Source of the DNA: Acarospora socialis
Taxonomy: Eukaryota > Ascomycota > Lecanoromycetes > Acarosporales > Acarosporaceae
NCBI GenBank assembly: GCA_025617375.2
Contig: JAMYGW020000012.1
Location: 434,001 to 498,000 of the forward strand
Length of the DNA: 64,000 nt
Direction of reading: 5' to 3'
Shown in pieces: positions 1 to 64,000 of this stretch. Below the pieces are notes generated by a model. It had not been told where the DNA came from and made no database searches. It saw nothing but the letters and a program-made list of their open reading frames with translations. Numbering within the stretch: position 1 is the stretch's first letter; each line of letters opens with the position of its first letter. A program made the translations under genes and the position numbers.

Positions 1-2
1 TT

Positions 3-1488
3 GTCCAACTCAATGACTTTGAACTAAATTCTCAACTCCTGCCGTTTGAGAGATGGGATGTCGGGGAGGAGCTCTTTAGCAATCTCGACAGGGAGCATGA
101 TCTTCTCGATCGTGACTTGAGGCCATTTGCTGAAGAGTGTGATCAACTGCAAGCTTTGCAGATTATGACAGCAGTGGACGATGCGTGGGGAGGTTTTGCT
201 GCAAGGTACATTGACAGGATCAGAGACGAGTTCGGGAAGACAAGCGTCTGGGTATGGGCACTTGAAGATGGCAAGAGAGGGCAACGGGTAAGTCGCTCAA
301 TCCGGAACAAGTTAAGACTGTTGTAGGGAAAGCTGCAGTTTTCCGTTCACTCGGTGTTCAATCCCGGCTTTAAACTGATATGTTGGATAGGAAAAACAGC
401 TGCTAAGAGCTGTCAATGTCGCACATTCGATCCAGGAAGTTTCAGAACAAGCCTCTTTGTACACCCCACTACTAGATCCACCGGCTCAGCTGCCATCTTA
501 CATTACACTTGACCCGCATTCTCAATGGCACAACTCGGCCATCTTATCGATGGCTCTTGAGTCGATGACGCTACCCTCACGATTCAAGCCTATCAATGGG
601 CGACAGTCTATGCTGAGTCAGATGGAGGCGGTTCTGAACACTAATGGCCACCAGAAGATTGCAAAACTTCAATGTAGCATCACGGACCCTGAGACTGCGC
701 AAAACCGATATGCACCCTCCGGAGGGGTGGCTACGAGGGATCAGAGGGATCAGAGGCTACCCACAACCGGGCAAGATATCGCGAATACGACCGACATGCC
801 CAAAGAGGACCGGATGGAGCACCCTAACGCAGGTCTTCCCGCATTTGACATGGATCTGCTTCCTGAAGAAGATGAAATGTACGGAACCAAGGCCAGGAAG
901 GCACACACTTTTGGACAAGTGGAAATCTTTCGAGGAGACCCGAAACCGAGAGAAGCGCAAGAGGACGATGAGCAAGGCCTTGTGAGGAAGCGAAGACGGA
1001 TTGCTGGATTGCCGATTATTGAAACGTAAGTAATCCGGGTCTCTTCGTGGATATACAATTACCTCCTGTCGTCATCTGCACGTGCCCTGCGCGAAGGTTG
1101 CTGCCTGCGAACACGTTGGGAGGAGTTTGTCGTCGCAAGGATCGGGGCCTGATAGTGCATTGATTCGGGACCGAGTCATCGGGCCAGTGATATTATTTCG
1201 CGCTAACAAAGTACTAGGTACCGCTGTCCGCTTCCATTTCCGCTTCTCGACAGCTTCCCGCATATTCTCAAGAACTGGCCAAGCCAGCCAGAATCCCTAG
1301 CGGTGCATACTTCACTGTCAACGACGGCCTCAGTCTCCGGTCGGATCAAAAGACTACGAGAGATTGTAAACAGAGCAGTGGGATTGGACGAGCGTGAAGC
1401 GCTATCCAACGGTCTTGGAGAAATTTGCGAAGCATATGAGGAGGGTTGGGAAAGTGGATCTGACGATGACGATGACGATGATGACTAA
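3..1488 (+). CDS. DML1: DML1/Misato-like protein, 3' part of gene
   Basis: This is the C-terminal part of the DML1/Misato family, a tubulin-related family linked in yeast to mitochondrial DNA inheritance and mitochondrial morphology. The gene runs off the left edge, so the N-terminal segment and start are missing. Exons read as 3-287, 391-1025 and 1218-1488. All junctions keep phase and all introns are GT-AG (288-390 and 1026-1217). Family landmarks are [25 protein letters not shown] and VWVWALE in the first exon, and [24 protein letters not shown] and [11 protein letters not shown] at the C-terminus. An acidic Asp run ends the protein, as is usual for fungal members. The middle exon contains a less conserved basic/acidic insert before the [11 protein letters not shown] segment. 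I recognise it from these blocks and am confident of the family; the role is inferred from yeast. Confidence 0.92.
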
Positions 1489-3372
1489 ATCCCACATATC
1501 CCTCATCTCTTACCACTGTACGTTACCAGTTCTCACTTCCTTTTTCCGAGCTCCAGATATGAGATGACGATGAACGGAGTGGCTTTAGTGTAGAGGTATG
1601 CCTGGAGCGAGTCCGGAGTCGAGGAAGTCCTCGGACACGAGCGCCACTATCGCAGCGCTTGAGTTCGCGTCCTTACCATGGTAAGGGTGGCGTGTCGGAT
1701 GGTTCGGTTCGCATCGTTATCGCAAGTGTGGTCATTCTGGGTGGTTCCGCACGTTCTGTAACTTACATAGCCTACCAACGATACCTATGACTTGACCTCT
1801 TCGCTCAGGATAGAGAAAGGTTAGGTAAGGCATCCACCGGAGTTGCTGCATAGCGACCAGGAACTGACCCAATCATAATCGCTCGTGCGACAATTGTTGC
1901 CTTTCCACAGCCACGTATATGTACATGGCAGGACAGGTACTCGTATTTCCTTAGGTATCTACTCGCTCTCTTATGGAACCATGCTCCTCTTTGAAAGCGC
2001 AGCTCAACGACATGCAGTTATTGATTTCCACAGGCAGCTACAACACATCAAAGCGACCAAGGTTGACAGTGCTCGAATACTTCGATGATACACTCACAAC
2101 AGCAATACTTGCTTGCAGCTGGGAAAGTCTAATGTTTCAAATAATGGGTGGCAGCGGAGGTAAAAGGGCTAAAGATCCGACTTATTTCGATTATCTTACA
2201 ACATTACTCGCAGCAGAGGACTACCTCTAGCACCCACCTGCCCCGCCCTGTCGTGCAAGCTTACCGTGCCTGCAGCGATGCTCGTTCTTGTCGAATTAAA
2301 AACATTGCTCTGAGGAGAGGGCTCGACATGGCATGTTCCCTGCATTAGCTCGGTCCTGTTCGCAACCGCGATCCCTACCTACCTTAGGTACCACAGAGGA
2401 CGGGTCCTGAACCGGAGGGTCCGTCCGTTTGTGCCTTTATAGGCAACCTGTACCACTACCTCCAGGTGCTGAGCTACACGCGGGTGTGCACGGAGCTGCA
2501 CATTAATTGTCTCACAGCACTCTTCCAGCCGACATCCTGTCCGGATTGGACTACACCGTCCTTTGGATGCTGTACGCCGACATGGACCATGTACCCTGCT
2601 GATTAAGGTCGGCAAGACAGGCAGGCAGCTGAGTGGTGCTGCTAGCTTGATGCAAGAGAGTTTCTCCCGGACGATCAGGCTCAACCATGTACCCTGGCTC
2701 GCTTTAACCTAACTTGTTCATCGTCGCTGTCAATGTTGCTGCTGTTTTCTACTGTTGGGAACAGTGTCCTTTCCAGAATCAGGACGGTGGGCCTTGAGAA
2801 TATGGTCTTGATGCAGCACGTGAGATTGTTGGACATTTGGTGGAACGTACTGCATCTGTACCCCGTCACACTGTTTACCCCGGCAGCACCATTATTGGGT
2901 CCAGTGCTGACGTCCTTGTACTTTTCTGTGACTTGTTTGAAAGGGCGTTGAGATGCTGATTAACACAATTGCCAATGGCAAATCGGCACGGTGCAGATCC
3001 CAGTCACCAAGACTGCAGTCTCTTGGCTTTGGTGGGATGACAGCGTCACATTAGGGCAGGCAGTACTGCAAGGCATGCAGCCCGCATCAAAACAACACAA
3101 GAACATACGTCAATGCCTAGGTGACCAATGATCGGGCGTCCGTTCTCTATACTGCTATGTCTACCAGTCTCCCTCGTTCTTCCGTGCCCGTATATCTCGT
3201 GCTCTACTCTCCCCAACCTCTTCACATTGCCACCCAGCGTCTTTGTCAATCGGAAGGACTCGCTCGCTACGGTTCTTCTGCCACTGTCGCTCAGTATTTG
3301 ATTAGATCCTTTGGATCCAGTGCCTGATTCTCTACTCCATACGATAGCGCTTTGCAATTGAAAGCTGCTATC
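1489..3372. other. Intergenic spacer, no protein gene seen
   Basis: Only short overlapping open frames without recognisable domains or plausible splice partners occur here. A GC-rich stretch around 1585-1800 has hairpins and is listed separately as a weak ncRNA candidate. The last few hundred bases are the presumed promoter of the downstream wall-protein gene. Confidence 0.6.
1585..1800 (+). ncRNA. Weak candidate structured RNA (RNase P/MRP-like core motif)
   Basis: The segment near 1611-1647 reads GTCCGGAG, then TCGAGGAAGTC, then CTCGGAC. It can fold as a hairpin and resembles the GGAAGTCC box of conserved region I of RNase P/MRP RNAs. A perfect 16-base palindrome with core TTACCATGGTAA lies at 1671-1686. 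I could not find a convincing conserved region V partner or a poly-T terminator, so the assignment is speculative. It may be only GC-rich intergenic DNA. Confidence 0.18.
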
Positions 3373-5910
3373 ATGGTCAAGCTTTCACTCGCTATCCTGG
3401 CCCTAGCCAGCTCGGCGGCCGCCAATATGGTCGACCGTAGGTGGTACTACAACACAACTAGTTCGCAGTATTCATCAAGGTAGATATGAAGGGCCCTTCA
3501 ATTGCGCCGGAATCTGCTGACGATATAGCTCTGCACCGGCTCTGCCCGGAACAGTCACGTACACGACATATACAACGGTCACTACTTGCCCCGTCACCAG
3601 CACCTACAGCAGCTCGACCTCTACCTGGGTCTCGACGACGTTGACCACCTCAACCATCACGGTCACCAGTTGCATGTACGGGTGCCCACCGGCCACTTAC
3701 TCAACGCCTACTTCCACCGAGTCATCAGAGACGACATCTACGCCTTCTGCGCCTGCGTCACCCCCCATTACGTCTTCAACGAGCTCGGAGTCGTCGTCTG
3801 TATCCACATCTGAAATCACAACTACCAAGACCAAGACCAAGACCAAGACCACGACTGAGACCGAGACCGAGAAGACAACCTCGACGCCCTCTGCGCCGGC
3901 GTCACCGCCGATTACGTCTTCAGAAAGCTCGGAATCATCATCCACGCCTACATCTAAAACCACAACCACGGAAACTGAGACTACGACTGAGACTGAGACC
4001 GAGAAGACAACCTCCACCCCTTCTGCGCCAGCATCACCGCCAATAACATCTTCTACAAGCTCTGAGTCATCATCTGTGCCCACATCGGAAATCACAACTA
4101 CGAAGACAAAGACCAAGACCCAGACCGAGACTGAGACCGAACAGACAACCTCCACACCGACTCAGCCGGCATCACCGCAGACAACCTCTTCAACAAGCTC
4201 TGAGTCGTCATCTGTGCCTACATCTCAAACCGAAACTACAAAGACTGAGACTGAGACGCAAAAGGTACATCAAGGAACTTGTCAACTATCGGCGATGTAG
4301 TGCTAACCGGTCGTCAGACAACTGCAACAATTGAGACCACCGAGACTGAAAAGGTATCTTACATATATGATAATAAATCATCTGGCTTGCGCTAATTCGA
4401 TACTCAGACAACCACTACTGAATATACTACTATCTACACAACCGTGTGCCCCGTCACTGTGACTCAAACTCTCAATAAGACAACTGTTATTTTAACGTCC
4501 AGCACCACATCCACTGCGACGGAAACACATACGTCAACCTATGTTGGTATGTAGCAGTTGCACACAAACCCAGCTGACATTATGAAGTTGACATTGCCTT
4601 GCCTTAGTGTCTGCTACCAAAACAAAAACCCAGACGATTGAAACCGCATCCACACAAGAAAGCACTATCTACGTAACCGTGTCTACGACTTACGTAACTA
4701 CTACTTGCCCTGGTAGGCGTTGCGCACTCAATTTGTTTATCTTCGCTGACTCGGACTTTAAGTTACCTATGTCACTATCAGCTCGGCGTCGTCTGTAGTC
4801 ACTAGCCCGGTGACCATGACCCAGACCCTGACTATTACTACCGTCACCACATGCCCCACAACCACCATAATTACTACAACACCTCAATCTTCTCCGAGCA
4901 GTCCACCGACTACAGTTACCTCAACCGTTGTACCAGTTATACCTATCTCACCAGTACCAGTTTCGTCCGAAACATCAGCAACAAGTGTAGCAAGTGTACT
5001 TCCAGCTCATGCTTTGCAGCCTACCACTGGGTTACTTCCACCAACTTCTCAGGAGACTATGGCATCGGTCCCACCAACATCTGGGGCACCACCCACCGTT
5101 ATCCCGGTTACTGTATTGTCTGAGGGCCAACCGCAAGCCCCGGGCCCAAGTGTGCCAGCAGCTCCACCGGCCTCAAGCCCTCCTGCGGCACCAGCACCAG
5201 CACCGCCAGCTTCAAGCCCTCCCGCAGCACCGGCGCCAGCTCCACCAGCTTCAAGCCCTCCTGCGGCACCAGCACCAGCACCGCCAGCTTCAAGCCCTCC
5301 CGCAGCACCCGCTCCGCCAGCTTTACCAGCTTCAAGCCCTCCTGCGGCACCAGCACCCGCCCCGCCAGCTCCACCAGCTTCGAGCCCTCCCGCAGCACCG
5401 GCGCCAGCTCCACCAGCTTCAAGCCCTCCCGCAGCACCAGCCCCAGCGCCGCCAGTGTCGAGCTCTCCCGCAGCACCGGCACCCGCTCCGCCAGCTTCAA
5501 GCCCTCCTGCGGCACCAGCTCCGGCTCCGCCAGCGTCTAGCCCTCCTGCAGCACCGGCTCCAGCTCCACCAGCGTCTAGCCCACCTGCTCCCCAACCAGC
5601 TCCAAGCGCTCCGGCAGCTCCAGCTCCCAGTGTTCCCGCCAGCAGTTCGCCAGCAGCTCCAGCATCCCCGGTGTCGACCGTAACCGCCATCTCGCAGTTG
5701 ACCGAGGGTCAACCACAGGCCCCAGCCACCTCCGCGCCCTCCGGTTCAGCGGCGGCAAGCCCAAGCGTGCCTGCTGCGCCTACGCCTTCGGGCTCAGTGG
5801 CCTCAAGCCCAAGTGGTCCAGCTGCACCCGTTTTTACTGGCGCTGCGAACCTCAATAAACCTGCCGTTGCCGCTTTGGCTGGAGTAATGGCTCTGATGGC
5901 GTTGGCCTAA
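3373..5910 (+). CDS. Secreted Thr/Ser/Pro-rich mucin-like GPI-anchored cell wall protein
   Basis: Six exons (3373-3479, 3529-4264, 4318-4353, 4408-4546, 4608-4712, 4763-5910) give a 756-residue protein with all phases consistent. Residues 1-18 (MVKLSLAILALASSAAA) are a signal peptide. Then come YTTYTTVTTCP-type blocks seen in fungal wall proteins. Next are about four copies of a Ser/Thr/Glu module rich in KTKTKT/TETETEK, and a long Ala-Pro-Ser tract of about 12 PASSPPAAPAPAP-like units. The C-terminal end (small residues before NLNKPAV, then AALAGVMALMALA with no basic tail) fits a GPI-attachment signal. It should be heavily O-glycosylated and sit at the membrane or wall. Introns 2 to 5 all fall within Thr-rich repeats, and exon 3 is only 36 bases. 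Function beyond wall or surface structure is unknown. Confidence 0.85.
3700..4260 (+). repeat. Coding tandem repeat, Ser/Thr/Glu module
   Basis: About four diverged copies of a module of roughly 45 codons lie within exon 2 of the wall protein. Each has an APASPPITSS-like start, SSESSS in the middle and a Lys/Thr or Glu/Thr alternation at the end. The alternations KTKTKT and TETETE come from short CCAAGA and CTGAGA repeats, so copy number is likely to vary. Confidence 0.8.
5155..5600 (+). repeat. Coding minisatellite, about 39-base unit (Ala-Pro-Ser)
   Basis: About 11 to 12 near-identical units encode the 13-residue motif PASSPPAAPAPAP. Some units are shortened or carry an extra Ala-Pro step. 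Neighbouring units differ mainly by silent or C/T changes, which points to recent unequal exchange or slippage. Opposite-strand frames through this tract are long only because of the repeat. Confidence 0.9.
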
Positions 5911-6464
5911 GTACCTACGCCTCGGATGTGGATGTCGTGGGCGCCATCCTTAGATCCATCACGGTCTTTACGAGCACATGATCTACGACTCCTGGCGGGA
6001 TGGTATCGGAGTCGGGCCACTCCTTTAGATTGGGTGAAAATGGCCATGATAGCGGTTAATCTGTTGAGAAGCGCTAAGAACACTTACCGTGTTCGGATAT
6101 CTGTACCTTAATTATCTGTATACCGATCTTCTAAACCCTAATGTTCTACTTCAAGCAACAATTTAGAAATCTCTTGGATACAGACAGGGAAGGAGGTGCT
6201 AATCGCAGGTGACGCTAATTATAGAAAATATCTACAAGCAACTCTTGTCCCTCATCTGACGTAGTCATACCCTCGCTATTGTCTGATATCTAATGTCGAG
6301 ACACAATAAGAATTTGTAATTTGCAGTGAAGCTGCATCGCCAAAAGCACGGCAACCGCCGGCGCGACCATGTACGGACTCTGCTTCTAGAAAAGTCTCCA
6401 GTTCACTCAGCATTGATCAGGTGCACATTGAAAAGTCTTCTGGAAATACATCTTAAAGACCGCA
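5911..6464. other. Intergenic spacer
   Basis: This is a convergent-free spacer between the wall protein stop and the SDA1 start. Only a 60-codon open frame without features is present. It holds the presumed wall-protein 3' end and the SDA1 promoter. Confidence 0.6.
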
Positions 6465-8913
6465 ATGGGGAAGCGCAAAGTCGGCGCGCTGGAAAAGGTT
6501 GATGCAGATCTGTAAAGCTACCTAACTACCATCCACGACCGACAGAGAGGCAAGACGCTAACAAGACCAACCCGCAGTCCCAACCTCCAATATAAGATCA
6601 GACGAGACCCCACGTAAGTCCTGCTTTCCAATCCGCCACCGCATCGAGGCAGCAGCTGAACCCCCGCCAGATCCTACAAGGAGGACTTTCTCAGCCAGTA
6701 CTACCAGTATGAGTCGCACCGGGAGATCTTCATGCGGGCGCCGGCCTCCACGACCGACGGCGGCATCGTGTCGCTGCGGGACCTCATCGATTTCGTCTCG
6801 CACGTCGCGGACTGCTACCCAGACGTCACGGCGAAGTTCCCGGCGGATCTGATCCAGATCCTGGCGTTGCATCATGCGGAGCTGGAGGCGGAGTTGAGGG
6901 AGAAGATCGTGTCGAGCTTGGTGTTGTTGCGGAAGAAGGAGATTATCGATTCTTCGACGTGCGTACTGGGTTCGGGCCTGTGATACTTGTGTGGAGAAGG
7001 GGCTGATGAGTGGTGTGGGGGGGGTTAGGTTACTGCAGACGCTGTTTCCGATCCTGACGACGACGCCGAGCAAATCACTCCGTACGTTGCTGTTTCAGAA
7101 GATTTTGTCGGACCTTCGGTCGTCGAATTCCAAGACTACGAATCATAAACTCAACCGCACTGTTCAGACGGTGCTCTACAATCTCCTTACGTCGGATCGG
7201 GCTTCGTCGAAGGGAATATGGGCCGTGAAGCTGACGCGGGAGTTGTGGAAGCGGCAGATATGGACGGACTCGAAAGCCGTTGAGATCATGAAAGAAGCTA
7301 GTTTGGCTGATAATGAGAAAGTCATAGTGGGTGGGGTGCGGTTTTTCTTGGGCGGGGACAAGGAGAGGGAGGAGCTTGAGGATGAGAGTAGCGATGACGG
7401 GGGCATAGATATAGGGAAACTGAAGCATCAGATCGGGATCAACAAGAAGACGAAGAAGAAAGCCAAAGTGATGGAGAGAGCGGTCACGACGGTCAAAAAG
7501 AAGGAAAGGAAGAAGAATCAACCACATCCGCTGAATTTTTCTGCACTACATCTACTACACGATCCGCAAGGGTTTGCCGAGACGCTATTCTCGAAGCACT
7601 TGCAGAACACAAGGTCGAAGCTCAATCTCGAGCACAAGCTGCTCGTCCTGCAGTTGGTTTCGAGACTGGTCGGCTTGCACAAACTCACCGTCATCAGCCT
7701 CTACTCATACTTCTTGAAGTATTTGACTCCTCGACAACCTTCCGTCACTTCATTTCTCGCCTCACTCGCCCAGTCAACACATTCCCTAGCTCCTCCAGAC
7801 GTCCTCGAACCTTTAGTGCAGAAGATTGCCAATGAATTTGTATCGGAGGCTGCAGCAGCCGAAATTGCGTCCGCGGGTTTGAATGCCATCCGTGAGATAT
7901 GCGTGCGACAGCCGCTTGCCATGAACGACACTCTATTGCAAGATCTGGTCATGTATCGGAAAAGTAAGGACAAAGGCGTTGTGATGGCCGCCAAGGGACT
8001 TTTGAGTCTCTATAGGGACGTGGGTGCGGATCTGTTGAAGAAGAGGGATCGAGGGAAGGAAGCTGCCATGCGGATACAGAGCGGTGAGAGGAAAGAAAAG
8101 AGGTTTGGAGAGGAAGAGGTAGGTGAGATTGAGGGATTGGAATTATTAGAGGCATGGAAAGAGGAGGAGCGCCAGCGTAAGAGGGCGGAGAAAGGGCTGC
8201 CTGAAGACGCTGAGGAAGAAGAGGAAGAGGAGGAAGAGGACTGGGCCGCATGGGACGTGGAGGAAGACGAAAGCGACGACTCGGGGGGTTGGATCAACGT
8301 AGAGAGTGATGACGAGATTAACATCAGCGACGAGGAGGATGACAAGCCACCACCAAAGAAAGCAAAGCTTGACGTTCCTTCCCACAAGAGCGATGACAAA
8401 GAAAACAGTCCAGGCGAAAAACCGCCAGAGCCGGAAAAGAAAATCCCCACCCTAGCAACGACCCGAATCCTCACGCCTGCCGACCTCGCCAAGCTCCAAG
8501 AACTCCGCCTCTCCGCCAGCGTCAACAAACTCCTCCCCCCAAATCAGCGCAAACGGGCCGCAGCCCTCGCCAAGCAACAATCCCGGCACATCGACGACCC
8601 GCTAACCGCCACCGAAATCGAAGGCCTTGCCTCGCTGTCGTCGAAGTCGACGAAAGCGGAGAAAGTGGCGCTCGCGAAGGAAGGCAAGTCCGATCGGTCC
8701 GAGCACAAAAGCACGAAGGCGATCCGGCAGGCGAAGAAGGAATCCCAGGGCAAGAGCACGACGAACCGCGAGAAAGCGCGGAAGAAGAACTTCCTGATGA
8801 CGTTGGGGAAGGCGAAGGGGAAGCAGAAGCGGAGTTTGGTCGAGCGGGGGCGGGTGTTGAGGGCGCATGTGGAGAGGGGGAAGAAGGGGGGCAGGAAGGG
8901 GAATAATGGGTAA
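6465..8913 (+). CDS. SDA1: SDA1 (60S ribosome biogenesis / actin-related factor)
   Basis: Four exons (6465-6511, 6578-6613, 6671-6958, 7029-8913) give 751 residues, close to the yeast length. The N-terminus MGKRKVGALEKVDAD leads into the family block LPNLQYKIRRDP, then SYKEDFLSQYYQYESH and FPADLIQILALHHAELE. The family hallmark NFSALHLLHDPQGFAETLF follows, and then an Arg/Lys-rich region. A long acidic stretch (about residues 520-570, with a run of Glu and DESDDSGG) comes before a very basic C-terminus, as expected of a nucleolar pre-60S factor. In yeast Sda1 is needed for 60S assembly and export and for actin organisation. All introns are GT-AG (57-70 bases). The start was chosen because the short first exon matches the conserved N-terminus and keeps phase. 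Confidence 0.95.
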
Positions 8914-9109
8914 ATAGATGGATAACTAGATACATGGGGTCAATAAGTTGCCAGTAAGCTGCCAGTATCAGACTAGAAGTGCTATAATACAGCAAAATCC
9001 GTGAGAAGGCGCCGTCAAAGTCGCACCTTTGCCCTGCAATTGAACCTCTCATGTTTGGCGAAACCGCTCCTCCAAAACGCCAGTCTAGATGCGGGTGGCT
9101 GTCGGTGAA

Positions 9110-9810
9110 GATCATCGTCGAGCGTCTCGGGAAGGAGTGCTGCCCTCCTTGACAGTGTTTTCGGGGCATTCACTCATCACTATCAGCTTATAATGAGGCA
9201 CAGTTTCTAACCCATTATGGAGGTTTTTAAGATTCTCGTCGAACGTCTCAGGGTGGGAGTGCTCCCCTCCTCCTCCGTGGAAGTAAAGTGAGGTACTCTG
9301 ACTGTATCCATCTTCATCATCAGGCAGTGATGAGGCACATTGTCTAACCCATTATCGAGGTTTTTGACATTGTCGTCGAACTTCTTGGTTGGGAGTGCTC
9401 CCATCCTCCTCCATATACGTACTCTAGGTAGGTAAGCAATCTCATTCGTCATCATCACTCCATGATGAAGTACAATGCTAACCTAATCGAGGTTTTCATA
9501 GATTTTCGTCGAACATCTCTGGGTGGGAGTGCCCCCTCCGCCGACTAAATTATTATTTACAAACAGCTGAAAGCACTCATCATCATCAAGCCATGATGAG
9601 TTCTTGGAACTTTTGGGTTGAAACAGGCCGCAAGGGAGTGCTCCTGGCCCCATCACCACTCCCCGTCATAATGAGCGGGATAATCTAAACCCAGTATGAG
9701 GTTTTCTGAAGATTCTCGTCCAACGTCTCTGTGATGCCTATGAAGTGCTCCTTCCTGCAAGTTGAATACCTAGATTCATCATTATCATGCCACAATGGTC
9801 TCACCCACAC
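9110..9810 (+). repeat. Degenerate tandem array, about five to six units of 100-140 bases
   Basis: Each unit has the same order of elements. First is a small palindrome TCATCATCA..CATGATGAG, then TAACCCATTATCGAGGTTTT, then TCGTCGAACGTCTC, and then GGGTGGGAGTGCTCCCCTCC. TCGTCGAACGTC-like boxes start near 9116, 9237, 9373, 9507 and 9716. Units differ by many substitutions and indels, so the array is old or under weak constraint. I do not recognise the family. Confidence 0.8.
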
Positions 9811-9820
9811 CTTTCCTCCT

Positions 9821-9853
9821 TCGAGGTGCGGTGATGACGGAGACGTTCGACGA
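9821..9853 (-). repeat. Arm A of 33-base inverted repeat flanking LEU2-like/APC10 block
   Basis: Read on the minus strand, this segment matches 13018-13050 on the plus strand at 30 of 33 positions. The shared core is TCGTCGAACGTCTC followed by TCATCACCGCACC. It is related to the box repeated in the neighbouring array. Confidence 0.85.
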
Positions 9854-10077
9854 GCAAGTTCGGAAACCCCAATTTCATTCTAGTGCATCCTTGAAACGCC
9901 GAACTGATGACTAACCGTATCCCGATCTCGGGCGAGATTTCGGTGCATCCCACTTCGGCGTGTTCTGCCCCGCCATAATTCCAGTTACGTGTATTACCAT
10001 TCATATCGTTCACCGAAGCCGTTGGCATATATATACCATTTTGTTTTAGCTCTTAGGGAGCTTGTATATGTGACAGC

Positions 10078-11564
10078 ATGGCGGCGAATGCCTATAAGAT
10101 TGTGGTGTTTGCAGGTGATTATTGTGGGCCGGAGGTGAGATTCGAGGACACTGCAAATCGAAATGCTTTCCTCAGGGTTTGGGGAAATTGCTGATTTTGT
10201 ACGTTCTTTCTTAGGTCACTACGGAGGGGATTAAAGTGAGCTAGCTACCTGGATCCCTGAGTGCGAAGGTTGCCCTATGTGTTTTGGTGGTTCAAGAGAG
10301 TTGAGACGCGACCTTGTCTGGAACAGATTCTGCGAGCTATAGAAAGGGGGAGATCGAGTGTCAAGTTCGATTTTCAGGATCATTTGCTGGGAGGGGTAAG
10401 TATGTTCGGATGTGTGAATAGAAGAGGTGAATGTGCCGCTGATGTGTCTTAATGTGGATGCAGGCGTCTATCGATGCCACCGGCTCTCCGTTGACCGACG
10501 AAGCTCTCACGGCAGCCAAAAACGCAGATGCGGTGATCCTAGGGGCCGTAGGCGGTCCGGTACGTACAAGCTGCACCATAAGCCCTCAGCGATATCACAT
10601 CAGTCCTGACGCGCTATTCTTGCCCTCCGCAGAAATGGGGCACCGGCGCCGTGCGACCAGAACAAGGCATCCTCAAACTGCGCAAAGAAATGGGAACATT
10701 CGGCAACCTGCGGCCGTGCAACTTCGCCTCCGACTCGCTGGTGCGCATTTCTCCACTGAAAGACGAGGTCTGCAAAGGCGTCGACTTCACCATCATCCGC
10801 GAGCTGACGGGCGGCATCTACTTCGGCGAGCGCAAAGAAGACGACGGCAGCGGCCACGCCTGGGACATGGAGCCGTATTCGCGCGTTGAGATCGAGCGGG
10901 TGACGAGACTGGCGGCCCATCTGGCCATGCAATCCGACCCGCCCATGCCGGTGTGGAGTTTGGACAAAGCGAACGTGCTGGCGACGTCGAGATTGTGGAG
11001 GAATGTGGTGACGGAGGTGATGAAGAACGAATTCCCACAAATCGAGATTGGCCACCACCTGATCGACTCAGCGGCCATGCTGATGGTCAAGAATCCAAGG
11101 GCGTTGAATGGCATCGTCGTTACGAGCAACCTGTTCGGCGACATCATCAGTGACGAGGCCAGCGTCATCCCGGGAAGTCTGGGTCTTCTTCCCAGCGCGA
11201 GCCTGAGCGGCCTTCCGGATGGGAAGAGCAAGGTCAATGGGATATATGAGCCAATCCACGGTAACGGAATCCATTTCTCTATTGCTCAAACTGAGATCCT
11301 TTCCACTAACAGACGCTAGGTTCTGCGCCTGATATTGCTGGCAAGGGGATTGTTAACCCGGTCGCAATGATCCTTTCAATGGCCATGATGCTTCGGTATT
11401 CGTTGCACCTCCCGGAAGAGGCGAAGGCGATTGAGGAAGCGGTGCGGAGGACGATCAATCAAGGCGCTTGCACGAAGGATATCGGAGGGGATATGACGAC
11501 GAGTCAAGTCGGCGATGCGGTGGCCAAGGAGCTTGCGACGGTTTTGTCCGAGATGGAAAAATAA
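10078..11564 (+). CDS. LEU2: 3-isopropylmalate dehydrogenase (LEU2 type)
   Basis: Six exons (10078-10134, 10215-10235, 10327-10395, 10464-10559, 10633-11260, 11320-11564) encode 371 residues, the normal LEU2 length. The enzyme oxidises and decarboxylates 3-isopropylmalate with NAD in leucine synthesis. Landmarks in order are [81 protein letters not shown] and the metal and cofactor segment [19 protein letters not shown]. The last block is [19 protein letters not shown]. The second exon is only 21 bases (VTTEGIK). Fungi often carry two LEU2 paralogues and the sequence cannot say which one this is. It starts 1.16 kb after SDA1, with the repeat array between them. Confidence 0.93.
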
Positions 11565-11803
11565 ACAAGGAAAGTCATCGTAGGATACCTGTTTTGCCGA
11601 CGCCGTTGGGTATAGCTGTGCAAACCTGGCCGATCCTATCCGATACAGCTAATCGTAAGGTAGCCAGCAACGCCAATTCGATGCAGCCATCGTCACCCTG
11701 TAGCATGAACACCCAGCAATGCCATGCTAGGAAACAGCGAAGCTCCCCCACTCATATGAAGACCAAAAGCACGCGAGCCTACCGACCAAATCTCCTTTTC
11801 TAT

Positions 11804-12847
11804 TCACCGCAGCTCCGGCTCCCGCATCCATTCCGGCTCTTCCAGACTCCCGGCTCCCTCTCCTTTCACACCTTTCCCAACCGCGCTCTTCCTCCGATCA
11901 CCCAACCCTCGCCTCAACCCCGCCGCAGCCCTCCCATCGCCAGCCTCATCCCCTCCACCATCCACCTCATCCCTCGCAAAGATCTGCAGACCCCTAACAT
12001 GCGTATCCTTCCCATTCTGATGATTCTCACAAACCCGCACCTGCACCAACATCGCCCTCAACACATCGCCCGTCCTCCTCTTAACCCCACCCCCCTCCTC
12101 TCCCCCACCATCCCCAAACCCCCACAACCCCTGCACGCCTCCCCTCCTCTCCACCCTCCTCCCCCCATGCCCCTCCCACTCCACCACCCACCCGCCGCCC
12201 ACGCCCCCCAGCTCCACCTCCACCCACCCCTTCGGCCACTCAGCCTCCCACGTCCCGAACTCCGTCAGGTCGTACGCACCCATGCCCGCGAGGAAGACCA
12301 TCTTGGTCGGGGTGTAGCTCTCGTCGAGCTCGAAGTCGAGATAGACGCGCAGCTTGACGATCTCGACGAGCTTGAAGAAGTGGATGTTCAGCAGGTGCGG
12401 CTGCGGGCCGTCGGACTGCCAGAAGTAGAGCGGCGACGGGTGCCGCAGGGCGGGGACGCCGCAGCCGGGCTTGTAGGTGCTGACGGTCCAGGAGGCGAGG
12501 GAGGAGATTTCGCGCAGGTGCGTGGTCGAGGTGGGGGAGGTGGTGCCGGCGGTGTTGGGGCTGGATTGCGAGGTGGCAGGGGGGTGGGAGGTGGGGGATG
12601 GGTCGGAGGGTGGGGCTTCGGGTTCGGAGAAGGCGGCTGCGTCGGAGGAGGTGGTCGTTGTGGCTGTTGTGGTGTTGGAGGTGCTGCGTTGGTCGTCGAT
12701 CGTCGCGGTTTGTGGGAGGTTCGTTGCTGGTGGAGAGAGGTGCGTTGCGGGCGTGGTGATTGTCACCCGGCGGGCGGGTGTGGTGCGCGTCGTGGGCGGT
12801 GGGTTGGACGGATGCTGTTGTGGTGGACGGCGGCGGGGAAGCGGCAT
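11804..12847 (-). CDS. APC10: Anaphase-promoting complex subunit 10 (DOC domain)
   Basis: This single-exon gene of 347 residues converges on the LEU2-like gene (239 bases between stops). The N-terminal 105 residues are Thr/Pro/Ser-rich and disordered. The DOC domain begins at LREISSLASWTVSTYKPGCG and continues with YFWQSDGPQPHLLNIHFFK, LRVYLDFELDESYTPTKM and, after a Gly-rich insert, MLVQVRVCENHQNGKDTHVRG. These are the conserved jelly-roll segments of APC10/Doc1, which helps the APC/C bind degron-bearing substrates. The Gly-rich insert (about residues 215-265) between two conserved strands is unusual and adds length over the yeast core. The C-terminus does not end in the Ile-Arg tail that docks APC10 on APC3; it ends Glu-Leu-Arg. 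Confidence 0.92.
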   Translation of the reverse strand: MPLPRRRPPQQHPSNPPPTTRTTPARRVTITTPATHLSPPATNLPQTATIDDQRSTSNTTTATTTTSSDAAAFSEPEAPPSDPSPTSHPPATSQSSPNTAGTTSPTSTTHLREISSLASWTVSTYKPGCGVPALRHPSPLYFWQSDGPQPHLLNIHFFKLVEIVKLRVYLDFELDESYTPTKMVFLAGMGAYDLTEFGTWEAEWPKGWVEVELGGVGGGWVVEWEGHGGRRVERRGGVQGLWGFGDGGGEEGGGVKRRTGDVLRAMLVQVRVCENHQNGKDTHVRGLQIFARDEVDGGGDEAGDGRAAAGLRRGLGDRRKSAVGKGVKGEGAGSLEEPEWMREPELR

Positions 12848-13492
12848 ATTCTTGTTGTGATTTGCCTGGGTCAGGAGGTAAAGGGAGGATTCCCGTTGTG
12901 GTTTGTTTACGGATTTGTTATTCTCGACTCGTACCGGTCAATGTTACGGGTTAATGTTCACACGAGGAAGGAGGGTTTGGCAACTGCGCTAGGACGGAAT
13001 CGGGTTTTCCATCAAGGTCGTCGAACGTCTCACTCATCACCGCACCCCGATGGAGAAAAGCGAAAGGTGGGGTAATGGGATCATCCATGGTCGTCGGACG
13101 TCTTAGTCAGGCACCGCCGCAGCCTGGATGCAGAAAGGTCTCGGGTACCTTTGGGGTACAGATACCTAATGAAGTCGAGGGTCCAAGCGAAGAGAGTGAG
13201 AAGTGAGCAGACCATGCGGAAGCTGGCTGTAATTGGGGTGAGACTTGAACAGTGATTGGACTTTATCAGCTTTGGTGGGTTTTGCATTTCAAGACATCAA
13301 GTTATTTGTAATATACTTCACCTTCTACATAGTACACCAGTCTACTATGTATGTTCGTGCGAGATATAGGTGGTAAAAGACCTCTTGCATTGAATCAATG
13401 ACGGGTAGAAATTCCTCTCGGTCCTTTGCTAAGAGTAACATTAAATGACGATAGATATCTTCCATAACTATGGAGCAATTCAAAAGCAGAGC
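12848..13492. other. Intergenic spacer (APC10 promoter side)
   Basis: No gene is seen. The segment 13015-13110 holds the second arm of the inverted repeat plus another diverged TCGTCGGACGTC box near 13092. The remainder is AT-richer DNA with no clear features. Confidence 0.6.
13018..13050 (+). repeat. Arm B of 33-base inverted repeat flanking LEU2-like/APC10 block
   Basis: It matches the minus-strand reading of 9821-9853 at 30 of 33 positions. A weaker related box lies about 70 bases downstream. Together the arms bracket a 3.2-kb block with two complete genes. Confidence 0.85.
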
Positions 13493-14789
13493 TCAGCTGG
13501 AAATGATGCTAAATCCCGGGCCCGCACACGGACCGGGCCCGCCGAACATGTTGAAGCTCTCACTGATCATCGCATAAAGGCTGCCGCCTCCCAGTCCCGC
13601 GGGACACACCGGGCTTGGATTCGAGCCACCGCTGTTAACAATAAGGAAACAGAAACCGGGTCCGCCGGCAAAAAGGACGCAGTTGTTGCTCTGGCTCGGG
13701 TCGTAGCAAGCAAGGCAGCAATCCTCAGGGTTTTGAATGTTGGGGAACTCGATCGATCCTACGAATTGGCCGCCAACCTGGACCAGACCCACTCCGTTTG
13801 CGCCTGGAACCCTGGTCGGGGCTGGGCAAACCGTAGTGGAGATGGTGGAGGTGCTCGTGATAGTACTTGTGGTCGTGGTCGTGGTCGTGGTCGTGGCGGT
13901 GATTGTGTTGGTGTTAGTTTGAACGACCGTGGCAGCCTGTGTGCAATATCAGCGTAACTACATTGAACGAGAACTGCTTGTACTGGTAAGTGTTGGGGTT
14001 ACGTACTGGTGTCGGGCTTGTGACGGTGCTCGTGGATGTTGTAGTGGTTGTTGACGGTGGGATCGAGAGACACGAGCAGGCACTTGAAATGCGCGCCGTC
14101 GGATATTGAGAGACATAGCTGGGTAAAGCTTTGTCGTCATCATCTTTCTTCTCGTAGTCTTTGCCTTTCTTTGCTTCGTCATTGTCTCTCTCCGAACGTT
14201 TGGTTGGCTGAGATGGCGCTGTGAATGTAGGGGTCACGCGTTGACTATGAGCTAGTTAGCTGATGCTCTCATATCTGGACCCCTTCCGGGTACATACGTG
14301 ATTGTAGTCGTTGTAGTCTCAAACACTGTAATCGTCCTGGGCCAACATCAGTCTGAGGGCATCATCAGGAGGAAGGCCGGCGCTGGATGGAACTCACGAG
14401 GTTGTAGTAGTGTCTACACTTGTGGTCTGTGAGACAGTATAGCCTGGCATGGTGGTCGTTGTCTATGTCATCTCAGCCACTTGAAAATCTGTCGTGAACT
14501 CGAAAGAGGCACTTACCACTGTGGTGGTGACGGTACTCTTGGGTATATGGAGGAAGGAGCTGCAGAAAGGAACAGCAGAGGTGCTGAATCGACGGAGAGC
14601 TCTTAAGCAATTGTCTGCATTGCAAGCATTTGGACCCGTCCGTTTGTGATGAACAGGAGTAGGAACCCAACGGGCAAGAGTAGGAACACCGGTCTTTGGG
14701 AGGATCTCAATATCGGCAATTACAATGCCAGGCAGAAAAGACAGCAATGTCACCAAAGCAAGAACGAGGATGGAGTTTTTGCCTGCCAT
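13493..14789 (-). CDS. Secreted Thr-rich protein with C-terminal Cys-rich (apple-like) segment
   Basis: Five exons on the minus strand (14789-14517, 14462-14398, 14336-14298, 14244-14007, 13936-13493) encode 352 residues with consistent phases. Residues 1-25 (MAGKNSILVLALVTLLSFLPG...) are a signal peptide. A DNCLRALRR...FCSSFL block with paired Cys follows, a pattern common in secreted proteins of this group. Thr-rich linkers come next, then a basic/acidic stretch with a lysine/aspartate-rich run (YEKKDDDDK) and a run of about nine Thr. The C-terminal 110 residues carry EDCCLACYDPSQSNNC, GGPGFCFLI and a final Cys, resembling an apple/PAN-like carbohydrate- or protein-binding fold. The function is unknown; a wall or extracellular binding role is inferred. 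Confidence 0.75.
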
Positions 14790-17224
14790 GACGAAGACTC
14801 AAGAATTGAAGGAGATGTCTGAAAGATCAACTGGACAAAGTAAAACAAAGGCTGCGACTACGCATACATATAGAAGTTCTGTTCCCTTCCGCTCTCCATG
14901 CGAGCATTGTGGCTGTTCGGCCTCAGGGCTGAACGCGAACGCCACATAAACAATGGCATAGCTGAAATTGTGTAGCTATACCACTTAAAGAGAAGTAAGA
15001 AGCTTACGAGCAATTGTTGACAACTTGGGAGAGACTTGGTAATTCGTCGCCTAAAAACGCAAGTTTATAAGCTTCAGCTTGGAAGATTAAATCTCCAAAA
15101 AAAGGGTCTGGATTCGCTTAAGAAGCCTTATCAGGAAGCGATCTTGGGGACCGGCGGAAATACCTAATGCCTACATTGAATTGACGCTACGCACTGGCGC
15201 CACTTCGTCCGCTCCTTTTTGGTGCATCAACTAATTTCTCTTGTCCACAAACAGCTCCGGCCAACGCCATGTGGATCAGTGAACTGTTCAATCAACTCAT
15301 TTTCAGTGCCCGTTTCGATGAGACTGAATCCAGGGCTCCATCTTTTCCCGTTAGATCAGGACATGTAGGTCAAGTAGAAGGGCTTGAATTCGTTATTAAA
15401 TAACATTGCTGTTATCCTGGTGGAAGATGACTATCTACCCCCAATACGGAGTATACACCATGCAATTGCGATCCTTACCCCCATGCACCCTCCGTCATCA
15501 ATGAAGCGCCACAATTACATTGAGTTGTCCGTTCCAGGGCTTGGTCCTAACGAGTCGGTACAGTGGAAGCCAACTGCCCTCACTTAGAGGGCATCTTAGA
15601 TACCCCCGTAACTACTCCAAGATGGCCGCCGAGCTGACTTGGGGACTAGGTATGGCGGGCGCTGGGATTGTCTCCTAGCGCAAGACATCGGCGTTGGCGA
15701 TTGACTTGGAAAAGGAACTGCGTGCTCGTATGATGCAGCTGGGCTTGTCGGAAACCACCCCAGCCCACAATACGTTCTCGGAGCTGCATCCGCAGCGCCC
15801 CGCCCATCATCGACACGAACGGACAACTGGAGGAGGGCTTGCGCTTCCTCGAAGAGGGCCTTTCGGACACCGGAGAGGTCGGTGGCACTGTGTTGAGAAT
15901 GCCAGATTGGGCGAGGCCCGTAACTCCAAAGATGTTCGAGTACCTGGCGCCCCTCTGGGAGTTAGAACCTCCAGAACTGGTTTTCATCTTTAGCCTGGAT
16001 ACTTTATATTGTAATAAAATAGAAAAACCGGAATGAAACTGAGTACGCCTGAGATTCATTAACATGAGATTGTACTTCAACAGCAATCACATAGGTCTGG
16101 AGAGAGAACGATAGACGACTTGCATAGACTCTAGGGCACCCCACAGTTATCTTTACAAGTAGGACCGAGTTTTCCGTCGCTATAGATCTTGTAGATTATC
16201 TCAAAACTCTGCAATTCAACCTTCATACGTGTTAAATACTATGTCCATCAACAGAAAGGCAAGAAGAATACCTACTGAGAGTACGGCCAAGGCTTTCACG
16301 TGCTCCAGTGCAGCTGTTTGCCCTTTGCTATGGTTCATGTTCAGATGCTGTTCCGCAACTGGTGGAACAGGGTCAAAAAAATGTGTCTGCGAGGACACAG
16401 CTTTGTCCGCTTGTGCTGCCCCGATCAAAGGAGCTTGACTGGTGTCTGATGAGACTGTCAGGTCACTTTAACCTGCAAAGTGTTGGTGTTGGCAAGGGCT
16501 CAACTAGTCAGGATCAGAAAGACAGTAGCGTATGTCACATGTGCAGATGGTTGTTGGTGTAGGTATCTCATCTCCTTCTGTCGCGTTACCCCAACATCCC
16601 AACGAGCTGTCGCCCCCACAGGGAGGCGCAGGGCTGAGCACTTCTGTACCACATGATTCTCGGAGGATTTACCAACTGTACCACATCGCTGGGATATTAG
16701 TACGTCGGGAAATACCTTGCATTTCGGAGACAAACTGTTTCAAAGTCGCGGCACTAAGCCGCTGTGAACTAGGTACACTTGTACTACTCTACCCCGGATT
16801 CCAACATCGACATCGATGAGGGTCATTTAGTGAACCAAGCTCCTACTCTCCTGAGTCTCCTTAACCGCTGTGTTATTTCTATCTCTATTTATGTCTAACT
16901 GCAATGCTGTGCCATCTGATAGAGCGAGCTGACGCTTCTATCTGATACTTTCACCTCAAAGCCATACTTATGACTCTCCAACGAATGGTGCATTGGTCTT
17001 GATACGCCACCAGATTGGACCTTGAAGGTCTCTGTCTTTCCCTTGTTGATGTTGTTCCCAACAAGTCTTGTGGTGTCTCATCTTTCCCGTGAGGCGTGGT
17101 CTAAGTTACAGCCATGTTGCTTTGATATTTCCAGTATGGTCACCAAAGCGCTACATCCACCTATGCAGTTGGGTTGAAACCAGACATGCTACCACCCTGC
17201 AGGATATCAGGTCCAGCAACATAG
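14790..17224. other. Long spacer without a supportable gene
   Basis: Several 60-150 codon frames overlap on both strands, but none shows a domain, a signal peptide with support, or splice partners. A GC-richer patch at 15620-16030 looks weakly coding in two frames (for example LEEGLRFLEEGL) and could be a decayed or unrecognised gene. A minus-strand 70-codon frame at 16216-16428 ends in one hydrophobic segment but has no other support. Confidence 0.5.
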
Positions 17225-17791
17225 AGAGAGAGGACCACTGAGGGCAAGGTTGCAATCAAGAACGGGGAAAGTCACACCTTTACGCAAGGTGGTCCGCACG
17301 TTGCCGTTTGGGCGCCAGGCTTCGAGGTGGTCTGCGCCAATTCGAAAAGCGACGGGCACAAGCTGGACACAGGTACTTCGCCGGCGTCGGCTATGACCGC
17401 AAGATTGGTCGCCTATTTCCTCTCGCTCGACCATCCCCCTTTCGAGGTCGGAGACGGGAAAACGGCGAAGAATGCCAGGACGTTCCTCAAGGACCATGCC
17501 AGCTGGGTACGGCCAGACGGGCGTGATAAGGTTATCTGGAATATTATCGACAACACGCAAACGGGCAGCACGCCGCAGCAGAAGCCCTCACAACAGCCGC
17601 AACAGCCGCAACAGAGGCAACAGCCTTCTAAATACCAGCGGAGTGGAGGATATGTTGAGTTGAAATCTTGCGTAGCCAAATTTCCCGGTGGCAAATGTGA
17701 AGCAATCACCGCCGGCAACATCCCACAATCCTACTACTACTGCCAATGCCCAGTGAGTGCTTCTGCCGATTCTCAAACCTCTTATATATAA
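17225..17791 (+). pseudogene. Subtilisin-like (S8) peptidase C-terminal fragment
   Basis: The open frame reads HVAVWAPGFEVVCANSKSD then DTGTSPASAMTARLVAYFL, the segment around the catalytic Ser of subtilases (GTS-x-A). TAKNARTFLKDHASW and DKVIWNIID follow, typical of fungal S8 proteins. The Pro that normally follows the GTSxA block is replaced by Met-Thr. No catalytic Asp or His region is visible upstream: the frame is closed by a stop just before 17225 and the preceding 400 bases show no peptidase similarity. A Gln/Pro linker and a Cys-bearing tail (KSCVAKF..GGKCEAI..YYYCQCP) follow. An intron may start after CQCP (GTGAGT at about 17753). The call is a 5'-truncated relic; a short spliced gene is less likely. 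Confidence 0.6.
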
Positions 17792-18975
17792 CAAGATGGA
17801 ACTCGATGGCTGACTAACATAATCCGATTCTAATGAATGACAAGAACAACAACACTGACACAAGTATTCCCAGAATGGTGGTCCATCAGGAAGAGTTTGT
17901 GAACGTGACTTCTTTGGCAGTGTTTGCGGTCTGTTGTTTTGGTTGTGATGGACCTTGTCGGTGGACATATGGGAAGATGTCATTGAGCCGCTTTCATCTC
18001 TAGTTCTGATATGCTTTCATGAATTTTCGCTTTCGTTTGACTTTTTGTTTGATGGCCGCAACCGCGCATATGATTTTGATGAAGTAGGGCTTCTCAGGAA
18101 AACAAATGGACTCCTGCTAGATGACAATCAAACTACCCCACTCCGCTTTCTGGCCTGCATATATGATAGTGAGGTGCTTCATAAACTGCTACGCCAGTGT
18201 CTTTCACGCGCCAAATATAAGACGAGTAACAATCCGATTCTCATCAAGGGCAAAGGTCAGCCTAGAAGTATCCATCGCGAGCTGTCAGCTTTCTCTAATA
18301 TGCCATTTTCACGAAAATCCCTCACTCCTCGACTGTACGTAGAAGGCAATGCAGGGAAGACCTCAAAGCAGGCTCGTTCTGATCTGCGCAAAAGATATGG
18401 TATGCTCAATACGGCGAGCATAGTGCCAGGAGCGTGTAGCTTATTTTTAGGAATATACACACCGATGAGGTCTGTAACCCTCCGAGAAGCCGACAGCGTT
18501 ATTGGAAAAGATTTCGGTGTCCGGACCGTGAGGGAGGGTGGCGCTGGCCCGGGTGAAACACTGTCACAGTTTGACCGACTGTCAGCATAGATATGATTGT
18601 AGAGATCCCATCAAGGAAAAGAATCACATTGCATGTTTCAAACCTGACTAGGATCGCGAATCTGGATAAATCCTTGTGGCAAAGGGTACAGATACAGGGC
18701 GTCGTGCATGTCTGAGATCCAACGAGGTTGAGATCCAACAGAACGCAACACAACCCAACCCGACATGCCCTGCTTCCGTTCCCTCGTCTACCAAGAATCA
18801 CGCTGCCCCAGCGCAGTTGTCCCAACGCCGAGCAGACAGGACAAATGGACAAGAATAATGGTCCTAACATACATAGTAAGAATTAATCATGCGTATAACT
18901 TCATCCGGCAGACCACGTCTCCGTAAGCACTGTAGTCCTCATCCAAAGCGTCAGCTCAACCAACCTAAAACTCAA
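17792..18975. other. Spacer with one unexplained 211-codon frame
   Basis: A plus-strand frame at 17955-18590 (ATG start) is long for non-coding DNA, but its composition is mixed and I see no motif or homology. It is listed as uncertain rather than as a gene. Nothing else is recognisable here. Confidence 0.35.
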
Positions 18976-19262
18976 CTAAACATTCACGTTTTTCTGCAAG
19001 CCGCATGAACGGTGTTAAAGAAAGGTAAGGAAGGAAAGGAAAGAAGGAAGGAGGGAGACGACAGGAGAGGTAAAGCTGGCAGCAGAGGTGGGTCGATGAA
19101 GCCAACCTTGAGATCCTGAAAGCCTTCGTTTTCATCTTCAACGTACTTGCGACCGACTAGGAAGCGTGTCCAGAGCTCGTTCTCAAGGCCTAGGTCGCGC
19201 GGAGGTGGAGTAGGGGGTGGGGAAGAGGACTGGGCGGGCTGGGAAGGGTTGGTGGAGGCCAT
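18976..19262 (-). CDS. Small conserved-looking protein, unknown function
   Basis: Two exons on the minus strand (19262-19107 and 18993-18976) give 57 residues. A Ser/Pro-rich start (MASTNPSQPAQSSSPPP) is followed by LENELWTRFLVGRKYVEDEN and a short basic end, KKNVNV. The intron has a GTTGGC donor, a pyrimidine-rich stretch with TTTAAC and a GCAG acceptor. Phase is kept and the stop comes six codons after the acceptor. The central block looks like real protein, but I do not recognise a family. Confidence 0.45.
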
Positions 19263-20540
19263 TGGGAATGGCGATGGGTTGTAGACATCCGCAGTGATGG
19301 GATGGGAATGTGATGTGAGCTTCAGTGCGGTGTTTGATCAGATAAGCAGGGACTGACGTGGCATGGAAAGAGGTATTAATCTAAATGTGGACAGTTTTGA
19401 GCTACCTACTCCGTACGAAGTCACAAATCCCATTGATCCATGACAAGCCACATGACGACAACAACAACAACAATATACCAAGAAAGGGTGAAATGACACT
19501 GCTCCTTCTACATGGAAGAGTCACAGAGCCTCCTTCTTGCATAGTGAGAGCTTCGGTACAGGTGTAGGCTCACCGCAAATGTCAGGTTACAGTGTTATGC
19601 GAAGTTACTTGCCGAAACCCTCGAGCAAGATTGTCGAAATACTTATAGGTGCCTCTAGAGAAGCGATTGCAGATTGCCTCAATATAGTTCTAGGTCGTAA
19701 ATGAATGTCAATCATTTCATATGAAGCACTCCAAAACAGCACGAGACAGAAATGTACTGAGGTATAGATTCTTTGGGAAAGCTTTCTATGTTACATGGAG
19801 GACTCCATATTATGTTGTATGCTATGAAGTATGAATACTTATGGACCATTCTTTTATGAATCTGAAGAGGACTTCATACATCCATTAGGTTTTGGTGATG
19901 AGCCACACGGCATTCATTTATGACCTGAAACCATAGAGATCTTATAGGCAAGATACAGTACCTGAACACAATGTCACCACAAGATACAATTTGCCAAAAA
20001 ATAGGTTTATATAACCTTCATGATATGATTTGACACAGTGATCATGACTTCACACAGTTGCTGACACACATCCAGAATCCAGTGATTGTTGATGAACTCC
20101 GTAGACTCACATTGCATGAAACTCAACACCACATAGAAAATAATGGCGGAATCAGACCAATTCAGCCAGTTTTAATAGATGCATATGTGCGTCAGTCCTC
20201 TATACGTTTGAGCCATGGTGTACTGTTCTGACTGCCATTCTCTGTCTTGAATTTTCATATTATTGGAGTGTTCACGGAATTCCTTAACCAACTACTCTGA
20301 TGTGAGCGTGTCAATACTATAATGGTGTAGAATCATCAACATATAACATTTTTTCATTACAGGTCTGAGATACACATATGTTCTTATATATAAACTACAC
20401 TGAGTGACATGATTATGGTAAGAAAATGATAACAATATGATGTACTTCAGTATCTTCTTTGTTCACCAAATAGAGAATTCTCTAGTGTGGCACTGCGGTG
20501 GCACCACTATTTTTCGTCACTGCATCTGGCCGCAAGGTAG
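19263..20540. other. AT-rich spacer with a MITE
   Basis: There is no gene. A 249-base inverted-repeat element (19685-19933) is listed separately. The stretch 20050-20215 is open in one frame with a protein-like look, but it is short, lacks a start and sits in AT-rich DNA. It could be debris of a mobile element. Confidence 0.55.
19685..19933 (-). mobile_element. MITE copy 1 (249 bp, Tc1/mariner-like TA target)
   Basis: The ends are inverted: left GTTCTAGGTCGTAAATGAAT and right ATTCATTTATGACCTGAAAC differ by a few transitions. The element is flanked by TA on both sides (19683-19684 and 19934-19935). The interior is AT-rich and non-coding. Its minus-strand reading matches the copy at 29840-30082 in several blocks, for example CTCCATGTAACATA and GTTTTGGAGTGC. 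It is a non-autonomous DNA element. Confidence 0.85.
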
Positions 20541-21923
20541 CTATAGCTCAGACACAGCCGACTTCGAGCCAACAGCGAAAGTCTCCGGCAGCATGTCATA
20601 CATAATCTTCCTCAACGACTTGGCAAAATCCGGATCCGTCTTCAATCTCTCGAAGAAGACTTCCCGCTCCTTGACGGACTTCTGATCCATGGAATACAAC
20701 CGAAGCAGTTCCGCCACCGACCACGGGTGCGTAATGTTCCGCCACGTATCGCGTCTCGAGTTCGCACACCAGGTGAGGATCTCATCGCTCTCTCCACCCT
20801 TGAGGTGACGGACCAAGGCATTGCCGTAGGTGTAGGCACCGAGGATGCCGCCTGTGAGGCCGAGGCCGCCCATTGGGTTGTTCGACTATGTGTAGATTTA
20901 GATGACGAGGAAGATAGAGATATCGAGATGTTAAACGGTCAACTTACATGCGCAGCATCGCCTGCGAGCAGAACCTTGCCTTTTCGAAATGTGGCAGCGC
21001 ATCGCTGGTGGGTCCGGTAAGGTGCCAACCTGATGATCCGGTAATCTTTCGAGCCCTTCATATACTTCTCCAGCCTCTCGTGCGATCGAGCTCTCACCTC
21101 AGCTTCAGAGTTGTCAAGCTGGAGGGACTCGGCGTACGCGACACGCCACTGGTTTTTGTGGCTGGTTCTCACTATGACCGCCCAATTTTTCGGGTCAACG
21201 AAGTAGTTGAAGGGAGTGAGGCCACACTCTTTCTCGAAGTCGTACTCGACGTCGGCACCGGTGATCTGGAAGTCTTGCCATGTATAGCCCTCGAATGGTA
21301 TGCAACAAGCACGGCGCACGAAACTGTTCGCGCCATCTGTCCCCAGCACATAGTCTGCGAGTAGTAGCTGGTCATCATAGTCATGGTTGACCATGACTTT
21401 GACGCCGTCTTTTACTTGCTCTATACCCACACATCGGTGTCCGAATTCGACTTTGACACTCGAATATCGATTCAAGGCGTCAAGGATGATGACGCTGAGT
21501 TCACTCTGTCCGATCAGTAGGTTACCACCGTACTCATCCGCACTGTCCCCGGATAATGGCAGCACGCCAAGCACATTGCCCTCCATATCTCGCCATACTG
21601 CGCCAACAGTGTTCTTGTAGGCTTGCTCCTCAATCCGTCCGAGAATTCCTAAGCTTGAAAGTGCTGGGATCACAACAGGCATATAACTGACGGCCCGAGT
21701 GGTGTCCAGTAGCTTGTCATGACCTTCGAGCACGATTGTGGAGATACCCGCCTGACCGAGCCTGAGGGCAGTCAGAAGGCCTACGGGTCCGGCACCGACG
21801 ATGATGACTGAATAACGGTCCTGTGAGAGAGTAAGAGACAGATACCGAAAACTACCCTAATCTACAGCTGAGAGATTCTGCAGAGGGGGTTTGTGAAACA
21901 ACAAACCGTACTTCGAAGCCCAT
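20541..21923 (-). CDS. FAD-dependent aromatic-ring-type monooxygenase
   Basis: Three exons on the minus strand (21923-21912, 21820-20948, 20885-20541) give 409 residues. The 12-base first exon MGFE joins to DRYSVIIVGAGPVGLLTALRLG, which holds the GxGxxG dinucleotide-binding motif. The DG motif appears as VLGTDGANSFVRR and the GD motif as KVLLAGDAAHSNNPMGGLG. These three mark the PheA/TfdB-like class A flavin monooxygenases, which hydroxylate aromatic or polyketide substrates with NAD(P)H and oxygen. The length fits family members without the C-terminal thioredoxin-like domain. An MFS transporter lies 1.4 kb away, so a small catabolic or secondary-metabolite pair is possible. The substrate cannot be inferred. 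Confidence 0.88.
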
Positions 21924-22618
21924 TGCCACCCTTTCTTAAACACTACAGTGTAAACAGATGCATAGATGCAGGACCCCAGTCTGGAATGCTAATACTTATT
22001 GACCGATAACACGGATATCTTATTGAACAGACAATCGAGGAAAGACCCCATATTTGAAGAGATCAAAGGGGCGGATGCGGCAGAGGGATTCCGTCTGAGA
22101 AAGCAGACGTTCTCGATCATATGATAACAACAGCAAGAATTGTCTGATATATCATAATCATGCATCCGTGCTAACCGCAATCCTGGATTGGACGTTGTGG
22201 CTCCAATTGAATCCTTACATATACGCTCACTGCCGAAGCCTGATCTAACATCATCGCGGATGCTCACTGCGACGTACATATTAATCATCAGCTGTCAGAA
22301 CAGCGTGCATATGCAACGAATTGAAGGTAGAAGGTGAGCAAACGTCGAAGTTGCTAGCGCCACCACCACAACCCCAGATCCGCCCGTTCCGATCTGACGG
22401 ACACCATTCCCTTTCAGCCCTAGCTCCAGCCTCGTACCTTCAGAGGCGCAGTCTCGCTTTCCATGACGCCAAGAACGCTCGGGCTTTATCAATGATGCCA
22501 TGAACCTCTTTCTTACCTTCGTTCCGTGCCATTATTAGATACCTAAAAACCCTCGAAGCCAGAAAAGATTATATAGCTCTAGACCTCATCTGCCCCCAGT
22601 CCACGAGACAATCCAACA
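21924..22618. other. Divergent promoter region
   Basis: This spacer lies between the monooxygenase start (minus) and the small basic protein start (plus). No coding signal is seen. A TATATAG-like stretch lies near 22570 shortly before the next start. Confidence 0.5.
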
Positions 22619-22989
22619 ATGGCCTCCCTCATCGCCGCCGCCGGCTTTCTGACCTATGAAAAGTCCTCCTCCCCTCTCCACCCCTCTCCCCCTTCTCAAC
22701 AACCATCTAACAAAAACCAAACAGAGTCCGCAGCCACCGCGCCAAGAAGAAAGCCAAGAAAGAACAACACAACGCCTCGCGCTACTCCGAGCTCCAGAAC
22801 GACAAGGCGAACGCCGTCGGCGAGAAGAGGAGTGCGAGTGCGAGTTCGAGTCGCGAAGATTTGAGTGAGGGGGAGAAGGTGGGGCGAGGCAAGAGCGAGG
22901 AGGCGCCGCCGCCGGCTTATGAGAGTTTGGGAGGGGAGGGTAGGGTTGGAGGGGCGTTGAGGGGGCGAGGAGACGGGGTCGTGCGGTAG
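22619..22989 (+). CDS. Small basic protein of unknown function
   Basis: Two exons (22619-22662 and 22725-22989) give 102 residues. The short hydrophobic start MASLIAAAGFLTYEK is followed by a Lys/Arg/Ala-rich stretch (SHRAKKKAKKEQHNASRYSEL). A Ser-rich linker and APPPAYESLG then precede the C-terminus; PPAY is a PY-type motif that can bind WW domains. The intron donor is a weak GTCCTC and the acceptor AACAG. Splicing is supported because it opens a frame with a pattern seen in many short uncharacterised proteins of filamentous ascomycetes. Longer minus-strand frames over the same DNA look like GC-rich shadows. Confidence 0.6.
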
Positions 22990-23311
22990 GGCTGGGATCG
23001 TGGTGCGTTGCTGGTTTGCCGGTGCGGGGACTGATCTGGTGGAGTTGGGAAGGGTTGTGTGGTGGGCGGTGGCGTTGGATTGGGTCAAGCCTTGGTCGCT
23101 GTCGCATCTGTGCGAATTAGGTGTATGCATGGTCCTCACGAAGTTACGAGGTTATCGCAGCGTGCATTTGAACTTTTGAGCCTGTATTATCCTCTATTTG
23201 AGACGAATGCTGTAAGTTCCCGACCCTAAATCCCCTCTTGAGAACTCCAGCCCCATTTTGCTCGTAAGTTCATCAACTCATGTGGTGAAGACAATAGAAA
23301 TGCTGTCCTGT
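22990..23311. other. Convergent 3' spacer
   Basis: The spacer lies between the small-protein stop and the MFS transporter stop. Nothing specific is seen. Confidence 0.5.
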
Positions 23312-25282
23312 TCAAGGCTTTTCTTTCTCGCCCATTTCTTCTCTCGAGTACTCCTTGTACTCTCCACCACCATCGCTCTTTTGCATCGCACTTTTCCGTT
23401 GCAGTAGTTCCTGACAAAACTTTGAACGCGCCCTAATCCGATCTCCGTACTTGAGAAAGGCGAAGGGAATAATCGTCATCCCAAGACTGATGAATCCCAG
23501 GAGACTGCTTGCCCAGCTAACACCGAGCCGGTCATACATGGGCTTTGCCGCCAGCGGTAGCAGCGCCCCAAGGATTGACCGGGAGAAGCTCGCCGCCGCA
23601 AGTGCAGATGCCGCGTAGATCTGATAGGCATCGGCCAAGTAGTTGATCAACGCCATGAAAATGAGTAAGAAGCCAACGCCGAATGGCAGACCAGCGAGCG
23701 TAGGTACAATCCAATGAATATGAGGTGACGCTGTCCAACCGAGCCAGAAGAGAGATATGATGTATAGTGGACCCCCAATGCAAGCGAGAGGAAGCCGGCG
23801 GTATTCTTCTATACTGGACCAGGGAGCGTTACGAGCTTTAGCTCGCTGGAGGATAGAGTCGTAATAGATTAGGATTCCGCACGCAAAGACTGCCCCTACG
23901 CCGACTAGAAGTGGAGACGTCAGAGATGAATAAAATACATGCGGAGAGATGGACATACTAGGGATGAATGGGAGACCAGAAACGCCGGGACTCATGCGGT
24001 AGATACCTGCCAGAGTAAGCATTGATGTTCGTCCGATAAGTATGCTGAAATAGCTCACCCTGAAAAATTATAGGGTATGCTTCAAAGAACATGTAAAAGA
24101 TCGCATAAGCAAGGGAAAGGTACAGACAGCTGAACAGAACAATGGCTTCGAACAGTAGCATGCGGATCGGTCTCATAAGAGTGACAGTCACCATCTGCTT
24201 CGCTCCCTTCTTTTCGAGCTCAATAGGCGCAACGATGTTTGGATCCCCTGTAGCCTTCCGCATCTGCTGAGCGTACTTCTTAAGGATGACTGGTCCGTAG
24301 GTTTCTGGAAGGAACAGCACAGGGATAACAGACACACCGGCAATGATGAAACCGATCCAGAAGGTCCACCTCCAGCTGAGCACAGAGATGTAGCCCGAAA
24401 TGATCGGTCCTAGTAGCGGACCGAAGGTCGTGGCCTTGAAACATTAGCAGGTTCGAGTTGGGAAAGCAGCACAAGAGCGTACCGCCATGAACAAAGCCAT
24501 CGCTCGTCCTCTTGTCACAGGGTCAGAGAAGATGTCTGCGTAAAGTCCACCGACAACAGATACTGGACATGAGGCGCCGATACCCACGAGGAGTCTGAAG
24601 ACCAGTAATGTAGGCCAGTTCGGCGCCAGAGCACAAGCCATCGTAAATATCGTGTACGAGCAAAATGTTGCGGTCATTATCTTCTTCCTTCCATATGTCT
24701 CACTTAACGGTCCGAAGAGCAAAGGGCCGAGGACGTAGCCAACAAGATACATGGAGATGGGCAGAACGAGCTGCGGTTCATTGGTGATATGGAAGTATAG
24801 GGCGATAAACCGTATGGCGCCGCTGGGTAGAGCTGAGCCGAGCGTGCTGTTGATCACAGTCACGATGCCGACAAGGACGACAATGGACTTTTTACGCTGC
24901 ACAAAGGCGTCAGCCGGGGCAGGTCAAAGCAAATATCAGCCTTACATACCGTCGACCAATTGAAGGGGTTCTCCGGATCTCCCTGACCAAAGCAAATGAT
25001 TCTTTTGGAGTTGGGAGAGGACGCTCCGAATGGCGGCGCGCTCTCTGGTACCTTCACCTCCTTTCTCTCGTGTACAGTGTCTTTCTGGACTAGCGGTTGC
25101 TTTCCTTGATCGGCCTGCGTCAGGTCGGGGAGGGCACACCCTGGTAGAGTCAGGGTTTGAGTGAGTGAGTTGACAGTGGGGATGGGCATACGAGGCATCA
25201 TTGAGTCCAGAGTAGGACTTGTGTCGGTTTGGATCTCCTTCAGAAACGCTTCCCGAGAAGCTGTCTCTTGTGGACTCCCCAT
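23312..25282 (-). CDS. MFS transporter, DHA1 (drug:H+/polyamine-type) family
   Basis: Four exons on the minus strand (25282-24950, 24896-24483, 24434-24059, 24006-23312) give 605 residues. A cytosolic N-terminus of about 110 residues ends in the family signature DPENPFNWST just before the first membrane span. The loop 2-3 motif appears as GPLLFGPLSETYGRKKIM. The segment LFRLLVGIGASCPVSVVGG corresponds to span 4, and LPETYGPVILKKYA after span 6 is typical of the Tpo1/Flu1-like DHA1 group. About 12 hydrophobic segments are present. It should be a plasma-membrane proton antiporter exporting drugs, polyamines or a metabolite. Its closeness to the FAD monooxygenase suggests export of a modified aromatic compound, which is only inference. 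Confidence 0.9.
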
Positions 25283-25774
25283 TATCGACAGCCCTGGATC
25301 GCCTCGCTATATCAATCATTAGTTATTGTGAAGGCGGTGACCCCTCTAAAAGTAGGCCTGATATGAATAATTGTCGTGCGAGTCATTGTTGGGGATAGGA
25401 TATTTTCTCGACAATTGCGAGACCGCGGCGATAAACTGGGAGATCTCTCACCGGCTATGACGGCTTTGTGCGGTGATCTGCAATGCGAGTCAACGACCAA
25501 GCTAAGGCTAATGAGATTCGACCGACGTTAAAAAGGTCAAACGGGCATTCGGCGTAAAGACCACCGATAAGGCGCAACACTTGAATGTCGTCTCAAGTAC
25601 AGAAGAGCATTGAGATGGGGTTGAGGTAAAGCAACGCAGATGCATTTCGGCTATCAGCTTCAGTTTTTGTCCAGTCGCCGATGGCCTATGTGTGAATCAA
25701 AGGCAACCCCTCCGTGTTATGGAGCGCTGTGAATGACTGCCGCACATATGCCAAACAGTCCATTGCAATATGAG
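25283..25774. other. Spacer, MFS promoter
   Basis: Both flanking genes are on the minus strand, so this is the transporter promoter plus the prefoldin 3' region. No further gene is seen. Confidence 0.5.
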
Positions 25775-26342
25775 TTATGTTTCAAGATTTATACTCCTCC
25801 CAAAGCGTGCATAGAGTGCAACCTTGAGTTGCTGCATCTCCTCTCGAATCCCACTTAGCTTCTCTTCGAGCGCCGAGACCTCCTCGTCAATCGTTTCTGT
25901 GGAGGAGGAGAGCATGGACTGCACCTCCGGTAGAGGCAGGGAGATGAAAGAGTCTCCAATCTTGTATCTGGGAATACGGTCAGTTAGGAAGAAGCTGGCC
26001 ACGGTAGGAACAGAGCCATGTACGGTATTAAGTCATCCTCATCGGCCAACTCCAGCTCGTTGGAGACTTCGTCAAGATCCTCCTTGTCTTTCTGTCCGTC
26101 GAGTTAGAAATACGCGTACGTCAAGCGTTGACATTCCCTACATGTTTCGCCTTAAGCTCCTCCTCGATGATGGATTCCCGTTGATGGAGCCGGCTGAACC
26201 TGTTGATCTTGTCCTGATCTTCCCGACGCACCTCTGTCTCGTCGCTCCCGGTAGCGACCTCGTCGTCCCTTGAAAGCTGTACAGCTAGTCAGCAATGAAA
26301 GGAGAAGAGCGTAGGTGGAGAACATACCATGCGCCGTTGCAT
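25775..26342 (-). CDS. GIM3: Prefoldin subunit 4
   Basis: Four exons on the minus strand (26342-26328, 26276-26142, 26091-26024, 25967-25775) give 136 residues, normal for the subunit. Prefoldin is a heterohexameric chaperone that hands nascent actin and tubulin to CCT. Landmarks are VRREDQDKINRFSRLHQRE, the acidic NELELADEDD, LIPYKIGDSFISLPLPEVQ and the coiled-coil C-terminal helix ending LKVALYARFGRSINLE. The start MQRRM is a five-codon exon. The frame stays open upstream of it for another 86 codons, but that extension has no prefoldin similarity, so the internal ATG at 26340-26342 was chosen. All introns are about 50 bases with GT-AG ends. Confidence 0.93.
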
Positions 26343-26763
26343 CTTACCCTGATGTTGATATATTGCATCTGATTGCCGCAGAACTGATCTCAATTCGCTT
26401 ACATAATAATTTGATTGCACAAAATCTAGTCCGAATATAGTTAGTGTGACAAGGCATTCATCCACAACCAGGGCATCCTTGAGCCCTATCACGCTACGCA
26501 TACACGGTTTTGGGTCACTCTTTATTGCTATTACTAGACCCCAATCTTTATGGATGACGGACTCCCAAAGTTCGTTGTATAAGTGTTCGCGAAATTCCAT
26601 CTCTAGCTAGTCATACCGTCCGGAGTCCTTCATATAGGACAAAACTGTAGTCTCACGTTTGATATTTCGCCTTGTTGAAGCAACGAAGTGCCCCAGGATG
26701 ATATCTTAGCATTAGTTCATGACTAAGTTTGTAGAAAACATATCCCAGTGGCCCCTATCCGCC
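26343..26763. other. Spacer, prefoldin promoter
   Basis: The spacer holds the presumed prefoldin promoter and the metallophosphoesterase 3' region. An in-frame open stretch extends the first prefoldin exon upstream to about 26600 but shows no conserved content. Confidence 0.5.
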
Positions 26764-29080
26764 CTACTCCGCAGCCCCAACCCCTACACCAGCCGGACAG
26801 TTCGTAATATTCGCCTGCCATGCAATCTTCGCATACGCCGGTAAGTAGCTATTAGTCGTAGAGCTAGACGGTAGATAATAGCTCACGTCAGCGGTGGTAT
26901 AGGAGGCTCCAACGCTCTTCAACGCAGACAGGACGTCTGGCGCAATGTAGTCCAAGAAGACGAGATCCACGGCTTTAGGTTCACTCTTGTCGGCAGGGAA
27001 GGAGGCGTTGGCTTGCAAGTATTGTGGTTGCGGGTAGTATGGTATCTTCGAATGAGGAGTGTCATCTCCCGTTCCGACACCGAAGTCGTCCTTGGTCACG
27101 TAGCCAGGAGTGAGTGTTGACGTCTGTCGGCGAATTATGCCGTGGTCGGAGCGGGCTTGCAAATCCGTAATGGTACCAATGGTAGGATCAACACAGCTGT
27201 CTCGTGGAAAGGTTGCGAAGTCCTTGTCACTTGGAAAGAGACCACGCTTCTTGGTATCGGGGGCGTTGTTCAGGATGTCAAGAACACGGCTGGCGCTAGT
27301 ATAGGGCACCTCTTGAAGATATTGAAAGGCGTCTTTAAACGGACTCACGATGAATGAATCGTCGTAGGTGAAAGGTCCTTTCACCAGATCGAAGCGAATA
27401 GATCCAGTGTTGATAAGAATAAGACGTGGTGTATCTGCCCGAGACTGGTTGACCACCACCGTTGACAACGCTATAGGAAGTAACCGAAATATATTACCCT
27501 CCGCACCGAACGGCTTGCAAGATTGACAGTACGTTGCAGGAGCACAACCATAGACAGCTGTAAGGTTGAGCTGTTTGCGGGCGGTGGTGATCTCGGTAGT
27601 AACCCGTTCGCCGCTATTGGAATCGAAGGTTTTATCTGCGTTTTGCGAACCGGTTGCGTGATATGCAAAAGTCACTCGGTTCCAATCGAGGTAGCGTCGA
27701 CTGTAGAGTATGGACGGTGACGAGGAACTTCTTTTCGTCGTGCCTGTAGCGGCCACTGATGATGCACTAGCTGAGCCAGTCGATGTTGCAACCTTGACGG
27801 CTCTCATGGTAGGATTAGGGACGCCCCGAGGGTTCACGTTGCCTTTGAAGGTCGTGGAATTGATGCCGCTCATGGAGACCCATCCAAGGGTCTCGCAGTA
27901 GCGACCTGCAACGAGTCAGTTACAGTAATCTGCAGAGAAAGCTTACGTGCGTCCTTTCCGGGCCCGGGGTATGCCACGACATTAGGATTGGCTTACCACT
28001 CTCGATACCAGTGCTGATTCCGTCGAATACCACAAAATCCCGAATATGGGTATGACCCCCAAACCATTGAATCGGAATGTCTGGGCGAAGGCCTCGAATC
28101 GTCTTGTATATCGTCCCAAAGGTACTCCCGCCAGCGGTGGGTCTGGTAGGGTTATGTCCGGTGACAACAAAAAGATCAATCGGGTCTTTGTAATTGACGG
28201 CGTCTAAGAACCACGACTCTTTGATGAGCTCGGCGGCTTTGATCACCTTGCTTACGTTACTATTTCCCTTGAAATCATACAAGACACCAAAGGCCATGAT
28301 ACGGAGTCCTCCAGTCGTATGTCAGCATATCTCTGTTTATGGTCTTGGGCAGTTGGGGGAGTACCGTGAGCGGTTGTGAAATACCGGTATCTGGCACCAA
28401 TGTACTCGAAATTCCCTGTCGTCGGGTTGAGGATCTGAACATTGCTGGTAAGGTACCTCTCGCCGTAGACTTTGCTAAATTGGCTGAACGTCTCGTACGC
28501 AATATCCGTGACATAGAGCTCGTGATTACCTGCGAAAACCATTCTGTTACCCTCTCCTCTTCAACAATAGCAACGTAAATAGCGTACCGATCGTGAGAAG
28601 GTCATAATCGACGTTCTCGAAAATCGCATTCGAAATGTTCCCGTTCGGAGTGGTGGCATCACTGAGTCCGGCACCGTCATGCAGGTCACCTATCCGCCCT
28701 CAATTCAGTGGCAGTTCTCGGGACAAGTCCTCTAACTACTTGCTCCCCTCACCCGTATCGACCAATAGCAGATCCACTCCCAGACGCTCAGCTTTTTGCC
28801 TCATATGCCTCGTGAAGCTGACAAAGTCCCCCCAGTCCGCTCCATAATTCTGTTCTTTCAGATGACCTTCAAGCCAACCGTGCGTGTCAGTGGTGTGAAG
28901 GAAGTTGATCTGACCCCACTCCAGGGGCCCTCGAGGTCCTACGGTAGCACCCTGCGCGTCAGGCTGCATGCGCCGCACATTGCGAGTATGGACGACATTG
29001 TTCTGAGGGCCGTAGCAAGACTCGCAGGCTAACGTCACCGCTGCGCTGGCCAGCGATGCGCACAGGATAGAAATCAGCAT
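26764..29080 (-). CDS. Secreted metallophosphoesterase / 5'-nucleotidase-like protein
   Basis: Five exons on the minus strand (29080-28753, 28689-28588, 28529-28365, 28308-27997, 27905-26764) encode 682 residues. All five phases agree and four introns fall in similar phase. A signal peptide ([18 protein letters not shown]) precedes the calcineurin-like fold. Metal ligands are visible in [13 protein letters not shown] (D-x-H), VDTGDLHDG (GD), TIGNHELY (GNHE) and, later, [10 protein letters not shown] and [10 protein letters not shown]. The C-terminal half contains NTGSIRFDL, which resembles the 5'-nucleotidase C-terminal domain, plus potential N-glycosylation sites. It probably hydrolyses phosphate esters or nucleotides outside the plasma membrane or in the vacuole, as inferred for the YHR202W-like fungal group. 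The substrate is not evident. Confidence 0.88.
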
Positions 29081-30783
29081 GACAGAACAGCAAGCAAGAC
29101 GGTGAGCCTGCTTGACTGACGATAAGGATCAGTACTCAAAGAAGATTAAAGAAACCTCTTGCATTTTAAATACCAATGCAAGACGGAGGAGATTCATAAG
29201 AAATAGTTTCCATGACACGGGAGCTCCTCAGCAACGTGCATCGGAGGATGTCTGCAGAGGTGCTCATGATCCGTATCTCGCAGTGCCAATCGCAATCACC
29301 ACGTGCCTCAACCCGGCCGGAGAACAGGTAACATGTCAGGCACGGCATACATTGTAGTACGGCCTTATTTCCTTTTGCAGAGAAGCAGTGTTATGACCTT
29401 CTACTCCAGGCTTGACGGCATGATGCAGTAATTGAACTTATCTGATTTGTTCCTCGTGAGTTCGTGGGGTATGATGTCGTGGGTACCAATCGGAAGGCCG
29501 CACCTGAGCCACGTTTTTTTGCGCCACAGGAAGAGATTCATGCTCCGCCCGGCTTCAAGGGTGTGAGTGCCTACCTTGGGTAAGTAGTGATCGCCTTGAA
29601 AAGCAAGACTCGAGTTGTTATTCTGCCTGACAGCATATATGTGCTGCTTAACAAAGCAAACTTAGTGGTACTGATTTCGTCTCCCCTTTGGACCAAAGAC
29701 AAAACGGTGACTACCGTTACAGGTAAGATCCTTCACAGCATGCCTAAAAGAGTGTTCAGTTCAGGCCTCCCACGCCTAACCTTAGGGAACGCCTAAGCCT
29801 GCCACTAAGCCAGTAAAGCTCATACATAATTTATACCTATGGTTCCAGGTCGTACTATGGTAATTAATAATGAATGCCGTTGTGCACCAAGACAATATAT
29901 AGGTAAAGTTACCCCCCAAGTCTAGGCCTATCTTGTAGAATGAATTTCTTTTCATTCTTGACAGTTTTGTGGAGACCTCCATGTAACATAATCAGCATTT
30001 TCCTCAAGAATCACATTTGTTGATGTCTTAATGTTTTGGAGTGCGCCATGGAACTATTAGCATTAATATATGACTAGAACTATAGCGGGTCAAGTCCGGC
30101 ATGAATGGTGTTTGAAAGTCACTTCACTCAACAATCAGCCTTCGAAATCACATCTTGACTTACATTCAGGGACGATCTCATATTCAAATTTAACGGATAT
30201 GTAATGGACAAGTAAGTTTCATCTGTGGTACCTACTCGGTGCCGTTCTTGGGGGCCCATCGCTACTATTCCCAATCACACATGTAAGGGTTTAGATCGAT
30301 TGGATATCATTGCAGGTCGTGGTCGACCACTCATGTATGCTGATGAGGCGTCCTTCAGTTCTAAGCTCTGCAATTGTTCGAACCTATATGCATCGAAACA
30401 ACAACCATTTGCCCTCGATCTTGGATCCCGAAGGAAAATAGTGAACAAGTATAATGCTCCGATAGACAGTCGATGCCGCACTTTATCCAGGAATTATAAA
30501 CCTGTCTGCACGAAGTGCCAGTTCCAAACCCCGAGATGAAGCCAATATTATATGTATATACTGCGTGCAATCCAACCACTATCTCTTACCAACCCATGAC
30601 CGCTAAATCTATGCAAAATAAAGAGAAGCCACCGACAATCGAGAACATAAACGATCTATCTGGCTGATTCTACACCCAGCCATTCCTGAAGTTTTCATTG
30701 ATGAACCTTCTGCATACACGAGATATGCGTCAAGCTCGCTACCATGCTCCTTGTCATCATCGACCGGGCATCGGACAATCGAA
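29081..30783. other. Spacer with MITE copy 2
   Basis: This is AT-richer intergenic DNA. One 243-base inverted-repeat element (29840-30082) is listed separately. No protein gene could be supported; frames up to about 104 codons have no features. Confidence 0.6.
29840..30082 (+). mobile_element. MITE copy 2 (243 bp)
   Basis: The left end TGGTTCCAGGTCGTA and right end TGACTAGAACTA form imperfect terminal inverted repeats of the same family as the element at 19685-19933. TA lies on each side (29838-29839 and 30083-30084). Shared internal blocks with copy 1 include CCTCCATGTAACATA and GTTTTGGAGTGC. The left terminus carries a small insertion of about a dozen bases. It is diverged and non-coding. 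Confidence 0.75.
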
Positions 30784-31709
30784 CTAGGCGCCGTGTTCGT
30801 AAGACTGGACCGAGCTATCTTGCCCTGGATTAGCAGATTCGTAGTCCCATAGCTTGACGAATCGGTAGTATCCAGATGCCAAGAGAGCGCCGAGGAAGGG
30901 TCCGAGCCAGTAAATCCAGTGGTAGTGTGGGAAGTCGTGGGTGACGACAGAGGGCCCGAATGATCGGGTTGGGTTGAGAGACCCGCCGGTAAAGTACACA
31001 CCTGTCCGTGATCTTAGTAAACAAAACTCGTGTAGTAGATACAGGATGAGAGATTTACCAGTAAGCTCGGCAACGAACAAGGACAGGCCAATGCCAATTG
31101 GTGCCAAGAAGGTTGCTTTTGTTTTCTCCGCCGCCAGCATCAGTACAGTGATGATCAGTTCAGCGGTCAGGAACATCTCAATGAACAGGCCTTGGGCGAC
31201 CGAGGTGCCGTTGTTGAGAACGGTCAAGACTGCAAGCGGCCCTGGGAATAGGGCCGAGACGACTGCAGAAGCGACGATGCCCGAGATCATTTGCGCGACG
31301 AAAAGGAATCCTCCTCTGATCCATGGGAGCGTTCCACTGAGGCACATCCCCAGAGTCACCTAAGCCACGTTTGTTAGTACACAGAGGATATTGCGCCTAA
31401 GCTGATTCTCGAACCACATACCGCTGGATTGAACAAGCCACCGCTGATCCGGTAGAAAGCCCATGCCGTGACACCCAAGGAGAAGCCGAAAGACAGAGCA
31501 ATGAACAGCAGTTGGCTGGGGTTGGGTGATTCGGCCGGAGTGATGATATTGGCCACTTGGGTACCACCAAAGGAGAAGAAGAGAAAGAGAAAAGTTCCAA
31601 CGAATTCGCCAGATGCGGCGACAAAGTGCTTCCGTAGCTCATCGCCAGACCAGTTGGAGTCTGAGAACGGAGTGCCAGTGGCTTCACTGTGTTTGGAGAA
31701 CATGCCCAT
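30784..31709 (-). CDS. Aquaporin (MIP family), second box NPT
   Basis: Three exons on the minus strand (31709-31422, 31359-31059, 31001-30784) give 268 residues with six predicted membrane spans. The first pore box is intact (GGLFNPAVTLGM, split by intron 1 after the Ala). The second box reads SLNPTRSFGP, so the usual NPA is NPT while the selectivity-filter Arg remains. The segment before it, FTGGSLNPTR, and the short loop without the aquaglyceroporin Asp favour a water-type channel of filamentous fungi over a glycerol facilitator. The protein starts MGMFSKHSEATG and ends with a short hydrophilic tail. Both introns are GT-AG. Transport specificity is inferred only from the motif pattern. Confidence 0.9.
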
Positions 31710-32811
31710 GATTAAAGATATAGAGTATGATTGATCAACAACAAAGAATAAGAATGCCTTAGGGAAGAAACCGTTATAGCCAGCCGTCGGAAAAGGAGGA
31801 TCACTCAGGTTTAGGTGAAATTAACGTTGCTCTAGTAGTATGGCTGTCTATCTTACCTCATCGTGGCGACATTTTCTGCCTTTCAGATTTGGGTAAAGGG
31901 TGCAACCGATTTTTCGCTTTGATGGGGCACTGTTGCTGACTCGACGTAATGAGGCGTTTTTGAACCAGCGAGATTTGAGACAGCAGAGAGTTTGGCCTGG
32001 CTTGTCGATCGTTCGATGCCCATTGGTCTCCCTGCCTTCGTCTAGCCAGATTCGAGATCAACAATCTCGCATACTCCGGTAGCGTTTAGGAGAAAAAAGT
32101 AACTTTCAGCCACCGGTAGTTGGCGCATATTGGGGTTTGATTTTGGAGGCTGACGAGTCTCTCGGAGTTGATCCAGGCGTTGTGGCGTATGAAACCCACC
32201 GGAAAGAATGACGTACACGGCTGTTGCCGTCGCTTGCAAAGAAAAGCACTGGCGCCCAGATATGACACTCAGGCTATTTTACACCAATAAACACTGAATC
32301 TCAACACAACCTGAACTGTTAGAACTGCCACGCACGGAGCAAAGGTGAACAAGGTCTATCCTTACATGTCATTGCGATAGAAACCTGCTTGCCTTACAAA
32401 TTCAAAGCCTCTCACCCTCAACTTGTTTGTACAAGGCGTAAGTCGGTGAAAACGCTGACGATTGGAATAATAATGATACACATGAACACTCCATGCTATG
32501 CCACAAGAGCGGAGGTACGTCCGGGGCGACAGATTTCGAATACCTGATAACATCCAAGTCACTTGAGGCTCCTCAACGCCAACCTCCAGTATAATGATTG
32601 ACCTTCCAAGAGCGATGTAACAAGAAATATGGACCCCTCCTGAAAACGAAAATAGCATGAACGCAAGATGAATATATATGAGATCGAAATGTCGTTGGTT
32701 CGGAACCTGTTGTTGCTGAGGAAGATGAGCGTTGCGCAAAGTCCGACGAAATGGGGATGGAGTTGGTGCAAGCGCCGAGAAAGGGAGAGATCATGGATCC
32801 TGCGTGGAAAG
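31710..32811. other. Spacer, aquaporin promoter side
   Basis: No gene is seen. Frames at 32362-32894 are short, lack motifs and partly overlap the 3' end of the next gene. Confidence 0.5.
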
Positions 32812-34515
32812 CTACTCTGCGTCTTCGGACCGTGGTAGCAAGGCGCCGTCGTGGTCAACGAGCGATCTGTCATGAATCTCGTCTTCGATGACATCTATCA
32901 ATATTGACGACGTGTTCGCAGCCCTTTCGTTCTCTGCGCTCGCCGGTGTCCACTGTGAGGTAGTGTTGTGTTGAGTGGGCGTGGGGCCCCCGCTATCCTC
33001 GTCCGCGTCAACTCCGCCGTCGAGGTTGACCTGAAGGTTTGGGGTTTGTGGGCGCGAGTTGGGCGGACGACGACTGTTATAAGCAGGACCGCTGAGGGAA
33101 ATGGAACTATTGTTGCTGACAGCAGTGGGTGCTTGGCTGAGGCTGCTTGGTGGTCGAACCCTTCCCGCCACACCTTGGCTTGACCCATGCCGTGAATGGC
33201 TGAATCGGTAACCTATACCGACGAAATCCCCTGGGTGTGGCGATCGCTGGCGGCCCTCAGACGATACATCACTCGACAAGCGCCTGGAATCGATTGTGCT
33301 CGAGGTCCGGGAATCTTCTGGCGATTGAACCTCATGTGGGACCCAAGGCGTTTCGATATCTGCTGGGTGCACAGCTCTAAGTTGCCCTTCACCGCTGCTG
33401 CGACTTGCCGTTTCTCTTTGCATGCATTGACAGCCGTCGGTGCAGTGGCACCTTGGTTTCTGCAATGCTTCTGCCCGCAGCTTCTTTTCTCTTCGTCTAC
33501 ATCGGATTCGTTCAAGCTTCTCATTGGCTGCAGTAATCTCTTCCCGCGAGCTCTCGGCTCGGTTCTCATGAGGCTCTCCATGTATCGAGTTGAGTCTTGC
33601 ATTTAGTACCGCCGCGCTACTGCTTCGTTCGTTCAGAGGTTGCTCTGACATTTGCTGTCCATGAGATTGGATGGAGGGATCCACAGTGGTAGGCTTCGAT
33701 GTGGAAGAGACTTCTTTCCTCAAAGTCGCCGCGCTTGCATTTGCCGTGACCTTTGAGGTCCGGTGTTTAGCGAATGGTCCAAAGCCAGTCTTTGTTGGCT
33801 TTCTGATATGGTTCTTAATGCTCTTTACCTTTCGAAGCATTCTGTTTGCATGGTCTTTGATCCTTTTAAACCGCCCGGAAGCAGATAGTACCGTAGCGGT
33901 CTTGTCCGGATGAAGCTCCCCTCGCTCAACTCGTGCTACCGCCGACAATCCTTGACTGGAGTCATTGTTAGGCAACACTGGCGGCTGGTCTTGGGGCAGC
34001 TGTTTTGCTGGCTGTGACTGCTCCCTAGGTGGTGCGCTCCGTTGTGACGGCTCCCTTGAAACACCATTTGAGGGACTCGCTTCGATGATCGTCCTCAGAT
34101 TACTGTCTCTTGGAGACTCCAGAGATCGCACGTCGGTACACCCATGGAACCGTGATGAACTTTCGGCGGCACTTGCTCCACTTTCTCGTCGAGATATTGT
34201 TTCTTGAGAGGCAAGCGTTGTCTGCGTCGAGTTGCCACCGAGACCGAAGAGGGGGTGCTGACAACGAGGGCATTGAAAGCGCTCGTGTTTTCTCCTGTTC
34301 TTGGAGAGCTTTATTGATATTTTGTTCATCCAGTGGTGACATTCGGGGCAGGTACAATGAAGGTAGCTATCGTAAGTGCTAGAATCCGAGGCCTGAGAGC
34401 CGGTTTCGCTAACTGTTGCAGTGAGTCCGTTACCTCTGTTGTAGATCGTTTCCTCAGCTGATGTGGGATTGACCGTGTCGAGGGGGTCATCAGCGTGACG
34501 TAGGGACGCCGACAT
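32812..34515 (-). CDS. Zinc-ribbon-like disordered protein, unknown function
   Basis: This single-exon gene encodes 567 residues. Two CxxC pairs at about residues 53-86 (HCTCPECHHWMN ... RFQCPRCQHPLF) form a probable zinc ribbon. A long low-complexity Ser/Arg/Pro-rich region follows, with basic segments near 220-260. A predicted helix NEKLERIRCRRREKKLRAE leads straight into a second Cys cluster (CHCTDGCQCMQ, about residues 358-368). The C-terminal part is disordered, with an acidic end. I do not recognise a named family; it resembles uncharacterised zinc-ribbon proteins that are widespread in Pezizomycotina. The long open frame and ordered Cys motifs make it a real gene. Confidence 0.75.
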   Translation of the reverse strand: MSASLRHADDPLDTVNPTSAEETIYNRGNGLTATVSETGSQASDSSTYDSYLHCTCPECHHWMNKISIKLSKNRRKHERFQCPRCQHPLFGLGGNSTQTTLASQETISRRESGASAAESSSRFHGCTDVRSLESPRDSNLRTIIEASPSNGVSREPSQRSAPPREQSQPAKQLPQDQPPVLPNNDSSQGLSAVARVERGELHPDKTATVLSASGRFKRIKDHANRMLRKVKSIKNHIRKPTKTGFGPFAKHRTSKVTANASAATLRKEVSSTSKPTTVDPSIQSHGQQMSEQPLNERSSSAAVLNARLNSIHGEPHENRAESSREEITAANEKLERIRCRRREKKLRAEALQKPRCHCTDGCQCMQRETASRSSGEGQLRAVHPADIETPWVPHEVQSPEDSRTSSTIDSRRLSSDVSSEGRQRSPHPGDFVGIGYRFSHSRHGSSQGVAGRVRPPSSLSQAPTAVSNNSSISLSGPAYNSRRPPNSRPQTPNLQVNLDGGVDADEDSGGPTPTQHNTTSQWTPASAENERAANTSSILIDVIEDEIHDRSLVDHDGALLPRSEDAE

Positions 34516-36548
34516 CTTCGCTTGTTATCAGATGGCGGTCCTAGGGTTGATGATAAATTTCTGATCTTAGCGACCAATGGTGGACCAGTGCTATGGAGGA
34601 TGTATTGGGTGCGGGAATGCCGATAGCTCGTTCCCCATCGTGACTGGAGACTTGCCTATATGTGTGGTGATAAGTCGGAGCTGAGCGATGGATATTTATT
34701 CGCGAGTGACACAGAGCGATGTCATCGAACTCCCATACTGGAGGCAAAGCACGATGACATAGAATCGTCAGGCTTCTTTTTTCAGGTGTCGACATAGCCC
34801 CTCGTTCCTGACGTTGTCAGGTAGCCAGCCTTGTGTAAGGCGGAACACTATCGTGAGACTTGAGCAGTGAAAGTCGTCCCATTCGTAAGGTTGGAGCCTT
34901 CCAGCGCAAGCGCCAGCGACTAAGGTACGGACCGGCGAAGACCAGCTGTGAAAATGATTCATGTCAGGGCAACAGCACAGCTGAGAAGTTCACGCAAGCA
35001 CTGCGCCATGCCCACACCCTTAGATACACTTATGCAGAAGAAACGCCATACTTGGTTCTGAGTCCGGTGATGGGAGAATAACAAATCGAGGATTCCATGC
35101 ACTGCCTGCTGTTCATCCCAGCTTCTGCATAAGTGCTTACAGAGCCGTTCTGGCTTGTCTCCAAAGCATACTCCATCCCGGAGGTGATGTATGAAGAACC
35201 CCTCAGCCTTATTTACTGATGGGATGTGCCATAAGCGGCGGCGCAGTACCTCATCCTCATAGGGAACCCTCCATATGCGTCTACGGACAACAGTAAAAAA
35301 GCAAAATTATTTGTCTGTACGGAGCATATTCCAGCCTAATCATCTACACGATTTAGTAACAACATTCTTTTTTGATTGTGATGGTTGTTTGCCTACCTTA
35401 TACTGAACTAGCTCCTCCATACGTTGCCTTCATCTTTCAATACCTTAGCGTACTGCTCGGAGGGACCTCCGCATGACCTGAAATTTGATCAAATTCATTT
35501 GTCTTCCTGATGCAACAAAGTGCTCCGACGTAATAGCATTGGCGTTCAGTTACAACCACAGAGCTGCATCTCTCCCAATGGTACCTTACCTCAGATATAG
35601 CTGAGGTTAGGGTCGTAGTACGTTTACATGTATGGTCCTCAACTATAAACAACTGCCGTTTCTTACCTAAAGTAGTAGGTAAGATCTTGAAGTACTCCAT
35701 AGGATGGGATTGTACACATCTCACTTTTTTAATTTGGGCCCGTCAAAGAAGAAGTCGGAAACTTAAAGTAATCTACTGTTGAAAGGCCCTCCATTGCATG
35801 TCTGTGACATTATAGCTAGGTACCGTACTTGTGGACTGTGACCATAGTGTGAGGATGCTCATACGAATACTCATTCTCTTCTCGGCAGGCATTTGGGCAG
35901 TGCACAGCTTGTCCAGTCGGGGCGGTTCTGGCTCCTTACCGAGACAATATTGTAGGTATGAAGCACTCCTCGAAATTTGTCAAAAAAAATCCGTAGTCTT
36001 CATACCAGTACAATATGGAGGTCTCCATAGGCCGCTTCTAATAAGACTACGTAACATCTTAGATTGGAGTGGCACGTTAGGGTTCGACTCTGGCGGCCAT
36101 TTGCGGTCAGAGCACCGCCTTCCGGTTTACCATGTATGACTAAGCTATGGTATACAGACGATACGAAAACAACTTCACGCTTATATGATTTGGAGGCCTC
36201 CATGTGACACAGAAAGCTTTTGTTAGGGAATCATATACGATCTATCTCATGCCGTGTCGGAGTGGTCCATTGAATGACTGGCAATAATTTGAAAGCTAGA
36301 CTCATACGGAACATGTAAAGGTCGGTGGTGTCCGATAAAGTGTTCCTCCGAGAATAGGACCTTCAAGCTACGACGCAGGATATCATGGTGGTACGGAGGA
36401 CGCCCTGATGGACTCGAGAATCTTGGTCATATATGTACCGAGAACGATAAATACAAATATGTACAAAACCAATTCCTCGAAGAGATTACACTGTACAGGA
36501 TCTCATCGATATGACTTCAACAACATCCGAAGCGCTCCATATTCTTCA
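34516..36548. other. Spacer with MITE relic
   Basis: There are two kilobases without a credible gene. A relic of the MITE family lies at about 36185-36305, and a shorter related fragment (GGAGGTCTCCAT) lies near 36018. The rest is featureless to me. Confidence 0.55.
36185..36305 (+). mobile_element. MITE relic (internal part of the same family)
   Basis: The block CCTCCATGTGACACAGAAAGC and the later GGAGTGGTCCAT line up in order and spacing with the interior of MITE copy 1 read on its minus strand. The terminal repeats are too decayed to place. Confidence 0.5.
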
Positions 36549-38678
36549 TTAGAGTGTGTAGCGGAAACCGTTCTGTTAGATGATTAGCGTCCGTCGAGAA
36601 GAAGGGCAGGCCAGAAATGTATGGACGTACCTCGCCACCTTCGATGATCAGTCTGCCTTCGGCCTGCTTCTTGTTGTCAAGATAAAATTTGACTGAGAGC
36701 AGGCAGACAATCACAATGATCAAAGCACAGGCCACGATGCACCCGATGATGCCTGGAATGTAAGACGGAGCGTCTTGACTGCGGAATATCAAGCTTCCCG
36801 CAATGCCCCCGACGCCCCCCATCCCTACTAAAGTGGCAGAGCAGAGTGCCCGTTTCCATTGGCCACGAATGTTGTTCGCCTGGTAGGTCATGACGGCGGG
36901 GATGTTGGAATTCATACCGCCGGTAGTAAGGAATACTCCGAAATACCGAGCCGGTAAATTCGAACAGAAACCCATTAGAACGAGACCGATTAGGGCTAGA
37001 GTGCAATTAAAGATGACTATAGGCCCACGCGTGTGGTACTTGTCTCCGATCCAGGCGGTGCAGAACATCAGGATAGCAGCAAAGGCGTACGGTGGGGCAA
37101 CGAGACATTGAGCAGCGCCAACACTGAAGCCCATTCCATCTTTGAGGCTGTACGAGTTAGTACGTACTGTGCGGCGACCATCGGAGATACATACATAATG
37201 GGTAGAAAGTATGCGATAGCGTAAGTCACGGTCGTTGAGCAGCTACATATCATCAGCTTTCAACTCTGTCAAAGAGGCGCGGGTAGATAATGCCCACAAG
37301 AAACACATGGCGAAACCCCAGATCTTCAGATCGAGCGCAGGCCGCAGGAACCTTCCGAGGGTGAATGGTTCAAGTTTGGCGTCACCACGATCTCTTTGAA
37401 CGCGATCGATAATAAAGTTGATCTCGCGCTGGTTGAGGAAATTCCACGACTTGTGTCGTCCATCTGGGAAGTCAACGAGCAACCAGTAGCCTGCAATGCC
37501 GATCAAAACGGTTATCTAACATTAAATCAGTATGAAACCCATAACTAAAAGTGAAGCGAAAGCCCTACAATGCCTTCCATGATGAAGATCCATCGCCATC
37601 CGGTCAATTTCGCCAAACCGTTCATTTGCATCAACTTCACTGAAGTCAGTGGCAGCGTCACAGAACTATAGCCAGACCACATACCCCAAAAGCCAGAATA
37701 CCCGCCGCCGCCGACGCAAAAGAGCCGATCAGATAGAAGACAGAGTAACGCTTCTGCATATCGACTGTGAAATGTGTAAGTAAAGACCATATCGGCTGGT
37801 TGGGATGGATTACTGACATCTTGCATACCAAGTACTGAGAAGGTAGACACAACCGGGAAAGAATCCGGCCTAAGGGCCGTCAGCGGCGTCTTCCGTGGCA
37901 GTCCAAACAATGGGCTTACCTCGAAGATTCCAAGTATAAGACGAAGAGCAACAAGCTATAGACGACAATCAGCACCTCGTCTCACAATAGGTCAGGGTAG
38001 ACTCGCGTCGCTCCATTGCTTAACGAAACCCATGCCTAGGGAGTCATAGTTAGTTGAACGTGACTGCTGGATCTATCGGCTTGAGCTGTACCTATCATGA
38101 CCTAGGGTTAGAGGTTAGCATAAGGATATTAGGAATAGCAAAAGGGTTACTTTCTGCACCCCACGCCACAGTTATTCCCGCTAGGTGTATACGAGGACCG
38201 AGTTTGCGGACGATGATGGTCGAGGGGAATTGGAATATGATGTAAGTAATGAAGAAGACCAAGACGATGATCGACTAAATATCTGTTTAGCATCTTGTGC
38301 GCTCCCGAGGAACGACCACAGTACTCACGTATCGAGCCCCAACTGTCAGCTTCAGTTCCTTGGCCATGCTGTAAAGACAGTTAGCCGATGCAAACAGATG
38401 CCACTACCCTCCGGAGCAAGTGTGCCATACCCAGCAATGACCGCAGCGGATGTGTTTGTCCGATCCATCAAACTGATGCAGTACATGAAGCCGCAAGTCA
38501 CCACCAGCCGCCTATCGATGCGATGGATAATGGCTTTCTGCTCCGCCGGCGAGAACTCCGAGACGTAGCCATCCTGCGAGTTCTTCTCCGAGTCGACGGT
38601 TTTGATATTGACGTCATCGTAGCCATTGCTTCCGTTTACGTACTGTTTCTCTTCATGGGGATGAGTAAGATGAGCCAT
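36549..38678 (-). CDS. MFS permease of the Dal5/Tna1-like (anion:cation symporter) family
   Basis: Thirteen exons fit on the minus strand: 38678-38431, 38368-38329, 38274-38158, 38101-38092, 38035-38007, 37955-37920, 37869-37818, 37764-37685, 37634-37569, 37515-37298, 37242-37195, 37147-36631, 36572-36549. They give 494 residues, and the assembled protein follows the family closely: CGFMYCISLMDRTNTS, FQFPSTIIVRKLGPR, MGFVKQWSD, ILGIFEAGFFPGC, STWYARFDMQKRYSVFYLIG, GWRWIFIMEGI, GMGFSVGAAQCL and the end NGFRYTL. Two junctions need GC donors (after exons 3 and 5), and exon 4 is only 10 bases. The family imports carboxylate-type nutrients such as allantoate, nicotinate or biotin precursors by proton symport; the substrate is unknown. 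An ATG 32 codons farther upstream is in frame, but the conserved part starts after 38678. Confidence 0.88.
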
Positions 38679-39608
38679 CTTGGAGGAATAGACGAGACGA
38701 GTTGTATGATCAGGTTGGGAAGAGAAGCGATGCTCTGATATCGAAAGGACAGGGACTCGAGAACGGCGACTCAAGCCTCTTTCATACCCTTAGATAGGAA
38801 GAGTCAGGCCCCGCCCAGTGCCGTAACTATTGAAGAAGCCGAGGTGATAAAACCAAAGTGCCTACTTGGCGGCAGGAAGAGCACTCCGTAAGATTATTAG
38901 CGGGACATTGTGACATCTGCCGTGGGAGGACAAGCCCCAGCCTTTTGCCATCCTCCCTCGATGTCGGGGAAAAACCAGAGCATAGCGGTGCCAAAGGTAT
39001 GGGTCTGGAACCCCGTTGGTCGAGCAGAGAGACGGCCAAGTCTCCACATTGAGATAGTTCAGTCCGGGGTGTGGGGCTAAACACAAGTTTAAGATTACCC
39101 CGCAGTTGACTATCGGCGTTTGCCTTGGGGGAAGGAATGCCTAGAGTTCTGTTATTCATCGTCATAATAAGTTAGGTCGCCGGGACTCAAGTTATCGTTT
39201 GCCTTTGGAATGATAACCCACCATGAGATCTGCTTGGCATGAAGTCGCCGAGTGTTGGGGACCGAGATGGTCAAGACTTGTAAACCAGTTACTGCTCTCT
39301 GCAGTTAGGACGGCCTGACCGAACCACTATCAGTGTTCGCCCTGAAACCCGGCCGGATGGGCTACGCCACTCGCCGGTTTTAACCTTAACGACACGGACA
39401 AGATGTTGATCCTGTTGCACTACGGACAACTCCGGAGTGCAGCCTCTTGGATTTCATTATTCGGGCGGATACCCGTACTCGAGTAGGTTGAGGAACGAAA
39501 ATCATTCAGAGCGAAGTGGCGAGTGGCTGATCTTAATCCTCTTGCTGTCGTAAAATGTAGATGTCTAAGTTAAGCATAAACTTCGGGCTCCCCGCAAGTA
39601 GGTAGGTT

Positions 39609-40400
39609 TGACACCACTTTACTCTGCCTCGACACCACCCTCATGCTGCGTTGACATTACCCTAAATTGGGTAGGTAGTCATTCTAGGCCTTCCATGCCT
39701 AAAACTCATGCCTGGATCACGCCTGGCCGACATCTGCCCCGAGGCGAAGATCAACAAAAACAGCGGTTTTGAAGGCCCCTCGCCCCCAGAGACCCTTATT
39801 GATAGGGCAAATAGCTAGAAATGTAGTTAATAGATCAATGTATATAGATGTGTCCAATGATTTTGGTCTAAATACATCGTAATTTGATCATGCCATGGTG
39901 TTCCAATTTGCCCTATCCCTCTACTCACGCGGCTCGGAAAGGGACAAGTCACGTAGGAGGATATGATACACTCAGCTTAGTTAACCCTGAGTAGGTAAGC
40001 ATACCATATCCTCCCATGTGACTTGTGCCATTCCGAGCGGCGTGATGAGTCTGACTTGACAACAGGAAAAACATCACTAACTAGAGACCGATCAGCTTCA
40101 AATTGAACGCTTAATAGTTCTGATCACTGTCTAGCTGTCTCTCAGTTTTTCCTCTAAAACCCATGCAGATTTGGTGCAAAATTGTCGGTGAGGAAAATTT
40201 TCCTCAACAACCCTATTATCATTTACCCTTCTGCCCTACCGCTGTTACCCTTTCATGGAATCAAGATGTCGGGTAGGCGTGATTTAGGCATGAGTCTAGG
40301 CGTCGTCTTAGGCATGGAAGGCCTGGAATGACTACCCAATGTGGGTTGGTGTCGACGCAGCATAAGGGTGGTGTCGAGGCAGAGTAAAGTGGTGTCGATC
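39609..40400. mobile_element. Non-autonomous element with ~130-base terminal inverted repeats
   Basis: The left arm (about 39609-39735) and the right arm (about 40265-40400, read in reverse) share TGACACCACTTTACTCTGCC, then TCGACACCACCCT, TTGGGTAG, AGTCATTC and GGCCTTCCATGCCTAA in the same order, with small indels. CGACACCAC-type boxes recur within each arm. The interior has no coding sequence. I cannot assign a superfamily and no clear target duplication is visible. Confidence 0.8.
39923..40050. mobile_element. Inverted-repeat element nested in the 39.6-40.4 kb element
   Basis: Arms of about 46 bases (39923-39968 and about 40000-40050) are near-perfect reverse complements. They contain GGCTCGGAAAGGGACAAGTC on the left and GACTTGTGCCATTCCGAGC on the right. 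They are separated by about 30 bases holding TTAGTTAACCCTGAGTAGG. It could be a tiny MITE or a hairpin-forming part of the larger element. Confidence 0.7.
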
Positions 40401-40581
40401 TAGGGCCTCACATAACTTCGGGCATCCATAACTTTGAGGGGTAATTTGCGAGAGATCTTTTCGTCCATAACTGGCACGTGACACCAGGGAGTAAGTATTA
40501 GCGCTTCTTTCATCCTGGAGCAATATCAATCCACCGCATCAAGAGTAGCGAGGTTCTACAAGGATGCCATGTGGCGGACCG

Positions 40582-40605
40582 ATTCATTTACGACCTGAAC
40601 CACCA
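40582..40605 (+). repeat. Lone MITE terminus
   Basis: ATTCATTTACGACCTGAACC matches the right terminal repeat of the TA-target MITE family. No partner terminus was found nearby on the left. Confidence 0.5.
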
Positions 40606-41151
40606 AGTATGGATGGATGTTAGCAGGGAGATGTTACTGGAACCAGAATTGGATAAGGTAGGGTTGAGAGGCAGTCCATGTTGAGATGGGACGGTTTCGC
40701 TTCAATACCTCATCTGAAAGGCGTTGGGGAGCCGAAAACACTGCGATTGGTGTAGAGGACGTCACGAATCCTAAAATGCGCGAAGAAAGCCGTTGCGGTG
40801 GCTGAATCGATGTCAGACTCCGGCCTGCACGACTGCACAGAGGGCTTGGAGGATCTCTCTCGGATGCATTGCTTCGGTGGTGTACAGGTAGAGGACAGCT
40901 ACGGAAGTCACATCCACAGACGACCTGAAATTGCACTTGCAAAAACGGTGCCCACTCGTCTACATGCCTTTCGAGCGCCGAGGGGTCTCAGGTTGCGGTC
41001 CTTGATGCGATGGAGTGATCGAGACAGAAAACTCAGATAGCAGATATGGTTCGGTACGGAACGGTATCTGTGTTCTTCATCGAGAAGAGTAGAGCATCAC
41101 GCTAGAAGAGAAAACCAACCACCCTCGACCTGAATCGTCCTCTTCCTCTCA

Positions 41152-42291
41152 TTAAACAATCTGATGTGCCTCAGTCCCTCGCTCACCTACACTCATCCTC
41201 GGATGCCCAGTCCGGTCCGGCGCCGAAACGACTGATATCTCGTCCAAGTCTCTCGGCCTTCCGCCTTCTCTCCTCATCCCTGTCTCTCGGATCATGTTCT
41301 CCTCTAGACTTGAAACCTCACTCACGGCATCCCCTTCCGGGTCTTCGAACGGCGATCTCGGTCCCTCCGTCCCAACCCTAGCCGCATGAGCGACGAGGTT
41401 CGCTTCCGATAACGATACCGGTCGCAACTGACGCTCGACCCCCGGCGTTGGTGTGCTTACGTTTAACGATGTGCGTTCGGGCGCGGTATGTGTCGGTGCC
41501 GTTCGTGGTACGTACGGTGGAGGCGGGTCGTCGACAACGCTCGGGCTGGCTGTCGGCGGTCGATGTTGTATGGCGGATTGGTCAAGGCCGCTGTAGTAGC
41601 CCGAGTTCATGGTCGGTGAGCGGCGGGGAATGACGTCAGGCTCTTGGATCTGCGTCAGGGTCCGAATTTCTGTGGGGACATGGTTCTGTGCGATGCCGTG
41701 TTCGACGGTCGAGGTTATGGGCAGCCAACCAGATGTGGTTGTTGGTGAGAGGGGTTTCATCTCTCGGTCGGGTTCTAGATGGGTGGAGCGGTGGAGACGG
41801 CGACAGCGGCGGGTGTAGATGCAGGCGATAGGTACGAGGATAATGAGGAGGGCAAAGATCGGGAGGAGGATGGCGGCAATAGTCTGGCTTTGTGAGAGGC
41901 CGGACGACTGTGAGGGTGGTAGGGCATTGGGTTGGGCGCTTGCGGAGGCGATGGTAGTGGTTATGGCGGACGGGGTGGTGTCTGCGTTGACCGGTGCTTG
42001 TGGGTCTTGAGAGAACCCCGATACGCTGGCATCAGTCGCTGATGCTGATGGTGGATTGGTAAAGTGGGCCGGCCCATGTTCGGTTCTGCTACTGGATGGG
42101 TGGAAGTTTATAATCACTGATGCTGGCGATGAAGGAAGCGCGGTGCTGTCCGGGGGATTGATCAGTGCTCCTCCGGTGGCCGGTGTCTCTTGGGGAAGCG
42201 GTGGAGTTGTTTGGGAAGCACTGTCAGCATTCGTCGTTCTGTACGGTTCGTCCGGTTCGTCCGGTTGAGGGTTTCGGTGGTTGAGAGCCAT
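41152..42291 (-). CDS. Single-pass membrane protein with PY motif, unknown function
   Basis: This single-exon gene encodes 379 residues. The N-terminal 130 residues are Ser/Thr/Pro-rich without a clear signal peptide. One strong membrane span (AAILLPIFALLIILVPIACIY, about 139-159) is followed by basic residues (TRRCRRLHR), so the C-terminal half should be cytosolic. That half contains DDPPPPYVPR, a PPxY-type motif, and an acidic DLDEISVVSAPD-like end. The layout (O-glycosylated outer domain, one span, disordered inner tail) resembles fungal wall-stress sensors and mid2-like proteins, but it lacks the N-terminal Cys domain of WSC sensors. Function is unknown. A Thr/Ser-rich extracellular domain is inferred from topology. 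Confidence 0.7.
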   Translation of the reverse strand: MALNHRNPQPDEPDEPYRTTNADSASQTTPPLPQETPATGGALINPPDSTALPSSPASVIINFHPSSSRTEHGPAHFTNPPSASATDASVSGFSQDPQAPVNADTTPSAITTTIASASAQPNALPPSQSSGLSQSQTIAAILLPIFALLIILVPIACIYTRRCRRLHRSTHLEPDREMKPLSPTTTSGWLPITSTVEHGIAQNHVPTEIRTLTQIQEPDVIPRRSPTMNSGYYSGLDQSAIQHRPPTASPSVVDDPPPPYVPRTAPTHTAPERTSLNVSTPTPGVERQLRPVSLSEANLVAHAARVGTEGPRSPFEDPEGDAVSEVSSLEENMIRETGMRREGGRPRDLDEISVVSAPDRTGHPRMSVGERGTEAHQIV

Positions 42292-43186
42292 CGTGTGCTC
42301 ACGTCTCTGTCTAAGGGTATGAAAATAGTAGAGGGAGAGATCAACTGCTCACAGTCAATTGATGCTCGTTCCCTCATAGTCAAACTCAGCCTTCTCAGCT
42401 GCGGCACAATCTCACCTCAACGCATAAGCTAACGATAACGCGACAATAGACGACAATAGTTCAAAGCCCTCAAAACACAACCATATTGATCAAACAAGTC
42501 CACAATCACTACACACGTAACAACCTCTCAACTCAAAGCCATGACCAGGCGGACGAACACTGAGTATATGATAGATGTAGCCAAGACTCATTACCTATTG
42601 TCTATCAGCACACACAAGGGCGCAGCAGTCTCCGCCCTGCATGGCTCAGCCTCCCGGACCCTGTGCGACCATTCCTATTAGGTATGTTTGGTTTATACGA
42701 TGCATACGCCGCCCAACGACCTCTACCCGCTTGATGGTGAGACATGTTGGACATTCAGTGTGGGCCGCTGAGTAGAGAAGCCTCCGGGCTTGTGGTTACA
42801 GACTTGCCCCACCCATTAGGGTAGTTCTGAGAATAGAATAGAAGTCTGTATGCGAGTTGGCGTGCCGCAGATCCCGAAAGTTCGGAGAGAGCGCTGGGAT
42901 AGGTGGCATGATGAAAGAGCCTCCAGAGCAGCGTTAGAAACTTCAATGCCACATTAACGTATGAGGAATCAGCTGTTCGCGTATCTAAATACGAACGGTT
43001 TTCGATCGAGCCACGTACGGAGTACTCGTAGATACACTGCTCCACACGCCTGCTCTTTAGCGAGGATGCGAGTGTGGCTGACTAAGCGGACTGGACGTAT
43101 ATGATACTCATGTAGACGATCTGTAAAGATAAAGAGGGCAATATGGGCGTAATTATACAACAGTGAGACAGCTATAGCTAGTGGTC
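42292..43186. other. Divergent promoter spacer
   Basis: The spacer separates the minus-strand membrane protein from the plus-strand Pro-rich gene. No gene is seen. Confidence 0.5.
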
Positions 43187-44469
43187 ATGGACAAGTTCAA
43201 AGGAGTAGCAAAGGGTGGCTGGCATCCGAAAGGAAAAGATGGCAAGGAAGAAAGCTGGCGCGGTGATTTCAAAGGACTCAATCAAGTTGTACGTCCTGCT
43301 CTCCATCTCTACAGGCATAATTTGGGACTATTACTGATGCTATTTTTGGTTAGGCCGGTTGGATGGGAAAGGGCAAAGATACCTCTCAAGCGGCCAGAGC
43401 CCGGGAATACCAGTCTCGCCCCTTAAGAAGTCTGAGGGATCCAGCCGAATTTGGTCCACCTCCCCGGAGGGTTGATTACTCGGGCAGTGCGTCTACGCCA
43501 GTTGCGGGCACGTCAGATGGAAGAGCGTTAGGTGAACCCTCATCGCAACCTCAGATCCAAGCTGGGCAAGAGCAGGATGTAGATGTAGGATTAGAGGAGA
43601 AAAAGACAAGGCCAGCACCACCGGCAGTTCCATTCAGAGCCGACACGACAGGACTGTCGACGGATCATCTGCCAAAGCCTCCTTTGCGGAAGATTCACCA
43701 GAGTGAGGTCGCCTCTGCGCAAGCGCCCCCACGAACACAAAAGCCGAAGCCATCACTGCCGCCTCGCCTGCCCCAAAGGCAAACTTCCGGCCCAATTGAG
43801 CATTCGGTTTCTCCACCTCCACTATACAGTCAAGGAGCAGAAGCTGCACCAGTACAAGAGAACTATCTCAATCAGGGGTCGTTGAATAGGCTCGGTTCCG
43901 CTGGTGTTAGCGTTCCAGGGCTGAACATTGGCGAACCATCGAATCCCTGGCACAACGAAGCTTCGTCATCCGCGCCTGGCCCTACAAGTCCCCAGCTCAG
44001 CGAGCTACAATCGAGGTTTTCAAAAATGTCGACGGCCTCGCCAAACGCTGAAGCTCCAGTCCAGGGCACATCTTTCGCTCAGAAGCAGGCGGCTTTGAAC
44101 ACTGCCAGCTCCTTTCGAAATGATCCCTCGTCAGTGTCATTGGCAGATGCCAGAACTGCCGCTTCCACTGCGAACAACTTCAGACAGAGACACGGTGATC
44201 AAGTCGCTTCAGGCTGGAAATCAGCGAATGGTCTGAACCAGAAGTACGGCATCACGAACAAAGTCAACAGCTACGCCTCAGGCGGTAATTCGTCGCAAGT
44301 TGGTGCGGATCCCTCGGCGCCGGTGAGCCCGGTAATTTCCAATACTGCTGCTGCCATTGCAAAGAAGAAGCCGCCTCCACCACCCTCCAAAACGACCAAC
44401 CTCTCTCGTGTCGGAAGTGGTATACTTGAGCCACCACCTCTACCTTTGGGCAGCAAACCTAGGTTTTGA
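43187..44469 (+). CDS. Proline-rich conserved fungal protein, unknown function
   Basis: Two exons (43187-43288 and 43354-44469) give 405 residues. The N-terminus MDKFKGVAKGGWHPKGKDGK, then ESWRGDFKGLNQVAGWMGKG, is a conserved block that spans the intron. The rest is disordered and rich in Pro, with PxxP stretches (PKPSLPPRLPQR, KKKPPPPPSK, LEPPPLPLG) that suit SH3-domain binding. A conserved middle part, FAQKQAALNTASSF and ARTAASTANNFRQRHGDQVASGW, resembles segments in fungal proteins near actin patches. I recognise the family pattern but not a confirmed function. An actin/endocytosis adaptor role is only inference. Confidence 0.75.
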
Positions 44470-46251
44470 CTGAATAATCGGACTTTCACGAACTTCCATT
44501 GATGAAATGGCTCAATCCGCCGGACATGCAATGAGTGCTGAGTGAGTCTCGCACATATGACCTGGGGAGCGGCAAGACTACCCTGACAAGATTCGGCAGC
44601 TAACCTCCTAAAAGAGGCTCTTGACCACAAGGCTCAGCAGATGTTATATGCAACGGACGGCAAGGCACACTGTTCGATGACTCCGAATAGGCTCGTCAAT
44701 ATCATCCATGTTAGGCATGCGTGCCTTTCCGTCGCCAGGTCTCTCATGAGACTCCCCGTGGCTGCTAGGTGCTATTAAGTGGGGAAAGGAGACCCGAATA
44801 GCGAAGTATCCAGAACTATTTACTATCAACCATGGTAGCGTTACAGCACCGCACCTTCTTTGATCCATTAGGGGAGTCGATGCATGTCCGCTGCAGCGAA
44901 GTTGAGTTGCTTCATATGTCGCTCATGTAGCACGAGATGGTAACAGCAAGCCGGGGAGGTTTGAGCTAGGGGCGTAACCCAACGCCGCGTGCGAGTCCCA
45001 ATGGCAAAAGTGAATGAAACTCGACTAGTTTAAGCCCGTATATTCGCCCCGAGCTTTATTGGAAGAGCTTGGTCGATCAATCTGATCGGACAAGGCTACG
45101 ATATTTCCTCAGCCTCAGCTCCCGTCTTTTGTAGCATGATTCGGTAGGCATTAGGGTTGTACAAGTTTCAAAGAAGTTCAGACAGCCCAGGGGCGATGGT
45201 CAGGCAGTGTAATCAATACAATAACGAGCTTATAGTTCTGGGTCTAAATGAATTCATTTACGACCTGGAACTGTACTACTTTGTAGGTAGGCAATGAGTA
45301 AGGTACCTCGCATCAACGAGGGCAAGCGACAGGTACTTTACCTGTGATTAATACCAGGTAATGTCTTGTTATATGCGTACTCCTTCAGTTCTTCGATAGC
45401 TTCAATCAAGATAGTTGTCGATATCGAATTAATGAAGAGACACTTATGATCAATCTTCATCATAGATGCTGTGACCGAGTAGCACAATATACTATATGAC
45501 AGCTGATCACCACCATCGTTATGCTTGTCAAGCCTCCTACTAATGCAGGTCGTATGGTTAGCTTACCGATGAACCATCCCATCGCTGCACTCCATGGACA
45601 ACAAAGACCACTTCTAATCGTGGAAGGAGTTCCGAGATTGAATGATATGATAGCTGGTGTTTGGTCCTGGAGTTCTAAGTTGAAGCACATGAAACGGGAC
45701 GATGCATGTCTTGGCATTACCGTTCGCTGCCCTTCAATCGGCTCGATGCGCTTGAGGCTGTAGGAAGGGACTCGACTCCTCCGCTTCGTTCAATTCCAGG
45801 AGTCGTGCGTCGAGTAATCACGGCAGAGTTGCCAATCAATTATCAGTTGTCTTTTAGCGATGAGAGTGAGGGGTACTGTACACAGTATGCTCCTCCGCTC
45901 TTTCACTCGATACTAGATGATATAAAAATCTAGCATTCCCTCGTTTCTTTGTTTACTGATCACAATGGTTGTTTGAACCGGACTACAGCGAAGACACCAT
46001 TCACCTCGAGTTTCCTCGAGCTGGCCTTTCATTCACTTCTTGTTTAACACTTGATCCTTCTGACAAAGAGTCTGCACTTTCTTTTTCGCAAGACTTCCTT
46101 CTTGCTCTACTCGTATCCCCACTCAAACGTTCCTTCCCCCAGAGCGTCTTTGACAGAACCCTCTGGCAACATCATCATTTCCAACTCAACAACACCACAC
46201 TCCTTCGAACCTGACAACCGAGCTGGTCCGGGACCACTCTCATTTGCAAAC
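44470..46251. other. Spacer with TIR-only palindrome
   Basis: No credible gene is present in this 1.8-kb stretch. A 41-base palindromic MITE remnant lies at 45233-45273. The last few hundred bases are the LPMO promoter. Confidence 0.55.
45233..45273. mobile_element. MITE reduced to two head-to-head terminal repeats
   Basis: The sequence TAGTTCTGGGTCTAAATGAA runs straight into TTCATTTACGACCTGGAAC, so both terminal repeats of the TA-target MITE family are joined with no interior. TA lies on both sides (45231-45232 and 45274-45275). Confidence 0.75.
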
Positions 46252-47333
46252 ATGAAATCAGCTCTCTTAGTCCTCACGCTTTCCTTGACTGCAGTGCTGG
46301 CCCACATGCAGCTCAACTACCCCGCGCCCTTCGGCGCCGCGAACAACCCGCACCGCACCGACCCGGCCGACCCTTACCTCCAATACCCATTCAACTGCTG
46401 CGGTCGGAAAACACCATTCCCCTGTGGAGGCCATCTCAACCTTCTGGGCACGCCGCAGGGTGCTCCCGTTGCGTCGTGGGCAGCAGGGAGCTCTCAGAAC
46501 TTCAGGTACGTCTGCCATGAGCAGGGAGCAAGTTTGAAAATATGACGCACGGCTAACGTTCGTGCTCAACAGCCTGATCGGCATCGGCAACCACTATGGC
46601 GGCTCCTGCCAAGTCGGCTTCTCCGTTGACAACGGCAAGACCTTCCAAGTCGCCACCTCCTACCAAGGCAACTGCCCGCACCGCAAAGGCGGCGAAAGCG
46701 CCGACGGCCAGACCTTCGATTTCACCGTCCCGGCCGACATTCCGACCGGCGACGTCGTCTTTGCATGGTGAGTCCTTAACCTCACCCCTCCCAAAGCCCT
46801 CATTCATTCCCCTAAACGATCTCCAAACTCATCCAGGAAGCCAAACACACACTAACCCAAGGCGTCCGAGTAGGACATGGTACAACCGCGAGCAAGAATT
46901 CAACATGAATTGCGCCGCCATCACCATCACGCCCTCTGTCTCCTCCCGCACCACCGACCCCGCTCCCCCCGTCAAGCCTGCCGACCCCGCCCCCGCACCG
47001 TCCTCCTCCTCATACACCGATCGTAATGGCTGCACGTGCACTTGCCCCGCCACCAACTTCAAACCCGCCCCTGCACCTCGCGCCCTGCACGCCCACAAAC
47101 GCGCCCACGCCCACGGCGTTCCCGACCTCGTCGCCCGTACCGACACCCCTGCAGCACCCACAGTCCCCTACCATCAGCGCCCGGGCTTCTTGATCGCCGA
47201 TACGGGCAACGGCTGCCAGACGCCCCACTCGACGGCCGAAGTCAAGTTTCCGAATCCCGGACCGGATGTAGTGCAGGGGGATGGGGAGTATCCGTTGGAG
47301 TTGCCGGGGCCGGGGGGGATGTGTGGGTATTGA
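46252..47333 (+). CDS. AA11-type lytic polysaccharide monooxygenase
   Basis: Three exons (46252-46505, 46573-46767, 46874-47333) give 302 residues. A signal peptide (MKSALLVLTLSLTAVLA) is cut just before His18, which would be the N-terminal copper ligand (HMQLNYPAPFG). The second ligand lies in IGIGNHYGGSCQVGFS, matching the family HGGGSCQ block. FAWTWYNREQEFNMNCAAITI ends the catalytic domain. AA11 enzymes oxidatively cleave chitin with copper. In characterised members a Tyr stands before MNCA; here Asn does. A linker with Cys (GCTCTCPATN) and a His/Ala/Pro-rich stretch leads to a C-terminal module (TGNGCQTPHSTAEVKFPNPG ... MCGY) that may be the X278-type module seen in some AA11 proteins. 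Probable role: wall remodelling or chitin degradation. Confidence 0.88.
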
Positions 47334-47541
47334 TCGTGAGCTGAGTTGTGGGGGAAATTGGGGAGGGAGAGGGACGGCTCTGGAAGCTTTGTCTGTGTTG
47401 TGGGTTGGGGTGTGAGATAGGGTAAATTAGGTTACGTTTGGGAAGGTTGGGGACGGAATGGTAGAGAGCGACGTATGAGCTGCACGTACCGTACATGACA
47501 ATCATACTCGGTCCTTTTCAGCTTCAACACACGAACATTTC

Positions 47542-48424
47542 CTACGAGAGGTCGGAGTCGTCATCTTCTTCTTCCTCTCTTCCATACTTCCGAACCAGCT
47601 CTTTCATGCAATCCAAAGCATCCTCTCGGTATCCGCCCGAGAACAAGGCATAATGATTCAACCATTGATATCTATCGCCAACATCAGCACTTGGTCAATG
47701 CACAGTCGCATTCTGCCCTTCACTCACAACTCATACAAAGACAACCGGTCGTCATATTCCGTCTTCGGATGCGTCTTGGGTATCAAACGATGGTACTCAT
47801 TGAAAAAGCCCGCCGAGAACCCACCAAACATCCTCATGATCCCCAACTCGTACTCGGAATGCGCGTAGCAACTGCTTGGGTCAAATGTCACCTCCTCCAC
47901 ACCACCCCTTCCCCCTATCCTTCCCCTAGCCTTGTTTCCAGACCACAAGTCCCCATGCACAAGTGCTGGTCGAACTCCTTTCCTCCCTCCCAGATGTCCG
48001 TTGCCGAGCAGGCGGGGAACGACCTCCTTGACTACCCGGTCAAGTAGATTTTGAAGCTCGCTGTCAGTGCCATGATTCTTCTCAACAGTCTTCCATACAG
48101 CCTTCAGACGGTTCTCCGCGAAGAATTTGGGCCACGAGCGATTCCAAGAATTGTTCTGGGGCGTACGACCAACGCATGTCATGAGATGGAAACCGAATAC
48201 GGGTCTATTGAAGCCTTTGGGAACAGGAGGTGGGGAGCTATGGAGCTGCGCTAGCTTCTGGGCGAGCGAAAGACCACTGGAGTGGCCGCCACCTGTGGCT
48301 TCCATGTCGATGAACTCGGTAAGGAGAAAGTAGTCGGCAGAATCAGTCAGCTTTCCGTGGGCGATAGGTCGAGGGCACAGTGAGGGAACAGCATTGTGGA
48401 TGGCTGTCAACGATTCGTACTCTC
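47542..48424 (-). pseudogene. Fructosamine/ketosamine-3-kinase-like gene lacking its 5' part
   Basis: Two visible exons on the minus strand (48424-47728 and 47671-47542) encode the C-lobe of the FN3K family. Segments are ESLTAIHNAVPSLCPRPI, DYFLLTEFIDM, catalytic-loop VHGDLWSGN, FDPSSCYAHSEYELG and MRMFGGF, and after a GT-AG intron QWLNHYALFSGGYREDAL. These kinases phosphorylate protein-bound fructosamines and ribulosamines. The N-lobe with the ATP-binding Lys is missing. The frame begins after a stop at an AG acceptor-like site, has no ATG, and nothing in the 270 bases up to the next gene resembles the missing part. It is either 5'-truncated, perhaps when the adjacent NLR gene arrived, or has an unrecognised first exon. 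The catalytic loop itself looks intact. Confidence 0.7.
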
Positions 48425-48698
48425 CTGCTCACTCGAAAAGTCAGCAACATTGTCGAGAAGGAGAACAACTTCGTATATATGGCAACTCAGCGGCAACAAT
48501 AGCAGCGTTCGGGTTTTGCCTCAGAAAACATTGTTTAGTAAGCTCTGCGGTAGGAGCAAAGCTCATGCGTATAGAGACAACTCCGCAGGAGTAACAGCAG
48601 GGCTGGGAGACTCGCTGAAGCCAACGTTGTTCCGCAATCTTGTAAGGAGAGCACAAGCATTACGTAGAGAGGCAAGTTAGCAGCAGCAGCGGCGGTAT

Positions 48699-51600
48699 TC
48701 AAAGCGCCACTGAAGCTAATATTGCGTACCGCCATTTGCAAGTGTTCTCAAAAGGGTAAAGGTTGTGGAACCCATAGACAGAAGGAAGCTTTTGTGTAAG
48801 CGCCTTTTGCCATGCGTCTTTTAACGACGGTACGAGACAGAGCAAGGGATGTCGTGATTCAAAGCTATCTGGAGCCTCGCTTTGCGCGACTGGCGCTCCA
48901 TCGAGTCGTCTTTGTTTCGTAGTACTGAGGAAGTTGAGCTTACCTTTGAACATCTCGCTATCTGGTCCAGTTTTCATGAAGTAGGTGCTGACGTTTCCGT
49001 CAACATTGATAACGATCTTGGACGGGGTTGAGAAGCCGGCTTGACCGTATGGCTCGATCGTTGCTGTACTCCGATTGGCCGAAAGGATTGCAATGACAGC
49101 AGGATCCAGGTGTGAGCCGGGATGAGAGGTCTTGGGTATATTGTCAGTATCAGGAAAAACTTCTTCACCGTAGATTTCGGTCTCCTTGTCTCTCAGAATC
49201 TTCGCTGTCGAATGATGAAAATTCTCCTCTGCTAGCGAATGAGGTTTTCGGCCATCATTGTCCTCGGCCCTGGGATCAGCTCCTTTATCGAGCAACATTT
49301 GCACCACTGCTTTGGAGCCGTTGCTAGCTGCTTGGTGTAGTGGTGTTTGCCCTGTCCGGTCTTTCAGGTTAGGATCTGCGTCTTCTTCTAAGAGCAAACT
49401 CATAACAGCTATATGCCCACGCCAAGCAGCCTGGTGCAAGGCTGTTTCACCTTCATCATCAGTCTCATTCGGATCTGCGCCCTCTTGGAGGAGGCGTCCG
49501 ACCACCGCGGTATGACCGTTCCAGGTGGCTTGATGAAGTGCCGTCCATCCGTTGTCCGCCCTCGAGTTTATGTCTGCCCCCTTTTTGAGCACATATTTGG
49601 TGGTCTTTTCATGACCATTCCAGGCCGCATGGTGCAGTACACTCCAGCTCTCGTTATCCTTGGCTTTCAAGTCTCCGCCATGCTCCAGAAGAAGCTTGAC
49701 AATCTGTGCGTGACCATTCGCTGCCGCATGATGTAAAGGTGTACAGCCTTCCATGTCTCTGACTTTGACACTGGCAGCCTTGGAAAGTAGAAGGCGCGTG
49801 ACTTCCACGTTTCCAATGGTGGCTGCTCGCATCAAAGCTGTCCATTTGGTGCTGTCTGTGGCCTCGATACCAGCATTGTTATCTAAAAGTATCCGAGTAA
49901 CCCCCGTGTGTCCATTGAATGCTGCACGGTGCAGTGGGGTCCATCCAATCTTGTCTTGTGACCTGCAATTAGCGCCATTCTGCAACAGCTGCTCAACTAT
50001 TGATGCATGTCCATTGTTGGCAGCCCAGTAGAGTGCTGTCACCCCCTCGTTATTCTGCGCCGCAACATCAGATCCTCGATCCAAGAGCAACTGTACCGCT
50101 AGGTCGTGGCCATTCTTGGCCGCCCATATCAACGGAGTGTTACCTCTAGAATCGCAGGCTCGGATGTCAGATGAGTGACCCGAATCCAAGAGCTTTCGCA
50201 GCAGCCATGGCAAGCCCGCATACGCAGCAAGATGCATGGGTGTGAACGCTTCGGGGTATGTCTCATGTTCAGTATGGGTTTTCGCCCAGTATGCCGAGAA
50301 CCAAATTTGACGTTCCTTTGAAGCGGGGGTGAAGAATTGAGCGTTCACGTCAAATTGGTCAGCAATATCATCGGAGGCATCCCTTGCATGGTCCGGCCAG
50401 AAAAGCAGAGGGTATTCAAGGCAAGCCACATCACTTTTCTCGGTCTTTAAATTGTCGCTGGATCGATTCACCCTTGATGGTGATAAACCTCGAGAATTGA
50501 GAGCACACCGCAACTCCCTACCAATGTAATGAAAACAGTGAACCGCTACATTACGATGCTCAGGCCGGAGATCCTTGGAGACAATGCTTTCTTGTCCATT
50601 CTCCAGAAGATGGGTCCTCGCCGACAGATGGATGAATTGAGCTTGCCTAAGGTATGTTTTCGCAGACAAATGGACGAAGTGGGCCTGCCGATGCCGAATA
50701 GTCACCATGGACCCACACTGCTCAACGTATTCGCCAAGCACGTGGACATTGTGGTGGTATTGCTCAGGTAGGCCAGCGGCAACAGCCAACTCAGGCAAGG
50801 TGAGAGGTCGTATTGCGACCACCATGGATTGCAAGATGCTTTTGATATACAAAGTTGACCTCTCATCCCTGGAAGTCAGGACTTGGTCCATTATCCGAGA
50901 GTATAGGGGTGTTATGCCGGCAGGCAGTTGTAAGAGCACTTCTTCTGTATTCACTGATAAGACAGATGGCTTCGAGAGCTCGCGGCAAGCTAAAGCAACC
51001 CATAGGAAGGTTCCTTCGGCTTTTTGGTGAAGGTTCTCTTCTACCAAGCCTCTTAGTGGCTCGTCATAATGCTTGACTCTTGTCAATTGCTTCACTTTGA
51101 CGTCGATAAATTTGAGAACGGCATCATCGACATGAGAAGCGTTTTCCTCTAAGCTAATCTCCAACGACCCTGTAAGCGGCTGCCTAATCCTCAGCTCATT
51201 TCGACTCGTTAGAAGCCATTTCATGTGGCAATCCATGTCCTTCTGGGCGTTTTGGCCAATGTCGTCCTCTTCAGTGTCAATGTAGGGTGCAAGAAGCACA
51301 AGCAAGGTCTCCAACGAATCTATGTCGCATTCGTCAAGCGCGTCGACTATGATGTAAATTTCCTGGAGTTCAGAATTCCTGATGATGGTGTGGAAGATTC
51401 TCCACAAGGTTTGTAGAGAGTTTCGAGAAGCAAATAGTTGATCCTGTTGTTTCTCGTACTCATTGTTCAAGAAGATAGCGAGGTCTGGATGTTGACAGAG
51501 GACTTGGTAGATGATGCCCCGTAGAATGAGCGAAGCAGTCTTTCGCCTGTCATCTTGGTTGTCGCAGAAGAAATACACAAGGGCCTTCTTTGAAGCCTTT

Positions 51601-53072
51601 TCGCCGAGCTGAAGTTTCCTCGTAAACTCTTCGATTAGTGCTATCGCGAGCATCGTCTTGCCTTTGCCAGGGTCGCCATGAAGCCAAAGCACTCGAGAAC
51701 GATTCTCGTTCAGCCATTTCAAGTAGGTAGCGTCGTTCAATATCCAGGAGTCGGTAGTCTCCAATAACTTATCCTTCTTGTTTGCAATCATCTGCATGTC
51801 GTCGGCAGGATCCGTGACGAAGAGTGCTTGGATACTCGCACGATCTCGATCTTCAAACGTAACTGGTGCTCGCATCGTTACGCCCGAAAGAGAGCCCATG
51901 TAGCTGCCAGCGTCATATTCGCCTGGACTGGGTTGTAGGAATGGTAATGCTAGTAGTGAACTGTTAGTGCCTCTTCGAGACGCAACTGTGTATGACTTAC
52001 ATATTCGGCGACCACTCACTCGACCTGGGGCACTCTCGACAAGTCTGACAATCTCTTCACATACAAGGCGGTAATTACTGTCTCCAGGGTCTGAAAACCT
52101 GTTCATCCGAAAGTGTTCAGAGGAAAGCCCAAGCTTGGGATAGCCATCGAGGCAGCCAGACTGCTCATCAACGACAGTGTCCTGATGCCCCATTTTCAGT
52201 ACGGGGACTCATCGGACAGGGGATGCCTTACCTTGACACTCGGCATTAGCATCTTCGAACCTTTGAACTTGAGTACTTTTGCCACATCCGACTTGTGCTG
52301 TTCAAAGAAACAAAACAAGGGAATTGACAGCGTATTGACAGTCCTGGTAAAGTCATGTAACAGATCCGCCAGCATTTCGGAGTCTTTGTCTACGGCCTTG
52401 AGCAGGCTGCTATGCTCTCCAAGCGAGACAGCTGACGCGATGGAAGCTATCACGGACGCCTTTGATTGGGAGTTGGATCCGCGATGCGGTGTTCCCAAGA
52501 AGACTACTCCGGCTACTGATCTGATAATTGATGGGTAGTCTTCTTCGTGAAGCTTTGCTGACACGAGCGCCTGTTGGTTTTAGCATTCTGGACATAGTCA
52601 TCACCGTTGTGGATGCCCAACCTTTTCAATGACAATTCCCCCGAAGCAATGTCCGACGAAGACGATCGGCCGCAACGGACATTCCTGGCAGACCCTTAGC
52701 TCCGATGGACCCAGAGGCCGAGGCCAAACCATGCCCTATACCTTACGTGACTCCATCAAACCACGCAGCAGTTGATCCGCAACGAGCGACAGCCTCTGTT
52801 GTATTGCATCTTTTCCCAGCCACTGCGACTCGTACCCGAAACGAAGTATCCTGGAGTTCGGGATGGCTCGCGGAAGCATGTGTCCATCCTTTAACCAATT
52901 CAGATCGCCGAAAGTCCATGTTCGATCAGGATGTGCGCCAATTCCATGAACAGCCACGACGCTATATTTCTCAGCTGCGTCTTTCCGTAACTGCTGTTTG
53001 GGTTTGCATACTCCACAAGGGGCCCCGGAGGGCGTTGATCAGAAGGTGGGGTATAGAGCGTTTTGATGCCAT
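48699..53072 (-). CDS. NLR/STAND protein: hydrolase-like (SesB-type) - NACHT - ankyrin repeats
   Basis: Six exons on the minus strand (53072-53012, 52974-52742, 52684-52622, 52570-52232, 52181-52001, 51949-48699) give about 1375 residues. An alpha/beta-hydrolase-like domain comes first: AVHGIGAHPDRTWTF, then VFVGHCFGGIVIEK with Cys111 where Ser is usual, and GVVFLGTPHRGS. Then DDMQMIANKKDKLLETTDSW leads into a NACHT-type NTPase with Walker A GDPGKGKT (about 384) and Walker B YIIVDALDECD. From about residue 876 there are about 11 ankyrin repeats (TPLHHAAANGHAQIVKLLLE and similar). This architecture is that of fungal NLR-like receptors tied to non-self recognition and programmed cell death. The start and the first, 37-base intron are uncertain. 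The intron at 51950-52000 is 51 bases and open in frame, so retention would add 17 residues. The gene lies 3.4 kb from the AT-rich block. Confidence 0.85.
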
Positions 53073-53726
53073 ATTTGACTGCTGACTCGGAAGCCCGGTC
53101 TGATCAGTATTTGTCGGAATCCATTCATCGGCCGGGACTCACCATCGTCACGGGCTTTCATAACGCAATTGCCCACACAGGCTCACAACACTCAGAGAAC
53201 CCTAAAGGTAGGTTTGCTTGTCATATGCACAAATACGGAATATGTTGTACAAAACTGGTGGATAGAAGTGACCGCAGGGAATACAAGAATCTGGCCAGCA
53301 ACAACCCATGTGGTGGCAAGGATTAATAACAGTCTAGCATTCTGATAGGCCCCATCTGGGCGCGTATTTCGCCCTTAACAAGCAATAAGGCAGGTGTGTG
53401 ACCGCAATAAGAAAAGGTAGCCCCCTTCGTCCAAATCCACTGGAGATCCGGGACCATTCCATCCATTGATGGCAGCGTGATGTCATGTGTTTCTTTTGGT
53501 ATTGATATAAAATACTCCGTGCTTATGCAACCACCAGGGCGAATTCTTGAAAAGGCGATGATACAAGCCCGATTTATCTGTTGACGTTTTTCCAGCAGGC
53601 ACGCCACCAACTTTCGAGACGTATTGCTCAACAGAGGGGAATTTGGACTCCGAGCAACATATTTGCGTGTGGTAACTGAAAGGACGCGTCATCTTATACT
53701 AGAGCAAGGCAAACACGCTCCCACAG
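53073..53726. other. Divergent promoter between NLR and oxidoreductase
   Basis: No gene is seen; minus-strand frames at 53323-53692 lack features. The spacer is shared upstream DNA of two divergent genes. Confidence 0.5.
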
Positions 53727-54986
53727 ATGAGTTCGTTGTATGAAGACAAGCATACCGTTATTATCGGTAAGCCTTGAACACACATTAAAGGGCGCAGTGA
53801 GCTGATAGCGGTAGGTGCGGGCGTTGTTGGCTCATGCATTGCCTACTATCTCACTCACCATCCTCGCTTCGATCGATACTCTTACTCAGTGACTGTGCTA
53901 GAAGCCAGCAGCATTGGCGGTGGTGCTTCCGGCAAGGCAGGAGGTCTTATTGCAACATGGGCAGACCCTGCCTGTATAGCACCACTTAGCTTCCACCTCC
54001 ACTCCGAGCTTGCCGGAAAGTACGACGGTGCCCGAAATTGGGGGTTTCGGAATGTCCACTGCGCCGATGTAGATGCCATGGGAGAGGCTGTGGGTCACGC
54101 AACGACCGAGGAAAGCAAGACTCATTTCCACTCTCATACCGTCTCTGATCCATCGAGCAGCGATCACCCGCCAGAACTCGATTGGATTATGCCTGAAAAG
54201 ATCACATCATATACAGAGCTTGGTCGACCAGAGAACACTGCACAAGTGCACCCATACCTATTCACTAATAAGATTGCTAGTCTAGCTGAAGAACGAGGCG
54301 CCCAGTTCATCTTGGGCTCAGCAATCCATGTTAACTACAACAATGATGGCAGTGTGGCTACGTCTGTGACCTACAAAGCGAACGACACTTCAGAGATCGG
54401 CGATATCCAAGCCTCAGATGTTGTCATCACCGCAGGCCCGTGGACAACAAGGCTCTTGCCAGAGGCTCCCATCAAAGACTCGAGAAATCACAGCATTGTT
54501 GTCCGCCCCAAAAAACCAGTTTCAGCATATGTCTTGTTTCCCGAGCTACATCCCAAGATACCGCAGCAACGGATACCCCCAGAGATATATTCTCGTCCGG
54601 ATGGCACCATCTATATGTGTGGACCAAGTGATACGGACGTTCCATTACCAGAGAGTACAGATTTGGTGGAGTTCAACCCTGATATATGTGAAATCATCTA
54701 CAACGATGTCAGTAGCATCTCCCAAGCGATCCGTGAGGGGGAGATCGTGACCAAACAGGCTTGTTATCGGCCAATGGTCGTTGGCCGAGCGCGAAATATA
54801 GGACCCTTGGTGGGACCAACTGGCATCACATCTCTGTGGCTAGCATCAGGCCATGATTCCTGGGGTATCTCGAATGGACCTGCGACCGGGAAAGTCATGA
54901 GTGAGATGTTGCTTGATGGCGAAGCAAGCAGTGCAGATGTATCGAGTTTGGACCCGAGACTTCTGCTTCAGAAGGCCGAACAATAG
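53727..54986 (+). CDS. FAD-dependent oxidoreductase (DAO superfamily, Tda3-like)
   Basis: Two exons (53727-53766 and 53815-54986) give 403 residues. The intron splits the FAD-binding motif: HTVII then GAGVVGSCIAYYL, the GxGxxG Rossmann start, followed by VLEASSIGGGASGKAGGL at the beta2/glycine-rich site. TAQVHPYLFTNKI and VVITAGPWTTRLLPEAP are the FAD-proximal segments of the D-amino-acid-oxidase-like superfamily. GPTGITSLWLASGHDSWGI with GPATGKVM is its C-terminal nucleotide-contacting block. The closest named relative by pattern is yeast Tda3, a putative oxidoreductase linked to endosomal recycling. The substrate is unknown. The length is normal and no defect is seen. Confidence 0.85.
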
Positions 54987-55383
54987 CTGTTGGTCCCACA
55001 AAGCACAGTTATCGTGTCATGTTCAATTTAGAAACTCCTACAGCTCTTGGAATATGATATCTATGATTAACATCGTTCGATGAGACCCATTGCTTCCTCT
55101 CTCCTCGTAGGTGCATTTCGACAGCCTTCCCCACGTTCTCGTGTGGGGGCTGAAACAACACCTTGAGGCTAGGTGAGCTTTGCCACCTCCTCTGCCACCT
55201 ACCTAGCCTCGCCCTTGATTTAGTCGCGCGCCACCCTCGTGGGCTCCTGCATGACAAGGTAGCGGCGCCCATTAATAGATTCGTCATATAGGAACTGTTC
55301 GCGAGGGGGCAGAAGATGCGATATAGTCTTCGCATTACTCCTCAAGGGCATAGTCTTAATTCTCCGCCAGCGTCTCTGTAATC
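54987..55383. other. Spacer
   Basis: The spacer contains a small inverted repeat, GAGGCTAGGT ... ACCTAGCCTC (about 55168-55215), and otherwise nothing recognisable. Confidence 0.5.
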
Positions 55384-56427
55384 ATGCTCTGTCCGTTTCC
55401 CGAATCGACTCAATTAAATAACCAGCTCAAGACTTACAGCGCGGAAACATCGAATTCGTACAGTCTTGTACGGACAGATGACCCAGGATGCGATTGCCTA
55501 CCAGGGCAACCACGAATGCGCCTGCGATGCAGCACGCTCTTCCAACACCTCGAAAAAGAATTCCTCACCCCCGACCTGGATGCACTTGCGCCATATCTGT
55601 GGCTGATCGCAACACAATCCAGCTCGCACATTGGTTCCCTGCACGAGCAGAATCTAAAAGGCCGAGAGATCGTTATCACTGAGAACCCAGAACTGCATCT
55701 CGTCTGGGTCGACGGCCGCATCTTCATCAAACCCATCCCGCGATACATGTTATCATATGCCTTTTGGACTACGCATCTTACCCCAAGAGCTCCCAGCTGC
55801 ACACCCGAGACCCATCATGAACAGCCTTCAAACTCTCTCATCAGGGCCGCGCTTGGTTACATGCGAACATATTACCATCTCATCCGACATGAGTCCGACC
55901 TCCACATCGCCAAGGAACGTCGACTTCTCCCGGTTGATAGCAACGATATCACCATAGAAAGCTTTTACGCCTTCATTGCAAACTTCGCTGAAATTCAAGA
56001 TGAAGAAGTCTCCCCTCGCTACTCCTCTTCCGGCACTCTCAGACTCTCGCGATTAAATATGTGGGCGAAATTATTCCTGCGTCGGTTCCAGTTTTTCCAG
56101 ATACACCGTCAATATGGTGAATACTTTGCACGATTCTATGCGCCTATTCTGTTTGTGTTCGGGGTTTTTACAGTTGCGTTGAGTGCTATGCAAGTGGGCC
56201 TTCAAGCCAGCAATAATGATACTGATAAGGATCGATGGGGTGCTCTGCAGTCAGTGAGTCTGTGGTTCGCTGTGGCAACGCTGTTGTGTCTTTGTACTAT
56301 TGGGCTTGTAATTCTGTTGCTCCTTCTTTTCATGCTGTTACGGGAATTGGTATTTGCAGGGAAGGATCTTGTACGGCGAAATAGGAAGGCTACGAAAGAC
56401 CTAAGTCTTGGGACGGCATTGATGTGA
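55384..56427 (+). CDS. Two-TM fungal protein (DUF6601-like), unknown function
   Basis: This single-exon gene encodes 347 residues. Conserved blocks are DALAPYLWLIATQSSSHIG, LKGREIVITENPELHLVW and RIFIKPIPRYMLSYAFW, then AALGYMRTYYHLIRHESDLH and FYAPILFVFGVFTVALSAMQ. The last is the first of two C-terminal membrane spans; the second is SLWFAVATLLCLCTIGLVIL and continues into a Leu-rich stretch. A basic tail follows (RELVFAGKDLVRRNRKATK). This layout is common in Pezizomycotina proteins of unknown role that I associate with DUF6601. It is the last intact gene before the AT-rich block, whose first terminus begins 23 bases after its stop. Confidence 0.8.
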   Translation: MLCPFPESTQLNNQLKTYSAETSNSYSLVRTDDPGCDCLPGQPRMRLRCSTLFQHLEKEFLTPDLDALAPYLWLIATQSSSHIGSLHEQNLKGREIVITENPELHLVWVDGRIFIKPIPRYMLSYAFWTTHLTPRAPSCTPETHHEQPSNSLIRAALGYMRTYYHLIRHESDLHIAKERRLLPVDSNDITIESFYAFIANFAEIQDEEVSPRYSSSGTLRLSRLNMWAKLFLRRFQFFQIHRQYGEYFARFYAPILFVFGVFTVALSAMQVGLQASNNDTDKDRWGALQSVSLWFAVATLLCLCTIGLVILLLLLFMLLRELVFAGKDLVRRNRKATKDLSLGTALM

Positions 56428-57190
56428 TCTGAATACTTATGGTATGATACAGTGCCGGAAAAAACTCTGGTCCGTTCAGAACAGTTGTGAAAACCACTTT
56501 TTTTTGAAAGCTCAAATTTCTCAAAACAAACAAATACTGCAACTGCTTCACAAACACAATATATTATTACAGACTGAGTATATAGATTGATGTAAGATAT
56601 ATAGATCTTTCATACTTCAAAATTTGAAGTGTGTAATCAAACAAATGCATGTGTAGTCACTGAAAAGGTGTGTTTTTGAGTGTTTTTGTCATGAAAAACA
56701 GCAATTTTACACTGTATTCAGTGTATAACTCAACAACAACAATTTATTACAGTAATCTGAGACTATAGTATTAAAATATATATAAATCTGTTGAAATTGA
56801 AATGTTTCTATTGCTTGATATTAGATGTCTTAATTATCTAGAAGACTAGAATACACAAAGTGAATAACTTATGATGTGTGATGACTAAGTAATCACATGA
56901 TTAATGTGCTAGAACTGAAAACCTGACTCAGCATATAACTAAGCAAGCTATAACACGAATCATATTTCAACACTTTTTCTCAGTTCTAGTCAATCTAGAC
57001 ATTCTAAACAATCTAGATATTTATTCATTAGTCAGTATAGATTCTCTGATTTTATCAAGAGATAGACTTGACAGTGAGATGAGAAAGTGAGAATGAGACA
57101 AAAAGAAAAAAAAATGTAGTGAAGACACAAAAAATAAAGTGACAATGAGATTAGAACTCAAACACACAACAAAAAGAGTGAATAATTGAG
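56428..57190. other. Start of AT-rich block, Tc1/mariner-like terminus and debris
   Basis: At 56448-56449 a TA is followed by CAGTGCCGGAAAAAACTCTG, a terminus typical of Tc1/mariner elements. Base composition changes within about 50 bases from gene-like to strongly AT-rich with almost no CpG. No matching far terminus was found in the window and no coding sequence is recognisable. The element is probably truncated or interrupted by the elements that follow. Confidence 0.55.
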
Positions 57191-58440
57191 AAGAACTGAC
57201 TTAACAATCTTGTTAAATCAGTTATTCTGATCATCATTAATGAGTGCTTTATCAATTTAATTTATAAGAACATTGACATGAGTTCTAGCTGACTAAGAAA
57301 GTGATGAAACTTAATAATGAATAAAGATTTAATGAGTTTATTAACTGCTTGTTCAGATGTAGAAACAAACTTAAGATTAATAAGACTGCAATTAACAATT
57401 TTATGAACAAAATGATATTGAATATTGATGTGCTTGATGCAGACATAAAACTCAGAATTTCAAACTAAATTCATAGTATCATGATTGTCAACACAAATGA
57501 TGATAAAATCACTGCTATTAAAAAAGTTAATTCTTGTAAGAAAGCAGTGAAGTCATATAACTTTCTTTATTGCTTGTGTTTCAGTCATGTATTCAGACTT
57601 AATGAATAATAAAATAACAGTTTGTTAACATTTTGAACATTAACTAATAAAATCTTCAAAAAAAAAGAAAAAAATAAGCATCAGTGAACTTTCTAGTATT
57701 GTAACAGTTATTTTAATTAATATTGATATAATCAATAAGATCAGTGTCAGTGATGTTATAGATGATATTTAAGTCTGTAGTGTCAGCAAGATATTTGAAG
57801 ATTTGCTTGACAGTATTGTAGTGTGAGACATTTAAATTTTAATTGAATTGACTGACAGTAAAGATAGTGAAAATGATGTCAGAACACATCTGTAACATAA
57901 TGTACATTAGTGATTTTACTGGTTTTTGATAGCATCAAATAGTGATGATATCAGTCTGAGTGATGAACTTCTTTATAAATACTACATCAAAGTTCATAAA
58001 TATGTTGACAGAAACTATCTACAACTGTTGAAATGTCTTAAGAATCTTATTAATGTAAACTGTTTAAATAAAACAAATAGTATGTTCAGAACAGTTATAC
58101 TCAATCTTTATATTTAAATAATAAAACATAGAGCTGAGATCTGACATCTTGAAGATGTTAATAAGATGTACTTTAATGTTTTGAATAACTGATTTATTCT
58201 TTTCTATAAGAAGAAAATTGTTAATATAAATAATAATAATAATATCATCATTGACTCAAAAGAAGACACTATGATCAGAATTGAGATGATGAAAACTGAG
58301 TGAGATAAGATAATTACATAAAGTTTCATATCAAAGATGTAATGCTTGCTTTAAATCATATAAAATCTTATTAAGCAAGATATGTTACAACCATACTGCA
58401 GTTAATATAAGAGCTGCATGTGAACCACACAGTTCTGAAA
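57190..58440 (-). mobile_element. Decayed Ty1/copia LTR-retrotransposon fragment
   Basis: Read on the minus strand, the region shows the end of a copia-type pol. Reverse-transcriptase similarity is near 58100-58230, and the RNase H end with its terminal conserved His-containing block is near 57240-57520. Gag and integrase are absent and no flanking LTRs were delimited. It is a broken fossil with many breaks. It abuts the gypsy element on the right, and either may have inserted into or beside the other. Age is hard to judge because the block has a heavy transition load. Confidence 0.65.
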
Positions 58441-58479
58441 TCAAATGATGAGCTAAACATTGAGTTGATGCTCAGATTG

Positions 58480-61400
58480 TTGTGTGTAACACTGAGAGTG
58501 TTGAGTTAACTCTTTGAGAATCAAGCTCATTCTATATAGTAGAATTGTTTCTTTTATGAAAATGATTGTGTTCAAATTCTCATCTAGCAATAAAGTTACT
58601 ATCTACTGATTTACTCAACTGTATCATACAAATCATTATATTAACAAGCACAAATCTCTAGTTCTAGCATACTCAAGACATCTCAGATTTAGAACATAAC
58701 ACTTTGAACATTCTTACAATATAATATGACAATGTCTAATACACAGAAGAACATCTTCACTGTATTATTTGCAGCAAGTCAGATCAGAGTTACTCAACAA
58801 ATAAGTATAACTATTAATACATCTAAGATCAAGACATCTGACAACTTCATCAAAGAGTGTGAAAAGCTTCAATCATTTCTAGCTCAACTGAACTTGTACA
58901 TCAACTTCAATATACAAAAGTTTCTCAGCAACACAGACAAGATTCTGTTTGCAGCATTCTATCTTAGAAACACAGTATTTGATTGAATTGACTCATTCAT
59001 GAGAAAATTCATTGACAAGATGTTCAAGAAAAAGCAAGAAGACATTAAGTCTATGTTTAATAACTACTCTAAGTTTAAAGAAGAGATAAGAAAAATCTTT
59101 GAAATTATTGATGAGAAAAAAGCAGCAGAACAATGCATCTGTATCTTGTGACAGAATGAATTGATGACACAATATATAGTGAAGTTTCAATGAGCAGTGA
59201 CACTGACAGAATGAGAAGATGATGCTTTGAACTTTGCATTCTATTGAGAACTCAAAGAATTCATTAAAGATGAGATTGTCAGATCTGATAGACTCAATGA
59301 TTTGTAAGACATCATTGATTTTGTGATTAGTATTGATAGTCATGCATAAGAAAGACAACAAGAAAGAAAGAGATTCTAACTCAAAGAATATATATCTGAA
59401 TATATCTGAAGAGATATGTATAGAAGATTGCTGCAGACACAATACTTAGATTCAATGAATCTTGATATGATTAATAGAAAAAGACTCTCAACATAAAAAC
59501 TCAAAGAAGCATCACAGAAAAAGAATGATAAATTCATGAAGAGAAAGTTCATGAATAAGATTGAAATTCACAAGTGCTACAATTGCAATAGAATTGAACA
59601 CATCACAAGAAATTGCTAAAAATCTCAAAGAAAAAGAAAAGAAGCTGTGATTGCAACTAAGAAGATAGTGCACAACAATTTTAGCTGAACAGCTTATTAC
59701 AATGACATGTGTTGAGTACACATGAACATCAAGAATGAAATCAGACATTATTCAAAGAAATCACATCAGAAATAAGAAGCTTACAATATCACAGAACAAT
59801 CTAAATCAAACAATACTGTAAAGAAAAAATTGCATGTTCTTAATGTTGACATCAAAGAAACAGATGATTAAGAAACTCAGAAGATTAATTATTTCAAGAT
59901 TGATATTAAATTAAAAACACTCAAAGAAGATTTTATCTTTATCTGATTCAACTTTGACAGCAATGAAGACAGTGAAGACAGAAATTGAAGAGAGTGAAAA
60001 ACAATATGCAAGAATGCAAGAGTAGAAGAATGAGTCAAAGTTATAGTGATTAAACAAGAACTTAAATCTTCACAGAATCAAGATACAGCAATAGTTCAAG
60101 AGCAATTTAAACTCTTCAAGATACAAGCAAGAGTAAAAGAACTTCAACATAAGATCAAACAAGAGAAAGCTCTATAGGCTGAGAGAAATTAAAGTCAACA
60201 AATTGAGAAATTATTGAAGAATGTTCAAGCAATGAAGTCTCATGATCAAATCATGCTCAAAGAGCTGATATAAAGAATTAAAAGTCATAAGATAAAAATC
60301 TGACTATCAGAAAAATACATCACTGTTAATTATAAATAATGAATCTGAACAGAAGAGTACATCTCATTAGAATTTCTGTAAAGAGTGAGAACTTTGAAGA
60401 CACAATTGCAGATGAAATACAATCAGTATGAATTATGACTATATTTCAAAAGACAAGTCAAAAAAGACAGCACAGAGTATGCACATCTACTAGACAGTCA
60501 AGAGTCAACATAATTCAAAGAGCTATGAAGAAGAGCAGAAGAAGCAGTGAAATCAAAAAACTGCAAGCTTTCTCAACAAGACTAAAGAACAAAAAGCTTT
60601 TAATGTCTCAAGAATACAGAAATAATAAGATAATAATTGAGATAAACATTGAACAGAATGATTGTCTGTTGAGAACAATGAGAGCTTTAGTTAATTCAGA
60701 AATAACAAATAACTATATCTCAGAAGCAACAGTATAAAGTTTGAAACTTTGACTGATACAAGTACTTTATTCAGCACAAGTACACATAATTAACAGAAGT
60801 TATGAACACATTGATAAGAAGATACATGTGCAAGCAAGTATCAATGAAAGATGTCAGAAAATGATGTTAAATGTCATGAAGTTGATGAAGTATGACATCA
60901 TACTAAATATGTCATACTTGAGAAACTGAAACTCAAAAATCAACTGAATAAGCAAAGAAGTATGCAAACTGAGACATACATATGAGATCTCAAAGCAATC
61001 AAAGATGTGCTTGTCAGAACACAAGTCATGAAATCATGAGATACTGCTATTGAAGAAAGAACAATTTAAGTGAATATCATTATACTCAATGAACAAAGAT
61101 CAACTCAAGAAAGTATGAGCTTACCTTGATGAAAATCTCAAGAGAGAATTCATAAAATCATTAAAGTCATCAGCAGAATACTCAATTCTATTTATATCAA
61201 AGAAGAATGACAAGAAACAATTATGTATTGATTATAGACAGCTTAACAACATAACTCAACAAAATAGTTACTTCTTATCATTGATAGAAGAACTGCAAGA
61301 TCAGTTAAACAAGACTAAGTGATTCATCAGCTTAGATTTAAAGAACATTTACTACTGAGTAAGAATGAAGAAGAGTGAAGAATGAAAAACAGTATTTTAA

Positions 61401-63700
61401 ACAAGATACAGACATTACAAATACATTATCATGTCATTTAAGCTCAAAAATGTCTCAGTCATCTTTCAGAGATTGATCAATGACATGTTATGAGAATATC
61501 TCAATAATTTTGTGATTACATATCTCAATGATATTCTAATATACTCAGAAAGTCTTGAGAAGTATTGCAAACATGTGCACAAGATATTGAACAAGTTCAA
61601 GAAAAGAGTCTTGTACATGAAAGAATTCAAAAGCAAGTTCAAGACTCAGAAAGTCAGGTTTTTAGACTATGTGATTTGACTGAGATACATTGAAAAAGAT
61701 TCAAAAAAAACTGCAGCAGTCAAACACTAATTAACATCAATCAGAATCAGAAAAGTACAGATCTTTCTAAGACTAATGAATTACTATTAAAAGTTCATAT
61801 CAAACTATTTGAGAATAGCAGAATCTCTCACACAGTTGATGCAGAAGAATGAGAGATGACATTGAGATGAGAAACAAGAACAAGCATTCAATGCATTGAA
61901 GAAAAGTCTCAGCAAAATGACTCACCTCATTATATCAAATGCAACAAGCAAAAAAGTATTGAAAATCAACACATCAGACTTTGCAGTCAACACATGTCTA
62001 TATCAGATTGAAGATGAACAACAGAAACTCATAGCATTTCAATTTAGAAAACTGTCAGAACTCAAGAAAAGATATGAGATTCATAACAAGAAACTTCTTG
62101 CAATAGTGAAAGCACTGCAAGAATGAAGATCTTATTTTGTAAAAACAGAAAAGTCAATTCAGATCTATACAGATCATAAGAATTTAAGAAACTTTGCAAC
62201 AACTAAGCAGCTGAACTGCAGACAGATTCACTGAGCTGAATTATTAGCAGACTTTGAATTTCAGATTCATTACAAGAAGAATAATGAAAATGATAAAGTA
62301 AATGTCTTGAGCAGACAATCTGATCATGAGAAAGTGAAATGAATTCACACTGAAATTCTAAGCAAAGATGATAAGAAAATTCTCACAAAAGAATTATCAA
62401 CAATATACAAGATGAAGAATGCTTTCTTGTCAGATAAAGAACTCATTAAAATGTGTCATCACAGTAAAATTAAAGAACATCTGAGAGTCAAACACACAGA
62501 AGATCTTGTGCAAAGAAGACACAACATTGACAATTTTAGAAATCAAATCATCAGAATAATTGCTATGTGCAACTTATGCTGAAGAAACAAGATTAGTTAA
62601 GATAAGCAGTATAATGAGATAACACAACTGAATGCATCAGATGTATCATGAAAATCAGTTATTATGAACTTCATTATAAAGCTATCATCATCAAAGAATC
62701 TGACATGAGAAGTGAGATTTGACAGCATACTAATTATAGTGAATAGATTAACTAAGTACATCATGTTCATTTCATTCAAAGAGATCATAACAGCATCAGT
62801 ATTGATTTACATCATATTGCAAAAATTAATTAACAATCACAGACTATCAAAAGAGTTTATCATCAACAGAGACAAACTGTTCACAAGCAAGTTTTGAAAG
62901 ACATTCACAGCAGAACTTGAGATAAAGCATAAGATGTTGACAGCATATCATTTACAGATAAACAGACAAAGCAAATGAATGAATCAAACAGTGAAAACAT
63001 ACTTGAAACACTATGTCAACAAAAATCAGAACAACTGAATACAACTGTTATTTATGACACAGTTCATGTACAACAACACAAGAAACAAAATCATGAAAAA
63101 AACATCTTTCTATGTGAATTATGATTACAACTCAGAGATATGATGAGATTCATGAGAACACAAATCACAAAGTCAACAAGCAATACTAGATATCAATGAA
63201 CTAAAGAAACTGCACTGAGACTTAACAGTACAAATTAAACAACAAACAGAATGAACAACAACAGCAGAATCATTTGAAGAGAGAGAAAAGATATACTTAA
63301 GAATGAACAACATATGCATTAAGAAAAAAAGCAAGAAGTTAGACAACAAGAGCATCAGATCATTCAAAATTAAATGAAATATCAAGAAACTAAGTTATGA
63401 GCTTGACTTACTCAAGAAAATGAGAATACACTCTGTATTTCACACATTCATGCTTCAACATTGCAATCAGTTCATATCACTTCAGATCATCAAAATATCT
63501 GTTGAACTCAATGAAGAATATAAGATCAAGAACATTTTAGAGAGAAGAATGATTAGAGAAAAAGCTCACTATTTTGTTAAATGAAAAGAATACAATATCT
63601 CAGAAAATACATGAGAATTCAAGAGAAACCTCAAGAACTGCATGAGAACACTTCAACATTTTAAGAAGAAAATAAAGAATTAGACTGTCAAAAGTCAGTC
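58480..63700 (+). mobile_element. Decayed Ty3/gypsy LTR-retrotransposon (chromovirus type)
   Basis: Parts lie in the expected plus-strand order. A gag region spans about 58726-59700, with a CCHC zinc-knuckle near 59570-59615. Protease-like sequence follows around 60600-60900. Reverse transcriptase is at about 61100-61720, RNase H at about 61880-62340 and integrase at about 62400-63400, with a chromodomain-like end near 63490-63660. The order RT-RNase H-integrase plus the chromodomain mark the chromovirus lineage. It is a clearly broken fossil with dozens of breaks. LTRs were not delimited, and the right one may lie beyond the window. The left limit is approximate. Confidence 0.8.
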
Positions 63701-64000
63701 AGCATTGCATTAAACAGCTGAGAAAGAGTTTCAGACTGAGAATTTTTTTCATCATCATCATTATTGTCATTCATCTCTTTCAGCAAACAGAGAATCTTCT
63801 GTTTTGTGTGATCATGAATTTGATGCAAAGTTTTTTATAATTGAAAAAGTTTGACAAACAGACAGATCTGCTCTTTCTCTGTTTTTAGAATTTTGAACTT
63901 TAGTTGATTACAAACACAATTCAGTGATTTTTATGTCAGATCAACACAGAAACAACCACAACAAGTACACTCAACACACTTAATGTGTATATCAGAATTC
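63701..64000. other. AT-rich tail of the element block
   Basis: This AT-rich, CpG-free DNA continues past the chromodomain-like end. It may be the 3' untranslated part or the LTR of the gypsy element. No repeat partner is visible inside the window. Confidence 0.4.

Follow-up and report, generated by a model that had tools for sequence, protein, structure and literature searches.

The 64,000-nucleotide stretch of Acarospora socialis DNA analyzed here (the window; GenBank assembly GCA_025617375.2, contig JAMYGW020000012.1, positions 434,001 to 498,000, forward strand) consists of a gene-bearing part and an AT-rich block of nested, hypermutated repeats (positions 56,495 to 64,000) that extends beyond the window's end, reaching at least position 71,000 on the same numbering. 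In the frame list, the open frame adjoining the block has 347 codons (55,384 to 56,427, plus strand) and is of normal composition, as are all bins up to about 56,494. At the left edge of the block lies a dispersed short repeat (56,448 to 56,789) whose outer 47 bases retain CG, CC, and GG; among the matches listed, nine copies elsewhere are 92 to 96% identical, start at window positions 56,441 to 56,448, and end at 56,789. A second repeat family follows (56,790 to 58,382), with long matches of 76 to 84% identity in many places, and its copies L069 to L075 are also saturated, with CpG at 0 and CpC near 0 along the matched stretch. The rest of the block is a plus-strand Ty3/gypsy-type LTR retrotransposon copy (58,384 to 64,000 in the window) that totals 6,143 bases and has its 3' end outside the window at 64,526. 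Self-comparison matched its 5' LTR (58,382 to 58,701, plus strand) to a 3' LTR outside the window (64,207 to 64,526) over 320 bases at 84%, and all 50 differences between the LTRs are C/T or G/A.

From 56,495 to 64,000, CpG, CpC, and GpG occur only 1, 7, and 4 times, versus means of 160, 150, and 172 in 500 shuffles (standard deviations of 10 to 11). When observed/expected (O/E) ratios of all 16 dinucleotides were computed in 1-kb steps, CpG was 0.00 in each of the seven bins from 57,001 to 64,000, CpC was 0.00 to 0.09, GpG was 0.00 to 0.04, CpA was enriched at 1.44 to 1.71, and TpA was 0.48 to 0.79. An earlier note on this DNA had claimed that CpG is essentially absent from about 57 kb on, that CC and GG are very rare, and that CpA is kept, all of which these ratios bear out. 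Its further claim that C survives only before A or T is nearly exact: out of 2,048 cytosines with a neighbor on each side (57,001 to 64,000, both strands), none precedes G and 9 precede C. The gene part (1 to 56,440) lacks the signature, as the note had also held, with O/E ratios of 0.88 for CpG, 0.99 for CpC, 0.94 for GpG, 1.11 for CpA, and 0.73 for TpA. Neither of the patterns it had named as contrary to its reading appeared: CpA is not depleted and TpA is not in excess, and the CC/GG deficit did not recur in AT-rich bins of the gene part, where CpC was 0.71 to 1.04 and CpG was 0.41 to 0.90, although these 500-base bins (GC below 0.44) are few (n = 4) and may not all be single copy. The boundary proved as sharp as claimed but lies at 56,495 rather than near 56.44 kb; the final gene-side cluster of CG, CC, and GG stops at 56,494, placing the edge about 47 bases into the short repeat that starts near 56,448.

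A lightly mutated natural copy of the gypsy element on another contig, C14, served as the reference for the window copy, the two aligning without gaps over 6,143 columns. The C14 copy has separate natural frames matching gag, zinc knuckle, RVT_1, RNase H, and integrase families. Of 1,203 differences, 1,169 were of the C-to-T type, one was a transversion, and 33 were reverse transitions, 30 of which are explained by hits in the C14 copy, leaving about 4 columns in 6,143 (the transversion and 3 transitions) that C-to-T change in either copy does not explain. In all, 39% of cytosines were changed. Losses reached 297/297 at CpG and 747/760 at CpC, compared to 130/851 at CpA and 96/796 at CpT, which confirms the preference for C followed by G or C that the earlier note had proposed. 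Only 31 of the 297 CpG sites became TpA, and 90 isolated CCC triplets before A or T became mostly TTC (42) or CTC (38), outcomes showing that hits fall singly, each one reading the context left by the last. The C14 copy itself carries 27 visible opposite-strand CpG hits and 3 visible CpC hits, and CpG seems to have been targeted before CpC, by a rough estimate from the sequence of this one copy.

Six copies that differ in age were aligned over about 4 kb, and in all of them CpG and CpC had been lost together (CpG O/E of 0.00; CpC O/E of 0.00 to 0.06). The target in these copies was set by the 3' base, with a weak effect of the 5' neighbor, and older copies also carried added transversions. Runs tests on the six copies were near random, even for the lowest (L006, 61 runs versus 73.8 expected; standard deviation of 6.0), and strand-processive editing was rejected. 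Among 107 LTR-type reverse transcriptase relics, stops were TGA 387 times, TAA 56 times, and TAG 19 times. In a systematic 3-kb sample of the genome, 17 of 20 stretches were normal (CpG of 0.72 to 1.03; CpC of 0.85 to 1.07), and 3 contained AT-rich DNA with CpG near 0 (L043, L048, and half of L049). One of these, L048, overlaps a LINE match and retained CpC at 0.66; therefore, not all AT-rich repeat DNA is CpC saturated. At the loci examined, composition switched at repeat edges, beside other copies as well as here, and unique flanks were spared.

Young changes were visible in 12 near-identical LINE copies, which are several kilobases long and at least 99.5% identical. Fresh changes affected 46/190 CpC sites, 4/12 CpG sites, 3/493 CpT sites, and 2/642 CpA sites, with no transversions; the contrast between CpC and the combined CpA and CpT sites (5/1,135) gave a Fisher p of 1e-35. 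The bias in these newest copies is the same as that in the gypsy copy of the window. Codon analysis showed that the LINE frame has lost almost all of its CpG and the larger part of the CC/GG that it could avoid, with few CpC/GpG remaining beyond those forced by proline, glycine, and tryptophan. Spared CpC in LINEs had been considered a sign of a CpG-only process, an idea dropped after this analysis. A gap lies behind one of the 56 variable LINE columns.

Together, these data make it probable that the sequence of the block arose when transposon DNA was altered by an active RIP-like C-to-T mutator directed at repeats, with the preference CpG > CpC >> CpA, CpT. The changes are almost exclusively C-to-T, lie on both strands of repeats, and came as successive single hits, each reading the context anew; the mutator would take CpG first, CpC second, and CpA or CpT far behind, and would run on to the point where CpG is gone and CpC nearly so. 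Because the process is confined to repeats, repetition would be the trigger. The decisive role of the 3' base speaks for a methyltransferase-type enzyme, and DIM-2-, RID-, and DNMT5-type genes were found in the genome. The agent would be a cytosine-C5-methyltransferase-type protein, most likely of the RID/Masc1 type and perhaps joined by DIM-2, that works either directly or via 5-methylcytosine and enzymatic deamination. The RID-type gene (L010/L012) encodes a methyltransferase domain with no BAH match and almost no tail; it was putatively labeled as RID type by its domain layout and a motif. At odds with the RIP-like reading, the near-identical LINE copies are barely touched and the C14 gypsy copy is lightly hit, so that not all long near-identical copies were affected. 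Textbook RIP would hit such near-identical duplicates hard. The preference of canonical RIP for CpA also stands against this reading.

The earlier note had offered either RIP-like mutation aimed at a different target or deamination of methylated cytosine, and the former fits better, since CpG is saturated while nearly every other kind of change is absent. In the passive version, repeats methylated at CpG and CpC (de novo by DIM-2, with maintenance by DNMT5) would decay by slow spontaneous deamination. The methyltransferase genes are present, CpG was apparently hit first, and repeats are the methylated part of published fungal methylomes, at least in the available text of PMC7862722. However, complete CpG loss (lower limit, 98.8%) requires each site to have been hit about 4 times or more and represents a roughly 7,000-fold excess over the background change in the gypsy alignment, which did not grow along with CpG loss. 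The usual effect of 5-methylcytosine on mutation is tens-fold; an excess so far above it counts against passive decay, making this an unlikely account. Overlaying two processes, with methylation and decay of CpG in every repeat and a second, independent mutator aimed at CpC, would suit the C14 copy, where visible hits are mostly at CpG. It meets the same timing problem for plain CpG loss, and the joint loss of CpG and CpC in six copies of different age, together with variation at both sites among the newest LINE copies, renders it distinctly improbable.

If repeats were edited by a dedicated DNA cytosine deaminase, for example from the OTT_1508 fold family, and not by a protein of the methyltransferase type, five matches to PF14441, all above the cut-off, would supply candidates. 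Nothing ties those genes to repeats, and the known DNA deaminases of the APOBEC/AID kind read the 5' neighbor, whereas the 3' neighbor decides here, so we give this explanation very little credence. Assembly, base-calling, or foreign-DNA artefacts are scarcely believable as the source of the pattern, although base calling could conceivably account for the small number of CpC differences between the young LINE copies. An AT-rich element of foreign origin was rejected on the gapless C-to-T relation to the C14 copy, and a sequencing artefact in the saturated copies on that relation with its 39% of changed cytosines and single transversion, the TGA-rich stops of the relics, the transversions added in older copies, and the normal adjoining DNA.

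Canonical RIP, as in Neurospora crassa, Leptosphaeria maculans, and Stagonospora nodorum, shares with this process C:G-to-T:A change on both strands, restriction to repeats, and RID- and DIM-2-type genes. Its preferred change is CpA to TpA in the available text of the sources (PMC2621366 and PMC12543289), and the 2025 survey of 1,239 fungi attributes a shared CpA preference to RIP-like defenses (PMC12543289). Here CpA was mostly kept, TpA was low, and CpG and CpC were exhausted, and canonical CpA-directed RIP was rejected. In the accessible parts of the literature, depletion of CpC and CpG is likewise seen in S. nodorum repeats, but CpA is dominant, and CpG is a main target of RIP-like mutation in Aspergillus nidulans MATE, Tuber, Microbotryum, and Rhizoctonia AG8, as it is here. 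In R. solani AG8, CpC changes are reported as commoner per length than CpG changes (every 214 versus 370 bp), but genome-wide, not repeat directed, and unsaturated. Uncinocarpus reesii, with a rise in CA and TG and no CpC figure given, may be a relative case. MIP in Ascobolus immersus (Masc1) is likewise repeat directed and involves the RID/Masc1 family, but methylates without mutating, according to the available part of PMC13297926, whereas here the bases themselves changed. CpG-biased RIP-like mutation is therefore already published, and the apparent novelty is CpC as a co-dominant, nearly exhausted repeat target, which was not found in the accessible parts of the open-license literature, although an earlier report outside that scope is possible.

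If the RIP-like reading holds, the 3'-base preference of such a system can fall on CpG and CpC rather than on CpA and still be almost fully efficient, and the RID-type protein of A. socialis may be a natural specificity variant. Standard RIP indices are built on CpA and score such DNA as RIP free; similar cases may therefore have escaped notice. The LINE allows asking whether transposon codon use evolves under a mutator. Rather speculatively, the mutator's target may have switched to C before G or C in this lineage and the resident LINE may have counter-adapted through codon choice, surviving in numerous near-identical copies that form one cluster on each large contig, with other elements mutated to saturation; if true, this would be a mutator-transposon arms race fought through codon choice. 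Pairs like the C14 and window copies record both the order of the hits and their one-at-a-time nature.

The 31.1-Mb genome is assembled in 38 contigs, and the window corresponds to C12:434,001-498,000. Up to 56.4 kb (window numbering) it is gene-dense with a GC content near 50%; beyond that point it is AT-rich, at 26 to 30% GC. Every 1-kb bin of 57,001 to 64,000 had a CpG observed/expected ratio (O/E) of 0.00, with CpC at most 0.09, GpG (the same target on the opposite strand) at most 0.04, CpA at 1.44 to 1.71, and TpA at 0.48 to 0.79. From 56,495 to 64,000, CG, CC, and GG occur 1, 7, and 4 times, versus 160, 150, and 172 times in shuffled sequences (n = 500), and on both strands of the block a surviving C nearly always precedes A or T. 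The bin ratios and shuffles bear out an earlier note that CpG, CpC, and GpG are lost here with CpA kept; the block edge, placed there at 56,440, is corrected to 56,495. The mutated block extends past the window to at least 71,000. Given its TpA/ApT of 0.67 and substrate index of 1.58, against limits quoted as 0.89 and 1.03 in the accessible part of PMC3828140, standard indices score the block as free of RIP, the fungal repeat mutation that canonically converts CpA to TpA.

The block is a nest of repeats. At its left edge lies a short dispersed repeat (about 56,448 to 56,789), nine listed copies of which match at 92 to 96%, from 56,441-56,448 to 56,789. Its outer end (56,448 to 56,494) retains CG, CC, and GG and its interior is saturated; other copies of about 690 to 700 bases (L079 to L081) have 10 to 12 CG and 9 to 17 CC left, counting both strands. 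A second repeat family, recognized from genome matches, occupies 56,790 to 58,382, followed by a Ty3/gypsy-type LTR retrotransposon placed by alignment at 58,384 to 64,526, with its 3' end beyond the window. A relative of this window copy, normal in composition, lies on another contig (C14:275,916-282,058). The LTRs of this C14 copy differ at 3 of 319 positions, each at CpG, and four natural frames in it, scanned separately, gave family matches to gag, zinc knuckle, reverse transcriptase, RNase H, and integrase. The end of a frame in this element (L064:3759-4139, minus strand) resembles, by eye, a chromodomain.

Across 6,143 gapless columns, the window and C14 copies differ at 1,203: 506 C-to-T, 663 G-to-A, 33 reverse changes, and 1 transversion. 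Twenty-seven reverse changes fall at CpG where one copy was hit on one strand and its counterpart on the other, 3 fall at CpC with a different base hit in each, and 3 are unexplained. Because 30 of 33 trace to CpG or CpC hits, the C14 copy is itself lightly mutated. None of its 297 CpG sites remains in the window copy (146 are now CA, 120 TG, and 31 TA), and 13 of 760 CpC sites remain, both strands counted; C-to-T change reached only 130 of 851 CpA and 96 of 796 CpT sites. Six copies, aligned over about 4 kb from 40 listed matches, had CpG O/E of 0.00 and CpC O/E of 0.00 to 0.06, with extra transversions and extra CpA/CpT change in the more diverged copies.

Passive decay of methylated cytosine, which might also remove CpG and CpC, is an improbable source of this pattern. 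Loss of 297 of 297 CpG sites requires about four or more hits per site, yet change unexplained by C-to-T in either copy amounts to 1 transversion and 3 transitions in 6,143 columns. The resulting excess, about 7,000-fold, is far above the usual effect of 5-methylcytosine on mutation, and passive decay is therefore disfavored.

We favor a RIP-like process with both CpG and CpC as targets, and the outcomes at individual sites indicate how hits accumulated. If both cytosines of a CpG could be hit independently to saturation, TpA would be expected at the majority of sites. TpA was found at 31 of 297 (10.4%; CI, 7 to 14%), near the CpA rate of 15%; after the first hit the partner C is a weak CpA target. 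Ninety isolated CCC motifs are followed by A or T, and of these 42 changed to TTC and 38 to CTC; a hit on the middle C puts the first C before T and so protects it. Together, the CpG pattern on opposite strands and the CCC pattern on one strand show that hits fall singly, with context read again after each. Single hits at CpG fit one generation or many, as a T:G mismatch could also block the second. Strand runs of CpG hits in six copies showed no strong clustering (lowest z, about −2.1, in copy L006). Visible counts in the C14 copy (27 CpG and 3 CpC), corrected for the window copy's chance of revealing them, correspond to roughly 17% of CpG and 2% of CpC hit; by this rough estimate, CpG is mutated ahead of CpC.

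A non-LTR (LINE) element with endonuclease, reverse transcriptase, and RNase H matches is present in many near-identical copies. Twelve transversion-free copies at least 99.5% identical to the reference copy L015 were compared, the other 17 of 29 aligned being excluded. All 56 variable gap-free columns are transitions, 46 at CpC, 4 at CpG, 3 at CpT, 2 at CpA, and 1 with a gap behind it. Per L015 target site, 24% of 190 CpC and 33% of 12 CpG vary, versus 0.6% of 493 CpT and 0.3% of 642 CpA (CpC versus CpA plus CpT, p = 1e-35, with columns not fully independent as some changes are shared). Thirty of the 46 CpC changes are confined to a single copy, and the mutation process is ongoing or was very recently active.

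LINE copies have a CpG O/E of about 0.05 and a CpC O/E of about 0.8, which gave a first impression of a CpG-only process in these elements; codon constraint accounts for much of it. The open frame L015:22-3753 has 1,244 codons, and proline, glycine, and tryptophan impose 123 of its 190 CC/GG. That leaves 67 avoidable CC/GG, where 268 (SD, 14) would be expected from the host's codon preferences and 137 (SD, 11) if synonymous codons are chosen to match GC at the third position. No CpG is ever forced, and the frame has 5, versus 181 (SD, 10) and 104 (SD, 8) under the two expectations. The host null, built from seven host frames, is imperfect; one of the seven, tested alone, is also short (248 versus 290 [SD, 15]; CpG, 179 versus 221 [SD, 11]), and two C14 gypsy frames are slightly so (82 versus 91 and 45 versus 54; CpG, 53 versus 70 and 36 versus 45), but the LINE deficits are several-fold greater. 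AGA is nearly the sole arginine codon of the LINE frame; AGA/AGG together make up 40 of 44, versus 16 of 83 in the putative host DIM-2 frame. The 56 variable sites comprise 45 amino acid changes, 7 tryptophan-to-stop changes, and 4 silent changes; the LINE is now hit mainly at sites its protein cannot give up. The element has been purged of almost every CpG and the majority of its avoidable CC/GG, read most directly as the work of mutation plus selection, and we infer that this stripping of targets enables its survival.

Among the LINE-type reverse transcriptase matches listed, 14 contigs each carry a single cluster, no wider than about 150 kb (C1, 2.65-2.80 Mb; C2, 1.47-1.50; C3, 0.57-0.59; C4, 1.99-2.00; C5, 1.54-1.60; C6, 0.65-0.69; C7, 1.32-1.36; C8, 0.21-0.24; C9, 1.25-1.26; C10, 0.19-0.27; C11, 0.93; C12, 0.15; C14, 0.01-0.09; and C16, 0.10), a pattern centromeric elements might show. 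Location alone seemingly gives no protection, since L072, a saturated relic adjoined by normal-GC DNA, lies within the C10 cluster. Among 20 systematic 3-kb genome samples, 17 were normal and 3 contained AT-rich, CpG-free DNA; in one of these three, which coincides in part with a LINE match, the CpC ratio is still 0.66. Stops in 107 LTR-type reverse transcriptase matches (from 150 scored of 435 candidates, transcribed by hand) were 387 TGA, 56 TAA, and 19 TAG; TAA and TAG are the stops that CpA change would favor. Next to mutated repeats L069, L070, L072, and L073, composition returned fully or partway to normal within one or two 500-base bins, and the rDNA locus (L066) was normal.

A C5-methyltransferase domain search of the genome gave four matches at three loci. 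L009, DIM-2-type, best matched PDB entry 9bap (E = 1e-191), which we take to be Neurospora DIM-2. L011, DNMT5-type, best matched 7r76 (E = 2e-67), deposited as Rad8 and presumably Cryptococcus DNMT5. At L010/L012 the domain is split in two, apparently by an intron, and is almost tailless, and a BAH match sought there was not found; we take this locus to be RID-type from its layout and a motif. The layout matches RID/DmtA proteins described in several ascomycetes in the accessible portion of PMC2432034. The deaminase-fold (OTT_1508) family has five matches in the genome, including L076 to L078; L076 lies at C12:542 kb, about 44 kb beyond the window end. The weight of the 3' base in target choice speaks for a methyltransferase-type protein.

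Two results weigh against a RIP reading: the near-identical LINE copies are almost unmutated, and the C14 gypsy copy is only lightly hit. These spared copies may be newcomers, poor targets, or asexual-phase products. CpG-biased RIP-like mutation is already on record in the available text of PMC2621366, PMC4352252, and PMC4014442. As excerpted, the literature places CpC among the depleted dinucleotides of S. nodorum repeats, with CpA dominant, and describes CpC changes in R. solani AG8 as denser per length than CpG, without repeat targeting. According to a survey of 1,239 fungi published in 2025, RIP-like defenses have a CpA preference in common (PMC12543289, available sections). In the accessible open-licence literature, CpC was nowhere found described as co-dominant in RIP targeting; within that scope, CpG bias is known from RIP-like systems and co-dominant CpC is apparently an unreported variant.

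In the gene-bearing part of the window, the frame at 4,810 to 5,910 has long Ala-Pro-Ser repeats and likely encodes a cell-wall or secreted repeat protein. The 1,164-codon frame at 48,699 to 52,193 (minus strand) appears, by eye, to encode a fungal self/non-self-type protein that combines nucleotide binding with ankyrin repeats.
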